Assembly: GCA_937863415.1 (NCBI GenBank)
Contig: CALMFC010000014.1
Coordinates: forward strand, 124,001 to 188,000
Origin: an uncultured bacterium
Lineage (GTDB): Bacteria; Patescibacteriota; Saccharimonadia; Saccharimonadales; Saccharimonadaceae
Length of the DNA stretch: 64,000 nt
Direction of reading: 5' to 3'
Below are positions 1 through 64,000 of the stretch, piece by piece. The stretch's first letter is position 1. Each line of letters opens with the position of its first letter. The notes beneath the pieces are model-generated. The model was not told the DNA's origin and ran no database searches. It worked only from the letters and a program-made list of their open reading frames with translations. The position numbers and the translations under genes are program-made.

Positions 1-983
1 ATGATTTTTTGCTACTGGTTGATGAGAGCCATATGACGTTGCCACAGGTTCGTGGAATGTATAACGGCGACAGAGCGCGCAAGGAAGTTTTGGTTGATTA
101 TGGATTTCGTTTGCCTTCCGCTCTTGATAACCGACCGCTAACGTTCGCTGAATTTGATAAACACATCCACCAAGCAATTTATGTGTCGGCTACGCCCGGT
201 GATTATGAATTAGCTCACAGCCCTGAGCCGGTTCAACAAGTAATTCGTCCGACCGGACTAATTGATCCAGAAATTATTATTAGACCAACCAAAGATCAGA
301 TCGATGATTTAGTGGCCGAAATCCGCGATAGGACATCGAAGGGCCAGCGAGTACTAGTTACAACTTTGACCAAGCGCATGGCCGAGGATTTATCGACATA
401 CCTGCAGGAGTTAAATATAAAAACAGCCTACATCCACAGTGAAGTTGACACGTTAGAGCGGGGCGATATTTTGCGTGATCTAAGGTCTGGTGTTTACGAC
501 GTTTTGGTTGGAATTAACTTGCTGCGCGAGGGGTTAGATTTACCCGAAGTAAGTTTGGTTGCGATTTTGGATGCCGACAAAGAAGGGTTCCTAAGAAGTG
601 CAAATGCCTTAATTCAGACTATTGGACGTGCTGCGCGCCATATTGAAGGAAAAGTAATGATGTATGCCGATCGAGTTACTGACTCGATGCAAAAAGCGAT
701 TGACGAGACCAATCGTCGTCGTTCAATTCAAACGGAGTATAACCTAAAACACGGTATTACGCCTGAAGGAATTGCCAAAGAGATTGACGAAGGGTTACGA
801 GCCTTGATTCCGAAAAAAGAAGACGACAGTCGCAAACTTAATCTCAAGAAGATTCCGAAAGATGAATATCCGAGTTTAATCCGTGAATTAACGGGCCAGA
901 TGGAGCTTGCAAGCGCCAATTTAGAATTTGAAAAGGCGGCTGAGCTGCGCGATATGATCGCGGATATTAAGGCAAAGTTGTAA
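1..983 (+). CDS. uvrB: UvrB, excinuclease ABC subunit B (C-terminal half, cut by window edge)
   Basis: UvrB is the DNA-damage-verifying helicase of nucleotide excision repair; it receives DNA from UvrA and recruits UvrC. The visible ~325 residues begin just before the DESH helicase motif II. They include the [10 protein letters not shown] stretch, helicase motifs V and VI ([23 protein letters not shown]), and a C-terminal UVR domain (about the last 37 residues, [11 protein letters not shown]) that contacts UvrC. The reading frame is open to the left edge, so the true start lies upstream. It ends in TAA. No gene follows for 320 bases, so it is probably the last gene of its transcript. Confidence 0.97.
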
Positions 984-1303
984 GTCTTTTTTCATATCCT
1001 TCTTCACGCCGGGTCCAATAAGGGCCCCGGCGCCTTATTGAACTCGGGCTCCAGGGGATACGTAAAAGTACATAGGCATGAAAAGCGGTTAGCGACTAAT
1101 TGAAGCCAAGCACTATAACCTCTTGCAAAGTAATCATAAGTGTGCTAATATAAAAGTATTGCATTCGATGAATGTCGAGCCTCTTTCAAAGACACACCTA
1201 GATGTGCCACCGAAATATCCTCTCGCTGTTCTCACCGAGGATATTTTAATCCTTTGATTGCATAAGCAAATCAAATATATAACTAGAAAGGTCATTATTT
1301 AAT
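984..1303 (+). promoter_or_regulatory. 320-bp intergenic region: uvrB tail plus promoter and structured leader of the DEAD-box helicase
   Basis: No gene is visible here. Just after uvrB two hairpins compete for overlapping space: CGCCGGG (1007-1013) with CCCGGCG (1026-1032), and CAATAAGG (1016-1023) with CCTTATTG (1033-1040). A strong promoter follows: TTGCAA at 1123-1128, a 17-nt spacer, and TAATAT at 1146-1151 with an upstream TG. The inferred transcript start is near 1158, giving a leader of about 145 nt. That leader holds a 10-bp stem AAATATCCTC/GAGGATATTT (1213-1246) and a second stem around 1253-1275 just before the ribosome binding site AGAAAGG. Confidence 0.7.
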
Positions 1304-2536
1304 ATGGCATATCAACAGCGCCGTTCAGGCGGCTCAAATAACGCACGTCCGCAAAGTCGTGGGCGAAGTTTCGGTGGAAACCGAAGTGGTGGACGTGGTG
1401 GAAACCGCGGACCAGCCAAAAAGTTCATTCACCCAAGTAAATTTATTAACCAAGCCGTCGCCAAAGCTGACGAGGTGGAGTACGTTGCGACTAATAAGTT
1501 CGCCGACTTCCCTTTTAGTGCAAGCTTGCACCACAACATTGCGAAAAAAGGCTATGAAATCCCAAGTCCGATTCAGGATCAGGCGATTCCTCATATTATT
1601 GACGGAAAGGACGTTATTGGTCTAGCTAATACTGGCACAGGTAAAACTGCAGCGTTCCTACTGCCAATTATCGAACGCCAAACAGGTATTTCGCTGCGAC
1701 CAAGCGTCCTTATCATCGCCCCAACGCGTGAACTTGCGCAGCAAATTGACGAACAATTCCGAGAATTCGCGACTGGCCTAAATCTATACTCAGCCTTAGT
1801 TGTTGGCGGAATGAGTGTCGATAGGCAGGTTCGTGAACTTAAGCGTCGTCCACATTTTATCATTGGTACACCGGGACGGCTTAAAGATTTGATTAATCGT
1901 CGCTACATCAAACTTGATTCTATGACCACACTAGTACTAGATGAGGCAGACCGCATGCTTGATATGGGATTCCTGCCTGATATCCGTGCGATTGTAGGTG
2001 GAATGCCGTCTGACCGTCAAACGCTGTTTTTCAGTGCGACAATTACGCCTGATATTCAGGCATTAGTGCACGCATTCCTAAAAGACCCAGTTACAATTTC
2101 TGTTCGTACTAGTGAAACTAGTGAACACGTTGAACAAACTGTAATTGAAGCTCGTGATAAAGCTGAAAAAATTGAAATCTTAACTGAGATGTTAAAAGGT
2201 TCTGAATACGATAAGGTGCTGGTATTTGGTGAAACTAAATTTGGCGTCCAGCGTCTAAGTGATCACTTAGACAATAGTGGAATTCCGTCGGTTGCAATTC
2301 ACGGTAACAAGAACCAGTCGCAGCGTCAACGTGCTTTGAAGCAGTTCAAAGATAGCCGAGTTCGTGTCATGGTGGCAACCGATGTTGCTGCCCGAGGACT
2401 TGATATTCCGAATGTTTCACATGTCATTAACTTTGACACACCGCAAAACTACGAGGATTATATTCACCGAATTGGACGTACCGGTCGCGCCGGCGCAAGC
2501 GGCAAAGCCTACACTTTTATTGACTCACGTCGTTAA
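1304..2536 (+). CDS. DEAD-box ATP-dependent RNA helicase, RhlE-like
   Basis: This is an RNA-unwinding ATPase likely to act in ribosome assembly, RNA decay or cold adaptation. The first ~40 residues form an Arg/Gly-rich tail of RNA-binding type. The helicase core follows: Q motif (YEIPSPIQDQAI), Walker A ANTGTGKT near residue 107, DEAD near 212, SAT near 245, and HRIGRTGRAG near 388. It stops almost directly after motif VI (410 residues), so it lacks the long basic C-terminal tail of many RhlE proteins; the basic region is N-terminal instead. It is a single-gene transcript with a long structured leader and its own terminator, which suggests post-transcriptional control. Confidence 0.93.
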   Translation: MAYQQRRSGGSNNARPQSRGRSFGGNRSGGRGGNRGPAKKFIHPSKFINQAVAKADEVEYVATNKFADFPFSASLHHNIAKKGYEIPSPIQDQAIPHIIDGKDVIGLANTGTGKTAAFLLPIIERQTGISLRPSVLIIAPTRELAQQIDEQFREFATGLNLYSALVVGGMSVDRQVRELKRRPHFIIGTPGRLKDLINRRYIKLDSMTTLVLDEADRMLDMGFLPDIRAIVGGMPSDRQTLFFSATITPDIQALVHAFLKDPVTISVRTSETSEHVEQTVIEARDKAEKIEILTEMLKGSEYDKVLVFGETKFGVQRLSDHLDNSGIPSVAIHGNKNQSQRQRALKQFKDSRVRVMVATDVAARGLDIPNVSHVINFDTPQNYEDYIHRIGRTGRAGASGKAYTFIDSRR

Positions 2537-2546
2537 AAACCACCCC

Positions 2547-2579
2547 AAATTGCTCAGGGTCGCACTCTGAGCAATTTTT
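2547..2579 (+). terminator. Intrinsic terminator after the DEAD-box helicase
   Basis: An 11-bp perfect stem AAATTGCTCAG/CTGAGCAATTT with a 9-nt loop, followed by a T run, 10 nt after the helicase stop codon. Confidence 0.9.
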
Positions 2580-2642
2580 AACGCACTTTTGGTTGAGTTA
2601 TTATATTTGTCATTAATCCTGTAAAACAAAGGTGTTTTGGGC

Positions 2643-2648
2643 TATAAT
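2643..2648 (+). promoter_or_regulatory. -10 box of the gatCAB operon (leaderless arrangement)
   Basis: A perfect TATAAT ends 7 nt before the gatC ATG, so the expected transcript start coincides with the start codon. There is no Shine-Dalgarno sequence. No clear -35 box is seen. Confidence 0.7.
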
Positions 2649-2655
2649 GTAGTTC

Positions 2656-2946
2656 ATGACGAAAATCTCTAGCGATGACGTGCAACACCTGGCACAACTG
2701 AGTAGCTTGCAACTTAGCGATGACGAAATTGACTCTTTACCCACTGATATCAGTAATATACTAGGATATGTCGAGCAGTTGAGCGAACTAAATACTGACG
2801 GAGTTGAACCAACATATCAAGTGACAGATCTTGAGAATGTTTGGCGCGATGACGTGATTATTGATTATGGAATTAGTCGCGAACAGCTGCTTGATTTGGC
2901 GCCTGATGCCACGTCAGATTCAGTGAAAGTGCCGAAGGTATTATAA
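2656..2946 (+). CDS. gatC: Asp-tRNA(Asn)/Glu-tRNA(Gln) amidotransferase subunit C
   Basis: GatC is the small subunit that clamps GatA to GatB in the amidotransferase, which converts mischarged Glu-tRNA(Gln) and/or Asp-tRNA(Asn) to the correct amide form. At 96 residues it has the family length. The N-terminal VQHLAQLSSLQLSDDEI and the central NTDGVEPTYQV regions match GatC. It is the first gene of a tight operon: the gatA ATG starts on the base after its TAA. The start is supported by the -10 box 7 nt upstream. Confidence 0.95.
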   Translation: MTKISSDDVQHLAQLSSLQLSDDEIDSLPTDISNILGYVEQLSELNTDGVEPTYQVTDLENVWRDDVIIDYGISREQLLDLAPDATSDSVKVPKVL

Positions 2947-4317
2947 ATGAGCGTTATTTTTGACTTTTTAGGTAAAAGCGCACGTCAAAATGTTTTGGAT
3001 GCGCTAGAAAAGGCAAAGTCTAACGAGCAATATCACGCACTACTGAATTTGACCGAAAAGCGAGCGTTAGAGCGAGCTGATTCGGTAGATAGGGGTGAAA
3101 TTACAGGCCAGCTAGCTGGAGTGCCATTCGTAGTTAAAGACAATTTCTTGGCATTTGGTGCTCCGACTACCGCGGCTAGTAAGATTTTAGAAAATTTTGA
3201 GTCTCCACTTCAGGCAACTGCAGTTGAAAAACTTGAATCTGAGGGTGCGATCTGTATCGGCAAAGCTAACCTAGACGCATTTGCCCATGGCGGTAGTACC
3301 GAGAATTCTGCTTTTGGCCCAACTAAAAATGCGTTCGATATGGAGCGAGTTGCCGGTGGAAGTAGCGGTGGGTCAGCGGTGGTTACGGCGCTTGATATCG
3401 TACCGTTTGCACTTGGTAGCGATACTGGCGGATCAATCCGTCAGCCAGCTAGTTTTAATGGTGTAGTTGGCGTCAAACCAACCTACGGAGCTGTTAGTCG
3501 TTTTGGTGTTGTTGCTATGGCTAGCAGTACAGATGTGATCGGTGCGTTTACGACTAATGTTGCAGATGCTGAACTAATTATGGAGATAATTACGGGTCAC
3601 GACGAACGTGACGGTACGACATTACCTGACTTCTTCAAGAAAGCTGATGTAAAGACAAATCAAAAAATTGGCTTAATCAAAGATTTTATGACGAGCGATG
3701 TTGATCCAGAAGTGCTAGCTCGGACCAACGAATATGTCGAAAAACTACGTGCGGCTGGCCATACCGTCGAAGAAGTTGAACTACCAATGGCCAAATACGC
3801 TCTAGCGATTTATTATATTGTTGTTCCGGCTGAACTCAGCAGCAACTTGGCACGCTACGACGGCATACGTTATGGCTACCGAGCCGAGGGTGTTAAAACT
3901 TTGGCGGAATTATATGGTAAAACCCGCGACCTGGGGTTCGTTACCGAAAACAAGCGTCGAATTATGATTGGTAGCTACGTGCTATCTAGCGGATTCTTTG
4001 ATGCATTTTATCTAAAGGCGCAGAAGGCTCGCACGCTTTTAATCAACGAGTTTGATAAATTATTCGAAAAATACGATGCTTTGATAGGGCCAGTTGTTCC
4101 AACGCCCGCTTTTAAGTTGGGCGAAAACACTGCTGACCCAATTCGCATGTACTTAACAGACATTATGACCGTGCCAACTTCACTTGCTGGGCTGCCAGCT
4201 CTTAGTGTGCCAGCTGGCACGACTGATGCAGGTTTACCAATCGGAGTTCAGTTAATGGGCCCAAGGCGAAGTGACGCTGCGTTACTGGCGCTAGCTAGAC
4301 AAATGGAGACGAAATAA
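2947..4317 (+). CDS. gatA: Asp-tRNA(Asn)/Glu-tRNA(Gln) amidotransferase subunit A
   Basis: GatA is the glutaminase subunit (amidase-signature family); it frees ammonia from glutamine and channels it to GatB. The Ser-cisSer-Lys triad is visible: Lys64 in VVKDNF, a serine in the GGSSGGSAV loop, and a serine in SDTGGSIRQP. The length of 456 residues is slightly short for GatA (about 480). It abuts gatC, and its TAA shares one base with the ATG of the next gene, so the genes are probably translationally coupled. Confidence 0.97.
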   Translation: MSVIFDFLGKSARQNVLDALEKAKSNEQYHALLNLTEKRALERADSVDRGEITGQLAGVPFVVKDNFLAFGAPTTAASKILENFESPLQATAVEKLESEGAICIGKANLDAFAHGGSTENSAFGPTKNAFDMERVAGGSSGGSAVVTALDIVPFALGSDTGGSIRQPASFNGVVGVKPTYGAVSRFGVVAMASSTDVIGAFTTNVADAELIMEIITGHDERDGTTLPDFFKKADVKTNQKIGLIKDFMTSDVDPEVLARTNEYVEKLRAAGHTVEEVELPMAKYALAIYYIVVPAELSSNLARYDGIRYGYRAEGVKTLAELYGKTRDLGFVTENKRRIMIGSYVLSSGFFDAFYLKAQKARTLLINEFDKLFEKYDALIGPVVPTPAFKLGENTADPIRMYLTDIMTVPTSLAGLPALSVPAGTTDAGLPIGVQLMGPRRSDAALLALARQMETK

Positions 4318-4739
4318 TGTTAGACCAATCAATAATTTTCTTGTTTGCTGCACTAATTATAGTCGGTGGACTGCTATTTGCGTTTATTGGCTTTAATCGT
4401 AAAGGATCGCGTCAGTTAGATGTAGAGAAATACCGCGTAAAGTGGCTCAAGATAGAACAATGCTTAAAGCGTAGCGAACCATCAAGTTGTAGCTTGGCAA
4501 TTCTTGAGGCTGATAAATTAGTAGACCAGGCGTTAAAAGACCGTGGTTTTGTCGGGGACACAATGGGTGAACGAATGAAGTATGCCAGTAAGGTGTTTAG
4601 TGACAGAAACGGTGTATGGGCAGCTCATAAACTACGAAATAAACTTGCGCATGAAACTGATTTTACTGTTAGTTATGACCAGGCTCGCCAGGCGCTAGCC
4701 GGGTTCAAAAAGGCGTTAAAGGACGTGGGGGCGATTTAA
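4317..4739 (+). CDS. Membrane-anchored protein with HEPN-like RNxxxH motif, between gatA and gatB
   Basis: I do not recognise a named family. Residues 5-25 are one hydrophobic segment, so the remaining ~115 residues probably face the cytosol. The soluble part is helical and carries KLRNKLAHE (Arg107-x4-His112), which resembles the R-x4-6-H signature of HEPN-fold proteins. Many HEPN proteins are RNases, but others are non-catalytic helical-bundle scaffolds. It overlaps gatA by one base and gatB by one base, so it is co-translated with the amidotransferase. A role in anchoring or regulating GatCAB, or in acting on tRNA, is inference from position only. Confidence 0.75.
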   Translation: MLDQSIIFLFAALIIVGGLLFAFIGFNRKGSRQLDVEKYRVKWLKIEQCLKRSEPSSCSLAILEADKLVDQALKDRGFVGDTMGERMKYASKVFSDRNGVWAAHKLRNKLAHETDFTVSYDQARQALAGFKKALKDVGAI

Positions 4740-6253
4740 TGTTTGACGATAAAACGCTGAGTAAATATGATCTGACGATTGGCATCGAATGTCACGTACA
4801 GCTGTCGACGGTCACTAAACTATTTAGCGGCGCCGATAATGATGCGCGTGACAAAACACCTAATAGTGTAGTTAGTCCAATTGACTATGCACTGCCAGGC
4901 ATGTTGCCTGTTTTAAACCGTGAGGCGGTTAATCTAGCCGTCAGAGCAGGTAAAGCGTTAAATAGTAAGATCGCCAACATCAGTCGATTTGATCGTAAGC
5001 ATTATTTTTACCCTGACCTGCCAAAGGGCTACCAGACCACCCAGATGTATAATCCAATTATTGGCCCGGGGTTGGTGAATGTTCCTATGGAGGATGGTTC
5101 GTCGATAGAAGTTCGCATTCATCACGCCCACATGGAAGAGGATGCGGGCAAATTAACTCACCATGGTGCCCATAGTTTAGTAGACTTAAATCGAGCTGGC
5201 ACGCCGTTAATTGAAATCGTTTCAGAACCCGATATGCATTCGCCGGCTGAAGCTAAAGCCTACGCTAGTGAACTGTATAAATTAATGACTTACGCTGGGG
5301 TGACGTTGGGTGATTTGTATCACGGTAATATGCGTTTTGATGTTAACGTTTCAATTGCACCTAAAGGTGCAACCGAACTTGGCAAACGTGCCGAGGTTAA
5401 GAATCTAAATTCATTCAGAAGCGTTGAGCGTGCAGCTGAATACGAGTTTAGGCGTCAAGTTGAGTTAGTTGAGCGAGGTGAGTCGGTTGTACAAGAAACT
5501 AGAGGTTGGGACGAGGCAAAACAAAAAACCAGCAGCCAACGAAGTAAAGAAGACGCCCAAGATTATCGCTATATGCCAGACGCCGACATCCCGCCAATTG
5601 TACTATCCGACGAAGATATTAAGAAAATTCAATCAAATATGCCGCCTCTACCCTCACATTACCGCGAAAGTTGGGGTGATCTTGGATTTGACAGTAGCGC
5701 GATAAATACAGTGCTTGCAAGCCGAGAGATTGCGGTATTACTTGGGGACATATATCCGCTGGCTGCTAATAAAGAGGCTATTCTAAACGAACTTAACGTA
5801 GACGAACCAGGCTATATTGATTTAACAAAAAAGATATTTAATTGGTTTATCTCAACTCCAGATGAATATATAAACATCGATACAGTTCTAGACGGAACTG
5901 TTGGGCCACGACGGCTGCTTGAATTAGCCCAACTAGTTGTGGGTGGCAAACTAAGCTCTACGAGCGCCAAACAGATATTTCTAGCGCTGTTTAACGATAG
6001 TAATGTCGGTAAATCAGCAATTGAGATAGCAGAAGAAATGAACTTAATTCAGGAAAGTAGTGAAGACGCGATTGTTGCAGTTGTTGATGAGGTTTTGGCG
6101 GATCCAGCGTCTAAACAGGCGATAGATGATTTAAGAGCAGGTAATGAAAAAGTCATTGGATTTTTGGTTGGCCAAGTTATGAAGAAGTCGCAAGGAAAAG
6201 CAAACCCAACAACGGCTCAAAAACTAATACGTGAGAGGATAAAAAATGGATAA
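4739..6253 (+). CDS. gatB: Asp-tRNA(Asn)/Glu-tRNA(Gln) amidotransferase subunit B
   Basis: GatB binds the mischarged tRNA, activates its Glu or Asp side chain with ATP, and transfers ammonia received from GatA. At 504 residues it is near family length. The N-terminal cradle shows IGIECHVQLST and FDRKHYFYPDLPKGYQ. The middle has IEIVSEPDMHSP and the Cterminal helical YqeY-like tail is present. Presence of GatCAB implies the organism makes Gln-tRNA and/or Asn-tRNA indirectly. It overlaps the start of galU by 8 nt. Confidence 0.97.
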   Translation: MFDDKTLSKYDLTIGIECHVQLSTVTKLFSGADNDARDKTPNSVVSPIDYALPGMLPVLNREAVNLAVRAGKALNSKIANISRFDRKHYFYPDLPKGYQTTQMYNPIIGPGLVNVPMEDGSSIEVRIHHAHMEEDAGKLTHHGAHSLVDLNRAGTPLIEIVSEPDMHSPAEAKAYASELYKLMTYAGVTLGDLYHGNMRFDVNVSIAPKGATELGKRAEVKNLNSFRSVERAAEYEFRRQVELVERGESVVQETRGWDEAKQKTSSQRSKEDAQDYRYMPDADIPPIVLSDEDIKKIQSNMPPLPSHYRESWGDLGFDSSAINTVLASREIAVLLGDIYPLAANKEAILNELNVDEPGYIDLTKKIFNWFISTPDEYINIDTVLDGTVGPRRLLELAQLVVGGKLSSTSAKQIFLALFNDSNVGKSAIEIAEEMNLIQESSEDAIVAVVDEVLADPASKQAIDDLRAGNEKVIGFLVGQVMKKSQGKANPTTAQKLIRERIKNG

Positions 6254-7130
6254 TTTACGTCAACCCACCAAAGCGATTATTTGTGCGGCTGGACTTGGCA
6301 CGAGGTTCTTGCCTCAGACTAAAGCGATGCCCAAAGAGATGTTGCCGATTATAGATAAACCAGTGATTCAGTTGATTGTTGAACAGGCCGTTGCCGCCGG
6401 TGTAACTGACATCATTATCGTTACCGGTAGCACTAAACGTTCAATCGAAGATCATTTTGATCGGAGTGACGAACTTGAAGCAGAACTACGCGAAAAGGGA
6501 AAAAATGATAAAGCAGATCAAATCAAGGCAATTGCTGAACTAGCTAACTTTATTTACATTCGCCAAAAGGGATCACCAAAAGGCAACGCTAGACCAATTC
6601 TTAACGCCAAACATTTGATTAACGATAATGAACCGTTTTTCGTGTTCTTCGCAGACGATTTTTTTAGGTCTAAAACCGCTTGGCCCCTGCAGCTAAAGGA
6701 GGCTTACAACAAGACTGGTAAGTCAGTCATTTCACTAATTGAGGTAGACAAAAAAGACGCAGACAAATACGGGATGGCTGAAATTGGAAATGAGATTAAC
6801 GAACGAGTCTTCAAACTAAACGGGTTGGTTGAAAAACCAGGTGAAGACAAAACTCCATCCAGCTTTGCGTCTGTCGGTAGCTACCTACTAACGCCAGACA
6901 TTATTCCGATTATTGCCAAAGAAATTGTTGGTGTTGGTGGCGAAATCACTTTGGCTGATAGTATTAATGAACTAGCTAGACTTGATGAAGTGTATGGCTG
7001 TTTTATTGATGGCGTTTGGCACGATACAGGTGATCAACTTAAGTATTTAAAGGCAGTTGTCGACGTGGCGCTTGAAAGTTCGGCTTATGGCAATGATTTT
7101 GCCGATTATCTGAGACAACGCCTGCGATAA
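6246..7130 (+). CDS. galU: UTP-glucose-1-phosphate uridylyltransferase
   Basis: It makes UDP-glucose from UTP and glucose-1-phosphate, a precursor for glycans of the cell envelope. The nucleotidyltransferase signature AAGLGTRFLPQTKAMPKEM lies at residues 12-30. FFADDFF carries the metal-binding Asp, and VEKPGEDKTPSSFASVGSYL and the C-terminal WHDTGDQLKYLKA match GalU. The length of 294 residues is normal. The start overlaps the end of gatB, so it is the last gene of the gat operon by translational coupling. Confidence 0.95.
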   Translation: MDNLRQPTKAIICAAGLGTRFLPQTKAMPKEMLPIIDKPVIQLIVEQAVAAGVTDIIIVTGSTKRSIEDHFDRSDELEAELREKGKNDKADQIKAIAELANFIYIRQKGSPKGNARPILNAKHLINDNEPFFVFFADDFFRSKTAWPLQLKEAYNKTGKSVISLIEVDKKDADKYGMAEIGNEINERVFKLNGLVEKPGEDKTPSSFASVGSYLLTPDIIPIIAKEIVGVGGEITLADSINELARLDEVYGCFIDGVWHDTGDQLKYLKAVVDVALESSAYGNDFADYLRQRLR

Positions 7131-7133
7131 AAT

Positions 7134-7163
7134 TTGCAACACTTTGCGAATCGGTGTTATAAT
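7134..7163 (+). promoter_or_regulatory. Promoter of the small envelope-protein operon
   Basis: TTGCAA at 7134-7139, an 18-nt spacer, and TATAAT at 7158-7163 preceded by TG one base upstream (extended -10). The transcript would start near 7170, leaving a ~47-nt leader with an AGGAG ribosome binding site at 7204-7208. Confidence 0.8.
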
Positions 7164-7216
7164 ATATTAAGAAATCAAAATTAAACACAGAAAATAATTA
7201 AAAAAGGAGCAGGTTC

Positions 7217-7486
7217 ATGAGCTCAGCAGCAGAAATCTTGGTAATCATTCTATCGGTCTTTTTGGCAATCTTTTTGGCACTAGCCATTACTCTGACAATA
7301 TATTTGATTGTGTTAACTAAGCAAATTAGACGCGTTACTAAGTCAGCTGAACGTACGGTTGGTCATATTGAATCGACTGTGTCAGGTATTAGCAAGGTCA
7401 CTTCGCCACTATTCGTAGCTGAAATCATTGGCCGTTATATTAAGAAATTTAAAAAATCAGCAAGTAAGTCAAAAAAAGGAGAGTAA
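7217..7486 (+). CDS. Small membrane protein, YtxG/DUF948-like
   Basis: This 89-residue protein has one strong N-terminal membrane helix (about residues 5-33). An amphipathic stretch follows (TKQIRRVTKSAERTVGHIES), then a Lys-rich tail. The arrangement and the gene following it (YtxH-like) match the YtxG/DUF948 type of envelope protein, whose function is unknown. It is first in a three-gene operon with a clear ribosome binding site. The next gene starts 2 nt after its stop. Confidence 0.75.
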   Translation: MSSAAEILVIILSVFLAIFLALAITLTIYLIVLTKQIRRVTKSAERTVGHIESTVSGISKVTSPLFVAEIIGRYIKKFKKSASKSKKGE

Positions 7487-7488
7487 AT

Positions 7489-7797
7489 ATGTCAAAAGGT
7501 AAATTCGCAATCGGTGCAATATTAGGAGCAGCTGCAGGTTTTGTAACTGGTATATTAACAGCTCCAAAAAGTGGCAAAGAAACTAGGGATGAATTGAAGG
7601 TCAAAGCCGAGGGCGTTAAAAAAGACGTGACCGAAAAAGCTAAAAAGGCTGCTCGTAAGGCTGAGTCTGTTGCTACGGACGTAAAAACTAAAGCCGAAGG
7701 TGTTGCAACGGACGTTAAAACTAAAGCAACTGACCTAAAGGGTCGGACAGAACGTGCTGTTGAGGGTGCCAAAAAAGGCTTTAATAGTAAAAAATAA
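7489..7797 (+). CDS. YtxH-domain protein
   Basis: The N-terminus (AIGAILGAAAGFVTGILTAP, then KSGKETRDELK) is the YtxH domain: a Gly-rich membrane insertion followed by a long charged helix. The remaining ~70 residues are a Lys/Ala/Glu helix with an internal 11-residue repeat, (V)ATDVKTKAEG, ATDVKTKATD, like LEA-type amphipathic helices. Length is 102 residues. YtxH in Bacillus is a general stress protein; its biochemical role is unknown. The repeat could vary in copy number between strains. Confidence 0.85.
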   Translation: MSKGKFAIGAILGAAAGFVTGILTAPKSGKETRDELKVKAEGVKKDVTEKAKKAARKAESVATDVKTKAEGVATDVKTKATDLKGRTERAVEGAKKGFNSKK

Positions 7798-7806
7798 CGT
7801 TTTTAT

Positions 7807-8094
7807 ATGAAAAAAATCAGTAAAAGGGTGGCGTCTAGAATCAACAAAGACAACGAAGACGGCGCTAGACGCAGGTTGATTGAAGAACTTTTCTACGATT
7901 TCAACAAAAGCAAGGCTCAGGTCTTTTGGATGAATTTTGTGCGAGGCATATTCTTTGGCTTTGGTTCGGTGTTAGGTGGAACAATTTTGGTGGCGATTGC
8001 ACTTTGGCTACTTAGTCGGTTCGTTGATTGGTTTCCATTTATTAGTGGATTTGTTCAGCAGATTATAAATGCGGTTCAGACCCCTCCAGTTTAG
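7807..8094 (+). CDS. DUF5665 membrane protein
   Basis: A 95-residue protein with a basic N-terminus, a conserved LIEELFYDFNKSKAQVFWMN stretch, one long membrane helix (about residues 48-75) and a short outside tail. This matches the DUF5665 family, which often sits near YtxG/YtxH genes; its function is unknown. It follows the YtxH gene by 9 nt with no strong ribosome binding site, so it is probably read from the same mRNA. It ends in TAG. Confidence 0.75.
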   Translation: MKKISKRVASRINKDNEDGARRRLIEELFYDFNKSKAQVFWMNFVRGIFFGFGSVLGGTILVAIALWLLSRFVDWFPFISGFVQQIINAVQTPPV

Positions 8095-8134
8095 GCTGTT
8101 TGTTTTACTACAGACAAAATGGGTGTAAGTTGGT

Positions 8135-8140
8135 TATACT
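8135..8140 (+). promoter_or_regulatory. -10 box of dnaE
   Basis: TATACT ends 11 nt before the dnaE ATG; the mRNA leader would be about 4-5 nt. No Shine-Dalgarno sequence is present. Confidence 0.55.
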
Positions 8141-8151
8141 AGTATCTAGAC

Positions 8152-11100
8152 ATGGGGGTTAAGGTATCATCTAGTGGTGTAACTAATACTAAGCTGCAGT
8201 CGTCGGATTATGTTCATTTACATAACCATACGCACCACAGCTTGCTTGATGGTCTAACCAAAATTCCTGACCTTGTAGAGAAGGTTAAAGAGCTGGGCAT
8301 GGACGCAGTTGCCATTACCGATCACGGTACTATGTCTGGTGCGATTGAATTTTACAAAGCTGCGCTTGAAACAGGAATTAAACCAATCATTGGTATGGAA
8401 GCGTATGTAGCCACAAGGACGCGCCATGATCGTGATCCACAAAAAGATAAAGGACGCTTTCACTTAACTATTCTGGCGATGAATAATCAAGGCTATCAGA
8501 ACTTGATGCTGCTTGCAACCAAGGCAAACCTAGAGGGGATGTACTATAAGCCTCGGATCGATCATGAGCTACTCGAAGAATATGGCGAAGGTTTGATAAT
8601 TTTGTCTGGTTGCGCTAGTAGCGAATTGGGTGAAAGCTTACGGGTAGATAATTATGATGAAGCTAAAAAAATTGCGAAGTGGTATAAAACGGTTTTTGGC
8701 GATAGGTACTATCTAGAGCTTCAGGATCATGGTAATAGCGACCATCCTGGCAACTGGGATGTGCAGGTAAAAATTAACGATTATCTGGAAAAGCTGTCAA
8801 AAGAACTAGAAATTCCTCTGATAATCAGTAGCGATGGGCACTATTTGACGCACGACGATCAGGATGCACACGAGATATTGCTGTGTGTTGGTACAGGGGC
8901 GTTTTTAAGCGATGAAAAGCGTATGACATTAAAGGATTTTGATCTGCATGTGACTGACCCAAATGAAATTATAAATAGATGGGGTAAATCTCATCCTGAG
9001 GCTATCAAAAATACCAAGTTAATTGCTGATCGATGTAGCGTAGAGCTAGAGCTTGGTGGCATCTTGATACCTACTTTCCCCACACCCGAGAGCGAAACTG
9101 AGAAATCATACTTAGACAAGTTGGTATATCGAGGCTTAGCCTGGCGGTATGGTGGGGTGGCGCGTAGCGAAACAGCCGAACTAACAATTGATGAAGCAAA
9201 AAAACATATTCCAGAGGATGTATTGACGCGTGCAGAATATGAATTAGGCGTGATTGATAACATGGGCTTTGATGGCTATTTCTTGATTGTTCAAGACTTT
9301 ATTAACTGGGGCAAAGACCGAGGTATTATTTTTGGGCCTGGTCGCGGAAGTGCAGCTGGTTCAATAATTGCATATTCACTACGCATAACCGAACTTGACC
9401 CGCTGGTCTATGATTTGATGTTCGAACGATTCCTTAATCCAGACCGCATCAGCATGCCTGATGTTGATATTGACATCCAGGACACTAGGCGCGACGAAGT
9501 GATTAAATACTGCACAGATAAGTATGGTGTTGATCGTGTGGCCAACATTGTTACTTTTGGTAGGATGGCCGCTAGAGCAGCCGTACGGGACGTTGCGCGA
9601 GTTTTGCAGGTCCCATATGCCGAATCAGACAGGCTATCCAAGATGATCCCACCTCCAATTCAGGGTCGTCATATTCCCTTAAGTGTTAGTGTGAAAAAGG
9701 ACGCTGACTTAAAACACGAATACGAAACCAATCCAACGGCTAAAACTGTGTTCGATTACGCAATTCGCCTGGAGGGAACTATTCGCTCTCATGGTGTTCA
9801 TGCGGCGGGGGTAGTGATTGCGCCAGACAATATCGTAAATTATGTTCCGCTGGAAATGGCTCAAAAGGGAGTTATTGCGACTCAGTATCCGATGGGACCA
9901 GTTGAAGAGCTGGGGCTACTCAAGATGGACTTTTTGGGACTGTCTAATTTAACCACAATTAATAATGCACTTAGGATTATCAAGAAAGTAAACGGAATAA
10001 CAATTGACCTAGACAGTTTACCGCTTGATGACACCAAAACATACGAACTGTTGCAGCGTGGTGATACGACAGGTGTTTTCCAGTTAGAATCGGCAGGCAT
10101 GAAGCGGTATCTACGCGAATTAGTGCCAACGGCCTTTGACGATATAATCGCCATGGGTGCGCTGTATAGGCCAGGCCCGATGCAGTTTATTGATAGCTTT
10201 ATTAAACGTAAGCATGGCAAAGAAAAGATTTCGTATTTACACCCCAAGTTTGAAGCGGCACTTGAGGAAACATACGGTATTTTGGTCTACCAAGAGCAAT
10301 TTATGCAGATTTCAAAAGATTTTGCAGGGTTTACCGGTGGCCAAGCAGATACACTTCGTAAAGCAGTTGGTAAAAAGAAAATTGATTTAATGCGCAAAGT
10401 CCGAGTCGACTTTATCGATGGTGCTGTTAGCCACAGCAAGGCTGACCCAAAGCTAGCAGAGAAATTCTGGGATCAATTAGAAGAGTTCGCTAATTACTGT
10501 TTTAACAAATCTCATGCTGCGTGTTATGGAATGATATCTTATTGGACAGCTTATCTAAAAGCACACTACCCGGAAGCGTTTATGGCGGCTTTAATGACCA
10601 GTGACCAGGGCGATATTGATCGTTTAGCAATTGAGATTAGCGAATGTAAACATATGGGCATTAACGTGCTACCACCAGATGTAAATGAGGGGTTCGTCGA
10701 GTTTGCAGTTGTACCCGGCAAGAATGAAATACGATTTGGGATGGCAGCTGTAAAGGGTGTGGGGGTTGGTGCGGTCGAAGAGGTTTTACGAGCTCGCGAA
10801 GACGGAAAATTTACGAGTGTCGAAGATTTTGCCAAACGAGTTAGTGCGTCTAAATTTACTAAAAAGGCCTGGGAATCTCTAATTAAATCAGGTGGTTTTG
10901 ATGAACTGGGTGATCGCTCGGACCTACTGTTCAATCTGGATTCAATCCAAGCATTTGCTAATAAACTACAGAAAGAAGCGCTCAGTGGACAAATAGATTT
11001 GTTCGGCGATTCAACTGATGGAGGTGCGAATTTGCAACCAACCCTGCAGCTTCAGGCTGCGCCCGTAAAGCACACCGATAAAGAAAGACTGACTTGGGAG

Positions 11101-11868
11101 CGCGAATTAATGGGGCTGTACATCAGCGCTCATCCACTAGATAATTATGATAAATATTTCGAAGAGCAAACAATTCCCCTAATGCAAATGACACCTGAGG
11201 TCGATGGCAAGAAAGCGACAATTGGCGGTATTATTTCGACTGTTCGAACGATCGTTACTAAATCAGGCTCTAAAATGGCATTTGTTGGGCTAGAAGATAA
11301 AACTGGTGAATCAGAGATTATTATATTTCCTAATTTATATGAGCAAATAGGCGCAAAATTAATCCAAGATGCGGTCATAAGAGCAACGGGTAAAATCAGC
11401 GCCCGTGATCGCGACGGTAATCTGGGCACCGAAACTAAAATGATTGCTGATGAAGTGCAATTCGTTACTGACCAAGAATTGAATGATTATGAATCGACAG
11501 GTCGCAAAATGCAAAAACCTAAAGTTTCAAACAAAGTAAAAGCTATGCGTGTCGCGGCTACTAAGCCCCAGGGCGTAGCGATTAACTCTGCTCCTGCCAA
11601 GGCCAAATCTGAGGTAAAATCACGAATTATTGCAGATGTGCCAACAATCCAGAAAGTTTTTGTACATATTAAGAACCCAGACGATCACGATGCTTTGTTC
11701 GCACTCAAGCAAGCTTGTAGTAATTTTATCGGTAAAACTGATATAGTTTTGGTACTTGGCGCCGAGAAAAAATCAGCTATTAAATTACCATTCAAAGTTG
11801 ATGCAAGTGATGCCCTGGTTGGTGCACTAGTGAAAATTTTAGGCGAAGATGCCGTGGTGCTTAAATAG
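8152..11868 (+). CDS. dnaE: DNA polymerase III subunit alpha (DnaE type)
   Basis: This is the replicative polymerase subunit. At 1238 residues it has normal DnaE length. The N-terminal PHP domain (about 19-230) keeps metal ligands in YVHLHNHTHHS and AITDHGTMSG. The C-family polymerase core shows GPGRGSAAGS near 396, the catalytic Asp pair in MPDVDIDIQD near 437, and the third Asp in LKMDFLGL near 592. A helix-hairpin-helix region follows, then an OB fold near 1020-1065 and a C-terminal domain. The intact PHP site could provide metal-dependent proofreading; no dnaQ is in this window. The preceding small-protein operon ends 57 bp upstream. Confidence 0.97.
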   Translation: MGVKVSSSGVTNTKLQSSDYVHLHNHTHHSLLDGLTKIPDLVEKVKELGMDAVAITDHGTMSGAIEFYKAALETGIKPIIGMEAYVATRTRHDRDPQKDKGRFHLTILAMNNQGYQNLMLLATKANLEGMYYKPRIDHELLEEYGEGLIILSGCASSELGESLRVDNYDEAKKIAKWYKTVFGDRYYLELQDHGNSDHPGNWDVQVKINDYLEKLSKELEIPLIISSDGHYLTHDDQDAHEILLCVGTGAFLSDEKRMTLKDFDLHVTDPNEIINRWGKSHPEAIKNTKLIADRCSVELELGGILIPTFPTPESETEKSYLDKLVYRGLAWRYGGVARSETAELTIDEAKKHIPEDVLTRAEYELGVIDNMGFDGYFLIVQDFINWGKDRGIIFGPGRGSAAGSIIAYSLRITELDPLVYDLMFERFLNPDRISMPDVDIDIQDTRRDEVIKYCTDKYGVDRVANIVTFGRMAARAAVRDVARVLQVPYAESDRLSKMIPPPIQGRHIPLSVSVKKDADLKHEYETNPTAKTVFDYAIRLEGTIRSHGVHAAGVVIAPDNIVNYVPLEMAQKGVIATQYPMGPVEELGLLKMDFLGLSNLTTINNALRIIKKVNGITIDLDSLPLDDTKTYELLQRGDTTGVFQLESAGMKRYLRELVPTAFDDIIAMGALYRPGPMQFIDSFIKRKHGKEKISYLHPKFEAALEETYGILVYQEQFMQISKDFAGFTGGQADTLRKAVGKKKIDLMRKVRVDFIDGAVSHSKADPKLAEKFWDQLEEFANYCFNKSHAACYGMISYWTAYLKAHYPEAFMAALMTSDQGDIDRLAIEISECKHMGINVLPPDVNEGFVEFAVVPGKNEIRFGMAAVKGVGVGAVEEVLRAREDGKFTSVEDFAKRVSASKFTKKAWESLIKSGGFDELGDRSDLLFNLDSIQAFANKLQKEALSGQIDLFGDSTDGGANLQPTLQLQAAPVKHTDKERLTWERELMGLYISAHPLDNYDKYFEEQTIPLMQMTPEVDGKKATIGGIISTVRTIVTKSGSKMAFVGLEDKTGESEIIIFPNLYEQIGAKLIQDAVIRATGKISARDRDGNLGTETKMIADEVQFVTDQELNDYESTGRKMQKPKVSNKVKAMRVAATKPQGVAINSAPAKAKSEVKSRIIADVPTIQKVFVHIKNPDDHDALFALKQACSNFIGKTDIVLVLGAEKKSAIKLPFKVDASDALVGALVKILGEDAVVLK

Positions 11869-11919
11869 AGAGACGGTTGTGCTTGCTATTAACGTAGGTA
11901 TAGTCTTATATAAATAACA

Positions 11920-12237
11920 ATGAGTATAGAAGAACATCCAGTTAGTATTGAGAAACAGGTTGCAGCTGACGAAGAATTATCAAGAAAAAATCGCGACGTT
12001 GAATTAGAATTTTTTCTAAATAGCAATTTTGAATTTATCCCGAAGGATCTTGTGGTTGGGGTCCTTGCAGACCTAAAGACACACAAGGATCAAGTAGATA
12101 ACGATAGACTATCGCCTGCCATTGATCTTATAGAGGAGGTAGGAATATTTTTGTCAAAGATTCCAGGTAGAGAAGCCAAAGACCTACGCGATGTCTTGAT
12201 TAAATATTTGAATTCCATACCTACAAATGAGTTTTAG
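11920..12237 (+). CDS. Hypothetical acidic small protein
   Basis: I do not recognise this 105-residue protein. It is acidic and predicted helical, without membrane segments or cysteines, and no catalytic motif is visible. A TATAGT at 11899-11904 and a TATATAAAT stretch just before the ATG are possible -10 boxes; there is no ribosome binding site. Its last 17 bp overlap the 3' end of the converging methyltransferase gene. It reads through cleanly and ends in TAG like its neighbours, which supports a real gene. Confidence 0.6.
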   Translation: MSIEEHPVSIEKQVAADEELSRKNRDVELEFFLNSNFEFIPKDLVVGVLADLKTHKDQVDNDRLSPAIDLIEEVGIFLSKIPGREAKDLRDVLIKYLNSIPTNEF

Positions 12238-12724
12238 ACAATTCGTATAATGCAACACCTGCAGCCACGCTGACATTAAACGATTCTTTCTGGCCTGTCA
12301 TAGGTATCTCAATCAGGTCGTCGCATTTATCAATTAAGTCTTTGGTTAATCCATGCACCTCTTCGCCCAAAATTAAGGCTATTTTGTCAGGCGCTTTGTA
12401 TGATGAAAGTATGCTAGATCTAGCGTCTTGCTCAAGTCCTACAATCCTAAAACCTGCTAGATGTAGCGTTTCGAGGTCAGGTGATTCTTGATGTTCAAAC
12501 GGCACCATTGTTTCTGCCCCAAGGGCAGTTTTATGAATCTGAGAGGTTAATTTGTTTGATATATGAGGCAGGCGCGTCTCGTTTGCGGTTGTTGGGTATG
12601 GGCTGTAACCACTTAAAATGATTTTACTAACCCCAAAACCTTCACATGTTCGAAAAATCGACCCAATATTATGGGTTGAGCGAATGTTGTGCGCGATTAC
12701 AATTATTTCTGGCATAGATATCAT
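12221..12724 (-). CDS. TrmH/SpoU-family RNA 2'-O-ribose methyltransferase (copy 1)
   Basis: This is a SPOUT-fold methyltransferase that uses S-adenosylmethionine to methylate a ribose 2'-OH in tRNA or rRNA. The three SpoU motifs are visible: NIRSTHNIGSIFRTCEGFG, IALILGEEVHGL, and IPMTGQKESFNVSVAAGVAL. Only the catalytic SPOUT domain is present (167 residues), as in TrmL-like enzymes. I start it at the ATG at 12724 because TATAGA sits 7 nt upstream; a second ATG lies three codons further in. A second, diverged family member is at 38409. Confidence 0.9.
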   Translation of the reverse strand: MISMPEIIVIAHNIRSTHNIGSIFRTCEGFGVSKIILSGYSPYPTTANETRLPHISNKLTSQIHKTALGAETMVPFEHQESPDLETLHLAGFRIVGLEQDARSSILSSYKAPDKIALILGEEVHGLTKDLIDKCDDLIEIPMTGQKESFNVSVAAGVALYELSKTHL

Positions 12725-12731
12725 TGTAACA

Positions 12732-12762
12732 TCTATAAAATGCTTATGTTTTCTGTTATGAT
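12732..12762. promoter_or_regulatory. Divergent leaderless promoters: methyltransferase (-) and pilB (+)
   Basis: On the minus strand TATAGA (12732-12737) lies 7 nt before the methyltransferase ATG. On the plus strand TATGAT (12757-12762), preceded by TG, lies 7 nt before the pilB ATG. Neither gene has a ribosome binding site. Confidence 0.6.
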
Positions 12763-12769
12763 TAGCGTA

Positions 12770-14392
12770 ATGAACGAAGACAAAATTCAGCAGAATCGTC
12801 GCGAACAGGACGAACAATCTACCAAACAGCGTGCTGCGATTTTAGGTATTCAATATTTGGATGTTCGTCCGATTGAACAAACGATTCCGCTGGCCGAGGG
12901 TGTTATTGATATTCAGACCATGCATCAAAATCGTCTAGTGCCACTAGTAGCTGGTACGGAGTCAGCAACTTGGCAGTTTGGCGCCACCACCCAAACACCG
13001 CAGTCATACATTCGTCAATTAACTCAGGAATATAACGATATTGGTCGGAATATTGCCTTTTTCTTGATTAGTAACAGTGGCTACAAAGAATTAATGAACC
13101 GCTTTGACCCCCCTGAGGTGGTAGTTCATGATGACATTGAGATTGCCAAAGAAGGTGATAGCGACACGATTGCCGAAGTCAGTAAAACACTAAGTTCAGT
13201 CGGTAGCGACGAAGTGTTTGACTATCTGGTCGACCAAGCCGACAAACTAGGCGCTAGTGATATTCATATCGAAAACCAACGCACCCACATTCGTATTAGA
13301 ATGCGAATTGACGGCGCACTGCATCCAGTAGCAGATTTAGAAAACGATCGTTACCGTATTATTTTGGGGACCTTGGCTTCGCGGGCAAATATATCAACCG
13401 CAGCAACTGAACCTCAGTCTGGCCATATGCAAAAAGAGATCACTCGTGGTGGCGTAACGCATATGTTGAACCTACGTGTCGAGACAATACCGACAATGTA
13501 TGGTCAGGATGCGGTACTACGTTTGTTTAATTTTGATGAGTCAATGTTAAACCTAGATTTGCTGGGCATTGGTCAGGCTGAACGGGCTGAAATTGACGAA
13601 GTAATTAGCCATCCGCGTGGCATGGTGCTGATGGTGGGTCCAACGGGTAGTGGTAAATCGACGACTCTATACAGCATTATTAATGCCTTAAACACAACTG
13701 ATCGCAAAATCATAACGCTGGAGGATCCGATTGAATACGGCGTATCAGGTATATCGCAAATCCCAGTTGATACGTCAGACGGCAAGAGCTTTGCTGATAG
13801 TCTTCGTTCGGTCTTGCGTCTAGACCCTGATGTTGTGATGGTTGGCGAGATTCGTGATGCTGACACCGCCAAAACCGCTATACAGGCGTCAATTACCGGT
13901 CACCTAGTATTATCTAGCTTCCACGCCAACTCAACCTCGGCTGCCTTTAGTCGCATGATTGATATGATTGGGGTTAACCCTATATTTAGTTCGGCAATTC
14001 GACTGGTTATTGCACAGCGCCTAGTTCGAAAACTAGATGATGCCACCAAAGAAGAGTATGAACCTGACGAAGCAACTAAAAAATGGGTGCAAAACGCGCT
14101 CAAAGATCTGCCGAACCATATCGAAAAACCCGATTTAGATAACTTCAAGTTATGGAAACCTGTTGTTAGCGAAGAGTCTCCGTTTGGATATAAAGGTCGA
14201 ATTGTAATAATGGAGCAAATGGTAGTTGGTGAGAGCGTTCAAAAGTTTCTTCGCGGTGATATAGCGGACATTCACACTGAGGTTATCGAAAAAGCAGCGC
14301 GTGAAGCTGGCATGGTGACGCTTATGGAGCGTGGAGTTTTGGCTGCGCTGCGGGGCGAGACGACATTAAACGAAGTAAATAGTGCTATCTAG
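12770..14392 (+). CDS. pilB: Type IV pilus / type II secretion assembly ATPase (PilB/GspE)
   Basis: A hexameric cytosolic ATPase that powers pilus extension or pseudopilus secretion. The N1E-like domain (residues ~1-130) precedes the ATPase core. Walker A GPTGSGKSTT is near 289, the Asp box SDIHIE near 163, and Walker B/His box in VVMVGEIRDADTAKTA and ITGHLVLSSFHANS. No cysteine is visible, so the tetracysteine zinc insert typical of PilB/GspE is missing or zinc-free; the region between LVRKLDD and VIMEQMVV holds it instead. I chose the ATG at 12770 from the -10 box 7 nt upstream. Type IV pili are typical of Saccharibacteria. Confidence 0.93.
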   Translation: MNEDKIQQNRREQDEQSTKQRAAILGIQYLDVRPIEQTIPLAEGVIDIQTMHQNRLVPLVAGTESATWQFGATTQTPQSYIRQLTQEYNDIGRNIAFFLISNSGYKELMNRFDPPEVVVHDDIEIAKEGDSDTIAEVSKTLSSVGSDEVFDYLVDQADKLGASDIHIENQRTHIRIRMRIDGALHPVADLENDRYRIILGTLASRANISTAATEPQSGHMQKEITRGGVTHMLNLRVETIPTMYGQDAVLRLFNFDESMLNLDLLGIGQAERAEIDEVISHPRGMVLMVGPTGSGKSTTLYSIINALNTTDRKIITLEDPIEYGVSGISQIPVDTSDGKSFADSLRSVLRLDPDVVMVGEIRDADTAKTAIQASITGHLVLSSFHANSTSAAFSRMIDMIGVNPIFSSAIRLVIAQRLVRKLDDATKEEYEPDEATKKWVQNALKDLPNHIEKPDLDNFKLWKPVVSEESPFGYKGRIVIMEQMVVGESVQKFLRGDIADIHTEVIEKAAREAGMVTLMERGVLAALRGETTLNEVNSAI

Positions 14393-14426
14393 GCATTTTA
14401 CCCTTTTAAAAACCGCCCGGCTATGG

Positions 14427-14432
14427 TATATT
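14427..14432 (+). promoter_or_regulatory. Extended -10 box of rplS
   Basis: TATATT with TG one base upstream, about 40 nt before the rplS ATG. Confidence 0.5.
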
Positions 14433-14473
14433 AGGTAACTGATTGTATTTATAAACGTTAAAGTGAGTAAAAA

Positions 14474-15004
14474 ATGAGTTTTGCACTGATCAACCAAGTT
14501 AATGAGGCCCAGAAAAAAGCGAATGTCGTCGATGTTCGCAGTGGTGACACAGTTCGTGTTCACCAAAAAATTAAAGAAGGTTCCAAAGAACGCATTCAGG
14601 TTTTTGAGGGTGTCGTTATTCGAACTGATCGATCAAACTCGCACACATCACGTATTACAGTTCGCAAAATAGCTAGTGGTGTAGGTGTTGAGAAAAGCTT
14701 TTTGCTACACAGCCCGTTAGTCGAAAAGATCGAGGTAGTCCGTCGCAGTAAAGTTCGTCGTAACTATTTGTCGTTCCTTCGTAACCGTAGCGGTAAAGGT
14801 GCACGACTTACTGGTGTTAACTTTGACCGTGAGGGTGTCAACGACATTAGTGACCCTGAGTTTGAGGCTGAACAAGCTCGAATTAAAGAACAGGCTAGAT
14901 TAGACGCAGAAGCTAAAGCGGCTGAGAAAGCCGCTGAAGAAGCCGAACTTGAAGCTAAACAAGCTGAAGTTGAAGCAAGACACACTGGCGCTGAAGAAAA
15001 GTAA
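14474..15004 (+). CDS. rplS: 50S ribosomal protein L19 with charged C-terminal extension
   Basis: L19 sits at the 30S-50S interface. Residues 1-115 are the normal protein (VRSGDTVRVHQKI, RIQVFEGVVI, VEKIEVVRRSKVRRNYLSFL). Residues ~125-176 form an Ala/Glu/Lys-rich helix absent from standard L19 (about 115 residues), for example EQARIKEQARLDAEAKAAEK. The extension could reach over the ribosome surface, but no function is known to me. A perfect terminator follows the stop. The gene stands alone, without the rimM/trmD neighbours usual elsewhere. Confidence 0.95.
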   Translation: MSFALINQVNEAQKKANVVDVRSGDTVRVHQKIKEGSKERIQVFEGVVIRTDRSNSHTSRITVRKIASGVGVEKSFLLHSPLVEKIEVVRRSKVRRNYLSFLRNRSGKGARLTGVNFDREGVNDISDPEFEAEQARIKEQARLDAEAKAAEKAAEEAELEAKQAEVEARHTGAEEK

Positions 15005-15013
15005 TTTTTTGGA

Positions 15014-15043
15014 AATAAGACCTCAGTTGTGAGGTCTTATTTA
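15014..15043 (+). terminator. Intrinsic terminator after rplS
   Basis: A 12-bp perfect stem AATAAGACCTCA/TGAGGTCTTATT with a GTTG tetraloop (15026-15029), followed by T-rich sequence. Confidence 0.92.
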
Positions 15044-15074
15044 ATTACATATAAAAATGACAGATTGGATAAAT

Positions 15075-15133
15075 GGAGGGGGTTAAGCGACTAATGTCGC
15101 AACAAGTCATCTATGTTTCTTGCCCCCTGCTCC
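15075..15133. other. G/C-run inverted repeat with inner hairpin, 3' of the small membrane gene
   Basis: GGAGGGGG at 15075-15082 can pair with CCCCC...CTCC at 15123-15133. Inside it a perfect GCGAC-TAAT-GTCGC hairpin occupies 15087-15100. It lies between the rplS terminator and the end of the minus-strand small membrane gene, so it could terminate that gene, but no T run follows on the minus strand. Confidence 0.4.
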
Positions 15134-15139
15134 TGTGTG

Positions 15140-15346
15140 TCATTCGCTGCTATCTCGGCCACCGAGTAAAGAGAGTAACGAAATTATCAATGTAATGGGC
15201 CAGCCAATTACGCTCAAACCTGTTAGCTCCGGTGCATCGTTCCAGTCCATTCCGTAGAGTTTACCTGGAAATTTCCCGGTGAAAAGCAGTACTGCAGCAA
15301 TAACACAGCTACCGAGATATGCCAGAATACCTATAAAGATATCCAT
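15140..15346 (-). CDS. Small two-helix membrane protein (hypothetical)
   Basis: This 68-residue protein has two hydrophobic segments (about residues 3-25 and 43-62) separated by a short polar loop GKLYGMDWNDAPEL, and a polar tail. I do not recognise a family. It is the only gene in the window that would end in TGA; 61 others use TAA or TAG. Reading past that TGA gives ten more codons to a second TGA, then a TAA a few codons on. Either it is a rare TGA user or its annotation is wrong. No ribosome binding site is evident. Confidence 0.5.
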   Translation of the reverse strand: MDIFIGILAYLGSCVIAAVLLFTGKFPGKLYGMDWNDAPELTGLSVIGWPITLIISLLSLLGGRDSSE

Positions 15347-15466
15347 GTTAACTATCCAATCTGTCGATGAAAACTACTTAATAAGTAGTGTAATAATATC
15401 TTATCATATATTGCAAAAATATCAACCACCATTTACTATCTACCACCTACCATCTACTATAGCTAT

Positions 15467-16420
15467 ATGATACTCGGCATAGATGAAGTGGGGAGAGGGC
15501 CATGGGCTGGGCCGTTAGTGGTCGGGGCTGTTGTTTTAGGCGGTATTGCCATTGATGGGCTGACAGATAGTAAGAAACTCACTAAAAGGCGCCGCGAAGA
15601 GCTGGACGTAATAATTCGAGACAAAGCGAGCGGCTATGGACTTGGTTGGGTGAGTGCGAATGAAATAGATGAAATTGGACTATCTGCCGCATTAGTTCTT
15701 GCCAGTAAGCGTGCAATTGAACAAATTAACGCACCATATCACGAGATTATAATTGATGGAACAATCAATTTTCTATCAGGTACCAATAAAGGTGGATACG
15801 TCAAGACTTTAAAAAAAGCTGACCTATTGATCCCAAGCGTATCGGCCGCTTCGATTATCGCTAAAGTTGCACGGGACAACTATATGGTAGATCAGGACAC
15901 AGCCTATCCGGGCTATGGGTTTAAGACTCATGTTGGCTATGGGACGGCGGCTCACCGAGAGGCAATCAAGCGTCTGGGCGTAACACCACTTCACAGATTG
16001 TCGTTCGCGCCATTAATTAAGTATTCAGCTTCAAAGTCGTCAGTTCGGACTGATAATAAATCGAACCCCATGGTTCAATCTACAAAACAAATTGGCGACA
16101 GCGCCGAGGACTCAGCTGTTAAATATTTGAAAAGTCATGGACATAAAATTATTAATCGTAATTGGAAAACTAAATTTTGCGAAATTGACATTGTATCAAC
16201 ACTAGGCGACGTAACATATTTTACTGAGGTAAAATACCGCCAGAAACCAAATCAAGGCGGGGGCTTGGCGGCGATAACCCCTAAAAAGCTTCGTCAAATG
16301 AAGTTTGCGGCTGAGTATTATACTGCGATTAATCAATCAATTGATACAAATTTGCGTCTTGCGGCTATCAGCCTAACCGGCGTTCAGCCTACGGTCGAAG
16401 TTTTTTTAGAGATCAAGTAG
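15467..16420 (+). CDS. rnhB: Fusion of ribonuclease HII and a YraN-type nuclease domain
   Basis: Residues 1-190 are RNase HII, which removes RNA from RNA-DNA hybrids and initiates ribonucleotide excision. GIDEVGRGPWAGP supplies Asp6 and Glu7, IIIDGTINFL and KVARDNYM supply further acidic ligands. After a Ser/Lys-rich linker (about 191-202), residues ~205-317 are a YraN/UPF0102 domain with the endonuclease-fold pattern GDSAEDSAVKYL, FCEIDIV and FTEVKYR. The two are usually neighbouring genes. An in-frame ATG at 16070 could give a separate YraN, but no ribosome binding site precedes it. The 5' signal is TACTAT 6 nt before the ATG. The end overlaps pepN by 15 bp. Confidence 0.9.
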   Translation: MILGIDEVGRGPWAGPLVVGAVVLGGIAIDGLTDSKKLTKRRREELDVIIRDKASGYGLGWVSANEIDEIGLSAALVLASKRAIEQINAPYHEIIIDGTINFLSGTNKGGYVKTLKKADLLIPSVSAASIIAKVARDNYMVDQDTAYPGYGFKTHVGYGTAAHREAIKRLGVTPLHRLSFAPLIKYSASKSSVRTDNKSNPMVQSTKQIGDSAEDSAVKYLKSHGHKIINRNWKTKFCEIDIVSTLGDVTYFTEVKYRQKPNQGGGLAAITPKKLRQMKFAAEYYTAINQSIDTNLRLAAISLTGVQPTVEVFLEIK

Positions 16421-18928
16421 AGCTTTAACTACAGCAGGCTGGTCACGCTCAATTAGTGATACCCGCCCTTCGATTTCTTTGATACCGAGCGCTATTACGC
16501 GTTTTAATGACGGCATGTCCTTTATTGGATTAAAGAATTGTTTAAATTCTTCAAGGTGTTGACGAGACGACAGGGCGTTTCCTGCATAACGCGGGAATGA
16601 ATCGTAACTTTTGTCGCCTTCAAATGTCTTACTTATCCAGTCCCAGTTTTGTTGGAGCCACCGCCAGGTTTGATTGCGGCTTTCACGACCTCTAATTAGG
16701 TATACGAACCAGCGCGCGACGTCTTGTGGCCGAACAATCTCAGGATCCATCATGGACTCTAGCAGCCTGTCGATTTGATCGGGTAGTCTAGTGCTAGTTA
16801 TACCAATAGCTATATCTTCTAAAATGTCGACTGACTGAGTCTTTTTATAAAGTGACAGTAGTCTGTCGACGTCATTTTTGTCTCCATGCCGAGTAATACT
16901 ACTAAGAATCAATGGTCTTAGGTCAGGATCAATATTTGTTAGATCAGTTGTTTCATATATTTTACGAGCTGTCTTAATTGCATTATCGTTTTCGCTATAA
17001 ATAATCCCACCAACGACGATGCCTCGTAGCTTACTGTCTGCCTCGGTTTCGTTTGGCTGCTTCGTCCAACCCAGTCGTTTGTACTGCTTTAAGGAAATAT
17101 TACCTGTAAATTCGCGTAGTTTAGTTTCAGCCCGTAGGTCCATCTCAACGAACTTTCGTAATTCGCGTAGGGCGAGTGAAAGGACGGTCCAAACAGGCTC
17201 ACTAGTTTCGTCTTTGTATAACTTGATTAGCGGAATTAAATCAGCTGTGGCTATTTTGTTTCCCTGAGCTAGTAATGTTGCTTCGTGTAAGATTTGCAGA
17301 CGATCGATTGGCGCAAGTTTACCGTCATTTAGGCTTGATATAACCTGTTGAAATAGTTTTGGGCCATAGTGAGTAATGAAGTGGGCGCTATCACCTATAT
17401 TAAACTTCAGATATCTACCGTTATAATCCAAAGTGGACGACTGTTCGGATAGTAGTTTAGGTAGGTCGGAATCAGTGGCACCGAGCGGTATTGGCCAAAT
17501 TTGATTAGATTTTGCGTGTGCTCCAACGAAGAACTGGTTTTGCGACAACTGTAGTTTATTATCACTACTAATTTCAGCGTCTAGTACCGGAAAACCAGGT
17601 TGAGATATCCAAGTTTGCATTAATTTATTGATGTCTTTGCCGCTAGAGCCTGACAGGGCAGACCATAGGTCGTCTCCGTCAGTATTTTGGTAAGCAAATT
17701 TGGCGAAGTAACTTTTAAGCCCATCTTGGAATGCTTTTTCACCGACATAGACCTGTAACATTCTAAGTAATCGTCCACCTTTGGCGTAAACAATGTAAGG
17801 ATCAAAAATACTACTAATCTCGTCGGGGTGATTAACTTCAACCTGGACCGGTTGCACGCCGTCAAGACTATCGCGTCTTAGAGCGGCGATTCCTTCGTTG
17901 GTCGAAAACTCTAACCACATATCCCAGTCGGGGTACAGCTTATCGATCGCTAAATATTCCATCATGTTGGCGAAGCTCTCATTTAGCCATAAATTGTCCC
18001 ACCATTTCATTGTGACTAAGTTACCAAACCATTGATGCGCTAGCTCGTGTGCGATGACAGTGGCGACCATTTGTTTGCTTGAAATACTAGTAGATTTTGG
18101 GTCAACCAGAAGCGCTACTTCTCGATAAGTTACTAGCCCCCAATTTTCCATAGCACCCGATGAAAAGTCAGGTAGTGCCACATGATCACTTTTTGGCAAT
18201 GGATATGGTGTGTCGAAATAATCTTCGTAAAATTCAATTAACCTAACTGCTGTATCAAGCGCGAAATCCAGGTTGTTAGATTTTTGCGCTGGTGTTGCCC
18301 AGACGTTTACTTCTATGTTGTTTTTGGTTTTTGCAGTTACTTTATGGAGTTCACCAACCACCCAGGCGAGTAAGTAGGTGCTCATTTTAGGAGTGGTATC
18401 AAAAGTAGTTACTAAATTGCCATCTTCAACATTTTGCTGTTTGATTGGCATGTTACCAAGTACGACCACGTCGGGTTCGGTTGTTAGCGTGACGTTGAAC
18501 GTTGCCTTTGCAGACGGCTCATCGACACATGGAAAGACCTCGTGGGCGTGATTGCTTTCGAATTGAGTCGCAATTAATTCTTTTTTGACACCACCGTGTT
18601 CAAAATAACACGGATAGACGCCGTGCATTCCATCAGTTATTTTGCCCGAAAATTTAACCACAACTATATGTTTACCTGCGCTTAAATCTGGGTGAGTAAT
18701 AATTAACTCGTCGAATTTATCGAACTTAAAGTCTGCATTTTTGCCATCAAGCGTGACGGATTTGATATCGAGTTCTTTGGAATGTAGGCTAATTTGTGAT
18801 TTACCTTGGTTCAAGGTGCCCTTTATAGTAACAAGTCCATCAAATGTCCGCTTCGTTCGGTTAAGTCTGAGTGAAAGGTCGTAGTGCTCAGGAACGAAAT
18901 ATTCTAAAAGTCTAGTAATTGTTTGCAT
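16406..18928 (-). CDS. pepN: M1-family metallo-aminopeptidase (aminopeptidase N-like)
   Basis: A zinc exopeptidase that removes N-terminal residues from peptides, probably in the cytosol since no signal peptide is seen. The exopeptidase motif GAMENWG is near residue 257 and the zinc site HELAHQWFGN-x8-WLNESFA near 290-315. The N-terminal beta-sandwich and a long C-terminal helical (ERAP1-like) domain are present; 840 residues is normal for the family. I start at the ATG at 18928, where TACAAT lies 7 nt upstream, rather than an earlier in-frame ATG. Peptide use fits a host-dependent cell with little amino acid synthesis. Confidence 0.95.
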   Translation of the reverse strand: MQTITRLLEYFVPEHYDLSLRLNRTKRTFDGLVTIKGTLNQGKSQISLHSKELDIKSVTLDGKNADFKFDKFDELIITHPDLSAGKHIVVVKFSGKITDGMHGVYPCYFEHGGVKKELIATQFESNHAHEVFPCVDEPSAKATFNVTLTTEPDVVVLGNMPIKQQNVEDGNLVTTFDTTPKMSTYLLAWVVGELHKVTAKTKNNIEVNVWATPAQKSNNLDFALDTAVRLIEFYEDYFDTPYPLPKSDHVALPDFSSGAMENWGLVTYREVALLVDPKSTSISSKQMVATVIAHELAHQWFGNLVTMKWWDNLWLNESFANMMEYLAIDKLYPDWDMWLEFSTNEGIAALRRDSLDGVQPVQVEVNHPDEISSIFDPYIVYAKGGRLLRMLQVYVGEKAFQDGLKSYFAKFAYQNTDGDDLWSALSGSSGKDINKLMQTWISQPGFPVLDAEISSDNKLQLSQNQFFVGAHAKSNQIWPIPLGATDSDLPKLLSEQSSTLDYNGRYLKFNIGDSAHFITHYGPKLFQQVISSLNDGKLAPIDRLQILHEATLLAQGNKIATADLIPLIKLYKDETSEPVWTVLSLALRELRKFVEMDLRAETKLREFTGNISLKQYKRLGWTKQPNETEADSKLRGIVVGGIIYSENDNAIKTARKIYETTDLTNIDPDLRPLILSSITRHGDKNDVDRLLSLYKKTQSVDILEDIAIGITSTRLPDQIDRLLESMMDPEIVRPQDVARWFVYLIRGRESRNQTWRWLQQNWDWISKTFEGDKSYDSFPRYAGNALSSRQHLEEFKQFFNPIKDMPSLKRVIALGIKEIEGRVSLIERDQPAVVKALLDL

Positions 18929-18935
18929 ACGTACT

Positions 18936-18941
18936 ATTGTA
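18936..18941 (-). promoter_or_regulatory. -10 box of the M1 aminopeptidase (leaderless)
   Basis: TACAAT on the minus strand ends 7 nt before the ATG at 18928; no ribosome binding site. Confidence 0.6.
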
Positions 18942-19000
18942 GCAGAGGTGTTAATAAGAAGCATTTATCCAAAAGTTTAGCGGTCGTGCATAATGAATGT

Positions 19001-19714
19001 GTGGCAAATAATTTTCGACTACGTCGCTCAATCTTTGGTGTTATATTTTTGACGATTATTTTAATAATAGTCGTCATTAACGAACCTGCCCCTAGTGATA
19101 ATCAGCCCGCGTCAGCACCCAAAAACGAAACATTAGAAACCAAAGGTTCCAGATTAGCATCTGAAGTGCTCGATAGTTTAAAAATTAAAGGTCGTGCGCC
19201 CAAAACAGATTACTCGCGTCAGCAATTTGGTGACGGGTGGAAAGAAATTAACGGCTGTGACATTCGAAATATTATTTTGCATCGTGACATGCCCGGTTCC
19301 GTCGTTGATGATAGCTGTAACGTTACATCGGGAGTGTTACACGACCCATATACTGGAAAAATAATCCAGTTTAAAAGAGGTAGCTCCACTAGCTCTGAGG
19401 TTCAGATTGACCACGTTGTCGCTTTGTCTGATGCGTGGCAAAAAGGCGCACAGAATTTATCCGCTGATCTACGTGTTCAGCTCGCTAATGACCCATTAGA
19501 GTTGCTGGCGGTTGATGGTCAAGCCAACCAGCAGAAAAGCGATGGCGACGCCGCTACGTGGTTACCCTCAAATAAAGCGTTTAGGTGTGAATATGTAGCC
19601 AGGCAGGTTGCGGTTAAGTCTAAATATGATCTGTGGGTTAGTAGGGCAGAGTACGATGCTATTCACAAAATATTAACAGATTGCCCTGATCAGACCGTGC
19701 CAAAACTTGATTAA
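19001..19714 (+). CDS. Secreted or membrane-anchored HNH-type nuclease (DUF1524-like)
   Basis: The N-terminus RLRRS followed by ~18 hydrophobic residues is a signal anchor. The outside part holds VQIDHVVALSDAW, then LANDPLELLAVDGQANQQKS and DAATWLP, the His/Asn/His pattern of the secreted HNH endonuclease family related to DUF1524/GmrSD C-termini. Cysteines in GCDI, DDSC, FRCEY and LTDCPD could form disulfides. I favour the GTG at 19001 because CATAAT ends 6 nt before it; an ATG at 18923 would overlap the pepN start region. Likely role: degrading external DNA for nucleotides or DNA uptake (inference). Confidence 0.8.
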   Translation: MANNFRLRRSIFGVIFLTIILIIVVINEPAPSDNQPASAPKNETLETKGSRLASEVLDSLKIKGRAPKTDYSRQQFGDGWKEINGCDIRNIILHRDMPGSVVDDSCNVTSGVLHDPYTGKIIQFKRGSSTSSEVQIDHVVALSDAWQKGAQNLSADLRVQLANDPLELLAVDGQANQQKSDGDAATWLPSNKAFRCEYVARQVAVKSKYDLWVSRAEYDAIHKILTDCPDQTVPKLD

Positions 19715-19735
19715 CTAACACGAGGAGAGTATAGT
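19707..19735 (+). promoter_or_regulatory. nusA promoter overlapping the end of the nuclease gene
   Basis: TTGATT (19707-19712), 17-nt spacer, TATAGT (19730-19735). The -35 box overlaps the nuclease stop codon. The transcript would start near 19742. Confidence 0.7.
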
Positions 19736-19757
19736 TTAACTTAGTACATTGCAATTC

Positions 19758-19781
19758 GTCGGCCGGCAGGTCGACTTTTTT
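19758..19781 (+). terminator. Terminator-like hairpin in the nusA leader (possible attenuator)
   Basis: GTCGGCC (19758-19764) pairs with GGTCGAC (19769-19775) with one G-U pair and a GGCA loop, followed by six T. It lies downstream of the nusA promoter and 27 nt upstream of the nusA ATG, so it could stop transcription before nusA. Confidence 0.75.
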
Positions 19782-19807
19782 AAATCCTAAACGAAAGGAA
19801 ACAATTT

Positions 19808-20932
19808 ATGGAAGAAATTAATATTAAACAACTGACTTTGGCGGTCCGAACAATCGCTGAGGAAAAAAACTTACCTGAAGAAACAGTACTTTCTGTCATC
19901 GAACAGGCTATTGCCGCCGCTTGGCGACGTGATAATGGCGAACGTGATCAAGAAGTACGCAGTGAATTAAACGTTAACGACGGTACAGCCAATGTTTTTG
20001 TGTCGCGAGAAGTTGTCGAAACTGTTGGCAGTGAAGCGCTTGAGATTAGTTTGACAGATGCAAAAAAAGTCAAAAAAGATGCTGTTATTGGCGATGTGAT
20101 CGAAGAAAAACACGAAGTAACTAGCTTTGGACGTGTGGCAGCTCAAACAGCCAAACAGGTTGTCTTGCAGCGCCTACGTGAAGCTGAGCGAGAAGTAGTC
20201 TTGGAGGAATACGAGGACAAAATTGGTACCGTTGTTAACGGTATGGTTCAGCGAGTAGAGCCGCGCGTTATTCGAGTTGAACTTGGCAAAGCAACAGGTA
20301 TTATTCCTCAGAGCGAACAAATCCAGGGTGAGTTCTATAACGTCGGTAGTCGTATCAAGGTTTACATCAAGGATATCGAGCGTGACAACCGTGGTCCGCA
20401 ACTAATTCTTAGTCGCGGCAACGAACAGTTTGTCGAATATCTATTCCGCCAAGAGGTTCCAGAACTAGAGACTGGCGCAGTTGAAATAAAGGCGATTGCT
20501 CGTGAAGCTGGTCGACGTACTAAACTTGCCGTTGCGAGCACTGTTCCTGGGGTTGACCCAGTTGGTACGTTTGTTGGTGGGCACGGCACGCGCGTTCAGG
20601 CAGTCATGAACGAAATTGGCGATCAGGAAAAAATAGATATCGTTACATTTGATGATAACAACGAACAGTTTATAAAAAATGCGCTTAGTCCGGCCGAAGT
20701 TAGTAAAGTTGAGATTGACGAAGCTGAAAAACGCGCTAAGGTTTTTGTTAACGAAGATCAGCAATCAATTGCAATTGGTCGGGCAGGTCAAAACGTACGT
20801 TTAGCGAGTCGTCTGACGGGATATGAACTTGATATTGAGCAGGCTGCCACAAAGCCTGCACCCGCTCCAAAAAAGAATATTGAAGACAGCTTGCTTGACG
20901 CCGTTCAAGAATCTACTAGTGACGACGAATAG
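19808..20932 (+). CDS. nusA: Transcription termination/antitermination factor NusA
   Basis: NusA binds RNA polymerase and modulates pausing, intrinsic termination and antitermination. The N-terminal polymerase-binding domain (1-~130), an S1 domain (GTVVNGMVQRVEPRVIRVEL) and two KH domains (TVPGVDPVGTFVGGHGTRVQ; IAIGRAGQNVRLASRLTGYE) are visible. At 374 residues it has no acidic repeats, as in many non-proteobacteria. A ribosome binding site AAAGGAAA precedes the ATG. Its stop codon lies inside the first unit of an AATAGCC repeat. It is not in the usual rimP-nusA-infB operon. Confidence 0.95.
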   Translation: MEEINIKQLTLAVRTIAEEKNLPEETVLSVIEQAIAAAWRRDNGERDQEVRSELNVNDGTANVFVSREVVETVGSEALEISLTDAKKVKKDAVIGDVIEEKHEVTSFGRVAAQTAKQVVLQRLREAEREVVLEEYEDKIGTVVNGMVQRVEPRVIRVELGKATGIIPQSEQIQGEFYNVGSRIKVYIKDIERDNRGPQLILSRGNEQFVEYLFRQEVPELETGAVEIKAIAREAGRRTKLAVASTVPGVDPVGTFVGGHGTRVQAVMNEIGDQEKIDIVTFDDNNEQFIKNALSPAEVSKVEIDEAEKRAKVFVNEDQQSIAIGRAGQNVRLASRLTGYELDIEQAATKPAPAPKKNIEDSLLDAVQESTSDDE

Positions 20933-20950
20933 CCAATAGCCAATAGCCAA
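20928..20950 (+). repeat. AATAGCC heptamer repeat, three copies, overlapping the nusA stop
   Basis: Three perfect AATAGCC units (20928-20948) plus AA. The first unit supplies the nusA TAG. Related sequences occur at 36281, 41081 and 56236. Confidence 0.9.
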
Positions 20951-20959
20951 CCATGGGTG

Positions 20960-20965
20960 TATAAT
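20960..20965 (+). promoter_or_regulatory. -10 box of the DUF378 gene
   Basis: TATAAT about 30 nt before the ATG, with a purine-rich ribosome binding region GGGAGAAGAGAG in between. Confidence 0.6.
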
Positions 20966-20995
20966 GTAATTACAAACTAAACGGGAGAAGAGAGT

Positions 20996-21205
20996 ATGAA
21001 AGCACTCAACGTCACGTCATTAGTACTAGTAATTATAGGGGGACTAAACTGGGGATTGGTCGGTGCATTCGACTATAACCTGGTGGACAACATCTTTGGC
21101 ATGGACAGTGCCTTAGCCCGTGTTGTTTATGTCCTTGTTGGATTGGCAGCAGTATATCTGTTGGTTGACCGACTGGGAAGGTTAGCAAAAGCTAAAGAAG
21201 CCTAA
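20996..21205 (+). CDS. DUF378 small membrane protein (YuzA-like)
   Basis: A 69-residue protein with two membrane helices. LVIIGGLNWGLVGAFDYNLV in the first half is the DUF378 signature; ARVVYVLVGLAAVYLL forms the second helix, followed by a short basic tail. The function of the family is unknown. It has its own promoter and ribosome binding site, and the clpC operator follows 17 nt after its stop. Confidence 0.88.
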   Translation: MKALNVTSLVLVIIGGLNWGLVGAFDYNLVDNIFGMDSALARVVYVLVGLAAVYLLVDRLGRLAKAKEA

Positions 21206-21221
21206 TTTGGGATACAATTAA

Positions 21222-21248
21222 TTAGCACTCGCTTGACGCGAGTGCTAA
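21222..21248 (+). promoter_or_regulatory. CIRCE operator (HrcA binding site) upstream of clpC
   Basis: A perfect consensus CIRCE: TTAGCACTC (21222-21230), 9-nt spacer, GAGTGCTAA (21240-21248). HrcA is the heat-shock repressor that binds this element. Confidence 0.95.
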
Positions 21249-21260
21249 TTTTGTTATAAT
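21233..21260 (+). promoter_or_regulatory. clpC distal promoter, embedded in CIRCE
   Basis: TTGACG (21233-21238) lies in the CIRCE spacer; 16 nt on is TATAAT (21255-21260) with TG one base upstream. HrcA bound at CIRCE would cover the -35 box. The leader to clpC would be about 130 nt. Confidence 0.85.
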
Positions 21261-21386
21261 TAACTGTATAAATGGATTTTTGAATTAACTATCAATATCC
21301 GTATTAAAAGGAGGGATGTAAAACAAGTATTTTGTAAAAATCGATAGAGCCTATGGTTTTTAAGCAAAATTACGACAATTTACATA

Positions 21387-21392
21387 TATAAT
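21387..21392 (+). promoter_or_regulatory. Possible proximal leaderless -10 box of clpC
   Basis: TATAAT ends 6 nt before the clpC ATG, the same spacing as at other leaderless genes here. The region is very AT-rich, so chance is possible. Confidence 0.45.
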
Positions 21393-21398
21393 AATATT

Positions 21399-23876
21399 AT
21401 GGCAGACGACTTTGCAGAATTCGTTTCACACTTGTCCGACAATGCTCGGACTAGCTTGCATCACGCTAACATAATTGCCCAAGGCTACAACAGCCCTTAT
21501 ATTGGTACCGAACATTTATTGCTTGGGGTTTTGGCTCAGGGGTCTTCGGTTGGGGCCAAACTGCTGGCTGATGCCGGTGTCACACTTGATCGCGCTCAGG
21601 TTGCGCTTAAACTTGCCCCTTTGACGGTTATTGTTAGTACCGGCATGAAAGATTTAAGCGAAACTGCTAAATTGACACTAAAAATGAGCTGGGATGTCGC
21701 CCAGGAGTTTCACCAGGATTATTTAGGCACTGAGCATATCTTGTATAGCATTTTGAACCAGAAAAACGCTAGAGCTAGCGTCTTGCTGCGCGATATGAAC
21801 ATTGACACAGAAGAGTTAATGTCAGAACTAGAGGACTTTCTAAATCGTCAACACGATTTATTTAGTGAAAACGACGAATCAATTGCTACCGAGACCAAGC
21901 GATCACCTAAACGAAAAGGTGCGCTTGAAATATTCGGTACTGATTTAACCGCTGCCGCCAAGAACGGCAAACTAGATCCAGTAATAGGCCGAGACGACCA
22001 AGAAGAAAGGTTAGTTACGATCCTAAGTCGACGTACCAAAAACAACCCAGTTTTAATTGGTGAGCCTGGAGTTGGTAAAACCGCGATTGTTGAGGGCTTA
22101 GCACAACGGATTGTGCGTGAGGATGTGCCCGACCATCTACTCGACAAAAGAGTTATACAGCTAGATCTAGCTGGTATGATTGCTGGCACAAAATATCGCG
22201 GTGAGTTCGAAGAACGACTCAAGAAAGTAATGGACGAGCTAAGAACTCAAAAGAACATTATCGTATTCATTGATGAGCTACATTTGATGGTTGGGGCGGG
22301 TGCTGCTGAAGGCGCGCTTGACGCAGCTAATATTTTGAAACCATCACTTGCCAAAGGCGAAATCCACCTAATTGGAGCCACTACACTTGATGAATATCGT
22401 AAACACATCGAGAAAGACAGCGCCCTAGAGCGTCGCTTGCAATCGATTGTTGTACCAGAGCCAAGTCTGAAAGATACCATTGCGATACTAAAGGGCCTGC
22501 GCCCGCATTACGAGAAGCATCACGGCGTCAGTATGAGTGACGAGGTGCTAGAAGATTCGGTTTATATGGCGGATCGATACGTTAGCGAACGTTTTATGCC
22601 CGACAAAGCTATTGATGTGATTGACGAGGCAGCTGCCTTGGTGCGTGTTAAGAGCGGCCGCAAACCTAGTAAATTACGTGATTTTACCAAGCAGCTCAAA
22701 AATCTAAATGAAAAGATGGAAGAAGCGGTTACGGCTGAGGATTATGAACGGGCTGCACTTTATAAAACTAGAATTAGTCAATTAACCGTTAAGCTAGAAG
22801 AGACAAAGCTGGACTTTGAAAAGAAGACACCGATAACACTAAATGATGACGATATTGCGCATGCGATTGCTGTTATGACCAATATCCCAGTTAAACGTGT
22901 CCAAAAATCAGAAGCAAAACTACTACGTAATCTAGAGAAACACTTGGGTAAATATATCATCGGTCAATCAGAAGCAGTTGAAAAGGTTTCAAAAGCAATT
23001 AGACGTAGCCGAAGTGGCGTTGCTAGTAGCAAGCGTCCGATTGGGTCGTTCGTATTCATGGGCCCAACAGGTGTCGGCAAGACCGAACTTGCCAAGGTTC
23101 TAGCCCGAGAGGTATTCGGCAGTGAAGATTCGTTAATAAAAATCGATATGAGTGAGTTTAGTGAGCGACATAACACTAGTCGTTTACTGGGTGCTCCGGC
23201 TGGATACGTGGGTTATGACGATGGCGGGCAGCTTACGGACAAGATTCGTAGACAGCCATATAGTGTCGTGTTGTTTGATGAAATCGAGAAGGCACATTCG
23301 GAAGTCTTTCACTTACTGCTTCAAATTTTAGAAGACGGTACGTTGTCTGACGCTAAGGGCCGAAAGGTAGACTTTAGTAATGCGATTATTATACTTACCA
23401 GCAACCTGGGGGCTGATCGAATGATGAAAGAGTCAAGCCTGGGCTTTCATGCCGTATCCAGGTCTGACGAGAAGAAGCTAGATGAAGTACATGCTGAGAA
23501 CGCTGAAGCGGCTCGCTCAGCGCTTGAAAAAATGATGCGACCAGAGCTTATCAACCGGTTCGATAGTATCGTTACATTTAGAGCTCTAACCAGGAAGGAA
23601 GTGGGCAAGATTTTTGACAACCTAATCAATGAGTTGCAGGATAGATTGGTTCACAAGGGTATTCATCTAACTATTAAACCTTCTGCTAAACGCCTGGTGA
23701 TTGAAGAAGGTTACGACGAAAAATTTGGCGCCAGACCGCTACGGCGTGCTATCCAAGACGAAATTGAACTTCGGATTGCCGATGGGATTTTATCAGGTGA
23801 GTATGAAAAAGGAAGCGTATTAACCGTCAGTACTAATAAGGGAGAGATACGCGTTGATGTCACCAAAGAGACATAA
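21399..23876 (+). CDS. clpC: ClpC-type AAA+ unfoldase of the Clp protease
   Basis: ClpC unfolds proteins and feeds them to ClpP. The double Clp N-domain repeat (residues 1-145) precedes AAA module 1 (Walker A GEPGVGKT near 223). A UVR-like middle region ([20 protein letters not shown]) and AAA module 2 ([12 protein letters not shown] near 555) follow. [12 protein letters not shown] is the pore region. SSLGFH near 685 is the LGF loop that docks on ClpP, so it is protease-competent. At 825 residues it is the normal ClpC size. A CIRCE-linked promoter controls it, and clpP at 42909 has the same operator. Confidence 0.96.
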
Positions 23877-24840
23877 TCTAGTACGTGTAGTTAATTTCGC
23901 CTTAAGCGCACTATTAGTATTTGTTGCGATTTGGCTGCTAATTAATCGTCAATACGTCTACGATCAAATTACGGTTTGGCAATTCAAACCTGGCCCTGGC
24001 GTTGTCCAGTTAGTTGATAGAGCTGGTATGAGTGAGCATGGCAAATTTTATTATCTAGCTAGTCAACCTAAACTAGATGGCACGCAAAATTTTAACAAAG
24101 AATGTGAAACTGTCGAAAACAGCACGTCGATTTTGGGTTGTTACACCAACAAAAAGATTTATATTTATGATGTAACTGATCCCAAACTTGATGGTATCAA
24201 AGAGGTAACTGCTGCCCACGAAGCGTTACACGCCGCCTATCAACGACTTGATAACGCCGAAAAGACCAAAGTTAATAAACTTCTCGAGGCAGAGTACATC
24301 AAACTAGAATCACAACCTGAGTTTAAGGATCGGATGGCGTTTTATGCGCGTACTGAGCCGACCGAGCGAGATAATGAGCTACATTCGATTATTGGAACAG
24401 AAGTCGCCGATATTAGTCCTGAGCTCGAGACGTATTATAAACGGTATTTCGACGACCGCCAGAAGGTAGTCGCTTTGAATGCCGCATATAGCGGAGTGTT
24501 TAAGGCACTCGATCAAAAGCGCACTAGTTTGCTGTCACAAATTAATGAGCTAGCTGCCAAGATAGAATCAGATACAGCGCAATATAACAGCGATGTGGTT
24601 AAACTAAATGCTGATATTAATACGTTTAATAACAAAACATTTTCATCAAGAGCGCAGTTTGATTACGAAAGGTCACAGCTCACCAATCGAATAGCCGCCC
24701 TAGATGTATTAAGAAGTAGTGTTGAAGCTGAAGTTGCTAGTCATGATAGTTTGGTCAAGCAGTATAATGAAATTGCTATAGAGTCTAAGAAGCTATATAA
24801 CAGCATAGATTCAACATTAGCTCCTACGCCGTCGGTCTAA
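23857..24840 (+). CDS. Membrane-anchored putative zinc metallopeptidase (HExxH) with coiled coil
   Basis: I do not recognise a named family. Residues 11-29 are one membrane helix; the rest is predicted outside. The segment VTAAHEALHAAYQRL contains His121-Glu122-x2-His125, a zinc peptidase motif, and NELHSIIGTE (Glu174, Glu182) offers a third ligand as in gluzincins. Residues ~205-315 are a long coiled coil (LLSQINELAAKIESD and similar). Two cysteines flank a short loop near 83-95. It overlaps the end of clpC by 20 nt and has a GGGAGAG ribosome binding site, so it is probably co-expressed with clpC. A TTG one codon earlier is a weaker start. Confidence 0.75.
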   Translation: MSPKRHNLVRVVNFALSALLVFVAIWLLINRQYVYDQITVWQFKPGPGVVQLVDRAGMSEHGKFYYLASQPKLDGTQNFNKECETVENSTSILGCYTNKKIYIYDVTDPKLDGIKEVTAAHEALHAAYQRLDNAEKTKVNKLLEAEYIKLESQPEFKDRMAFYARTEPTERDNELHSIIGTEVADISPELETYYKRYFDDRQKVVALNAAYSGVFKALDQKRTSLLSQINELAAKIESDTAQYNSDVVKLNADINTFNNKTFSSRAQFDYERSQLTNRIAALDVLRSSVEAEVASHDSLVKQYNEIAIESKKLYNSIDSTLAPTPSV

Positions 24841-24842
24841 GG

Positions 24843-24848
24843 TATAAT
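24843..24848 (+). promoter_or_regulatory. -10 box of radA (leaderless)
   Basis: TATAAT ends 7 nt before the radA ATG and begins 2 nt after the upstream stop codon; no ribosome binding site. Confidence 0.7.
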
Positions 24849-24855
24849 ACAAGTA

Positions 24856-26214
24856 ATGGCAAAATCAAGAACTCAATTTATCTGTCAAAATTGTGGCGCA
24901 AGTTATCCTAAATGGACAGGTAAATGTGATAATTGCGGTGAATGGAATACACTGCTCGAACAGGCGCCATTAAGTAGTGGTAAATCGGCGGTTGCAAGGG
25001 GTATGTCGACAGGAAAAGTCTTACCAATTCAAACTATACAATCTATATCGAAACAAGAATCTATGAAGCGACTTACGACGGGGTTCTCGGACCTAGACGG
25101 CGTGCTTGGTGGTGGTATCGTGCCTGGTGGCGTGGTGCTAATGGCTGGGCAGCCTGGCATTGGTAAGAGCACGCTGCTACTTCAGGTTACAGCTAACGTT
25201 GCTCATAAAAGCCCGGTGTTATACGTCAGTGGCGAAGAATCAGCTAGTCAGGTTAAACTCCGAGCTGAAAGGTTGGGGGCAGAAAAAAGTGAGCAACTGA
25301 GCTTTGCTGCCAGTACCAGCGCTGATGATATCGCAGCAACAATTTTATCTGGCAAGTATCAACTAGTTATTATTGATTCAATTCAAACACTTGCACTTGA
25401 TGAGATTACGTCAGCTCCTGGTACGGTCAGCCAGATAACCAACAGTAGTAGCGTAATTATTCGGGCCGCTAAACAATCTGGCGCTGCAGTTGTTTTGGTT
25501 GGGCATGTCACCAAAGAAGGCAGTATTGCAGGTCCGAAGGTTTTGGAGCATTTGGTTGATGTTGTTTTGCAATTTGAGGGCGATAGATATGGTGGGTTCA
25601 AGGTTGTCAGAGCTATCAAGAATCGATTCGGTTCTACTACAGAAGCAGCTATTTTTGAAATGTACGAAGAGGGCCTACGGTTAGTCGAAAATCCTTCAGC
25701 TGCGCTGCTTGCGGAGCGTCAAAATGCTGATGGTTCGGTCGTGTTAGCTACGCTTGAAGGCACAAGACCGCTACTAGTGGAGATTCAGGCCCTTGTTAAT
25801 ACAACAAATTTCGGTTATCCTAAGCGTACTGCTAGTGGGTTTGATTTAAACCGTCTGAATTTATTAATTGCGGTTATTGAACGTCGCACGAAACTGAATT
25901 TATCGGATAAAGATATTTATATAAATGTCGTCGGCGGACTAAAACTAAACGATCAAGCAGCAGATTTGGCTGTCTGTATGGCGATTGCTAGTGCAGCAGC
26001 AGAACGAAGAATTGATGACGGAGTGGTTGTTTTTGGTGAAGTTGGCCTAGGTGGCGAGATTAGATCAGCCATTGGCGCCGACAGGCGCATAGCCGAGGCA
26101 AAAAAACTAGGCTTTACTCAGGCGATAGCTCCAAAAAGCTCATCAAAGGACTCATTTATTAAAAGCGTTAGTGATTTACGTTCTGCGTTAATCGACTATC
26201 TACAAAAAAAGTAA
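24856..26214 (+). CDS. radA: DNA repair protein RadA
   Basis: RadA is a RecA-like ATPase that drives branch migration in homologous recombination and transformation. The N-terminal zinc finger keeps four cysteines (Cys10, 13, 24, 27). Walker A GQPGIGKST is near 97, the RadA-specific KNRFG motif near 255, and a C-terminal Lon-protease-like domain (DIYINVVGGLKLND) completes the normal 452 residues. It is followed 8 nt later by the PIN-TRAM gene, so the two form an operon, a common pairing in bacteria. Confidence 0.97.
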   Translation: MAKSRTQFICQNCGASYPKWTGKCDNCGEWNTLLEQAPLSSGKSAVARGMSTGKVLPIQTIQSISKQESMKRLTTGFSDLDGVLGGGIVPGGVVLMAGQPGIGKSTLLLQVTANVAHKSPVLYVSGEESASQVKLRAERLGAEKSEQLSFAASTSADDIAATILSGKYQLVIIDSIQTLALDEITSAPGTVSQITNSSSVIIRAAKQSGAAVVLVGHVTKEGSIAGPKVLEHLVDVVLQFEGDRYGGFKVVRAIKNRFGSTTEAAIFEMYEEGLRLVENPSAALLAERQNADGSVVLATLEGTRPLLVEIQALVNTTNFGYPKRTASGFDLNRLNLLIAVIERRTKLNLSDKDIYINVVGGLKLNDQAADLAVCMAIASAAAERRIDDGVVVFGEVGLGGEIRSAIGADRRIAEAKKLGFTQAIAPKSSSKDSFIKSVSDLRSALIDYLQKK

Positions 26215-26222
26215 GGAAACAA

Positions 26223-27125
26223 ATGGAAATATTCATTATAATTTTGCTGCTTATTATTGCAGCAGAAGCGACATATCTGGTCGCAGTTAACACAAAAAAA
26301 CTAGCTCACAAAAAGCATAATCGCCCAATCTTTGTTGATACGTCGGTATTGATCGATGGGCGTATTTTAGCAGTGGCTGAGTCGGGCTTTATCGGTGACA
26401 CGCTATTTATTCCGCGTAGTGTAATTGGAGAGCTGCAATACCTAGCTGATAATGCCGACGCCGAGAAGCGGAGTCGAGCTAGGCATGGACTTGATGTTGT
26501 AAACGAGCTCCAAAAAATGCCCGACGTAAATGTTGAAATTTTTCAGGATGGCAGCAAGGCCGAAGAGGGTGTTGACGAACGATTGTTAAAATTAGCGCGA
26601 GAAAACCACGGCGTGATTTGTACGATTGACTATAATTTGAACAAAGTTGCTCAGGTTGAAGGTTTAGTTGTTCTTAACGTCAATGACCTGGCAATGAGCC
26701 TCAGGATGGCATATTTACCTGGTGAGAAGATTATGCTTGAGTTAACTCAAAAAGGCCAAGACAATCACCAAGCGGTTGGCCATTTAACAGACGGAACTAT
26801 GGTTGTAGTTGAACATGCTAGTGACCGTATCGGTAAAACGATTGAAATTGAGTTTATTCGTAGCCTGCAAACAGCGGCTGGAAAAATGATGTTCGCTCGT
26901 CCAACTGACAAACAGGCGTCGCATGGTAGCGATAATCGTGAGCAAAGCCCAGTGTCAAAGCCAAGGAGCACCAATATCAACAAAGATAAAGCTAGAGGCC
27001 GCTCTAAGGCTGCTAGTAATGCGAATCGTGGTAGTGTTAGTAAGTCTTCATTGCAGTCACGTAAGCCTCGTACGTCAGCTCAGAACGAATCAGATCTAAT
27101 TAAATTAGTTAACGAACAAAAGTAA
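26223..27125 (+). CDS. Membrane-anchored PIN-TRAM domain protein (YacL-like)
   Basis: One N-terminal membrane helix (residues 3-23) is followed by a PIN nuclease domain. FVDTSVLIDGR gives Asp39, Glu70 follows in VIGELQ, Asp118 in GVDERLL and Asp136 in CTIDYNLN, so the acidic site looks complete. Residues ~170-230 are a TRAM RNA-binding domain (VGHLTDGTMVVVEHA). The last ~70 residues are Ser/Lys/Arg-rich and disordered. YacL proteins have more membrane helices; this one keeps a single helix. Substrate is unknown, presumably RNA. Confidence 0.88.
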   Translation: MEIFIIILLLIIAAEATYLVAVNTKKLAHKKHNRPIFVDTSVLIDGRILAVAESGFIGDTLFIPRSVIGELQYLADNADAEKRSRARHGLDVVNELQKMPDVNVEIFQDGSKAEEGVDERLLKLARENHGVICTIDYNLNKVAQVEGLVVLNVNDLAMSLRMAYLPGEKIMLELTQKGQDNHQAVGHLTDGTMVVVEHASDRIGKTIEIEFIRSLQTAAGKMMFARPTDKQASHGSDNREQSPVSKPRSTNINKDKARGRSKAASNANRGSVSKSSLQSRKPRTSAQNESDLIKLVNEQK

Positions 27126-27127
27126 TC

Positions 27128-29779
27128 TTAGGGAAGTGGCGTATAGGCTGGCATAGTGCCGGTTGCGACGTCTACGTAATAGCCTGTATCAGTAGCGGTA
27201 ACTGTTATAGGTTGAGTTGAAGTTGCACTAGCAGGTACCGAGTATACATAAGAATAGTTACCGTCTTTGGTGAGTGTTTTAACCAAACTGCCACCAACTT
27301 TAATTTCAACACTACTTATCTTAAATGGAGATCCGTTAGTGACAGAGCCGCTAATTGTATAGTCGTTAGGACTACCTATCACTGGTGTAACAGTTACTGA
27401 CCCTGCATTTGGACCTGTGTCACTACAGCTGTGTGCGTCGTCTTCCTTGGTGGCGTCATAGCCTGCAGGTGCAGTATAGATGTCCTTTTTGGTAACAGGG
27501 TCAACCATTTTAGTGACATCCATTTCAATCTTGGCTCCGTCCGGCGTACAGTCGGTTGCTTTCTTTTTTGAAACTTTATCAAATGTTAATTTATCTGTTG
27601 TCTTACCTTGGTTCTTGTTCCACCAAGAAGGATAAAGTTCTCCGCCTATTCGTTGGATTCCGGCTGGTTGAGTGAACCAATCGCCCGATTTCCATTTACC
27701 TTCTTTGGCATAAACCTCTTTGTGAGCGTACTCCATGACTGTCTTGATGATTGGACCAGGTAGGGTTGAGTTACCGTTTTTGAGTATCGTGGCATCCGAG
27801 TTACCGAGCCAAACGCCCATGGTTAAAGCTGGGCTATAGCTCATCATCCAAATGTCTTTGGCATTTCCATCTTTATCTGACGTACCGGTCTTGGTGGCAG
27901 TTTTGACGCCAGGGATATTCATTGCAGGAGTATTAGCTAGGCCAGCACGAGCAACAGGATCAGTTAAAATATCCGATACAATGTAGGCAGATTGAGGATC
28001 AATAACTCGTACACCGGCTGGATCAGTCCATTTTTGTAAGCCCTCACCAGAACTATTTTTGACTTCCAAGATTGAAGATTGAGGTTTATAAACGCCCATT
28101 CGAGCAATTGAGGCGTATCCGTTAACTAAGTCGACTTGTTTGATTCCACAGCCACCGATGGCAGATGCTAATCCTGCATTAACCTCGTTACCCTGAGTAC
28201 AATAACTGGTTCCACCCATCGCACGAATTTCTTTTAGGGTCGGTTGAATGCCAGAAATGTACATTGCTTTTACGGCTGGGATATTACGTGAAGTCGCTAG
28301 GCTTATCCTAATCGGAATATCGCCCTTAAACTTGTGATCGGCATTTTGTAATTTTGCTCCGTAAATTGCATCAATCGGTTCATCTTTTAGGATTGAGCCA
28401 CTACCGTAGTTGGCTTGACCGTCAGGCTTCTTTTGGAATAATTCTGTATAAACTAGGGCCTTGATAGTTGATCCAGGTTGAATATAGGCAGTTGCGGCAT
28501 TATCTTGACCAAAACCAGGATACTCGAAGTCGCGACTACCTACCATGGCTACAATTTGGCCAGTTTGACTATCCTCGACAGTGGCTGCACCATTACTAAA
28601 GCCTGCCCAGGCAGGCACATAAGAACTAAACATTGTGTCCATCGCTTCTTGTAACTTATCTTGAATTCGAATATCAAGTGTTGTCTTGACTGTTAAACCA
28701 CCTTTACCAACCGTCGCTTTACCTAGTTCTTTTTCTAACTCGGTGCGTACCATTTGTACGAAATGAGGCGCCTTGATGTTTTTGTATTGGCTTTGTTCAG
28801 GTAGTAGATGGTCAATAATTGGGTACGCTTTGGCCTCGTCAGCTTGCTTCTTAGTTATGTAACCCTGATCACGCATATTATCTATTACAGTGTGCTGACG
28901 AGCTATTAGAGCTTCGTGACCGGCAACGTTATATGGGTCATAAACAGATGGGTTTTGTGGTATTGCAGCCAGTAAGGCGGCTTCGGCGATATTTAGATCT
29001 TTGGCGGACTTACCAAAGTACGTTTGAGCCCCAGATTCAGCTCCGTTACGCCGACCACCATAGGGTGATTCGTTGAGGTATAGAGTTAGAATCTGATCCT
29101 TGTCGTACATACGCTCAACTTCAATCGACAGAATCAGCTCTTTGATTTTGCGTGGTATACCACCAAGGCTTCGGTTGCTGGATTGATCAGAAAAAAAGAC
29201 TTGTTTAACGAGTTGTTGGGTTAGGGTAGATCCACCTTGTGTATCACCACCTGTTAAGTTATTGAACACAGCTCTAATTAACCCAGACGGGCTAATGCCT
29301 CCGTGAACATAAAAGTCTTTATCTTCGATTGCAACGGTTGCTTCTTTGAGATAGTTACTGAGGTCTTTACTGTCGACAACTAGTTTGTAGTTGCCGTCAC
29401 CCTTATCTTCCCAGAGGACATTGCCGTTACGGTCCAAGTATGTCGTAACTGTGGTTTGCACGCGTTTGGCAATTTCGCCAGGTCGAATTGAATCAAGGTC
29501 CTTACGAAAGTATGCGAACAATCCACCAATCAGAAGTGCCATCAATAGGATTGTGACGCCAGCTATCTTGAGCGCCATTATTGCACCACGTTTACTAAAC
29601 CAGAAAGCTGCTAGTCGTTTAGGGTGCATGCGGTAAAAGAATCGTTTGACTGGGTTTTTAGGTAGCGTTGCTAAATAACGGGCACGTTTACGTGCATCGG
29701 CGTCCTTTTTAGCTTTTCTGGTTCGAGCTAGGTTTGAATAAACGTTAAGTTTACGCGAAGGTGATGGTTTTTTAGCCAC
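27128..29779 (-). CDS. Class A penicillin-binding protein (PBP1A-like)
   Basis: A bifunctional peptidoglycan synthase. A basic cytosolic tail (1-65) and one membrane helix (~66-90) precede the glycosyltransferase family 51 domain, with catalytic Glu in EDKDFYVHGG near 151 and GGSTLTQQLVKQ. The transpeptidase shows SxxK in QPGSTIKALVY near 435, SRN in TSRNIPAVK, and KTGTS near 632. A C-terminal Ig-like domain (~790-883) follows. The start is GTG at 29779; no Shine-Dalgarno is seen, and a 12-codon reading frame beginning at 29807 overlaps this start. It converges on the PIN-TRAM gene with 2 bp between stops. Confidence 0.93.
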   Translation of the reverse strand: MAKKPSPSRKLNVYSNLARTRKAKKDADARKRARYLATLPKNPVKRFFYRMHPKRLAAFWFSKRGAIMALKIAGVTILLMALLIGGLFAYFRKDLDSIRPGEIAKRVQTTVTTYLDRNGNVLWEDKGDGNYKLVVDSKDLSNYLKEATVAIEDKDFYVHGGISPSGLIRAVFNNLTGGDTQGGSTLTQQLVKQVFFSDQSSNRSLGGIPRKIKELILSIEVERMYDKDQILTLYLNESPYGGRRNGAESGAQTYFGKSAKDLNIAEAALLAAIPQNPSVYDPYNVAGHEALIARQHTVIDNMRDQGYITKKQADEAKAYPIIDHLLPEQSQYKNIKAPHFVQMVRTELEKELGKATVGKGGLTVKTTLDIRIQDKLQEAMDTMFSSYVPAWAGFSNGAATVEDSQTGQIVAMVGSRDFEYPGFGQDNAATAYIQPGSTIKALVYTELFQKKPDGQANYGSGSILKDEPIDAIYGAKLQNADHKFKGDIPIRISLATSRNIPAVKAMYISGIQPTLKEIRAMGGTSYCTQGNEVNAGLASAIGGCGIKQVDLVNGYASIARMGVYKPQSSILEVKNSSGEGLQKWTDPAGVRVIDPQSAYIVSDILTDPVARAGLANTPAMNIPGVKTATKTGTSDKDGNAKDIWMMSYSPALTMGVWLGNSDATILKNGNSTLPGPIIKTVMEYAHKEVYAKEGKWKSGDWFTQPAGIQRIGGELYPSWWNKNQGKTTDKLTFDKVSKKKATDCTPDGAKIEMDVTKMVDPVTKKDIYTAPAGYDATKEDDAHSCSDTGPNAGSVTVTPVIGSPNDYTISGSVTNGSPFKISSVEIKVGGSLVKTLTKDGNYSYVYSVPASATSTQPITVTATDTGYYVDVATGTMPAYTPLP

Positions 29780-29807
29780 GTAGTATATTTCCCATAAGCA
29801 ATATCAT
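29772..29807 (-). CDS. Possible 11-residue leaderless leader peptide overlapping the PBP start
   Basis: TATAAT (29813-29818, minus strand, preceded by TGC) lies 5 nt before an ATG at 29807. That ATG opens a frame MILLMGNILRG ending in TAA at 29772. The TAA lies 2-5 nt inside the PBP coding region, whose GTG is at 29779. Ribosomes ending there could reinitiate at the GTG. Purely structural evidence. Confidence 0.35.
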   Translation of the reverse strand: MILLMGNILRG

Positions 29808-29888
29808 CGTTTATTATAGCACTAAATTCTTGATGGCCCAATATTCTAATAGGTAAATTCTGGCTATGTGTTTAGGGCTAAAGTTTGG

Positions 29889-29894
29889 TATACT
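29889..29894 (+). promoter_or_regulatory. Extended -10 box of tyrS
   Basis: TATACT with TG one base upstream, 35 nt before the tyrS ATG; a GGAGA ribosome binding site precedes the start. Confidence 0.7.
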
Positions 29895-29929
29895 TTCAGA
29901 TAGACAAGCACTAAAAATATGGAGACAGA

Positions 29930-31144
29930 ATGAAATTTTCCGAAGAATTAGCCTGGCGCGGATTCGTAAACCAAACTACATATAAAGACTTATCAATCCT
30001 AGATAGTGGCTCTGTTTCATTTTATTTTGGCGTTGACCCTAGTGCCGATAGTATGCAAATCGGTAACTTAGCTGCCGCTATGATGGTTCGACACTTTATC
30101 GATGCTGGCCACAAAGCTTATTTATTGGTTGGTGGCGCAACGGGAATGATTGGTGACCCAGACGGCAAAAAGGCTGAGCGCAACCTACTTACACTCGAAG
30201 ACATTGACCACAACAAATCAGCCATTGCTGAACAATACAAAACTATTTTTGCTGGAAAAGATTTTACGATTGTCGATAACTACGATTGGTTCAAAGATAT
30301 GAATTATCTGACATTTCTTCGTGAAATCGGTAAAAACGTTCCGATGAATCAGATGCTGGGGCGTGAGTTCGTACAGTCTAGATTAGGTGCAGATGGAGCG
30401 GGTATTAGTTATGCGGAGTTTAGCTATTCATTAATTCAAGGTTACGACTTTTTACATTTATTCCGAGAGTTTGGTGTTACGCTGCAGCTTTGTGGCGCTG
30501 ATCAATGGGGTAATTCAGTAGCAGGAGTTGATTTAATACGTCGAATAGAGTCCAAGGAAGCACATGTTTACGCCTCGCCACTGGTGGTCAATAAAACTAC
30601 TGGCGTCAAGTTCGGCAAGTCCGTGGGCGGTGCGATATGGCTAGATCCGTCGAAAACTAGTGTATATAAGTTCTATCAATTTTGGCTAAATGCTGGTGAC
30701 CAAGACGTCATTGATTGGCTAAAGGTCTTCACATTGCTATCAAAAGAAGAAATTGAAGATTTAGGGCGTCAGTCACAGACAAACCCCGAAAAACGCGCAG
30801 CGCAAAAAGTTTTGGCGCGTGAAGTTACGACGTTGGTACACGGCAAAGAGCGATTCGAATCGGTTGAGCGCGTGACAGATGTCCTATTTGGCAGTGCTGA
30901 CTTCATCTCATTAAACGAGGGTGATCTTGACGCTTTAGCCGCCGAAATTCCAACTTTTACGACTGGTCAATCAATCATAGACGTCCTAGTTAAATCAGGC
31001 GTATCGTCTAGTAATGGCGATGCAAAACGGTTAATCGAAGGCGGGGCAATTTCGCTAAACGGGAACAAGGTCGACTCAGACCAGCCAATCAACGAGGTGA
31101 CGCTTTTGAAAAAAGGCAAGAATACTTTCGTCTTGGCCCGTTAA
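29930..31144 (+). CDS. tyrS: Tyrosyl-tRNA synthetase
   Basis: It charges tRNA(Tyr). The class I catalytic core shows FYFGVDPSADSMQIGN (HIGH region, here QIGN), the tyrosine-binding LIQGYDFLHLF and LQLCGADQWGN, and the KFGKS loop near residue 227. A C-terminal S4 RNA-binding domain (VKSGVSSSNGDAKRLIEGG) is present. Length 404 is normal. No T-box is visible in the 35-nt leader. The HAD phosphatase gene follows 48 nt later. Confidence 0.96.
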   Translation: MKFSEELAWRGFVNQTTYKDLSILDSGSVSFYFGVDPSADSMQIGNLAAAMMVRHFIDAGHKAYLLVGGATGMIGDPDGKKAERNLLTLEDIDHNKSAIAEQYKTIFAGKDFTIVDNYDWFKDMNYLTFLREIGKNVPMNQMLGREFVQSRLGADGAGISYAEFSYSLIQGYDFLHLFREFGVTLQLCGADQWGNSVAGVDLIRRIESKEAHVYASPLVVNKTTGVKFGKSVGGAIWLDPSKTSVYKFYQFWLNAGDQDVIDWLKVFTLLSKEEIEDLGRQSQTNPEKRAAQKVLAREVTTLVHGKERFESVERVTDVLFGSADFISLNEGDLDALAAEIPTFTTGQSIIDVLVKSGVSSSNGDAKRLIEGGAISLNGNKVDSDQPINEVTLLKKGKNTFVLAR

Positions 31145-31192
31145 GATGTGATCAAGTTTCAAAATTAGTAATATTAATGAGGTTTATAGACA

Positions 31193-31951
31193 ATGACTAA
31201 AAAATTAATCGCATTTGACCTTGATGACACACTAGCGGTAACGAAATCACCAATTTCAGACCGTATGGGTAAACTATTGGTTGAATTATTAAATAATTAT
31301 GATGTTTGCATAATATCTGGTGGGTCGCTGGAGCTTTTTCAAATGCAAGTTATCGATAGGCTGGAGGCAACGCCGCTACAGCTTTCGAGGCTGCACTTAA
31401 TGCCCACCTGCGGAACCAGATACTATAGATATGAAAAGATAAGTGAAGAATGGGCTTTACAGTATGCTGAGGATTTAACCAAAAAGGAAAAGGACAAAAT
31501 AAGTCACGCTCTGGAAAAGGCGGCGAAATCGCTCGGAATCTGGGACATAAAAGTTTATGGCGAAAGAATCGAAGACCGTAACAGCCAGGTGACATATTCC
31601 GTACTTGGTCAACTGGCACCAGCTGAAAAAAAATACGAGTGGGCCGCTAAAAATCAGGAAACAAAACTTAGATTACGCGAAATAGTGGCTAAAGAACTAC
31701 TAGATTTAGAGGTCCGACTTGGCGGAACAACAAGCGTTGACGTTACTAGGATTGGAGTGGATAAGGCCTACGGTATGCAAAAGCTAATTGAAGCTCTTGA
31801 TATTAGTAAAGACGAAATACTGTTTATTGGTGACAAACTTCAAGAAGGCGGAAATGATTACCCTGTTAAAACAATGGGAATTGACTCTATTGAGGTTGAA
31901 AAGTGGGAAGACACCGCATTTGTCCTCGATGGTATTACAAGTATTTCATAA
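31193..31951 (+). CDS. HAD-superfamily IIB hydrolase (phosphomannomutase-like fold)
   Basis: A phosphotransferase or phosphatase of the HAD-IIB group. FDLDDTLAV gives the nucleophile Asp9 and acid Asp11; CIISGGS is motif II; the C-terminal LFIGDKLQEGGNDYPV carries motif IV and resembles the eukaryotic-type phosphomannomutase end. The cap domain lies between (about 85-185). Substrate cannot be told; a sugar phosphate is plausible. A GAGG ribosome binding site lies 10 nt before the ATG. Confidence 0.82.
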   Translation: MTKKLIAFDLDDTLAVTKSPISDRMGKLLVELLNNYDVCIISGGSLELFQMQVIDRLEATPLQLSRLHLMPTCGTRYYRYEKISEEWALQYAEDLTKKEKDKISHALEKAAKSLGIWDIKVYGERIEDRNSQVTYSVLGQLAPAEKKYEWAAKNQETKLRLREIVAKELLDLEVRLGGTTSVDVTRIGVDKAYGMQKLIEALDISKDEILFIGDKLQEGGNDYPVKTMGIDSIEVEKWEDTAFVLDGITSIS

Positions 31952-31975
31952 TATAAATACTATCACTAACACTGT

Positions 31976-31981
31976 TATCAT
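31976..31981 (+). promoter_or_regulatory. -10 box of recG (leaderless)
   Basis: TATCAT with TG one base upstream, ending 6 nt before the recG ATG; no ribosome binding site. Confidence 0.6.
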
Positions 31982-31987
31982 AAGTAC

Positions 31988-34018
31988 ATGAACTTGTTGT
32001 CATCAATAGGCAAAATAAAAGGAGTTGGCGAGAAAACTGCCGAACAGTTTGCTTTGGCGGGGATTGAAACTGCTGGAGACTTAATAGACTTCTTGCCCCG
32101 CGCGCATGAAGACTTCTCGCAGGTTACTAAGATTATTAATATTGCACCGGGTAAAGTTACGATTAAGGCACGCTGTGAAAAGATTGCCACGCGTCCAGTT
32201 CGCAGAGGTCTGAGGATTACAACGGCAACTCTTGTTGATGAAACTGGTAAACTACAAGCAGTTTGGTTTAATCAGCCATATCGGGAAACACAATTAAAAA
32301 CCAGTAAGGAATTCTTTTTCTCTGGTGAGTTCGAGTTTAATTTTAACCGCTATCAGTTGACGAATCCCAGCGCTGAACTGGTCAGTGATATGCCTGTCCA
32401 GACTGACCGAATTTTACCTGTTTATCGCTCAATTAAGGGCCTAAAAACCCCGTTAGTGCGTAAAATCTTGGCAGAACTAAGACCACTTATATCGATGCTA
32501 CCCGAAACACTACCAGCCAGTGTGGTTCAGTCTGAGAAATTGATGTCGCGCAGTCAAGCGATCTTGGGCATGCACTTCCCTGAAAGTATGGAGGATATAG
32601 AGAAAGCTCGTGAACGACTGGCTTTTGAGGAGTTATTTCAGTTGCTACTAGCCAGTCAGCTAAATCGTCAAGAAAACGCAAAATTAAACGGTTGGCACAT
32701 TCCATTCGATCAAGTAACGGTCAAAAATTTTGTGTCTAAATTACCATTTGCTTTGACGGGTGCGCAAAGGATTGCTGCATGGGAAATATTACAAGACTTT
32801 GAAAAGAAAACTCCAATGAACCGATTATTGCAAGGTGATGTTGGGTCGGGTAAAACTGTCGTAGCTGGACTTGCTGCTGTCCAGGCTGCCAAAGAGGGCT
32901 TTCAAACAGCCTTCATGGCTCCTACTGAGATATTGGCGTCGCAGCATGCCGAAACACTTAGTGGACTTCTAGAGCCCTTAGGTGTGAAGGTTGGTTTACT
33001 TACTGGTGGCGTAAAGGGCGCATCGCGAAAGACTTTATATCAACAGCTTGAATTAGGAGTTGTTGATGTTGTAGTCGGGACTCACGCGTTGATCCAAGAT
33101 ACTGTTAAATTTCATAAACTTGGCTTCGTGGTAATCGACGAACAGCATCGTTTCGGCGTTAATCAACGACAGGCACTACTAGGCAAGTCTAAGTTTATGC
33201 CGCATTTGCTGGCTATGACAGCTACACCGATACCTCGGTCGTTAGCGCTTACAGTGTACGGTGAACTGGATGTCAGTATTTTGAACGAATTACCAAAAGG
33301 TCGTTTACCAATAAAAACCAAGATTTGGTCGCCGAACAGTCGCGCACAGTTGTACAGTCTAGTCGATGAGCAAATCGGTCAGGGTAGGCAAGCTTACGTG
33401 ATATGTAGTCTGATTGACGACAATCCAGATAACGAGATAAAAAGTGTCCAAGCTGAATATAAAAAGCTTCAAAATTCGATCTTCAAACATCGTCGAATTG
33501 GGTTACTTCATGGAAAATTGAAATCTAGTGAAAAAGAGGCTGTCATGAAAAGTTTTGCAGATAATGAGATTGATATTTTGGTCAGTACCACCGTCGTAGA
33601 GGTTGGTGTTGACGTACCGAACGCTACTGCGATGATTATCGAAGACGCAGATAGGTTTGGGTTGTCACAGCTCCATCAGTTGAGGGGGCGTGTCGGTCGT
33701 AGTGGCCATCAAAGTTACTGTTATTTAATTACTAGTACCAGCTCAAAACCTACTGAACGTCTACGCGAAATCGAAAAGTCGAATGATGGCTTTTATCTAG
33801 CCGAAGTTGACCTAAGGCTACGTGGTCCAGGAGAAATTTATGGACGCGCACAGCATGGAGCTTTGAGCCTACAAATCGCAACACTAGCTGATACGAAACT
33901 TATTGCGCGAGCACAACGTCAAGCCAAGGTGTTTATCGAATCAGGCCAGGATTTGTTAGAATATAAACAACTATTTCATCAGGTCGAACAATATCAACGT
34001 TTAACGACACTTAATTAA
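31988..34018 (+). CDS. recG: ATP-dependent DNA helicase RecG
   Basis: RecG reverses stalled forks and unwinds branched DNA. The N-terminal wedge/OB domain (1-~240; GVGEKTAEQFALAGIETAGD) precedes the helicase core: Walker A LLQGDVGSGKTVVA, the DEQH box VVIDEQHRFGVNQR, TATPIPRSLALT, and the C-terminal QLRGRVGRSGHQSYCYL plus the TRG-motif region LRLRGPGEIYGRAQHG. Length 676 is normal. It overlaps nothing, but the rsmD ATG starts 1 nt after its TAA, giving a recG-rsmD operon, a common bacterial pairing. Confidence 0.97.
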   Translation: MNLLSSIGKIKGVGEKTAEQFALAGIETAGDLIDFLPRAHEDFSQVTKIINIAPGKVTIKARCEKIATRPVRRGLRITTATLVDETGKLQAVWFNQPYRETQLKTSKEFFFSGEFEFNFNRYQLTNPSAELVSDMPVQTDRILPVYRSIKGLKTPLVRKILAELRPLISMLPETLPASVVQSEKLMSRSQAILGMHFPESMEDIEKARERLAFEELFQLLLASQLNRQENAKLNGWHIPFDQVTVKNFVSKLPFALTGAQRIAAWEILQDFEKKTPMNRLLQGDVGSGKTVVAGLAAVQAAKEGFQTAFMAPTEILASQHAETLSGLLEPLGVKVGLLTGGVKGASRKTLYQQLELGVVDVVVGTHALIQDTVKFHKLGFVVIDEQHRFGVNQRQALLGKSKFMPHLLAMTATPIPRSLALTVYGELDVSILNELPKGRLPIKTKIWSPNSRAQLYSLVDEQIGQGRQAYVICSLIDDNPDNEIKSVQAEYKKLQNSIFKHRRIGLLHGKLKSSEKEAVMKSFADNEIDILVSTTVVEVGVDVPNATAMIIEDADRFGLSQLHQLRGRVGRSGHQSYCYLITSTSSKPTERLREIEKSNDGFYLAEVDLRLRGPGEIYGRAQHGALSLQIATLADTKLIARAQRQAKVFIESGQDLLEYKQLFHQVEQYQRLTTLN

Positions 34019-34019
34019 T

Positions 34020-34565
34020 ATGAGATTACGAATTATTGCAGGTAAACTTGGTGGACGCACAATCTTTGCGCCTGACGGTGCCACAACTCACCCTATGGGC
34101 GAACGGGTACGTAACGCCATGTTTAATAGTATCGGCGAAGAAATCAAAGGTGCTGTGGTGCTGGATGCCTTTGCTGGATCTGGCTCAATTGGGCTTGAGG
34201 CAATTAGTCGTGGCGCCGAATCGGCTACTTTCTTAGAAAAAGACCCACTGGCTGGTCGAATTATGGAAGAAAATATCGATGAAGTTAGTGTAAGGTCGCA
34301 GTCAATCACATTTCACGGTGGTGTCAGAGCTTGGATAAATAGAACTAACGAGAAATACGATATTATTTTTGCTGATCCGCCATACAATCATGTTCAATTA
34401 TCAACAGTAGTAAAATTATTTAAATTATTGAAACCAAACGGGCTTATGGTATTATCATATCCAGGTAGAGGTGAGAGACCGACCGAACTGGAGAGTGTTG
34501 TGGTGGACAGTCGTAGTTATGGTACAGCGTCCCTCGCGTATTACCGAAAAAAGGATGCCTCTTAG
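34020..34565 (+). CDS. rsmD: 16S rRNA (guanine966-N2)-methyltransferase RsmD
   Basis: A Rossmann-fold methyltransferase that modifies G966 of 16S rRNA. MRLRIIAGKLGGRTIFAP is the family start, VLDAFAGSGSIGLEAISRGA is the SAM-binding loop, and ADPPY (about residues 118-122) is the catalytic N-methyltransferase motif. Length 181 is normal. Its TAG stop lies inside the loop of the terminator hairpin, so gene end and terminator are merged. Confidence 0.95.
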   Translation: MRLRIIAGKLGGRTIFAPDGATTHPMGERVRNAMFNSIGEEIKGAVVLDAFAGSGSIGLEAISRGAESATFLEKDPLAGRIMEENIDEVSVRSQSITFHGGVRAWINRTNEKYDIIFADPPYNHVQLSTVVKLFKLLKPNGLMVLSYPGRGERPTELESVVVDSRSYGTASLAYYRKKDAS

Positions 34566-34575
34566 GCATCCTTTT
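34549..34575. terminator. Bidirectional terminator containing the rsmD stop codon
   Basis: A perfect 12-bp stem AAAAGGATGCCT/AGGCATCCTTTT with a CTT loop. The A/T flanks make it usable in both directions: for rsmD and for the converging gene ending at 34585. Confidence 0.93.
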
Positions 34576-34584
34576 GATGTTTGG

Positions 34585-35001
34585 TTAGTTTTCAAAAACA
34601 CTTAAGTTATTTTTAGTGATAAAGCCAGCAACTAACGCTTCAATCGCGTCTGGCGTTAGATCTGTATAGTCAATGCGCTTCCCATCTCTTAATTCGATTG
34701 CGATACCAATATTTCCAATAGTTAGTGAGGCTGTTTCGTTACCAGCTCCGTCAAGTACACCTATTGTATAAATATCACCCAGCATATCTCTATGTTCGGG
34801 GCCAAGGGTAGAATCAAAACTAGTTATTTCTGCGACTAAAGCCTTCATAGTTTCACTATTGGTATATTTACCAACACTAGTAACCTCGGTTGTTTCAAAC
34901 GGGTATTTATTAACGATTAGACTGGCGAGTTTCATAAATTTTTCGGTTGGTTTGTCCGAGGGTATGTCGCTTATATCAACGGGTTTTGGTTCTTTACTCA
35001 T
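34585..35001 (-). CDS. Hypothetical protein, 138 residues
   Basis: No family recognised. It is a soluble acidic protein with a polar N-terminus, a helical segment (EKFMKLASLIVNKYPFETTE), then a likely beta region (IYTIGVLDGAG, ASLTIGNIGIAIELRDGKRI) and a helical end. No cysteines or obvious active-site motif. The start is supported by TATAGT ending 7 nt upstream and no ribosome binding site. The neighbouring minus-strand gene is also unknown; both lie just before the tRNA-Leu region. Confidence 0.7.
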   Translation of the reverse strand: MSKEPKPVDISDIPSDKPTEKFMKLASLIVNKYPFETTEVTSVGKYTNSETMKALVAEITSFDSTLGPEHRDMLGDIYTIGVLDGAGNETASLTIGNIGIAIELRDGKRIDYTDLTPDAIEALVAGFITKNNLSVFEN

Positions 35002-35008
35002 GTTATTA

Positions 35009-35014
35009 ACTATA
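35009..35014 (-). promoter_or_regulatory. -10 box of the 138-residue hypothetical gene (leaderless)
   Basis: TATAGT on the minus strand, 7 nt before the ATG at 35001. Confidence 0.6.
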
Positions 35015-35074
35015 CCCTATGTAGGCGTGAACATAGACTAACCCATATAGCAGTTTGTACGCTAGCGACGTAAA

Positions 35075-35836
35075 TTAATTAACTTTTAGCCAATTAGCTT
35101 TTTGTATTTTGTCCTGTATGAGTTCAACGAAGCTGCTAACAAAAGAAGACTGGTATTTTTGAAGAAGCTCCGACTTACTAAGCGTAGTGCCTTTCAAGAG
35201 CTTTTCGTTAGCTACCGCGTCATGGTGTGATGCAACAATGTGTGCAGCGCCCTCGAAGAGTTCTTTGTTCGCATCGATTACTGACTCGACATCCGTAGAG
35301 TGTTGAGTCTGTAGCGCAAGTGCCATTGCCGCAAAGTAATCATTACCAAATTTATCTAACCACATCTGCATACTGCCTGGACCAACTAAATTATCACCTT
35401 TAAGTAAATCTCGTTCATAAAAATCGGCACCTGGATTGTATATAGGGTACATTCTAATAATATCTGCAATGATATGTGGGTTACTCATTTTTGCAATTGT
35501 CATCTGTACATAAAATGAGTTATCTCTTAACAGTGGCTCAACAGCCAATACAATTATGCGTTTTTTAGTTTCATTGTCAGTTTCCGAGTAATTTTGTGCC
35601 AAAACATCTATTAGTTCGGCTCTCGAGAGTGAATCGGGACCGCCAATCATTGATCTAAGTTGGGTGTTGCCACCAGTTGCTGCCGTATCAAGTTTATCGG
35701 CAAATTCACCATAGTGTAGAGCGGCAAACGCTAAGTCTTTTGAGGCTAAATTTCTGAACTCACTAACAACCTGCTCTTGGGTCATTAGATTTATTTCTAT
35801 TCCAGTTGCGATGTCGTTTACACACTGCTCGTCCAT
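35075..35836 (-). CDS. Hypothetical helical protein, 253 residues
   Basis: No family recognised. It is predicted largely helical and soluble, without membrane helices (for example VLAQNYSETDNETKKRIIVL, SNPHIIADIIRMY), somewhat like a HEAT/TPR-type repeat protein, but I see no clear repeat register. I place the start at the ATG at 35836, not at an upstream TTG, because a near-consensus promoter (TTGATA, 17 nt, TATACT) lies across that upstream segment; the leader would be about 3 nt. It is followed by its smaller unknown neighbour on the same strand. Confidence 0.68.
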   Translation of the reverse strand: MDEQCVNDIATGIEINLMTQEQVVSEFRNLASKDLAFAALHYGEFADKLDTAATGGNTQLRSMIGGPDSLSRAELIDVLAQNYSETDNETKKRIIVLAVEPLLRDNSFYVQMTIAKMSNPHIIADIIRMYPIYNPGADFYERDLLKGDNLVGPGSMQMWLDKFGNDYFAAMALALQTQHSTDVESVIDANKELFEGAAHIVASHHDAVANEKLLKGTTLSKSELLQKYQSSFVSSFVELIQDKIQKANWLKVN

Positions 35837-35846
35837 ATTGCAGGGA

Positions 35847-35875
35847 AGTATAGACTTTGACGTAGGGATTATCAA
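35847..35875 (-). promoter_or_regulatory. Promoter of the 253-residue hypothetical gene
   Basis: On the minus strand TTGATA (35870-35875), 17-nt spacer, TATACT (35847-35852), ending 10 nt before the ATG. Confidence 0.75.
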
Positions 35876-35886
35876 GCATAATGATT

Positions 35887-35906
35887 TTGGTACGCGAGAG
35901 AGGACT
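35887..35906 (-). repeat. 20-bp copy of the tRNA-Leu(CAG) 3' end
   Basis: An exact direct repeat of 36069-36088, i.e. the acceptor 3' strand with CCA and part of the T arm. It sits at the far side of structured element A, about 180 bp from the intact tRNA. Confidence 0.9.
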
Positions 35907-36020
35907 CGGTCACGTTCCGCGACCCCACGAGTCAGTCAAATGAACATAGTTCATTTGTGACATCGTCTTGCGACCCGCAGACTTGCGGGTCTCACCTCAA
36001 CGCCCGGGTGGATGTTAAAG
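35902..36020 (-). ncRNA. Structured element A (unknown RNA or repeat), downstream of tRNA-Leu(CAG)
   Basis: About 119 nt, read on the minus strand. It contains an 8-bp hairpin GACCCGCA/TGCGGGTC (35972-35991), the strand GCAAGACGATGTCAC, a 9-bp hairpin CAAATGAAC/GTTCATTTG (35937-35957), and a 3' domain ACTCGTGGGGTCGCGGAACG then TGACCGAGTCC. Element B at 38261-38380 has the same order, length and end domain (25 of 31 identical) while both hairpins keep pairing with different bases. That pattern indicates a conserved RNA or DNA fold. Not assigned to any known family; direction of transcription unproven. Confidence 0.6.
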
Positions 36021-36029
36021 TCATATATA

Positions 36030-36074
36030 TACCAAGTAAATAGTCAGTCGAGAAGACTGACTATTTACTTGGTA
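36030..36074 (-). repeat. Perfect 20-bp inverted repeat that includes the tRNA-Leu(CAG) CCA end
   Basis: Arms 36030-36049 and 36055-36074 are perfect complements around a 5-nt loop. The outer 5 bp on the tRNA side are the T-ACCA end of the tRNA gene itself. It probably acts as terminator or 3'-processing signal; no T run follows on the minus strand. Confidence 0.9.
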
Positions 36075-36155
36075 CGCGAGAGAGGACTTGAACCTCCACG
36101 CCCCGAAGGGCACTAGCACCTGAAGCTAGCGCGTCTACCGTTCCGCCACTCGCGC
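36070..36155 (-). tRNA. tRNA-Leu, anticodon CAG
   Basis: An 86-nt class II tRNA on the minus strand with a long variable arm (GCCCTTCGGGGC region), acceptor GCGCGAG/CTCGCGT (first pair G-U), anticodon loop TTCAGGT, T-arm GGAGGTTCAAGTCCT, and an encoded CCA end. It reads CUG codons. The CCA end is inside a perfect inverted repeat, and partial copies of both its ends lie nearby (35887-35906 and 36213-36258). A TAATAT two bases before the 5' end is an AT-rich promoter candidate that is too close to be convincing. Confidence 0.95.
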
Positions 36156-36212
36156 ATATATTAGAAAAGTACGTTTAGTTTTTGGTCATCTCGGACATTT
36201 ACGACATGACGC

Positions 36213-36258
36213 GCGCGTCTACACATAACTTACGTTTCACGCAGGCCACTCGCGCATA
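36213..36258 (-). pseudogene. Partial tRNA-Leu 5'-end remnant
   Basis: The 14-nt tRNA 5' segment at 36145-36158 recurs exactly at 36245-36258, and a 10-nt D-arm segment (GCGCGTCTAC on the plus strand) recurs at 36213-36222. Spacing differs from the intact tRNA and the remainder does not match, so this is a degenerate copy. Confidence 0.6.
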
Positions 36259-36284
36259 AACCCCATTATATCAATAATGGGGTT
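36259..36284. terminator. Terminator after the FAD-oxidase gene
   Basis: A perfect 11-bp stem AACCCCATTAT/ATAATGGGGTT with a 4-nt loop, 3' of the minus-strand gene ending at 36336; symmetrical, so usable in both directions. Confidence 0.85.
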
Positions 36285-36340
36285 GGAATATGGAATATGG
36301 CTGTTGGAATATGGCGTAATTTTAATAGCCAATAGCTAGC
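36281..36340. repeat. GGAATAT / AATAGCC repeat element copy
   Basis: Contains TTGGAATATGG twice, GGCTGTTGGAATATGGC and AATAGCCAATAGC, in the same order as the copy at 41081-41164. Its AATAGCTA end supplies the TAG stop of the FAD-oxidase gene. Confidence 0.75.
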
Positions 36341-37979
36341 TGTGTGGTGAATACTGAGAAAATCGGGCGCGGCTGTAGTTTGAATCAAGGGCTGAAACCA
36401 ATATTTTCATTTCGTTTTTTTGTTTAACGCCCGAATTCATTGTTCCGAATGGATCGAAAGCAGACCGTATTTGTTCATATAATTGGTTAACTTCTGGATC
36501 AATATTTTCGATTGCGGCATTCGCTTTCAGGCGACCTTCACCTGATTCAGATATAAATACACCGCCATGTTTAGTGACAAGTTCTGCATATTCACTTATT
36601 AATTTGAATACCTTTTGTTTATCGCCAACTTTATTCAATTCGAGAATTGGTCTGGTTTTAATAACTCCGTCCATGTACCTAATGTATAAAGGTAATTCAA
36701 TGTGGTGCTTTTTGGCTAGGTCGGCGACCGAAACAGAGAATTCTTCGATTCTATCACTAGGAACCGATGCACCGTCAATTAATGGTGGCATTGATTCATT
36801 CTTTACTTCGGTATTTAGCACTGTTGATGCAACCTCACGTATTGTAGCTAGTTCTTCGTTTGAAAGTTTATCAGACGTAACTACATTAGCGTTTAGTTTA
36901 GCTAGGTGTTTTAGAGTATGTTTCATCTTGCGGTGTCTAGCGCCCTCGCTAAAGTCGTTGAAAGAGATATATAGAACTGCTGCAACCGAGTTGTCGGCTT
37001 TATCCTCTGAGTAAAACGGAAATATTTTACCCTTTTCGTTTGCCATGTCAAATAGTGACCCGTCAATAAGCTCAAGGGAAGTTGGTTCGTTTTTGATGAT
37101 TTTGTCGGCCGCGTCTCGGGCAGATTCCGCTGAGTCGAAAGTCGCAACAATAACTGATGTGTCACTGTTATAAAATTCAGTTTTAAATACAATTTCAGAT
37201 ATTATACCCAGTGTACCTTGGCTGCCAATAAATAATGGCGTAAGGTCAAATGAACCATCACGTTGTTTAACTTTGGCAATTCCAGAATAGCCTGCGTTAT
37301 CACGAATTTTGTCATCGATTTTATCTGTTATTAATTGCTCGTTATCTTCGATTAGGCCATCTAGTTTACGGTACAATTCGCCCTCAAGGGTTTGAAGACC
37401 TTTCTTCCTGTTAAGTTCGCGTTTGTTAATGCGACCGGTTTCGATTACATCTCCATTAGCCAGTACTACTTCTAATTTAGTAACCCAGTCGCCGGTTGAG
37501 CCTTTGGATCCCGATAATTGACCACTGTAATTATTGGCAACGCCACTACCTACAGTGCTGTATAAGTATGATTCTGGGTAAGCTGGCAGGTTTAATCCAG
37601 ATGCCCGTAGAGTATCGTTTAAAGATTTATATGTAACGCCGGGTTGAACATGTGCGATTCGTTGCTTGTCCTTTAGGGAAATAAATAAAATTTCGTTTAG
37701 ATGAGCAAGAGTATTAATAATTACACCTTTACCAATACTTGCACCTGTCTGATCCGAGCCGCCACCCCTGACCGTAATAGGCAAGACATGTCCTTTTTCG
37801 GCCAGCTGCCATGTAAACCTGGCAACTTTACGGATGTCGTTGGTGACGCGAGGTGAGACTATGAGTTCTGGCTTAATCTTTAGGATACTGCTGTCGTTAG
37901 CAAACTGCTCGCGAATAGCTTCGTCAACCGTTACTTCGCCTAAAAGATGTTCATTCAAGTATTTAGAGATTTTGCTCAT
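36336..37979 (-). CDS. FAD-linked oxidase/dehydrogenase (GlcD-like, PCMH-type FAD domain)
   Basis: A flavoenzyme of the FAD_binding_4 type, likely oxidising a 2-hydroxy acid or similar. The FAD domain covers about 40-250: ITVRGGGSDQTGASIGKGVI is the pyrophosphate loop; STVGSGVANNYSGQLSGSKG and LFIGSQGTLGIISEIVFKT follow. The C-terminal FAD-oxidase domain ends with GVFISESGEGRLKAN and FDPFGTMNSGVK. Length is 547. No iron-sulfur cysteines are visible. A GGGAGAAGG ribosome binding site and an upstream TATCAT with TG support the start. Substrate unknown; transfer into this tRNA-flanked region is possible. Confidence 0.85.
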   Translation of the reverse strand: MSKISKYLNEHLLGEVTVDEAIREQFANDSSILKIKPELIVSPRVTNDIRKVARFTWQLAEKGHVLPITVRGGGSDQTGASIGKGVIINTLAHLNEILFISLKDKQRIAHVQPGVTYKSLNDTLRASGLNLPAYPESYLYSTVGSGVANNYSGQLSGSKGSTGDWVTKLEVVLANGDVIETGRINKRELNRKKGLQTLEGELYRKLDGLIEDNEQLITDKIDDKIRDNAGYSGIAKVKQRDGSFDLTPLFIGSQGTLGIISEIVFKTEFYNSDTSVIVATFDSAESARDAADKIIKNEPTSLELIDGSLFDMANEKGKIFPFYSEDKADNSVAAVLYISFNDFSEGARHRKMKHTLKHLAKLNANVVTSDKLSNEELATIREVASTVLNTEVKNESMPPLIDGASVPSDRIEEFSVSVADLAKKHHIELPLYIRYMDGVIKTRPILELNKVGDKQKVFKLISEYAELVTKHGGVFISESGEGRLKANAAIENIDPEVNQLYEQIRSAFDPFGTMNSGVKQKNEMKILVSALDSNYSRARFSQYSPHS

Positions 37980-38033
37980 TTTAGCGATTTTCCTTCTCCC
38001 ATATATTCTGTATTAATGATAGCACAAGCGTGT

Positions 38034-38066
38034 TTGGAATATGGAATATAACTTTCGGCTATTAGA
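38034..38066. repeat. GGAATATGGAATAT / GGCTATTAGAA repeat copy
   Basis: TTTGGAATATGGAATATAAC followed by CGGCTATTAGAA, matching pieces of the repeats at 36281 and 41081. It lies between the FAD-oxidase promoter and the tRNA-Leu(TAG) promoter. Confidence 0.65.
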
Positions 38067-38093
38067 AAAGTAGCGGTAAAGAGCTGTTTTTGG

Positions 38094-38099
38094 TATAAT
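38094..38099 (+). promoter_or_regulatory. Extended -10 box of tRNA-Leu(TAG)
   Basis: TATAAT with TG one base upstream; transcript start expected ~24 nt before the mature tRNA 5' end. Confidence 0.7.
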
Positions 38100-38129
38100 A
38101 TCTCGGCTACCTGCCTAGTATATGTATAT

Positions 38130-38214
38130 GCGCGAGTGGTGGAATTGGTAGACACGCTAGCCTTAGGAGCTAGTGCCGCAAGGCGTGGAGGTTCAAGTCC
38201 TCTCTCGCGTACCA
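38130..38214 (+). tRNA. tRNA-Leu, anticodon TAG
   Basis: An 85-nt class II tRNA with acceptor GCGCGAG/CTCGCGT, anticodon loop CTTAGGA, long variable arm (TGCCGCAAGGCG), T-arm GGAGGTTCAAGTCCT and encoded CCA. It reads CUA and probably other CUN codons. Its acceptor, T arm and much of its anticodon stem match tRNA-Leu(CAG) at 36070, so the two are duplicates in opposite orientation. Its ACCA end begins the perfect palindrome that follows. Confidence 0.96.
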
Positions 38215-38255
38215 AAGTAAAATGAGACCAATTGGTCTCATTTTACTTTGGTTTT
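38211..38255 (+). terminator. Perfect 42-nt palindromic terminator starting in the tRNA CCA end
   Basis: Arms of 21 nt (38211-38231 and 38232-38252) are perfectly complementary, with no unpaired centre, followed by TTTT. The first four bases (ACCA) are the mature 3' end of the tRNA. Confidence 0.88.
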
Positions 38256-38260
38256 GAAGA

Positions 38261-38380
38261 GCCTAAACCTTACCCTAGGCGCGAAGGCGAAAACTGCCAG
38301 TGGCAGTTTGAGAGCGATGTTCCGATGACGATTAATCGTCATACGCGCAACTCGCGGGATCGCCGGAGGTGACCAAGTCC
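38261..38380 (+). ncRNA. Structured element B (unknown RNA or repeat), downstream of tRNA-Leu(TAG)
   Basis: 120 nt. Order: TAAACCTTACCCTAGGCG region, an 8-bp hairpin AAACTGCC/GGCAGTTT (38291-38309), GAGAGCGATGTTCCG, a perfect 18-nt palindromic hairpin (38325-38342), then the 3' domain ACTCGCGGGATCGCCGGAGG and TGACCAAGTCC. Each block matches element A. It lies between the tRNA palindrome and the -10 box of the methyltransferase gene, so it is outside the methyltransferase mRNA if that mRNA is leaderless. No family recognised. Confidence 0.6.
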
Positions 38381-38396
38381 TTTCGAATAAATAAAG

Positions 38397-38402
38397 TATA
38401 AT
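38397..38402 (+). promoter_or_regulatory. -10 box of the second SPOUT methyltransferase (leaderless)
   Basis: TATAAT ends 6 nt before the ATG at 38409; no ribosome binding site. Confidence 0.65.
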
Positions 38403-38408
38403 CATCGT

Positions 38409-39026
38409 ATGACTAATCTTGAAGTAGGTGTTGGTCCACACCCCAAACCTTGGCCCGATGATGAGCGTCTTGACCCTGAATTACTAGAAAACGGAGATAG
38501 GCGCAATGTAATCGACAAATACCGTTATTGGTCGAACGAAGCTATTAAGTCAGACTTAAACAACTCACGGGTTTCTCTTCACGTTGCAATAGAGAATTGG
38601 CAACACGATTTTAACATCGGTACAATTGTGCGCGCAGCTAACGCATTTAATGTTGAAAACGTACATATTATCGGTAAGCGTCATTGGAACAAACGTGGCG
38701 CGATGGTCACTGATAGGTATTTAAATATTAAACATCATAATTCGGTTCAAAAGTTTGTGGATGAAATGCGATTAGATTCTAGGACAATCACAGCAGTTGA
38801 TATTTTACCTGGCGCTAAACCAATTTCTGAATGCAAACTAGCAGAGAAAACTGTCTTAGTTTTCGGTGGCGAGGGACCTGGACTAAGCAAAGAAATGCAA
38901 CAGTCGGCCAGTCAGATTGTCATGATAGAACAATTCGGATCGACAAGGTCAGTCAATGTCGGCGTTGCTGCCGGTATAGCCATGTATATATGGGTGCAAC
39001 AAAACGTCTTGACACACCATATATAG
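38409..39026 (+). CDS. TrmH/SpoU-family RNA 2'-O-ribose methyltransferase (copy 2)
   Basis: An SAM-dependent SPOUT methyltransferase acting on tRNA or rRNA ribose. It has a ~55-residue N-terminal extension (VGPHPKPWPDDERLDPELL) before the catalytic domain. SpoU motif 1 is IENWQHDFNIGTIVRAANAF, motif 2 TVLVFGGEGPGLSKEM, motif 3 IEQFGSTRSVNVGVAAGIAM. It differs from the TrmL-like copy at 12221 in having the extension and the motif 1 wording. Its position next to tRNA-Leu is suggestive only. A perfect -35 box for the next gene overlaps its end. Confidence 0.9.
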   Translation: MTNLEVGVGPHPKPWPDDERLDPELLENGDRRNVIDKYRYWSNEAIKSDLNNSRVSLHVAIENWQHDFNIGTIVRAANAFNVENVHIIGKRHWNKRGAMVTDRYLNIKHHNSVQKFVDEMRLDSRTITAVDILPGAKPISECKLAEKTVLVFGGEGPGLSKEMQQSASQIVMIEQFGSTRSVNVGVAAGIAMYIWVQQNVLTHHI

Positions 39027-39037
39027 CGTGTCACACT
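39009..39037 (+). promoter_or_regulatory. Promoter of the 229-residue hypothetical gene, with inverted repeat
   Basis: Perfect TTGACA (39009-39014), 17-nt spacer, CACACT (39032-39037) ending 6 nt before the ATG. TGACAC and GTGTCA form an inverted repeat (39010-39033) that spans the core promoter and could bind a regulator. Confidence 0.6.
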
Positions 39038-39043
39038 GTAAAT

Positions 39044-39733
39044 ATGCCACACGGAGAGAGTCAGACTTTTTCAGAGGCGAGAGTTAGGCTTGATTTAGAA
39101 CCAAGTCCAAGATTATCTGATGCCTTATCGCTATTTCTAAATGACAGCACTGAATCAGACGTTAATAATACATTAACCATCAGATCGTTAGGTGGCTTTG
39201 GCGTTAATTTATTCGGTGAAAGCGCTTTAATCCGTCCACTTCCGTATCATATTGAACCTCATGGCGAACCTACGATTGAGTCAAAGATTCGAAATTTTGA
39301 GAATAATTATCTTAAAAAAATAAGTGGAGTACCTATTCCACTAGCTGCGTATTCAAAAACAGAATACAACCCTAGAGGCTCAACACGAATTATGATGAGG
39401 TTGCTTCCATTAGATAACCAAAAAAATGTATTTTCCGAGTTCGCAAAGTTTCTAGAAGGACCTATTGACACAACAGACCCTGGTGAGTTTGTGGTTATAA
39501 GGATACCTCGAACACGTGTCAATTTAGCTAGGGGTGCAATAATGTCTGCGCAGGGTGAACTAAATAAACTGATAATACCTTCCGATAAAGTAAAAGACAC
39601 TTCAGATTATCGTCAACGCTATATGTCTGTACACGATGATGACGTCTTTCTTTCGCTCAGACCAAGACTTTCGATTTCACCAGTACCTAGTTTGGCGATA
39701 GACAATCGACATAACGAACCATCTATTGCTTAG
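39044..39733 (+). CDS. Hypothetical protein, 229 residues
   Basis: No family recognised. It is a soluble protein without membrane helices or cysteines. The second half (EFVVIRIPRTRVNLARGAIM) looks like a beta-alpha fold, and both ends are polar. The start at 39044 follows from the leaderless promoter spacing; longer forms starting earlier would overlap the methyltransferase gene in another frame. It lies between the methyltransferase and hisS on the same strand. Confidence 0.65.
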   Translation: MPHGESQTFSEARVRLDLEPSPRLSDALSLFLNDSTESDVNNTLTIRSLGGFGVNLFGESALIRPLPYHIEPHGEPTIESKIRNFENNYLKKISGVPIPLAAYSKTEYNPRGSTRIMMRLLPLDNQKNVFSEFAKFLEGPIDTTDPGEFVVIRIPRTRVNLARGAIMSAQGELNKLIIPSDKVKDTSDYRQRYMSVHDDDVFLSLRPRLSISPVPSLAIDNRHNEPSIA

Positions 39734-39743
39734 ATTATCTAAC

Positions 39744-39772
39744 TTGTGTCGCTATAACAAAAATGAGATAAT
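39744..39772 (+). promoter_or_regulatory. hisS promoter
   Basis: TTGTGT (39744-39749), 17 nt, GATAAT (39767-39772) with TG one base upstream; ends 8 nt before the hisS ATG. Confidence 0.6.
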
Positions 39773-39780
39773 CTCTGTAA

Positions 39781-41076
39781 ATGAGTTCACTATCATCACA
39801 ACCCTACAAAGGCACACGTGACTACTATCCAGACGATAAACGGATACAAAATCATATTTTTTCAGTGTGGCGCAAAGTATCAGAGAGTTTTGGATACGAA
39901 GAATATGGAGCACCACTGTTAGAACCGATTGAAATTTATGCAGCCAAAAGTGGTCAAGAGTTAACTAACGAACAAACATACACCTTTACTGATCGAGGTG
40001 GGCGACTTGTGTCGATTCGCCCCGAAATGACTCCGTCAATATCGCGTATGGTAGCTGCGAGACGCCAAGAGCTAGCTTACCCAGCTCGTCTATATTCGAT
40101 TGCAAATTTTATGCGTTACGAACGTCCTCAGCGCGGTCGTGAACGTGAGTTCTGGCAACTGAACGTAGATATATTTGGGGCTGACGGTGTTGGTGCAGAG
40201 GCCGAGATTATTGCAATGGCTGATGGAATTATGAAGGCTTACGGTGCGCAGTCCAGTGACTATGTGATTAAAGTTAACAATCGCAAACTTATAAACTACA
40301 TGATGGCGCAGTATTTTGGTCTAGATGGTGTTCAGGCGCAATTGATGGTTAAATTATTTGACAAAAAAAGCAAGATTTCGGACCAAGATTTTACTGACCA
40401 AGCCACCGAGATATTTGGAGAAGGCGCCGAAAGTGGATTAACCAAGGTAAAGAAATTATTAGATGCCACTAGCATGGCTGACCTTCCGGATGAAATTCGT
40501 GGAAGTTCTGCAGTCAAAGAGGTTCAAGAGTTGTTTACGCTACTTGAGCGAGCTGGCGTCGACAGTTTAGTGTTTGACATCACCCTAATGCGCGGTCTTG
40601 ATTACTATACAGGCATGGTTTTTGAAGTGTTTGATACTCACCCAGATAATAGCCGGTCGTTATTTGGTGGTGGACGCTACGATGGATTAGTAGGATTATT
40701 TGGTGCAGAACCGATTTCGGCAGTTGGCATGGCACCTGGCGGCACTATGATTGAAAACTTTTTAACTGTTCACAATTTGATTCCAGAGTCTCGCTCAACA
40801 ACAGAGGTTTACGTTATAGTATTGGGTGAAGCAATGCGCGGTGCGAGTAAGTTGGCGCAAGATTTACGTGAAGCCGGTATAAACGTCGAACTAGACATCA
40901 CAGATCGTAAACTAGATAAACAAATTAAAGCTGCCGTCAAAAAGAATATTCCATATATACTGTTTGCTGGTGAGTCAGAGATTGAGACTGAAATATACAC
41001 ACTTAAAGACGTAACTAGCGAAGATGAGCAAAAACTAACGTTTGACCAAGTTGTTGATACTGTAAAGGGGAGATAG
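39781..41076 (+). CDS. hisS: Histidyl-tRNA synthetase
   Basis: A class II synthetase that charges tRNA(His). YKGTRDYYPDD is the family start, SIRPEMTPSISRMV and FMRYERPQRGREREFWQ (motif 2) form the active site, with the histidine-specific LMRGLDYYTG and GGGRYDGLVG (motif 3). The C-terminal anticodon-binding domain (about 340-431) is present. Length 431 is normal. No ribosome binding site is seen, in keeping with the -10 box close to the ATG. Confidence 0.96.
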   Translation: MSSLSSQPYKGTRDYYPDDKRIQNHIFSVWRKVSESFGYEEYGAPLLEPIEIYAAKSGQELTNEQTYTFTDRGGRLVSIRPEMTPSISRMVAARRQELAYPARLYSIANFMRYERPQRGREREFWQLNVDIFGADGVGAEAEIIAMADGIMKAYGAQSSDYVIKVNNRKLINYMMAQYFGLDGVQAQLMVKLFDKKSKISDQDFTDQATEIFGEGAESGLTKVKKLLDATSMADLPDEIRGSSAVKEVQELFTLLERAGVDSLVFDITLMRGLDYYTGMVFEVFDTHPDNSRSLFGGGRYDGLVGLFGAEPISAVGMAPGGTMIENFLTVHNLIPESRSTTEVYVIVLGEAMRGASKLAQDLREAGINVELDITDRKLDKQIKAAVKKNIPYILFAGESEIETEIYTLKDVTSEDEQKLTFDQVVDTVKGR

Positions 41077-41080
41077 TAGG

Positions 41081-41164
41081 TGGAATATAGCTATTAGAAT
41101 ATGGCACAATCTCAATAGCCAATAGCCAATAGCCAATAGCCAATAGCCAATAGCCAATAGCCAA
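41081..41164. repeat. Repeat element with seven AATAGCC units upstream of tig
   Basis: GGAATATAGCTATTAGAATA and TGGCACAATCT lead into seven perfect tandem AATAGCC units (41114-41162). GCTATT in the first part can pair with AATAGC in the array. It ends 11 nt before the tig -10 box, so array length would alter the sequence where a -35 box should lie. Confidence 0.92.
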
Positions 41165-41174
41165 CTCCGTCTGG

Positions 41175-41180
41175 TATAAT
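41175..41180 (+). promoter_or_regulatory. Extended -10 box of tig (leaderless)
   Basis: TATAAT with TG one base upstream, ending 7 nt before the tig ATG; no recognisable -35 because the heptamer array occupies that position. Confidence 0.7.
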
Positions 41181-41187
41181 TGTTCCA

Positions 41188-42477
41188 ATGAAGACATCTG
41201 TAAAAAATATATCCGACACATTGGTCGAATTGACTATTACGCTTGACGCCGAGCAATTAGCAATCGCCGCAAAAGTAGCAACAACTAAACTAGCTAAGGA
41301 CGTTAAGGTCCCTGGGTTTCGCAAAGGCAAGGTACCTGCATCTGTCGCGTCAAAAAATATTGACCCTAAGGCCCTGGAAGAGCAGACGATGGACGATGCA
41401 ATTAGTAAGGCCGTTGCTGAAGCTTTTACCGAGCAAGCTATTCAAGTACTAGACCGCCCAGCAGTTGAAGTAAAGAAATACGTTCCTGGTGAAACACTGG
41501 AATTTACCGCTGAAGCCGAGGTATTGCCTAAAATCAAGCTGGGAAACTACAAGAAACTAAAAGCCGAGAAGATAAAAGTTGCGATCGACGCCAAAGACAT
41601 TGACGAAACGATTGAGCGAATGCGCCATGGCTTTGCTGAGCACAAAGACGTAAAGCGAGCCGCCAAAGACGGTGATGAAACTGTTATCGACTTTGTCGGT
41701 AAGCGCGATGGTGTGGCCTTTGACGGTGGTACCGCAACCGACTACGGACTTACACTCGGGTCTAACCAGTTCATTCCTGGATTTGAAGAAGCGATCGTGG
41801 GCCACAAACCAGGCGAGACTTTCGATATTGAACTGACTTTTCCTAAGGACTACCACGCAGCAGACCTTAAGGGCGCCAAGGTAACCTTTACGACTACACT
41901 TAAATCTATCAAAGAAGCTAAACTGCCAGCTCTTGACGATAAATTTGCCGCTAAGTCCGGACCATTTAAAACGATGACTGAATTAAAAGCTGATATTAAG
42001 CGTGAATTACTAGCTCAAAAAGAGCGTGAAGCCACCGAAAAACTAAAAGACAACCTTGTCCAGCAATTAGTTGTGGCTAGCGACATACCTGTACCCGAGA
42101 TATTAGTTAAAGATCAGATGCAGTCGATAGAGCGGGATTTTATGCAAAATCTAGCATATCAAGGTATGAATATCGAACAGTACCTTGAGACAAAAGGTTT
42201 TGCTGATAAAGAATCTTGGCTAGATACCGAAGTACGAGACGCAGCGGTTAATCGAGTAAAGGCAGGACTTGTTCTTGCAGAACTAAGCAAGGTTGAGAAA
42301 ATATCGGCTACCGCCGACGAACTTGCATCTCACATAGACCTATATCGCACACAGTATGCAACTAATCCAGAGGCTTTGAAGCAGTTTGAGCTGCCTGAAG
42401 TTCAGCGTGACATTGCTAATCGTTTGTTAACTGAAAAGACAGTTGATCTGCTAGTTAAGCTTAATTTAGGGAGTTAG
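41188..42477 (+). CDS. tig: Trigger factor, ribosome-associated chaperone
   Basis: It binds L23 at the peptide exit and assists folding of nascent chains. The N-terminal ribosome-binding loop VPGFRKGKVP (residues ~45-54) is intact. The FKBP-like prolyl isomerase domain (about 155-240; GDETVIDFVGKRDG, FIPGFEEAIVGHKPGE) and the helical C-terminal chaperone arms follow. Length 429 is normal. It starts a cluster tig - hypothetical - clpP, like the tig-clpP-clpX cluster elsewhere. Confidence 0.95.
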   Translation: MKTSVKNISDTLVELTITLDAEQLAIAAKVATTKLAKDVKVPGFRKGKVPASVASKNIDPKALEEQTMDDAISKAVAEAFTEQAIQVLDRPAVEVKKYVPGETLEFTAEAEVLPKIKLGNYKKLKAEKIKVAIDAKDIDETIERMRHGFAEHKDVKRAAKDGDETVIDFVGKRDGVAFDGGTATDYGLTLGSNQFIPGFEEAIVGHKPGETFDIELTFPKDYHAADLKGAKVTFTTTLKSIKEAKLPALDDKFAAKSGPFKTMTELKADIKRELLAQKEREATEKLKDNLVQQLVVASDIPVPEILVKDQMQSIERDFMQNLAYQGMNIEQYLETKGFADKESWLDTEVRDAAVNRVKAGLVLAELSKVEKISATADELASHIDLYRTQYATNPEALKQFELPEVQRDIANRLLTEKTVDLLVKLNLGS

Positions 42478-42481
42478 ATAG

Positions 42482-42853
42482 ATGCCTGAAAAACCGACTC
42501 AACTCATTGAACGCGAATCTGTTGCGCAGAAGTACGAGACCATGCACATTAACGCCCCCTATAGGGCGGCCGAGTTTGATAATGAAACGCTTGAAGCTAT
42601 CATAGACGGCAAAGGTTTTTTGTTCATTTCGAATAGCGAGGTGAATGGCGAGGGCGACAAAAAGCGACAAGTATATAACAAGCAGCTACTAGAATATGTG
42701 ATTGACGGTGCTCTAAACTATTCAATATCTTTCGATGAATCAACGAGCATGATTACTGCATCGGTTTGTGATTCAGATAAGTCAACAAACATCGTGTACG
42801 AAGGGCGATTGTACTCGGAAGCAATAGCAGCGATCGAAGCGGCTGGATTCTAG
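42482..42853 (+). CDS. Hypothetical protein between tig and clpP
   Basis: No family recognised. This 123-residue soluble protein seems alpha/beta (GKGFLFISNSEV, ALNYSISFDESTSMITASVC). It starts 4 nt after the tig stop, with a GGGAG ribosome binding site inside the end of tig, so it is co-transcribed with tig. Its place between trigger factor and clpP suggests, but does not show, a link to protein quality control. Confidence 0.7.
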   Translation: MPEKPTQLIERESVAQKYETMHINAPYRAAEFDNETLEAIIDGKGFLFISNSEVNGEGDKKRQVYNKQLLEYVIDGALNYSISFDESTSMITASVCDSDKSTNIVYEGRLYSEAIAAIEAAGF

Positions 42854-42862
42854 AATCGCCGC

Positions 42863-42889
42863 CTAGCACTCACTTGCAACGAGTGCTAG
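42863..42889 (+). promoter_or_regulatory. CIRCE-type operator upstream of clpP
   Basis: CTAGCACTC (42863-42871), 9-nt spacer, GAGTGCTAG (42881-42889): CIRCE with the outermost pair changed from T-A to C-G on both sides, so symmetry is kept. Confidence 0.92.
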
Positions 42890-42902
42890 GTTTATATATA
42901 CT
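42874..42902 (+). promoter_or_regulatory. clpP promoter embedded in CIRCE (leaderless)
   Basis: TTGCAA (42874-42879) lies inside the CIRCE spacer, 17 nt, then TATACT (42897-42902), ending 6 nt before the clpP ATG. HrcA bound to CIRCE would cover the -35 box. Confidence 0.85.
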
Positions 42903-42908
42903 AGAATT

Positions 42909-43505
42909 ATGACTAAGCCATCAAATTATCTAGTTCCAACGGTAATTGAACGATCACCTGATGGTGAGCGTGCATTTGATATCTATTCACGGTTACTTAA
43001 AGAACGAATTGTGTTCTTGGGCGAAGATGTTAATGAACACACAGCCAATATCGTAATTGCTCAATTAATACATCTAGCTTACGAAGATCCTAAAAAAGAC
43101 ATCAAACTATACATAAACAGCCCTGGTGGTAGCGTGTATGATGGTTTGGCGATTTATGACACGATTCAATATATTTCGCCTGACGTTCAAACAATCGGCA
43201 TCGGATTACAGGCAAGTATGGGGGCATTCTTGCTATCTAGTGGCGCCAAAGGCAAGCGATATGTTTTGCCAAGTAGCCGTATTATGATCCACCAGCCATC
43301 TAGTGGTACTCAGGGTAAGATTACGGATCAAGAGATTACATTGAAGGAAGGAATCTTCCTAAAACGACGCTTGAACGAAATTTTAGCCAAAAATACCGGT
43401 CAGCCGTTATCTAAAATCGAGAAGGACGCTGATCGCGACTTTTGGATGAGTGGCGACGAAGCCGTTAAATATGGCCTAATTGACGAAGTTATCAAAAAAG
43501 CCTAA
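42909..43505 (+). CDS. clpP: ATP-dependent Clp protease proteolytic subunit
   Basis: ClpP is the serine peptidase that degrades proteins fed by ClpC. The triad is Ser103 in [11 protein letters not shown], His128 in RIMIHQP and Asp177 in ADRDFWMS. The N-terminal loop and the oligomer handle region ([20 protein letters not shown]) are present; 198 residues is normal. It is the third gene after tig but has its own heat-shock promoter. ClpC, its partner, has the same operator 21 kb away. Confidence 0.97.
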
Positions 43506-43533
43506 TTGTACGATATTATCATCTAAATAGTGC

Positions 43534-43562
43534 TTGACTATTCATTTAGAATCCCGCACAAT
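43534..43562 (+). promoter_or_regulatory. rpoBC promoter
   Basis: TTGACT (43534-43539), 17 nt, CACAAT (43557-43562). Expected start near 43569, leaving a ~160-nt leader. Confidence 0.7.
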
Positions 43563-43638
43563 AGGTAACAAGAAGTAGTGTAGCATGGTTACTTGTGTCT
43601 TTTTGTTTGTTGGCAGCGAACGGATGACGACCACTGTT

Positions 43639-43693
43639 AAGGGAATCTTCGACGCCAAGAGCCCTTTTGTTTAGGTTGGCCGATCTAAACAAA
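43639..43693 (+). promoter_or_regulatory. Two adjoining hairpins in the rpoB leader (possible attenuator)
   Basis: Hairpin 1 (43639-43666): AAGGG/CCCTT with inner TCTT/AAGA, followed by TTGTTT. Hairpin 2 (43666-43693): TTTGTTTAG/CTAAACAAA, 9 bp, loop with GGCC. The two share the T-rich segment, so they may exclude each other. The AAGGAG ribosome binding site follows at 43715-43720. Confidence 0.6.
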
Positions 43694-43731
43694 CCAAATA
43701 CAATTTATTATACCAAGGAGTTGCATCACCT

Positions 43732-46700
43732 ATGGCAAAAACTAAACCTAGCAGCGCTAAGCGAGTGTTCTTTACTGAGGACGACACAGCGCTATCACTA
43801 CCAAACTTAATAGCACATCAAAAGGACAGCTGGCGTGATTTTGTTGAAACGGGATTAGGCGAAATATTCGCTGAGCTGAATCCAATTGATGACTATACCG
43901 GTCAAAAATTAGCTTTAAGGTTCAAAGAATACAAATTCGATGACCCAAAAACTACCGAGACTTTTGCAAAAGAAAACAACCTTACTTTCGACGCACCCCT
44001 ACACGCTAACGTAGAACTCACTAATAAAGTAACTGGCGAAGTCAAAGAAAGTGAAATTTATCTAGGTGATTACCCATGGATGACTGACCGCGGTACGTTT
44101 ATCGTAAATGGTACCGAGCGTGTGGTTGTCTCGCAGTTGATTCGTAGTGCCGGCGTGTTCTTTACTGCTGATAAACTAGCAACTCGCAATACCTATGGTG
44201 CTAAATTGATTCCAGGCCGTGGTGCATGGTTAGAATTCGAAACTGCCAGCAACGGTGCGATTTATGTCAAAATCGACCGACGTCGTAAACTGCCAATTAC
44301 GACTTTATTCCGCGCACTTGGGCACAGTAAAACGTCTGAAATCAAATCACTATTTGCTGATGTTGACACCGGCGAAGTTAAATATATTGATGCAACACTT
44401 GAAAAAGACCCGTCTCGCGGCTCAAACGAAGCTTTGATTGAGGTTTATCGCCGTCTTCGCCCAGGAGATCTAGCGACAGTCGATAATGCTCGCACCATGA
44501 TTGAACGAATGTTCTTTGACTTTAAACGATTTGACTATAGTCGCGTAGGTCGTTACAAATTAAACCAACGACTTGGACTGGATTTGCCAAACACTACAGA
44601 AAATCGCGTCTTCCAAATTTCTGATTTAATTGCGATTGTCCGCGAGATTATTCGCTTGAACAATACTCAAGATTTGCCAGATGATATCGATGCGCTTTCA
44701 AACCGCCGAGTTAAATTAGTTGGCGAATTAGTTGCTCGTCAGTTCCGTGTCGGTATGCTTCGTATGCAACGTAATGCTATGGATCGTATGTCAATGTCCG
44801 AGATTGAGACTGTTACGCCAGGACAGTTGATTAACGCTCGTCCAGTTGTCGCTGCAGTGCGAGAATTCTTTGCCAGTTCACAGCTTTCACAGTTGATGGA
44901 TGAGGTAAACCCACTAGCTGAGCTTTCACACAAACGTCGCCTAAGCTCAATGGGGCCGGGTGGACTGTCACGCGAACGTGCTGGTTTTGACGTTCGTGAT
45001 GCTCATCCTACTCATTACGGTCGCCTTTGCGTGGTAGAGACACCAGAGGGCGCCAACATCGGGTTGGTACTTAACCTTGCGACATACGCACGTGTTAATG
45101 AATACGGCTTTATTGAGACACCTTACCTAAAGGTTGTTAAAGGTAAAGTAACTGATGAAATCGTTTACCTTGATGCTTCGCACGAAATAAACGAAGTGAT
45201 TGCTGATGCAAGCGTCAAGATCAATCCAGATGGAACGTTCGCCGATGAGCGTGTTAGCGCTAGGAATGGTTTGCTTCCAGAGCAGGTTGATGCAACGGAC
45301 GTTACCTATGTTGACGCCGCACACAAACAGATTTTAGGAACATCGGCTGCCTTAATTCCATTTATTGAGAAAAACCGTGTTGACCGTTCGCTTACAGGTT
45401 CAGCCATGCAGAAGCAAGCTGTACCATTACTTCGCCCACAGTCTCCGACTGTTGGAACTGGTATTGAAGCAGAACTAGCCAAAAACACTAGTCAATTGGT
45501 CGTTGCAAGTGGTGATGGGGAAGTTGTTCGAGCAGATGGCGACGAAGTGCATGTTAAGTACAAAGATGGCGTTAAAGTTTACGAAGTAATTCACTTTGCA
45601 AAAAGTAACGACGATCGTTCAATTAATCAAAAAGTACGTGTTATAAGAGGTCAGAAGGTTAAAAAGGGCGACATCTTAATCGAGGGAGCTTCGATTGCCG
45701 AAGGTGAATTAGCACTCGGTAGCGATCTAACTGTAGCCTTCATGCCATGGGGTGGCTACAACATGGATGATGCAATCGTGCTTTCGAGCCGCGTTGTTCA
45801 AGACGACACATTGACTAGCATTAATATCAAGGATTTCACGGTTGAAGTCCGTGAAACTAAACTAGGCAACGAAATTGTGACACGTGATATTCCAAACGTT
45901 AGCGAAGAATCTCTACGTCACCTAGATGAAGATGGTATTGTCCAACTAGGCTCAGAAGTTAAATCTGGTGATGTCTTGGTAGGCAAGATTACGCCAAAAG
46001 GCGAACAAGAACTTTCAAGCGAAGAACGATTACTACGCGCAATCTTTGGCGAAAAAGCCAAAGACGTACGCGATACTTCACTACGTATGAACAATGCCGG
46101 TGGCGGTAAAGTCGTTGGCGTTAAGATCTTTAGCCGTGAGAACGGCCACGAACTAAAGGCTGGTGTGATTATGCAAATCCAGATTTTCGTAGCACAGTTC
46201 CGTAAGATTTCAGTTGGAGATAAGCTAGCTGGACGTCACGGTAATAAGGGTGTTGTTGCCCGTATTCTGCCAATCGAGGATATGCCATTCATGGAAGATG
46301 GTACTCCAATCGATGTAGTGCTTAACCCACTGGGTGTGCCAAGCCGTATGAATATAGGACAGTTGTTTGAAACTCATCTTGGTATGGCCGCGCGAGCTCT
46401 TGGCTATAAAGTTGCGACCCCTCCATTTAATGGTGTTAAAAACGAAACTATCAGTGATGAGCTAGAAAAAGCTGGCTTTGCACGGGATGGCAAATTTCAA
46501 TTATTTGACGGTCGTGACGGCAGCGCCTTTGAAGAACGAACTACAGTCGGTGTGATGCACATGATTAAACTGCACCACATGGTTAGCGACAAGATTCATG
46601 CTCGATCTACCGGTCCATACACAATGGTGACTCAACAGCCACTTGGTGGTAAAGCCCAAAACGGTGGTCAAAGGTTCGGAGAAATGGAAGTCTGGGCACT

Positions 46701-47100
46701 AGAGGCTTACGGTGCTGCGTCAACTCTACAGGAAATGATTACGATCAAATCCGACGATGTCTACGGACGCGCTAAGGCTTATGAGTCAATCATCAAGAAT
46801 GAACCAATTGTTGGTCCGAAATTACCAGAATCGTTTAACGTCCTAGTTAAGGAGCTTCAGGGACTTGGTCTAAGAATCGACTTACTGGATGAGTCTGAAG
46901 ACGCCATTATCGATGCTGAACATGTTATTAGCAGTGTAATAAACGGTGAACCTGTTTCATCCAAATCAATTGACCTAGACGATGATGACATCGAGATTCT
47001 GGACGAAGCTGACGACTTGGGTGATTTGGGCGATGGTGTGACTATTCAAGATATTGATGAAATAGAGAATTCGCTAACTAGTGAAAAGGAGGAGGCGTAA
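43732..47100 (+). CDS. rpoB: DNA-directed RNA polymerase subunit beta
   Basis: The beta subunit forms one pincer of RNA polymerase and part of the active site. Length is 1122 residues, within the short end of the family; the acidic C-terminus is followed by KEEA. The rifampicin region reads SQLSQLMDEVNPLAELSHKR then RLSSMGPGG: the positions of E. coli D516, H526 and S531 are kept, F514 is Leu. HPTHYGRLCVVETPEG and GDKLAGRHGNKGVV are the universal motifs. rpoC follows after 1 nt. rplJ/rplL are not upstream, unlike most bacteria. Confidence 0.98.
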   Translation: MAKTKPSSAKRVFFTEDDTALSLPNLIAHQKDSWRDFVETGLGEIFAELNPIDDYTGQKLALRFKEYKFDDPKTTETFAKENNLTFDAPLHANVELTNKVTGEVKESEIYLGDYPWMTDRGTFIVNGTERVVVSQLIRSAGVFFTADKLATRNTYGAKLIPGRGAWLEFETASNGAIYVKIDRRRKLPITTLFRALGHSKTSEIKSLFADVDTGEVKYIDATLEKDPSRGSNEALIEVYRRLRPGDLATVDNARTMIERMFFDFKRFDYSRVGRYKLNQRLGLDLPNTTENRVFQISDLIAIVREIIRLNNTQDLPDDIDALSNRRVKLVGELVARQFRVGMLRMQRNAMDRMSMSEIETVTPGQLINARPVVAAVREFFASSQLSQLMDEVNPLAELSHKRRLSSMGPGGLSRERAGFDVRDAHPTHYGRLCVVETPEGANIGLVLNLATYARVNEYGFIETPYLKVVKGKVTDEIVYLDASHEINEVIADASVKINPDGTFADERVSARNGLLPEQVDATDVTYVDAAHKQILGTSAALIPFIEKNRVDRSLTGSAMQKQAVPLLRPQSPTVGTGIEAELAKNTSQLVVASGDGEVVRADGDEVHVKYKDGVKVYEVIHFAKSNDDRSINQKVRVIRGQKVKKGDILIEGASIAEGELALGSDLTVAFMPWGGYNMDDAIVLSSRVVQDDTLTSINIKDFTVEVRETKLGNEIVTRDIPNVSEESLRHLDEDGIVQLGSEVKSGDVLVGKITPKGEQELSSEERLLRAIFGEKAKDVRDTSLRMNNAGGGKVVGVKIFSRENGHELKAGVIMQIQIFVAQFRKISVGDKLAGRHGNKGVVARILPIEDMPFMEDGTPIDVVLNPLGVPSRMNIGQLFETHLGMAARALGYKVATPPFNGVKNETISDELEKAGFARDGKFQLFDGRDGSAFEERTTVGVMHMIKLHHMVSDKIHARSTGPYTMVTQQPLGGKAQNGGQRFGEMEVWALEAYGAASTLQEMITIKSDDVYGRAKAYESIIKNEPIVGPKLPESFNVLVKELQGLGLRIDLLDESEDAIIDAEHVISSVINGEPVSSKSIDLDDDDIEILDEADDLGDLGDGVTIQDIDEIENSLTSEKEEA

Positions 47101-47101
47101 T

Positions 47102-50100
47102 ATGTCGCGTGTAATTGCAGGAAGCGGAATTGCTGATTTTGATGCAGTACGTCTATCCGTAGCTAGCCCCGAAGACATCCTTAAGTGGAGTCACGGTGAG
47201 GTTACTAAACCAGAAACAATTAACTATCGAACTCAAAAACCTGAGCGAGACGGTTTGTTTTGTGAGCGTATCTTTGGCCCAGTCAAAGATATTAATCCGC
47301 ACGACAACAAACTAAAGGGCGTTCGTTCACGCGAAGCAGCCGTCGACAAAAATGGCGATTTAGTAACAAAGTCAATCGTTCGTCGCGAACGCATGGCACA
47401 CATTACGTTGGCTGCTCCTGTTGCGCACATTTGGTTTATGCGTGGTACTCCTAGCGCCATGTCGCTATTACTTGGTATTACAGTTCGTAATCTCGAGCGC
47501 ATTGCTTACTTTGCAACATACGTAATATTAAAAGCTGACGAAGAGAAGCGCGATCAGATGCTAGCTGACCTAGAAGCTGAAACAGAAGCTGGTCAAGTTG
47601 CCATTAAAATCCGCTACGAGCGCGAAGCAGAGGCAGAAGGTGTAGATGTTAAGGCGCTTGCCCAAGCTCAATCGACTGAAATCGAAGAATTAACCGAGAA
47701 TTATAACGTTAAAAAAGCACAACTAGAGGGCCTAGTTAAGGGTGCGTTAATTAACGAAGTTGATTTCCGTAATTTACCAGAAGAATATGAAGAATTAGTT
47801 GAAGTTGGCATGGGTGGAACTGCCCTTAAGGCGCTGCTTGATGAGATTAATCTGTCTGAACTAATCGCTAAATTAACCGAAGAGGTTGAAATAGCTAAGG
47901 GTCAACGCGAGAAGAAGCTTCTGAAGCGTTTGAAAGTTCTAGAAGGAATGCACGCTGCAGGTATCAAACCTAGTAGCTTGGCATTAACAGTTTTACCGGT
48001 TATCCCACCAGATCTTCGCCCAATGGTGCAGTTAACAGGCGGCCGTTTTGCAACTTCGGATCTAAATGATTTGTATCGCCGTGTTATTAACCGTAATAAC
48101 CGTCTTAAGAAACTAATTGATCTAAATGCACCCGAAGTGATTCGTCGCAATGAAATGCGTATGCTTCAAGAAGCTGTTGATGCGTTGATTGATAACTCAG
48201 CTGCTCGTGGTGGCCGTGCGGTTAACGCAACCGGTGGAAGACGTCGACTTAAGTCAATTTCTGACATGTTAAAGGGTAAACAGGGCCGTTTCCGCCAAAA
48301 CCTACTTGGTAAACGTGTTGATTACTCAGGACGTTCAGTAATTGTGGTTGGTCCAAAACTGAAAATTAACGAGTGTGGACTGCCAAAACAAATGGCAATT
48401 GAACTGTTCAAACCCTTTGTTATTAGTTGGTTGATTCGAAATGAGCACGCTCACAACATCCGATCGGCAACTCGCTTAATTGAAGCGGGTGAGGCGATTG
48501 TTTGGGACGCGCTAGATGCAGTAATCGAAGGTAAATATGTGCTGCTTAACCGTGCGCCTTCACTTCACCGTTTGTCGATTCAGGCTTTCCAACCAGTACT
48601 TGTTGAGGGTAAGGCAATTCACTTGCACCCACTTGTAGCTACCGGCTTTAACGCTGACTATGATGGTGACCAGATGGCAGTTCATTTGCCACTTTCAGAC
48701 GATGCACAGCGTGAAGCTCGTGAGTTAATGACAGCTACAAATAACTTGCTGAAACCAGCTGACGGTTCGCCAGTACTAAGTATTGGACAGGACGTGGTGC
48801 TTGGTAACTATTACTTGACATACGAAAAGCCAAGTGCTCAGACCAAGGAAATCAAATCGTATAGCTCCGTTTATGAAGCTGAGATGGCGTACGATGACGG
48901 AAAATTGCAACTACAAAGCCCAATTCGAGTCTTCACCAAGGGTGAAATTCGTGAAACAACTTTGGGCCGAGTATTCTTTAACGAGATTCTACCAGAAGAT
49001 TTCCCTTACGATAATTCAGTTCAAGGTAAGAAACAGCTCAAAAAAGTACTGGCCAAGATTTTCGATCGTTACGACGCTGAAACCACAGCTCAGACCGCTG
49101 ATAGAATGAAAGGTTTAGCCTTTAGATTTGCAACTGTGGCGGCTGTTTCGACCGGTAAAGACGATTATCTTCACTTTAAAGAAATTGCTGAATTCGTTGA
49201 CGAAGGTGACGAACGAACAACTTTGATTGCAGAACAGTTTGACCAAGGTTTAATTACCGAGGAAGAGCGTTATAATTTGACGGTTTCCGCATGGCGATCA
49301 GTCGACCGCAACGTAACGGAATTCTTGCAAAGTCAGTTAGCACACATGGATACCAGTATTAGCGTCATGGTTAACTCTGGCGCACGTGGTGACATTAGTA
49401 ACGTAAAGCTGGCTAGCGCCATGGTTGGTATCATGGTTGATGCAACTAACCGTGAAATCGAACTTCCTATACGTTCTAACTATAAAGACGGTCTAAGTTC
49501 GCTAGAACAGTTCGTGGCCACTCGTGGTGCACGTAAGGGTCTGATTGATACAGCGCTTAAAACTGCCGATTCGGGTTACCTAACGCGTCGTCTAGTAGAT
49601 GTATCACAAGATGTATTTACCGTAGAAGACACCGAAGGTGACGATGAAGGCTTTGCAATTCTTAGAAGTGAATCAGAACTAACAATGATCGACTTTAGCA
49701 ACCGCCTAAACGGTCGCTTTACTGCCGAAGAAGTCCCAGGTCACATTGGCAAGGATGAGCTAATTACCCGTGCTGTGGCTGATGCGATCGAAGCTGATCC
49801 AAAAATTGATAGCGTACTGATTCAATCAGTTCTATCAACCAAGAATCTTCGTGGAATTCCGCGCAAGAGCTATGGTATCGATATGGCCTCAGGTAAATTA
49901 GTAAACACTGCTCAACCAGTCGGTGTTATCGCTGCTCAATCGGTCGGTGAGCCAGGTACTCAGTTGACACTTAAAACTTTCCACGCTGGTGGTGTAGCTG
50001 GTGGTGACATTACGCAGGGTCTACCAAGGGTTGAGGAGTTGTTTGAGGCGCGTTCGCCAAAGGGCCAAGCCTATATGACTGAACTGTCTGGCATAGTCGA

Positions 50101-50941
50101 CGTTTGGGAGGATGGCAAAAAATATGTTATCCAAGTTACGCCAGATGCTGGACACGTTGAGCGAATCAAGCTCGGTGGCCGTACAGTAACTGTAAAACCA
50201 GGCAGCAGTGTCAAAGTTGGCGATGTGCTTGCGACTGGTGAAAGCGAGTCTAAGCCACTCGTAGCACCATTTGACGGAGTTGTTGAGGTTGCCGAAGACA
50301 CGTTAGTTATCGCAGCTAACGCTAGTTCACCTGTTAAATACGAAGTCCCAGGCAACACTCAAATTGTAGTTAAGGCTGGCGATAAGGTAGAAGCAGGCGA
50401 TAGATTAACTGTTGGTTCACTAAATCTTCACGATTTGATGCAGTATAAGGGTAGTGAAGCTACTCAACGCTACATCATCAACGAAGTACTACGCATCTAC
50501 GCTGCACAGGGTCAGGACGTTGCCGATAAGCACCTCGAGATAATCGTGCGACAAATGTTTAGTCGAGTTCAGATTGAGGATCCAGGTGATAGTACCTTCG
50601 TAACTGGCGATATCGTCAGCAAAGCATCAGTTGTCGAGGCTAACGCCATTCTAGCTGAGGCCAAGAAGGACTTGATAAGCTATACCCAGTTGCTACTTGG
50701 TATTACCAAGGTATCAATCTGGTCAGATAGCTTCCTATCGGCCGCATCGTTCCAAGACACAACCCGTGTTCTGATTAACGCTGCAGTTAGTGGGCGCATC
50801 GATCGTCTACATGGTCTAAAAGAGAATGTAATTATCGGACGCAAGATTCCTGTTGGAACTGGCGCTGAAGGTTACGAACCCGAAGACCCGGGCGACGATA
50901 TCGAAAGCGAAATCGCCGAAGACCTCGAACTAGCTGCTTAG
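47102..50941 (+). CDS. rpoC: DNA-directed RNA polymerase subunit beta', lacking both zinc-binding sites
   Basis: The catalytic subunit of RNA polymerase. The active-site motif is near residue 516 as NADYDGDQMA (Tyr where Phe is usual); trigger-loop and bridge-helix regions (GEPGTQLTLKTFHAGG) are intact. The N-terminal zinc ribbon, four cysteines between GPVKD and VRRERM in other bacteria, is here INPHDNKLKGVRSREAA (residues ~64-80) with none. The second site is also cysteine-free: VEDTEGDDEG near 838 and LSTKNLRGIPRKSYG near 912. Only two cysteines remain, both elsewhere. I start at the ATG at 47102, preceded by AAAAGGAGGAGG within the rpoB end. Length 1279. Confidence 0.97.
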   Translation: MSRVIAGSGIADFDAVRLSVASPEDILKWSHGEVTKPETINYRTQKPERDGLFCERIFGPVKDINPHDNKLKGVRSREAAVDKNGDLVTKSIVRRERMAHITLAAPVAHIWFMRGTPSAMSLLLGITVRNLERIAYFATYVILKADEEKRDQMLADLEAETEAGQVAIKIRYEREAEAEGVDVKALAQAQSTEIEELTENYNVKKAQLEGLVKGALINEVDFRNLPEEYEELVEVGMGGTALKALLDEINLSELIAKLTEEVEIAKGQREKKLLKRLKVLEGMHAAGIKPSSLALTVLPVIPPDLRPMVQLTGGRFATSDLNDLYRRVINRNNRLKKLIDLNAPEVIRRNEMRMLQEAVDALIDNSAARGGRAVNATGGRRRLKSISDMLKGKQGRFRQNLLGKRVDYSGRSVIVVGPKLKINECGLPKQMAIELFKPFVISWLIRNEHAHNIRSATRLIEAGEAIVWDALDAVIEGKYVLLNRAPSLHRLSIQAFQPVLVEGKAIHLHPLVATGFNADYDGDQMAVHLPLSDDAQREARELMTATNNLLKPADGSPVLSIGQDVVLGNYYLTYEKPSAQTKEIKSYSSVYEAEMAYDDGKLQLQSPIRVFTKGEIRETTLGRVFFNEILPEDFPYDNSVQGKKQLKKVLAKIFDRYDAETTAQTADRMKGLAFRFATVAAVSTGKDDYLHFKEIAEFVDEGDERTTLIAEQFDQGLITEEERYNLTVSAWRSVDRNVTEFLQSQLAHMDTSISVMVNSGARGDISNVKLASAMVGIMVDATNREIELPIRSNYKDGLSSLEQFVATRGARKGLIDTALKTADSGYLTRRLVDVSQDVFTVEDTEGDDEGFAILRSESELTMIDFSNRLNGRFTAEEVPGHIGKDELITRAVADAIEADPKIDSVLIQSVLSTKNLRGIPRKSYGIDMASGKLVNTAQPVGVIAAQSVGEPGTQLTLKTFHAGGVAGGDITQGLPRVEELFEARSPKGQAYMTELSGIVDVWEDGKKYVIQVTPDAGHVERIKLGGRTVTVKPGSSVKVGDVLATGESESKPLVAPFDGVVEVAEDTLVIAANASSPVKYEVPGNTQIVVKAGDKVEAGDRLTVGSLNLHDLMQYKGSEATQRYIINEVLRIYAAQGQDVADKHLEIIVRQMFSRVQIEDPGDSTFVTGDIVSKASVVEANAILAEAKKDLISYTQLLLGITKVSIWSDSFLSAASFQDTTRVLINAAVSGRIDRLHGLKENVIIGRKIPVGTGAEGYEPEDPGDDIESEIAEDLELAA

Positions 50942-50962
50942 CTAAGGACGCGATCCTACAAC

Positions 50963-50999
50963 CAACCTACCGGTCTCGACTAGTAGGTTGATTTGTTTG
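50963..50999 (+). terminator. rpoBC terminator
   Basis: CAACCTAC (50963-50970) pairs with GTAGGTTG (50983-50990) around a 12-nt loop, followed by ATTTGTTTG. Its 3' arm overlaps the -35 box of the next promoter. Confidence 0.8.
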
Positions 51000-51016
51000 T
51001 TAGTTTTTGCTATACT
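50988..51016 (+). promoter_or_regulatory. str operon promoter
   Basis: TTGATT (50988-50993), 17 nt, TATACT (51011-51016). Expected start near 51023. Confidence 0.8.
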
Positions 51017-51022
51017 TGCAGA

Positions 51023-51180
51023 TGAGTTTACTCTTACCAAGCGGTAAGTAAGACACAGCAAGAGCATGCTGAGCTTGAACTGTAAGATTAGAAAACGAAT
51101 GTTGAAGATGCTTGAAATTAAGTTTTCATTCATGGATTGCGACATTCAAATTATTGAATTGTAATAGAATCGGAGTATAG
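51023..51180 (+). promoter_or_regulatory. Leader of rpsL-rpsG-fusA with several hairpins
   Basis: About 158 nt without a gene. CTTACC-AAGC-GGTAAG (51033-51048) and ATTCAA-ATTA-TTGAAT (near 51146-51161) are perfect hairpins; GAAAAC and GTTTTC bracket a longer arm. CGGAG near 51171 is the ribosome binding site. Autogenous control by a ribosomal protein is plausible but untested. Confidence 0.5.
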
Positions 51181-51594
51181 ATGCCAACAATTAACCAATT
51201 AGTACGAAAACCTCGTAAGATTGCTGGAAAAAAAAGCAAATCTCCAGCACTTGGTCGTATTCATAATGCGCTTAAGACCCGTTATAGTGACCAACCTGGC
51301 CCACTTAAACGTGGTGTATGTATCAAAGTAACCACTAAAACACCAAAAAAGCCAAACTCAGCACTGCGCAAGGTCGCGCGTGTTCGCTTGACGAACGGTC
51401 AAGAGGTTTGGGCATACATTGGTGGTGAAGGCCACAACCTACAGGAACACGCCGTAGTGCTGGTTCGTGGTGGTCGTGTGCCAGATTTACCTGGTGTTCG
51501 TTATCACATCGTGCGCGGTGCGCTCGATCTTCAGGGCGTTGCAAAGCGCAAACAAGGCCGTTCTAAATACGGTACCAAGAAAGAGGATAAATAA
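51181..51594 (+). CDS. rpsL: 30S ribosomal protein S12
   Basis: S12 shapes the decoding centre. [13 protein letters not shown] is the family start and [18 protein letters not shown] carries the lysine equivalent to E. coli K42. The second streptomycin-site lysine is replaced: [13 protein letters not shown] has Pro (residue 101) where E. coli has GGRVKDLPG. Length is 137. It is the first gene of the str operon, followed 2 nt later by rpsG. Confidence 0.97.
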
Positions 51595-51596
51595 TC

Positions 51597-52076
51597 ATGC
51601 CACGTAAAGTTACTGTCAGCCTACAACGACGCCTAAATCCTGATCGCAGGTACCAAAGCGTACTAGTACAACGTTTGATCAATAAATCTATGCTAGATGG
51701 CAAGAAACTGCTAGCAGAACGAGCAGTTTACTCGGCACTAGAAGCGGCCGCCAAGAAGCTTGATAGCGAGAATCCACTAGAGGTTTTCGAACGTGCTCTT
51801 AAAAATGTTGCACCGAACTTTGAAGTTAAATCACGCCGGGTTGGTGGCGCTAACTACCAGATTCCATTCCCAGTTTCAGGCCACCGTCAATTGCACTATG
51901 CGTTCACATGGTTGGTTCAAGCCGCACGTGCCCGAAAAGGTATGTCATACGCCCAGTGTCTAGCAATGGAAATTGTTGATGCCTACAACGAAGCTGGCGC
52001 AGCGTTCAAAAAGAAAGAAGATACTCACAAGATGGCCGAAGCTAACCGTGCATTTGCACACTTCGCTCGTTCTTAA
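51597..52076 (+). CDS. rpsG: 30S ribosomal protein S7
   Basis: S7 starts assembly of the 30S head and binds near the E site. MPRKVTVSLQRRLNPDRRYQ, LINKSMLDGKKLLAERAVY and VGGANYQIPFPVS are conserved blocks; KKKEDTHKMAEANRAFAH is the family end. Length 159. S7 represses the str operon in E. coli by binding between rpsL and rpsG; here those genes are only 2 nt apart, so any such site would have to be elsewhere, for example in the leader. Confidence 0.97.
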   Translation: MPRKVTVSLQRRLNPDRRYQSVLVQRLINKSMLDGKKLLAERAVYSALEAAAKKLDSENPLEVFERALKNVAPNFEVKSRRVGGANYQIPFPVSGHRQLHYAFTWLVQAARARKGMSYAQCLAMEIVDAYNEAGAAFKKKEDTHKMAEANRAFAHFARS

Positions 52077-52106
52077 TAATTAATTTACAAGGAAAAGCAT
52101 AACTAC

Positions 52107-54200
52107 ATGGCAGAAAAAACAGTCCCCCTAAAGGACCTTCGTAACATTGGAATCATTGCTCACATTGATGCGGGCAAGACGACCACAACCGAAGGAATTT
52201 TGTATCGAACAGGATTAACACACAAAATCGGTGTCGTTAAAGGCGACGGTGACGGCGCAACTACCGACTGGATGGCGCAAGAAAAAGAACGTGGAATCAC
52301 GATTACTTCTGCTGCCGTTACGACGTTTTGGAAAGGTCACAAAATTAACGTTATTGACACCCCAGGACACATTGACTTCACTGCCGAAGTTGAGCGATCA
52401 CTGCGTGTTCTTGACGGTGCTGTAACTGTTTTCGACGGTAAAATGGGCGTTGAAGCTCAGACCGAAACCGTCTGGCGTCAGGCAAACAAATACGGCGTGC
52501 CTCGTATTTGTTTTGTGAACAAAATTAACCAAACTGGTGGTGATTTTTATAAATCACTTGAGACAATTCATACTCGCTTGTCGAAAAATGCTTTGCCTAT
52601 TCATCTACCAATTGGTTTTGAAAAAGATATTAATGGTGTCGTAGACCTAATTGATATGAAGGCATACACCTACAAGGATTATGCTGATCACGAGTTAGTT
52701 GCTGGTGATATTCCAGAAAATATGGTTGAAAAAGCCAAAAACGCACGTTCGCTACTAGTTGAAGCAGCGGTTGAAGCTGATGATGAACTATTCGAACGTT
52801 TTCTTGATAAGGGTGAGGAATCTATTTCGATTGAAGAACTAAAGGTTGCTCTACGCAAGCGAGTTCTAGCCGGAGACTTCTTCTTGGTTACAGGTGGCGA
52901 TGGCCGTGGCGTTATCGTCGAAAAATTACTAGATTTAGTAACTGATTACTTGCCAAGTCCACTCGATGTTGAGTCGATCTGGGGAATTAATCCTAAAAAC
53001 GGCGAAAAGATTGAACGACACCCTGATGAATCACAACCGATGGCTGCACTAGCGTTCAAGATTGCAACCGATCCATTCGTTGGTAAGTTAATTTTTGTTC
53101 GTGTATATAGTGGTAAATTGACAGCTGGTTCGTATGTTCTAAACACTACAACCGGCAACAAGGAACGAGTTGGGCGTATCGTACGAATGCACGCCGACAA
53201 GCGTGAGGAAATAGATTCAATCAGCGCAGGCGATATTGCCGCAGTTGTTGGCTTAAAAGACACCACGACCGGATCAACACTCTCGGACGTGTCACACCCA
53301 ATCACACTAGAATCAATCTCTTTCCCAGAACCTCCAGTATCAATTGCAGTTGAGCCTAAAACCAAGGCTGATCAGGAAAAAATGGGTATAGCTTTGCAGC
53401 GTCTGGCCGAGGAAGACCCAACTTTCCGCGTTCACACTGATGAGGAAACCGGACAAACGATTATGTCAGGAATGGGTGAGTTGCACCTAGATATTCTAAT
53501 TGACCGCATGAAACGCGAATTTAGCGTGGAAGCAAATGTTGGTGAGCCACAGGTTGCCTTTCGTGAATCGATTAGGGGCACTAGTGAAGTCCAGGGTAAG
53601 CACGCTAAACAATCTGGTGGACGTGGTCAATACGGTGACGTTTGGGTACGCTTCGAACCAAACGAGCCTGGCAAAGGCTTCGAATTCATCGATGTCATCA
53701 AAGGTGGTGTAGTTCCGCAAGAATACCGTAAACCAGTTGAACAGGGTATTCGCGAAACTTTGGATGGCGGTGTTATCGCAGGTTACCCGGTCGTCGATGT
53801 TAAAGCGACACTTTATGATGGTAGTTATCACGATGTTGACTCGTCTGAACTAGCCTTTAAGTTGGCTGGATCACTAGCCACGCGTGAAGGTATTAAACAG
53901 GCTAAACCAATCCTGCTTGAGCCGATTATGCACGTTGAAGTCACTACTCCAGAAGAGTTCCTAGGCGATGTAATCGGGGATTTGAACTCACGACGTGGTC
54001 GCATTGATGCTATGGAAGATCTAATGGGTAATGCCAAGCTAATCAAGGCGTTTGTTCCGCTGTCAAATATGTTTGGTTACACATCAGACCTACGTTCAAT
54101 GAGCCAAGGAAGATCAGCTAGCACAATGGAGCTGGCGCAGTACGAAGAAGTACCACCAAACGTAGCCCAAGAGATCATCGAAAAACGTTCAAGCAAATAG
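52107..54200 (+). CDS. fusA: Elongation factor G, with NKIN in place of NKxD
   Basis: EF-G is the GTPase that drives translocation. G1 is AHIDAGKTT (residues 18-26), G3 DTPGHIDF, and all five domains are present over 697 residues. The guanine-specificity motif G4, NKMD in most EF-G, reads Asn138-Lys-Ile-Asn141 (codons aac aaa att aac). Asp to Asn at this place changes base preference in other GTPases. The switch I region [10 protein letters not shown] is normal. An AAGGAAAAG ribosome binding site precedes the ATG, 30 nt after rpsG. Confidence 0.96.
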
Positions 54201-54208
54201 AGTTTACT

Positions 54209-54940
54209 GTGAGCGACCCGCATAGACAGCAGGTCGCAACGAGATTTAATATGGAAAACGAATATAGCCGCGACAAGACTGAAAGGTCAGAGTTAGTAGT
54301 AGCTTTAAATAGATTCTTTTTTGATATAGAAAGGAAACCTGACAGCTATACGGACTTGATTATTGCCGCAGAGAAGTTAATTTCAAGCATGCCGTTCGTC
54401 GATTCCTCAGTAGTGCAACAGTATATCGATACGAATGACTGGCTTTTGCCACTTAAGCTCGATGTGTTTGATTCGATGAGCGAAAAGGAGAGAATGGAGA
54501 GGTATGCGCTCTTGCCTTTTGCGTCTGTGGGACCTTCGCTAGAAACATATCAGTTACAACAGGAAACGCCGGACTTAGTCGGGGTACGCGAATGGTACAG
54601 CGCTGCGATTAAGCAATTCAAACGCGTCACTAGTCCCGATCATAACGAAACGTGCCTAGACTCTATTCGGTCAACAGATGAAATTGTGCCATGCGAGAGC
54701 CGAGATATGATCTGTCCGCTACATTTCGTCGCCCTTTCGCTAAGGCGCGATATTACGATGCCAGACTTTAGCGATATTGCTTATCAAATTAACCCAGATA
54801 TGAAAAAGGCATTAGCCGAGACAAAGGTTAATCTATATGTAGAATATAAGTTTGAAGATCCAGATTCGGTTGCAGATTACAAAAGGAAATACTATGATAA
54901 TTTTTACGAGGCAGTTGGAACAAAAAATTCATTACTTTAA
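54209..54940 (+). CDS. Hypothetical protein between fusA and tuf
   Basis: No family recognised. A soluble protein of up to 243 residues, mainly helical, with four cysteines in the second half (NETCLDSIRS, IVPCESRDMICPLH) that could bind metal or form disulfides. The GTG start at 54209 and an ATG at 54251 are both possible; neither has a ribosome binding site. A 6-bp hairpin GCGACC/GGTCGC lies just inside the GTG start. Its insertion between fusA and tuf breaks the usual order. Base usage looks like the neighbours. Confidence 0.6.
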   Translation: MSDPHRQQVATRFNMENEYSRDKTERSELVVALNRFFFDIERKPDSYTDLIIAAEKLISSMPFVDSSVVQQYIDTNDWLLPLKLDVFDSMSEKERMERYALLPFASVGPSLETYQLQQETPDLVGVREWYSAAIKQFKRVTSPDHNETCLDSIRSTDEIVPCESRDMICPLHFVALSLRRDITMPDFSDIAYQINPDMKKALAETKVNLYVEYKFEDPDSVADYKRKYYDNFYEAVGTKNSLL

Positions 54941-54954
54941 ACAGTTATTATACT

Positions 54955-54982
54955 TTACGACCGGGCTATAAACCTGTATAAT
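54955..54982 (+). promoter_or_regulatory. tuf promoter
   Basis: TTTACG (54955-54960), 16 nt, TATAAT (54977-54982). The ~58-nt leader has a TGAGG/CCTCA hairpin and an AAGGAG ribosome binding site. Confidence 0.7.
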
Positions 54983-55046
54983 AGAGCGCATACGTCGTGA
55001 GGTGGTATTATCCTCATGCGAAAATAATTTAAGGAGAAACAACTAA

Positions 55047-56228
55047 ATGGCAGATTTCGATCGAACCAAGCCTCACGTCAACGTTGGTACCATGGGTCAC
55101 GTTGACCACGGTAAAACAACATTAACTGCTGCAATTACTCACGTTCTTGCAAAGCGACTTCCTAGTGATGTCAACAAACCTCGTAATTACGATGAAATAG
55201 ACAACGCCCCAGAGGAAAAAGCGCGTGGTATTACGATTGCTTCATCACACATGGAGTACGAATCAGAAAAGCGTCACTACGCTCACGTTGATATGCCAGG
55301 TCACGCCGACTATGTTAAAAACATGATTACCGGTGCTGCACAAATCGACGGCGCAATTCTAGTGGTTGCTGCAAACGATGGTCCTTTGCCACAAACTCGG
55401 GAGCACGTTCTACTTGCTCACCAGGTTGGTGTGCCAAAGATTCTTGTTTTCCTAAACAAGATGGATCTTGCTGACCCAGAACTAGTTGAACTAGTCGAAA
55501 TGGACATTCGTGAACTTCTTGCAAAGAACGGTTTCGACGAAGACGCTCCTATTATCAAGGGCTCTGCTACTAAGGCACTTGAAGGCGACAAAGAATCAGA
55601 AGACGCAATTATGGAACTGGTTCAGGCTTTGGACGATTTCGTTCCAGAGCCAAAACGCGACCTAGACAAGCCATTCCTAATGCCTATTGAGGATGTTTTC
55701 TCAATCAAAGGTCGTGGAACGGTCGCAACTGGTCGTATCGAACAAGGTGTCATCAAACTAAACGATGCTGTTGAGATTGTTGGTATCAAACCAACTCAAA
55801 GCTCAGTCGTTACTGGTATCGAAGCCTTCAAAAAGAACCTTGACCAAGGTCAAGCAGGTGATAACGCAGGACTACTACTTCGTGGTATCGAACGTGAACA
55901 AATCGAGCGCGGACAAGTTGTTGTTAAGCCAGGTAGCCTAGAGCCACACACTGAGTTTGACGCCGAAGTCTACATCCTTAAAAAGGAAGAAGGCGGCCGC
56001 CACACACCATTTTCTAAGGGTTACAAACCTCAATTCTACTTCCGTACTACGGATGTTACTGGTGAAGTTGAACTTCCAGCCGACAAAGAATTAGTTATCC
56101 CTGGCGACACACTAACCTTTAAAGTTAAGTTGCTAGCACCTATCGCTATGGAGCAAGGTCTAACCTTTGCTATCCGTGAAGGTGGTAAAACCGTTGGTGC
56201 CGGTGTGGTTACCAAGATCGTTAAGTAG
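55047..56228 (+). CDS. tuf: Elongation factor Tu
   Basis: EF-Tu delivers aminoacyl-tRNA to the ribosome. G1 GHVDHGKTT, switch [11 protein letters not shown]3 DMPGHADY and G4 NKMDL are all canonical, in contrast to EF-G upstream. Domains 2 and 3 end with [17 protein letters not shown]. Length 393 is normal. The full-length frame has no in-frame TGA, which argues against UGA recoding. It has its own promoter and a following terminator. Confidence 0.98.
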
Positions 56229-56235
56229 TTAGAAG

Positions 56236-56262
56236 ATAGCTATTAGCTATTGGAATATAGCA
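56236..56262. repeat. Short copy of the AATAGC/GGAATAT repeat family
   Basis: ATAGCTATTAGCTATTGGAA then TATAGC, between the tuf stop and its terminator; same words as the copies at 36281 and 41081. Confidence 0.7.
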
Positions 56263-56264
56263 AA

Positions 56265-56294
56265 AGAATACCTCCGAGCAATCGGAGGTATTTT
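56265..56294 (+). terminator. tuf terminator
   Basis: An 11-bp perfect stem AATACCTCCGA/TCGGAGGTATT, loop GCAA, followed by TTTT. Confidence 0.93.
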
Positions 56295-56306
56295 GTTGTG
56301 AATACG

Positions 56307-56340
56307 AAAACCCCGCTCAACCCGGAGGCTAAACGGGGCC
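56307..56340 (-). terminator. Terminator of the small basic minus-strand gene
   Basis: On the minus strand CCCCG and CGGGG pair around an 18-nt loop and TTTTCG follows, 22 nt after the stop at 56363. Confidence 0.8.
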
Positions 56341-56362
56341 TCGACGTGGATGATACGGGGAT

Positions 56363-56695
56363 TTAGCCCTGAGCGTGTAGCACTAGTGTCGCTACTGGCA
56401 TCAAGACCCCTCTTGATTCTCCGTCGAACGATTTATCTTGAATGATCAAGGTGAACTCGTGCGCCGGAAGTATAGCTATTCGCTGTATGGCACGACTTAG
56501 TCTGCGCCGGATAACTCTCTTTCTTCGCTTAATTGATCTGTGCGGTTGACCAACAAGCAAAAATTGAATGTGCCTTGAGGCGGTGAGCCGCTTGCTAGTT
56601 AATGCCTCTATGTGCAGCGCCTTTGCCAGCTCAATACACCCGTTGCGAAAGTTACTAGAGGGAAATACAGCCCCTCCTGTGATTGTTTCGGCCAT
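56363..56695 (-). CDS. Small basic protein, faintly like the RNase P protein subunit
   Basis: A 110-residue basic protein. The segment RSIKRRKRVIRRRLSRAIQR followed by LPAHEFTLIIQDKSF recalls the RNR helix and last strand of RnpA (VKRRLREA, then LVVIAR), and FPSSNF is a plausible N-terminus, but the match is weak and I do not claim it. No zinc or membrane motif. The gene is well framed: promoter TTGACG-17-TAATAT, GGAG ribosome binding site, and terminator. It is divergent from rpsJ and lies between tuf and rpsJ, which are adjacent in most bacteria. Confidence 0.6.
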   Translation of the reverse strand: MAETITGGAVFPSSNFRNGCIELAKALHIEALTSKRLTASRHIQFLLVGQPHRSIKRRKRVIRRRLSRAIQRIAILPAHEFTLIIQDKSFDGESRGVLMPVATLVLHAQG

Positions 56696-56727
56696 GCTGT
56701 TCTCCGTTCAGTAGGGACTATTAATAG

Positions 56728-56756
56728 ATATTAAAACAAAAATGAGTATACGTCAA
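56728..56756 (-). promoter_or_regulatory. Promoter of the small basic gene
   Basis: Minus strand TTGACG (56751-56756), 17 nt, TAATAT (56728-56733). Confidence 0.75.
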
Positions 56757-56768
56757 TTGGCGCCAGTC

Positions 56769-56797
56769 TTGCATATCTGTTAAATCAGATGTACAAT
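56769..56797 (+). promoter_or_regulatory. rpsJ promoter with inverted repeat in the spacer
   Basis: TTGCAT (56769-56774), 17 nt, TACAAT (56792-56797). The spacer holds ATCTG-TTAAAT-CAGAT, an inverted repeat that could be an operator. Confidence 0.75.
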
Positions 56798-56803
56798 ATC
56801 AAG

Positions 56804-56939
56804 GTATTATTAATCATATCGACAACTACATTGTGGCAGAACAAAACTGGTCCATGATTACTCTAAGGGGTGACCGCATCACTTGATACGGTGTAGGTTA
56901 CGGTATCGCGTCATGTGGATGACAAAAGGAGCCTAAATA
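56804..56939 (+). promoter_or_regulatory. rpsJ leader
   Basis: About 136 nt. GTGACC and GGTTAC bracket a longer arm near 56868-56901, and a perfect GTCAT-GTGG-ATGAC hairpin (56910-56923) stands just before AAAAGGAG. Placed like an S10-operon leader. Confidence 0.5.
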
Positions 56940-57263
56940 ATGGCAGAAACAAAGGAAACGGGTCTACGTATCCGAATTCGCTTGAAGGCCTATGACCATA
57001 AAGTCATTGACCAGTCAGCAAAACAAATTATCGACACGGCAATCAGGACAGGCGCAAGCATTGCTGGCCCAGTACCACTACCAACTCGTCGTAGTACTTT
57101 TACAGTGGTGAAAAGTCCACATGTCTACAAAAAGGGTGGAGAAGCATTCGAAATGCGCGTACATAAACGCCTGATCGATATCACAAACGCTACTCCCAAG
57201 ACGATCGATAGCCTGCAAAACCTAAGCCTTCCGGCTGGTGTCGATGCAGAAATCCGAATGTAA
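56940..57263 (+). CDS. rpsJ: 30S ribosomal protein S10
   Basis: S10 is a 30S head protein and, with NusB, an antitermination factor. [40 protein letters not shown] and [12 protein letters not shown] are conserved. Length 107. It is normally first in the S10 operon, but here a strong terminator follows directly and rplC comes 1.3 kb later behind two minus-strand genes, so rpsJ is transcribed alone. Confidence 0.97.
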
Positions 57264-57277
57264 TAAAGTTAGCAACA

Positions 57278-57310
57278 AAATAACCCCCGTAAACCGGGGG
57301 TTATTTATTT
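57278..57310. terminator. Terminator between rpsJ and the converging membrane gene
   Basis: An 11-bp perfect stem AAATAACCCCC/GGGGGTTATTT, loop GTAAACC, with A/T flanks suitable for both directions. Confidence 0.93.
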
Positions 57311-57321
57311 GATAAAAACGA

Positions 57322-57558
57322 CTACAGATTATTAATACTCTCTGTAATGCGCAGAATGTCTAATTGAATATTTAGAATCCAAAGGAACAGAATCAGTATA
57401 AATCCTAATAAAATTGCCCAGTAAACTGTTTGTTTAGTAACCTGGAATGACATAAATGGCCGAGTGTCAGCACTGACACGGAATGATTTAACCGCTGCTT
57501 TTTTTGTAGTCTTTCGTTTAGCTGCAGTCTTTTTAACTGGTTTCTTTTTGGTTGCCAT
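57322..57558 (-). CDS. Small Lys-rich single-pass membrane protein
   Basis: A 78-residue protein with a basic N-terminal third (TKKKPVKKTAAKRKTTKKAA) and one membrane helix (about residues 45-65, VYWAILLGFILILFLWIL). The basic part would face the cytosol and could touch DNA, RNA or ribosomes. No family recognised. It has promoter TTGTGT-17-CATAAT (57623-57651, minus strand) and a GGAG ribosome binding site. It is one of two genes that split the S10 operon. Confidence 0.75.
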   Translation of the reverse strand: MATKKKPVKKTAAKRKTTKKAAVKSFRVSADTRPFMSFQVTKQTVYWAILLGFILILFLWILNIQLDILRITESINNL

Positions 57559-57622
57559 TTGTAAATTCTCCTTTTAAGCGTATCCCACCCTAGGGTAACG
57601 CAAATTGAATGCTTATAGCAAC

Positions 57623-57651
57623 ATTATGCATAAAATAACTATTAAACACAA
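57623..57651 (-). promoter_or_regulatory. Promoter of the Lys-rich membrane protein gene
   Basis: Minus strand TTGTGT (57646-57651), 17 nt, CATAAT (57623-57628). Confidence 0.65.
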
Positions 57652-57657
57652 GCGATA

Positions 57658-58428
57658 TTACTTGTAGACCTGGCCACCGGGTAGGTTAAAGAACTCTTCG
57701 AGAGTAGTTATCTTTTGTTTCTTCATTTCGTCTGCCAAATAGTGACCAATATATCGATAATGCCATGGCTCGAACTTGTAACCTGTTATTTGTTGTTTGT
57801 CGGACGGATACCTAAGTAGAAATCCGTAATCAAGGCCATGATTCGCTAACCATTCGCCAGCCGTTGTTTCGGCATAACACTCATCAATATTACACTGTGG
57901 GGCATTGACGCTGCCAAAATCAATTGCCAGACCTGTTTGATGTTCACTGTATCCAGGACGAGCGCTGAATGTATCAGTCATAGCCTGTCCATAAGTGGCT
58001 GAATAATTATTATAAAGTCCCACTTGATAACCATATGACCTGTAACTACTTGCGATAGTAAGGTATATTCCGTCACGTACAGCTGCAGCAAACATGTAGT
58101 CTAAATCAGCGACCATTCGAGTGTTAACCGTTCCGCCATGTACATTAGACAGGCTAGCTGGTACATAATTGATTGGATTTAGGCGGTGGCTTTTGTTTAC
58201 AATCACCCACAGGCTATCAGCCTCTGTCAAAAAATGTTTTGAGCTATTAAATTTAGGAACAAACGGTTTAGGAGTAATAATGATTCTTGGATGGATTGGA
58301 AACGCACCCAGTTTTGGGATAATTTGATTGATTTGATAGGTGACGACAGTCGAGAACATAGCTATGAACACGAAAAATACTAGGATTACACCAAAAGTTT
58401 GGTTGTTTGTTTTTCGCCCAACTTGCAT
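57658..58428 (-). CDS. D-alanyl-D-alanine carboxypeptidase, VanY/M15B family, membrane-anchored
   Basis: A zinc peptidase that trims the D-Ala-D-Ala end of peptidoglycan peptides. Residues 12-32 are a membrane anchor; the rest is outside. SSYRSYGYQVGLYN, SARPGYSEHQTGLAIDFG (zinc His and Asp near 165-172) and FEPWHYRYIG (zinc His near 222) are the VanY motifs. Two cysteines in PQCNIDECY could form a disulfide. Length 256. TAGAAT with TG one base upstream ends 6 nt before the ATG, again leaderless. Confidence 0.92.
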   Translation of the reverse strand: MQVGRKTNNQTFGVILVFFVFIAMFSTVVTYQINQIIPKLGAFPIHPRIIITPKPFVPKFNSSKHFLTEADSLWVIVNKSHRLNPINYVPASLSNVHGGTVNTRMVADLDYMFAAAVRDGIYLTIASSYRSYGYQVGLYNNYSATYGQAMTDTFSARPGYSEHQTGLAIDFGSVNAPQCNIDECYAETTAGEWLANHGLDYGFLLRYPSDKQQITGYKFEPWHYRYIGHYLADEMKKQKITTLEEFFNLPGGQVYK

Positions 58429-58434
58429 GTCAAT

Positions 58435-58440
58435 ATTCTA
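58435..58440 (-). promoter_or_regulatory. -10 box of the VanY-like gene (leaderless)
   Basis: Minus strand TAGAAT with TG one base upstream, 6 nt before the ATG at 58428. Confidence 0.65.
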
Positions 58441-58451
58441 ACACAAGATAA

Positions 58452-58480
58452 TTGACTCCTAACAGATGGTGTGATAGGAT
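58452..58480 (+). promoter_or_regulatory. Promoter of the rplC ribosomal protein operon
   Basis: TTGACT (58452-58457), 17 nt, TAGGAT (58475-58480) with TG one base upstream. Expected start near 58487. Confidence 0.75.
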
Positions 58481-58512
58481 AGATTGGTAACTTATTACGA
58501 AAATAATAACTA

Positions 58513-58571
58513 TTCTTGGTGAATTGGTAAGTCCAACAGATATGGATACTGCCCTCCACCAAGAATTTTAA
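58513..58571 (+). promoter_or_regulatory. Large hairpin in the rplC leader (candidate ribosomal protein autoregulatory site)
   Basis: ATTCTTGGTG (58513-58522) pairs perfectly with CACCAAGAAT (58558-58567); an inner TTGG-TAAGT-CCAA hairpin lies at 58525-58537. TTTT follows the outer stem, so it could act as an attenuator. rplD (L4) is the second gene; L4 regulates this operon in E. coli. Confidence 0.6.
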
Positions 58572-58590
58572 GTGGGAGATTAGAAGAGCC

Positions 58591-59205
58591 ATGAAAGCAC
58601 TTCTCGGTACCAAAATTGGTATGACCCAAATCATCAGTGAGGACGGACGCGCAATTCCTGTGACGTTAATTCAAGCTGGCCCCGTAACTGTGACTCAAGT
58701 TAAGTCTGTCGAATCCGACGGCTACAACGCAGTTCAGGTGGCATATGGTGAGGGTAAGAACTTGAGCAAGGCCGTAGCTGGACACACAAAACCAGCTGGA
58801 AGTAGCCCGAAATATATTCGGGAAATTCGTGTTGCTGACTTACCAGAGGGCCTCTCGGTAGGAAGTGTCATTAATGTTGAAGCGTTTACGCTGGGTGACA
58901 TTGTTGACGCAACAGGAACAAGCAAAGGCAAGGGTTTCGCAGGAACCGTTAAACGTCATAACTTTGCAACCAGCAAAGCAACTCATGGTGGTAACGGCAA
59001 CGTTCGAAAACCTGGCTCGATCGGATCGATGTATCCACAAAAAGTCTTTAAGGGTAAACGTATGGCTGGCCGAATGGGCCACGACCGCGTTACTGTCAAA
59101 AACCTTGTGGTAGCTTATATTGACCCCACTAATAATCTAATTGGCCTCCGTGGCGCTGTTCCAGGCCCTAAAAAGGGTCTGATTGTGATCGGAGGAAAAG
59201 CATAA
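58591..59205 (+). CDS. rplC: 50S ribosomal protein L3
   Basis: L3 reaches the peptidyl transferase centre. MKALLGTKIGMTQII is the family start; GTSKGKGFAGTVKRHNF and MAGRMGHDRVTVKNL are conserved. Length 204. It is the first gene of a tightly packed 12-gene operon to the window edge (rplC-D-W-B, rpsS, rplV, rpsC, rplP, rpmC, rpsQ, rplN, rplX, then rplE). Its TAA shares a base with the rplD ATG. Confidence 0.97.
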   Translation: MKALLGTKIGMTQIISEDGRAIPVTLIQAGPVTVTQVKSVESDGYNAVQVAYGEGKNLSKAVAGHTKPAGSSPKYIREIRVADLPEGLSVGSVINVEAFTLGDIVDATGTSKGKGFAGTVKRHNFATSKATHGGNGNVRKPGSIGSMYPQKVFKGKRMAGRMGHDRVTVKNLVVAYIDPTNNLIGLRGAVPGPKKGLIVIGGKA

Positions 59206-59831
59206 TGGCTGACATAGCTAAACCAACAACTGCAGTTAAAGCACCGGCTCTTCCAAAAGCTATTTTTGGAGTAGAGGTTAAAAACCACGAGTTACTACGT
59301 CTAGCGTATGATTCATACCTAGCATCTGCTCGTAAGGCAAGCGCTACTACTAAACAGCGCGGTGAAGTCAGTGGCGGTGGTAAAAAACCTTGGGCCCAAA
59401 AGGGAACTGGTAAAGCTCGATTTGGTTCGTCTCGTAACCCAATTTGGCGTGGCGGTGGTGTTGTTTTTGGACCTCGCGGTAACGAGAACTACACGAAACG
59501 TATTTCAACCGCTAGTAAGCGTGTTGCACTTCGTCAAGCGTTGACGCTTGCGAATAATGCCAAGAAAATCTTAGTAAAAGATTTCAAAACTACCGGCAAG
59601 ACCAAAGAAGCTATTAAATTCATGACTGACAACAAACTAGGGCGACGCGTTCTACTAGTCGTCGATGAAAAAACACCTCAGATTTTGCGCGCAACTAATA
59701 ATATTCAGAATCTACTACTGATTCGCGCTAATTACCTAAGTGTTTACCACATTCTAAATGCCGACAAGATCGTTATCACGCAAGATGCACTTAAAACAGT
59801 CACGACATGGCTAACGAAGGAGACAAAATAA
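59205..59831 (+). CDS. rplD: 50S ribosomal protein L4
   Basis: L4 lines the exit tunnel and in E. coli represses the S10 operon by binding its leader. TKQRGEVSGGGKKPWAQKGT is the conserved tunnel loop; GKARFGSSRNPIWRGGGVVF follows. Length 208. Overlaps rplC and rplW by one base each. The large leader hairpin upstream of rplC would be a natural target for autogenous control. Confidence 0.96.
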   Translation: MADIAKPTTAVKAPALPKAIFGVEVKNHELLRLAYDSYLASARKASATTKQRGEVSGGGKKPWAQKGTGKARFGSSRNPIWRGGGVVFGPRGNENYTKRISTASKRVALRQALTLANNAKKILVKDFKTTGKTKEAIKFMTDNKLGRRVLLVVDEKTPQILRATNNIQNLLLIRANYLSVYHILNADKIVITQDALKTVTTWLTKETK

Positions 59832-60157
59832 TGACTTCTAAAATTAGCGTATTCCCACGTGCTACCGAAAAAGCTTACGGACTTTCAAAAGGTAACGTAT
59901 ATGTATTTGATGCTCCGCTTACAGCCAACAAACAAGAGATTGTGGCTGCAGTAGAGGAACAGTTCGAGGTTAAAGTAACTAATATTAAAACTCTGGTTCA
60001 ATCAGGTAAAGCTGTTCGCTTCTCACGAGGCAAAAACAGAGTACCGGGCAACACCACTCGTAAAGATGCTAAGAAAGCATACGTAACTCTTGCCGAGGGC
60101 GACAGTATCAAGGTTTTTGATACACCAGCCGAAGAGCCTGCAAAGGAGAAGAAGTAA
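59831..60157 (+). CDS. rplW: 50S ribosomal protein L23
   Basis: L23 sits at the tunnel exit and docks trigger factor (tig at 41188). ATEKAYGLSKGNVYVFDAPL and VAAVEEQFEVKVTNIKTLVQ match the family, followed by GKAVRFSRGK and a Glu/Lys-rich end. The start is the ATG at 59831, which overlaps the rplD stop by one base, not an in-frame TTG earlier. Length 108. Confidence 0.95.
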   Translation: MTSKISVFPRATEKAYGLSKGNVYVFDAPLTANKQEIVAAVEEQFEVKVTNIKTLVQSGKAVRFSRGKNRVPGNTTRKDAKKAYVTLAEGDSIKVFDTPAEEPAKEKK

Positions 60158-60996
60158 TGGCAGTTAAGCAATACAACCCAACTACTCCTGCTCGTCGTGG
60201 TATGACCAGTCAAGATCTTAGTGATATTACAACTCGTAAACCACTGAAGAGTCTTGTTAAAAGCAAAAAGCAGAATGCTGGTCGTAATAATACCGGTAGA
60301 ATTACAGTTCGTCACCGAGGTGGTGGTGTTAAACGCCACTATCGATTAGTTAACCACAAGTTAGCCGATGGTCTTACTGTAACTGTTGAACAAATCGAAT
60401 ACGATCCTAACCGTAGCGCGCGGATTGCACGCGTCAAAGACCAACACGGTCTATACCACTACGTCCTAGCTGATACTTCAATGCAAGTTGGCAAGGTTTT
60501 CACTAGTGGTACCAATGCTCCAATCGAAGCTAGTAACCGTATGCCACTGGCTAATATCCCAGTTGGTACACAGATTTACGCAATTGAGATTCACCCTGGC
60601 AAGGGCGCTCAAATGGTGCGTTCGGCTGGAACTAAAGCCCAATTAATGGCCAAAGAAGGTGATTACGCTCAGGTTCGGCTGCCGTCAGGCGAAGTTCGTC
60701 GTTTCCGAATGGAAGCAACTGCTGCAATCGGTGTCGTAGGTAATGTTCAACACCAGAACGTCAAGATTGGTTCAGCTGGTCGCAATCGTCGTAAATCTAT
60801 TCGTCCAGGTGTTCGTGGTGTTGTTATGAACGCCGCAGATCACCCACACGGTGGTGGTGACGGTGGTCGTCATGGTACAGGTAAAGCACCTCGTACACCG
60901 TGGGGTCAGCTGACACTTGGATATCGAACCCGTCGTCGTAAAGACACCGCTAATTTGATTATTAAGACTCGCCATGATGCGAAGAGGAAGAAGTAA
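60157..60996 (+). CDS. rplB: 50S ribosomal protein L2
   Basis: L2 supports subunit joining and the peptidyl transferase centre. The OB/SH3 core ([33 protein letters not shown]) and the C-terminal [20 protein letters not shown] with the conserved histidine are intact. Length 279 is normal. It follows rplW with a one-base overlap, and rpsS starts 2 nt after its stop. Confidence 0.97.
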
Positions 60997-60998
60997 CT

Positions 60999-61265
60999 AT
61001 GAGTCGTTCACTTAAAAAAGGACCATTTGTTGATTTCAAGCTCGCTAAGAAAGTGGCGGCCTTGGGGTCAGACGATCGTACTATTATCAAAACTTGGGCA
61101 CGTGCCAGCACGATTAGCCCAGAGATGGTAGGGCGCACTATTGCTGTTCATAACGGTAAAGTTCATGTACCAGTGCTGGTTTCAGAAAATATGGTTGGAC
61201 ATAAGCTCGGTGAGTTTAGCCCTACCCGCAAATTCCGACGTCATGGTGGAAAGGACAAGAAATAA
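60999..61265 (+). CDS. rpsS: 30S ribosomal protein S19
   Basis: S19 binds 16S rRNA in the 30S head with S13. [19 protein letters not shown] is the family start, followed by [39 protein letters not shown] and [14 protein letters not shown]. Length 88. One-base overlap with rplV. Confidence 0.97.
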
Positions 61266-61699
61266 TGGCTGAATCTATGACCATCCGTGCATATGTTAAA
61301 GAGCTTGCCATCGCTCCACGCAAGGTAGCATTAGTTGCTAGCCTAGTTCGTGGTCGCAGCGTGGCCGACGCACTTGTTATCTTGTCACACACACCTAAAC
61401 GTTCAGCATTGCCTGTTAGCAAGGCAATTGAAAGCGCCCGCGCTAATGCTGTTAATACCCACGGACTGGACACCAAGACTTTGACTATTTCAACACTTTC
61501 AGTAACTGCTGGAACACGACTCAAGAGGTTTAAGCCAGCATCTCGTGGTCGTGCATTACCGTTTGAGAAAAAGACTGCAAATATCTTGGTAGAAGTAACT
61601 GGGCAGCCAAAACCTAAGAAACCAGCGACGATCACAAAGGCTACTGACACTAAGACTGTGGCAAAGCCAGTTAAACCTGCAGGAAAGGGCAAAATATAA
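61265..61699 (+). CDS. rplV: 50S ribosomal protein L22 with basic C-terminal extension
   Basis: L22 lines the exit tunnel with L4. The core (IAPRKVALVASLVRGRSVAD, RLKRFKPASRGRALPFEKKT) is about 112 residues. A further ~32-residue Lys/Thr/Pro/Ala tail (PKKPATITKATDTKTVAKP and onward) exceeds the usual length. It would lie on the ribosome surface. One-base overlaps on both sides. Confidence 0.95.
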   Translation: MAESMTIRAYVKELAIAPRKVALVASLVRGRSVADALVILSHTPKRSALPVSKAIESARANAVNTHGLDTKTLTISTLSVTAGTRLKRFKPASRGRALPFEKKTANILVEVTGQPKPKKPATITKATDTKTVAKPVKPAGKGKI

Positions 61700-62331
61700 T
61701 GGGACAAAAAGTAAATCCAATTAGTTTCCGACTTCAGGTCCACAAGAACTGGAATTCGCGCTGGTATGCACCGAAACGCGATTTTTCAAAATGGCTTGTC
61801 GAAGACGTTCGTATCCGTGAACTAATCGAAAAACGTTTTGAAAGCCGACCTACGATTGACAAGGTCGAAATTGAGCGCTCAGCTAACCTGATTACGATCA
61901 CGATTCACACTGCCAAAGCTGGTGTTGTGATTGGACGTGGTGGCGCAGGTGTAACTGAACTTAAAACAATGCTTGAAAAACTTGTCAGTCTACCAATCCG
62001 TTTGAACATTGAAGAGGTTAAACGCCCAGAATTATCTGCTAAATTAGTTGCCGAAAATATCGCTCGCCAACTAGAGCGACGCGTAAACTTCCGACGTGCT
62101 ATTAAAATGACAGCCCAAAATACGATTGCCGCTGGCGCCAAGGGTGTACGCATCCAGGTTGCTGGACGACTTAATAACGCTGAAATGGCACGCCGCGAAA
62201 AAGTAATCGAAGGTTCTGTACCACTACACACTATCCGCGCTGATATTGATTTTCACACTGCCCGTGCCAATGCACCAGGTGTTGGAATCATTGGTGTTAA
62301 AGTTTGGATTTACAAGGGCGAAAGGGTTTAG
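61699..62331 (+). CDS. rpsC: 30S ribosomal protein S3
   Basis: S3 lies at the mRNA entry channel. MGQKVNPISFRLQVHKNWNS opens the protein, the KH domain has VVIGRGGAGVTELKTMLEKL, and the C-terminal half has GAKGVRIQVAGRLNNAEMAR and VPLHTIRADIDFHTARA. Length 210. It ends in TAG, 3 nt before rplP. Confidence 0.97.
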   Translation: MGQKVNPISFRLQVHKNWNSRWYAPKRDFSKWLVEDVRIRELIEKRFESRPTIDKVEIERSANLITITIHTAKAGVVIGRGGAGVTELKTMLEKLVSLPIRLNIEEVKRPELSAKLVAENIARQLERRVNFRRAIKMTAQNTIAAGAKGVRIQVAGRLNNAEMARREKVIEGSVPLHTIRADIDFHTARANAPGVGIIGVKVWIYKGERV

Positions 62332-62334
62332 GCT

Positions 62335-62748
62335 ATGTTATTACCAAAGAAAACTAAATACCGAAAAGTTCGTAAGGGCAAAAACGATGGCGTTGCAACT
62401 CGTGGCCAATACCTAGCTTTTGGTGATTATGGTTTGCAGTCTCAGTCAAATGAACGTATAACTAGCCGTCAAATTGAGGCTTCACGCCAAGCTATGACTC
62501 GTCATATCAAACGTGGTGGTAAGATTTGGATTCGAATCTTTCCTCACACTCCGGTCACTCGTAAGCCCCAGGACGTCAAGATGGGTAGCGGAAAAGGTAA
62601 TCCAGAATTCTTTGTCGCCAAGGTCAAGGCTGGAACTGTACTATTCGAGATGAAGGGTGTTGAAGAAGAGGTAGCTCGCGAAGCAATGCGTCTAGCTGCT
62701 CATAAATTACCAGTCAAAACCAAGTTCATCATGAGGGAGCAAGTTTAA
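62335..62748 (+). CDS. rplP: 50S ribosomal protein L16
   Basis: L16 helps bind A-site t[43 protein letters not shown] and [17 protein letters not shown] are conserved blocks. Length 137 is normal. Overlaps rpmC by one base. Confidence 0.97.
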
Positions 62749-63011
62749 TGGCTGATAAGAAAACAACCAAGGTGGCTTCCAAAGCAACCAAAGTAGCTAA
62801 AAAGTCTACTAAAACTACTGAAGTGAAGACAATAGACCAAATGCGAACTGAACTTACCGCAAAACAAGCTGACATGATAACCGCAAAACGCGGTCACAAA
62901 TTAGGCGAACTAGTAAACCCTCGAGTTTTGACAAATACACGTAAAGAAATTGCACGCCTTCACACTGCCATTAGGGCAGCCGAGATCGCAGAGCAGAAAG
63001 GAAGCAAATAA
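62748..63011 (+). CDS. rpmC: 50S ribosomal protein L29 with Lys-rich N-terminal extension
   Basis: L29 sits beside the tunnel exit. Its core of two helices (DQMRTELTAKQADMITAKRG; VLTNTRKEIARLHTAIRAAE) is preceded by ~25 extra residues rich in Lys, Thr and Ala (KKTTKVASKATKVAKKSTK). Standard L29 is 60-70 residues; this is 87. The extension is not a signal peptide. Followed 1 nt later by rpsQ. Confidence 0.93.
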   Translation: MADKKTTKVASKATKVAKKSTKTTEVKTIDQMRTELTAKQADMITAKRGHKLGELVNPRVLTNTRKEIARLHTAIRAAEIAEQKGSK

Positions 63012-63012
63012 T

Positions 63013-63288
63013 ATGGCCAAGACACTAACCGGTATCGTAAGTTCAGACGCTGCGAACAAAACTATCACCGTCACTGTCGTAAGTCGTGAAACACATCCTG
63101 TTTACGGTAAACAGTATACTGTTAGTCGTAAATATGCTGCTCATGACGAGAATAACGAAGCAAAGGTAGGAGATAGGGTGATAATTTCAGAGACTCGACC
63201 AGTTTCTAAAAGCAAATCCTATAAACTTGACAGTATTGTTGAGAAGTCTCACGGTTCTATCGAACTAGTCGAAGAGGAGACCGTATAA
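63013..63288 (+). CDS. rpsQ: 30S ribosomal protein S17
   Basis: S17 is an OB-fold protein of the 30S body. [39 protein letters not shown] and [20 protein letters not shown] are the family blocks. I use the ATG at 63013, directly after the rpmC stop, rather than an upstream in-frame ATG inside rpmC. Length 91. One-base overlap with rplN. Confidence 0.96.
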
Positions 63289-63656
63289 TGATCCAACAAG
63301 AAACTCGTTTAAAGGTAACCGATAACTCTGGAGCTAAAGAGATTCTTTGTATTCGCGTGCTTGGTGGTACTAGGCGACGTTATGCTCGAATAGGTGACGT
63401 TATTGTTGCTAGTGTTAAGACAGCCAACCCAACCGGCGCTGTCAAGCGTAAATCTGTCGTAAAGGCTGTAATTGTGAGGACTCGTGATCAGATTCAACGT
63501 AAAGACGGTAGCACAATTGCATTTGATGACAACGCAGCCGTAATTATTGGTGATGACAAAGCGCCTCGAGGAACACGTGTTTTTGGACCAGTCCCCAGAG
63601 AGCTTCGCGACATGGGTTACACCAAGATTATCAGCCTAGCACCGGAGGTACTATAA
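63288..63656 (+). CDS. rplN: 50S ribosomal protein L14
   Basis: L14 contacts the 30S subunit and Rsf[36 protein letters not shown] and [20 protein letters not shown] are near-universal. Length 122 is standard. It follows rpsQ with a one-base overlap; rplX starts 1 nt after its stop. Confidence 0.98.
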
Positions 63657-63657
63657 T

Positions 63658-63987
63658 ATGCCGACTGTAAAACGAATCCTCAAGGGCGACAAGGTTAAGA
63701 TTATCAGTGGTGCCAACAAAGGCACAACTGGAACTGTTCTTCAGGTTCTAACCAAGAAGCAAGCAGTTCTTATCGAAGGTGTTGGTGAGTTGCATCGCCA
63801 CATTAAACCAAGCCAACTAAATCCACGCGGTGGTCACAAAGACATTCATGTTCCGGTTTCACTACACAAGGTTGCGCTTATTGTAGATGAGAAATCAGGT
63901 AAAACTAGCCGAGTCGGCCGCCTTAAAACAGCTGATGACCGCACCGTCAGAATTGCTAAACAAAATAATGATAAGGAGATTAAGTAA
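63658..63987 (+). CDS. rplX: 50S ribosomal protein L24
   Basis: L24 initiates 50S assembly. The KOW motif is KILKGDKVKIISGANKGTTG near the start; LHRHIKPSQLNPRGGHKDIH and KVALIVDEKSGKTSRVG follow. Length 109. Overlaps the rplE start by one base and has AAGGAG inside its 3' end for rplE. Confidence 0.96.
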   Translation: MPTVKRILKGDKVKIISGANKGTTGTVLQVLTKKQAVLIEGVGELHRHIKPSQLNPRGGHKDIHVPVSLHKVALIVDEKSGKTSRVGRLKTADDRTVRIAKQNNDKEIK

Positions 63988-64000
63988 TGGCTCAAGCTAT
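63987..64000 (+). CDS. rplE: Start of 50S ribosomal protein L5 (cut by window edge)
   Basis: Only ATG plus about four codons (MAQA) are visible, beginning in the rplX stop with AAGGAG upstream. The identity rests on the conserved order rplN-rplX-rplE, not on the sequence. Confidence 0.6.

Follow-up and report, generated by a model that had tools for sequence, protein, structure and literature searches.

Palindromes at the CCA ends of Saccharibacterial tRNA genes have the features of intrinsic terminators and often precede tRNA-linked repeat units

Why do the encoded CCA ends of two tRNA-Leu genes also form the first bases of long palindromes? The question is raised by tRNA-Leu(CAG) and tRNA-Leu(TAG) in a 64,000-nucleotide stretch of Saccharibacterial DNA (contig CALMFC010000014.1, positions 124,001 to 188,000; hereafter the window), whose features are collected in Table 1. 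A stem search recovered both palindromes, with the positions and dimensions given in a first-pass annotation of the sequence. Behind tRNA-Leu(CAG), the longest perfect stem has 20 bp and a 5-nt loop, and its outermost pairs are TACCA/TGGTA. Behind tRNA-Leu(TAG), the longest perfect stem has 21 bp, lacks a loop in the DNA, and begins at ACCA, which places ACCA within the outer pairs of both stems, as had been noted. Folded as RNA, the two palindromes reach −30.3 kcal/mol (z = −10.5) and −28.7 kcal/mol (z = −10.6), respectively, and in neither case did any of 200 shuffled sequences fold as well. Both palindromes are real and far beyond chance. The other terminator-like stems are short, in agreement with the annotation; the longest between positions 28000 and 46000 of the window has 12 pairs.

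Table 1. Features of the two tRNA-Leu loci (positions in the window).
Feature	Position	Strand	Basis or detail
tRNA-Leu(CAG) gene, CCA encoded	36070..36155	-	ARAGORN; Rfam RF00005, 51.2 bits
Leu(CAG) palindrome, predicted terminator hairpin running into CCA	36030..36074	-	arms 36055-36074 and 36030-36049, loop 36050-36054
Leu(CAG) unit, degenerate antisense copy of T-arm region	35997..36029	-	antisense alignment z 2.7
Leu(CAG) unit, P0 hairpin	36014-36021 paired with 35994-36001	-	RNA fold
Leu(CAG) unit, type A structured insert with T-stem edges, in T-loop of second tRNA copy	35902..35996	-	
Leu(CAG) unit, second sense copy of tRNA 3′ end (T-loop 3′ half to CCA)	35888..35908	-	19/22, z 11
tRNA-Leu(TAG) gene, CCA encoded	38130..38214	+	ARAGORN; RF00005, 56 bits
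Leu(TAG) palindrome, predicted terminator hairpin starting at ACCA	38211..38252	+	21 bp as DNA; 19 bp and 4-nt loop as RNA
Leu(TAG) unit, decayed antisense-arm position	38253..38285	+	antisense z −0.3, no significant match; placed by analogy with other units
Leu(TAG) unit, type A structured insert (second copy in the window)	38286..38380	+	R1
Leu(TAG) unit, remnant of second tRNA copy (CAAGTCC...), lost before acceptor strand and CCA	38373..38383	+	S2 z 2.5; sequence comparison

The 3′-flanking sequence of every tRNA gene in the window's genome (G000; 847 kb in 14 contigs) was extracted. A stem lies at or next to the CCA in 26 of 40 tRNA genes and runs into the CCA in 20 of 40. The palindromes described for the two Leu genes are therefore present but are not special to leucine. 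Among additional flanks from Saccharibacteria, 82 of 112 have a stem, as do 44 of 48 flanks of Leu genes from the same genus. In other classes of Patescibacteria, a stem is observed in 6 of 48 flanks and reaches the CCA in 2. Among the Patescibacteria sampled, the CCA-adjoining stem is thus a trait of this lineage. Taken together, 206 distinct tRNA 3′ flanks, nearly all from the same order, contain 156 stems, and 123 of these extend into the CCA. The annotation had staked its interpretation on such palindromes recurring at other tRNA genes of the genome, and they do recur.

The 156 stems comprise 2553 Watson-Crick, 127 G-U, and 17 A-C pairs. Because an A-C mismatch on this strand corresponds to a G-U pair on the opposite one, selection on the fold acts at the RNA level and on the tRNA strand, not on the DNA or on both strands. 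Stem symmetry is kept while the sequence drifts, as had been proposed, both at orthologous loci and across the 206 flanks, but this symmetry is of the RNA type. The same counts rule out a two-way terminator or DNA palindrome as the source of the symmetry, and the gene downstream of each Leu tRNA is codirectional with its tRNA. The inner 7 bp of the stems are 59% G+C, and 140 of the 156 stems have at least six T in nine positions within the 3′ arm; the transcribed strand thus carries the G+C-rich stem followed by a U-rich tract that defines an intrinsic terminator. Based on these sequence features, namely U-rich RNA hairpins directly at the CCA with strand-specific tolerance of G-U, the palindromes are predicted to be intrinsic terminators in which the U-tract is mirrored by an A-rich stretch behind the CCA. 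The suggestion that termination is coupled to the tRNA is supported by the same observations. The terminators of ordinary tRNA operons share the G+C-richer inner stem, the U-rich tract, and the RNA-strand G-U tolerance. In contrast to them, the stem here extends through the A-rich and U-rich tracts into the CCA and averages about 18 pairs.

The annotation had also raised the possibility that capture of the CCA in the precursor blocks or times tRNA 3′ processing. Pairing of the CCA in 123 of 206 flanks, almost confined to this lineage, is consistent with such a role. However, transcripts should end within the U-tract, before the UUGG partner of the CCA. The CCA partners come last in the 3′ arm, downstream of the U-tract, and terminated transcripts would lack them, so that masking of the CCA would involve read-through RNA only. 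Moreover, several related Leu genes possess a terminator with the CCA outside the stem. The outer TGGT is also the starting point of a larger antisense tRNA copy, which explains the same bases wherever that copy is present. Sequestration of the CCA is thus highly improbable as the main role of the palindromes. The termination part of the earlier interpretation is supported, CCA capture as a main role is not, and a larger structure behind the palindromes had gone unremarked.

This larger structure is a unit found downstream of about half of the tRNA genes. It comprises three parts: a copy (A) that is antisense to the tRNA 3′ region and imperfect, a tight turn (P0), and a second sense copy of the 3′ end (S2), which often has a CCA and sometimes a terminator of its own. 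An insert of roughly 80-110 nt takes the place of the S2 T-loop. Among 64 units drawn from many genomes and compared with 38 tRNA types, S2 is closest to its own tRNA in 48 and retains up to 21 of 22 nt, CCA included; the antisense copy, often degenerate, is closest to its own tRNA in 28. In 52 of the 64, the antisense arm and the second copy fold into the P0 hairpin. An rtT-like architecture is made up of these parts, an antisense copy and a second sense copy of the tRNA's own 3′ region downstream of the gene. In the window's genome, where units were scored at z > 3 for A or z > 4 for S2, many tRNAs pass, and a terminator stem is also present at 18 of the 20 tRNAs scored with a unit. The two lacking a stem are Ile(GAT), which has the second 3′ end only, and Thr(GGT), for which the unit match is probably the next tRNA gene. 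Some tRNAs below the cut-off, Leu(TAG) included, carry an insert.

Both Leu loci of the window contain an insert of type A. The Leu(CAG) unit extends from 36029 down to 35888, the end of the second CCA. Its insert includes a hairpin, GGGGTCGCGGAACGTGACC, at 35908-35926 and scores 96.1 bits (E 7e-22) against model R1, whose members include copies from the same genome. The Leu(TAG) unit, with a decayed antisense arm and a truncated second 3′ end, extends from 38253 to about 38383, and its insert, itself a model member, scores 77.2 bits (E 5e-17).

Model R1, which describes the type A insert (~95 nt), was built from seven examples of the window's genome and finds 16 copies there (E up to 0.01). 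Copies are present in 32 of the 40 genomes searched (the window's genome and relatives) and in 12 of 17 genera, and the named carriers are nearly all Saccharibacteria. A phylum-wide draw of 240 genomes, analyzed under stricter filters, yielded no copy outside the order. The insert covaries strongly: 24 of 26 pairs show changes on both sides over 112 distinct rows. Paired cells amount to 96.9%, versus 75.5% after shuffling and 30-36% when the partner is slid by one column, although the alignment was fitted to the model structure and these counts are thus biased towards it. With a fixed G-U column left out, 61 G-U pairs stand against 24 A-C pairs, an excess that points to selection of the insert as RNA of the tRNA strand. 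In Rfam 15, no family matched the insert in unit loci at the curated threshold; only tRNA and rRNA pass.

The insert lies nearly exclusively beside tRNA genes, with no preferred tRNA type. A same-strand tRNA lies within 400 nt of 97 of the 112 R1 copies. Three further copies are near an opposite-strand tRNA, in every case tRNA-Phe (loci L122, L134, and L097, from three genomes), and 12 are near none; most of those inspected have tRNA-derived flanks. In the downstream class, the insert begins 50-125 nt past the CCA (64 cases). In an upstream class, it lies within a partial 5′ copy of the tRNA that follows and replaces 2-3 nt in the T-loop, in the D-loop, or between the D-arm and the anticodon arm. 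Several genomes share the upstream copy at tRNA-Gly(GCC), and the pseudo-tRNAs before Gly, Lys, Ser, and Pro keep their anticodon in a re-formed hairpin. A type B insert (model R2, for which the alignment of unmodified sequences, A5, was preferred over the shortened-loop version, A4) is found at the equivalent position downstream of Ser(GCT), Tyr, Met, Ala, and other tRNAs, and inspection by eye revealed a third kind downstream of Trp and Glu(TTC). The insert ends, GUGAG...GUGAC inside tRNA loops, suggested a group I or group II intron. This identity was ruled out by the lack of an Rfam intron match, the very small size, and the intact tRNA copy that lies alongside in most cases.

Several related arrangements were observed. 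A broken 5′ copy of tRNA-Leu(CAG) lies upstream of that gene at window positions 36213-36255 (minus strand), with GCGCGAGTGG at 36246-36255, GTAGACGCGC at 36213-36222, and an insertion in the D-loop region. It resembles the upstream class of relatives but has a different insert. tRNA copies interrupted by a type A insert are directly followed by an intact tRNA of matching type at L083:1300-1640 (G030), L046:1440-1640 (the window's genome), and L077:1430-1620 (G029); among these, one tRNA-Leu(TAG) copy is interrupted twice. At L084:1460-1640 (G026), a tRNA-Gln-like gene with a CTA anticodon, a good acceptor stem, and a CCA has a type A insert in its T-loop and no intact tRNA in its vicinity; removal of the insert by splicing would turn it into an amber suppressor. 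Two further loci belong to the window's genome. Between tRNA-Ala and tRNA-Ile beside the rRNA (L006:1250-1490), a broken tRNA-Ile copy with a palindromic D-loop insertion (ACCGTATCATTCGATACGG...) is followed by the intact tRNA-Ile(GAT). On contig 10 (L040:644-714), a second tRNA-Ala(TGC) call of 30.8 bits, with no encoded CCA and a long hairpin behind it, is possibly a pseudogene or a mobile-element tRNA.

To our knowledge, this layout is otherwise known from a single E. coli locus, tyrT, whose repeats have long been a one-locus curiosity with a little-understood RNA. As in the Saccharibacterial units, the 178-bp repeats of E. coli tyrT/tyrV combine an antisense T-arm copy (z about 6) with a turn and an S2 that has a CCA (z 10-11) and a hairpin-rich insert in its T-loop; tandem units occur. 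The annotated rttR (RtT RNA) ends at the second CCA. In contrast to the present system, in which about half of the tRNA genes carry units, each behind a terminator and with other inserts, the E. coli repeats follow one tRNA only and have no terminator hairpin directly at the CCA. As a positive control, the RtT covariance model RF00391 recovered four copies in E. coli at 133-138 bits; it gave no match up to an E value of 10 in window positions 35800-38500 or in 12 unit loci, and R1 and R2 gave none in E. coli. A motif, GAGGAGCGAAGYGA, seen by eye in both type B and E. coli rtT suggested homology that model R2 did not support. By sequence comparison, then, the units are laid out like E. coli rtT and are not detectable homologues of it; by analogy, they may work like it.

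This layout also recurs behind tRNA-Leu(CAG) of Herbaspirillum and Herminiimonas, where a CCA-abutting terminator, an antisense stretch (GGGACTCGAA), and a second CCA end are present, and the third hairpin, GGGGTCGCGGAACGTGACC, is identical to that of the Saccharibacterial insert. Other hairpins replace P1/P2, the R1 score is weak (about 30 bits), the antisense match is not significant (z 2.0), and the arrangement is seen at one tRNA only. In Herbaspirillum rhizosphaerae (L096, 6430-7260), tRNA-Leu(CAG) and its whole unit occur twice, about 560 bp apart, and the two units are near-identical. Small mobile hairpin inserts in the loops of structured RNA genes are also known as Rickettsia palindromic elements and mitochondrial double-hairpin elements. 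These resemble the present units in that respect, but they strike many kinds of gene, whereas nearly every copy here is tRNA-adjacent and lies in tRNA-derived sequence. No description of the units emerged from a literature search that covered rtT, tRNA-linked repeats, and RNAs of Saccharibacteria.

The units turn over fast. Within one genus, R1 copy number ranges from 0 to 23 per genome, and the orthologous Leu(CAG) and Leu(TAG) loci of relatives vary between a type A insert, a type B insert, a terminator with an antisense stub, and a terminator only. Two such loci, L193 and L194, share the terminator and antisense arm with about 3 differences in 65 nt (by eye) and differ in their inserts, one of type A and the other of type B; inserts are thus exchanged as modules within a near-identical scaffold. 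Units are lost without loss of the tRNA, and many decayed stubs are found. A reverse transcriptase was considered as the mobility enzyme and rejected: PF00078 is absent from the window's genome, where R1 occurs 16 times, and G003, G016, and G030 are among the other carriers that lack it; no enzyme behind the spread of the units was identified. The inserts had no match in viral contigs, phages, or plasmids that would indicate a phage- or plasmid-borne origin.

The decayed stubs, together with the sense-antisense-sense order, the turns at hairpins, and the resemblance of the copies to the adjacent tRNA rather than to a fixed sequence, would fit a by-product of repair or replication. Here, fold-back synthesis at the terminator hairpin would yield first a reverse and then a forward copy of the tRNA 3′ end, leaving pieces that decay and have neither function nor mobility. 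However, the insert is one conserved, order-wide family with RNA-type covariation, modules are swapped within an unchanged scaffold, and the layout is shared by Herbaspirillum and E. coli, and we regard this origin as quite improbable. The main rival is that the units are regulatory RNAs, in which the second CCA end and T-arm (downstream class) or the D-arm and anticodon hairpin (upstream class) mimic a tRNA as ligands of a synthetase, a modification enzyme, or a processing nuclease, so that the tRNA operon receives feedback from the level of enzyme or tRNA. It would account for the RNA-strand covariation of the insert, the close retention of the own tRNA 3′ end with its CCA in S2, the anticodon hairpins of the upstream pseudo-tRNAs and the recurrence of the Gly(GCC) one, and the annotation of E. 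coli rttR as a small RNA that ends at the second CCA. The patchy distribution within one genus, the interchangeable inserts at one locus, the many stubs, the loss of units without loss of the tRNA, and the lack of a preferred tRNA type speak against it, and on balance it appears rather unlikely.

The explanation that we favor, with modest confidence, is that the palindromes are terminators and, in most cases, the first part of tRNA-linked, hitchhiking, semi-selfish repeat units. Each palindrome would be a terminator so near the tRNA that the mirror of its A-rich and U-rich tracts runs into the CCA. Behind it follow, in most cases, the antisense copy, the turn P0, and S2 with its CCA, the last carrying an RNA module in its T-loop. 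On read-through, the unit could form a self-contained folded RNA with a CCA end, as in E. coli rtT. S2 and the insert may hold the antisense arm away from the tRNA, which would explain why the units are tolerated. By hitchhiking on strongly transcribed tRNA genes, the semi-selfish repeats would spread mainly by recombination between tRNA loci, with the common tRNA 3′ end as homology, and any regulatory use would be secondary. Transcription of the units may be a rare event, given the terminator in front of each; nevertheless, conservation of the fold is of the RNA type. Order-wide covariation this strong could equally reflect a host function, which weighs against the semi-selfish explanation. 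The degenerate state of many antisense copies and the failure to identify a mobility enzyme also count against the favored reading.

We read the units as an order-wide, mobile, previously undescribed variant of rtT-like tRNA-linked repeats. A broader proposal, which we advance only tentatively, is that they are order-wide RNA modules that sit in the loops of partial tRNA copies, have a spreading mechanism of their own, and yield CCA-ended, tRNA-mimicking RNAs, with the E. coli tyrT repeat as one relative within a broad tRNA-parasitic class. Together, the units and terminators would account for the CCA-reaching palindromes, and a strongly covarying RNA family that is absent from Rfam is added. 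For annotation, partial tRNA copies in the tRNA flanks of these genomes can mislead. If this layout adjoins about half of the tRNA genes in a reduced genome and recurs across the order and in some Betaproteobacteria, tRNA-linked repeats would become a class open to comparison, modeling, and testing.
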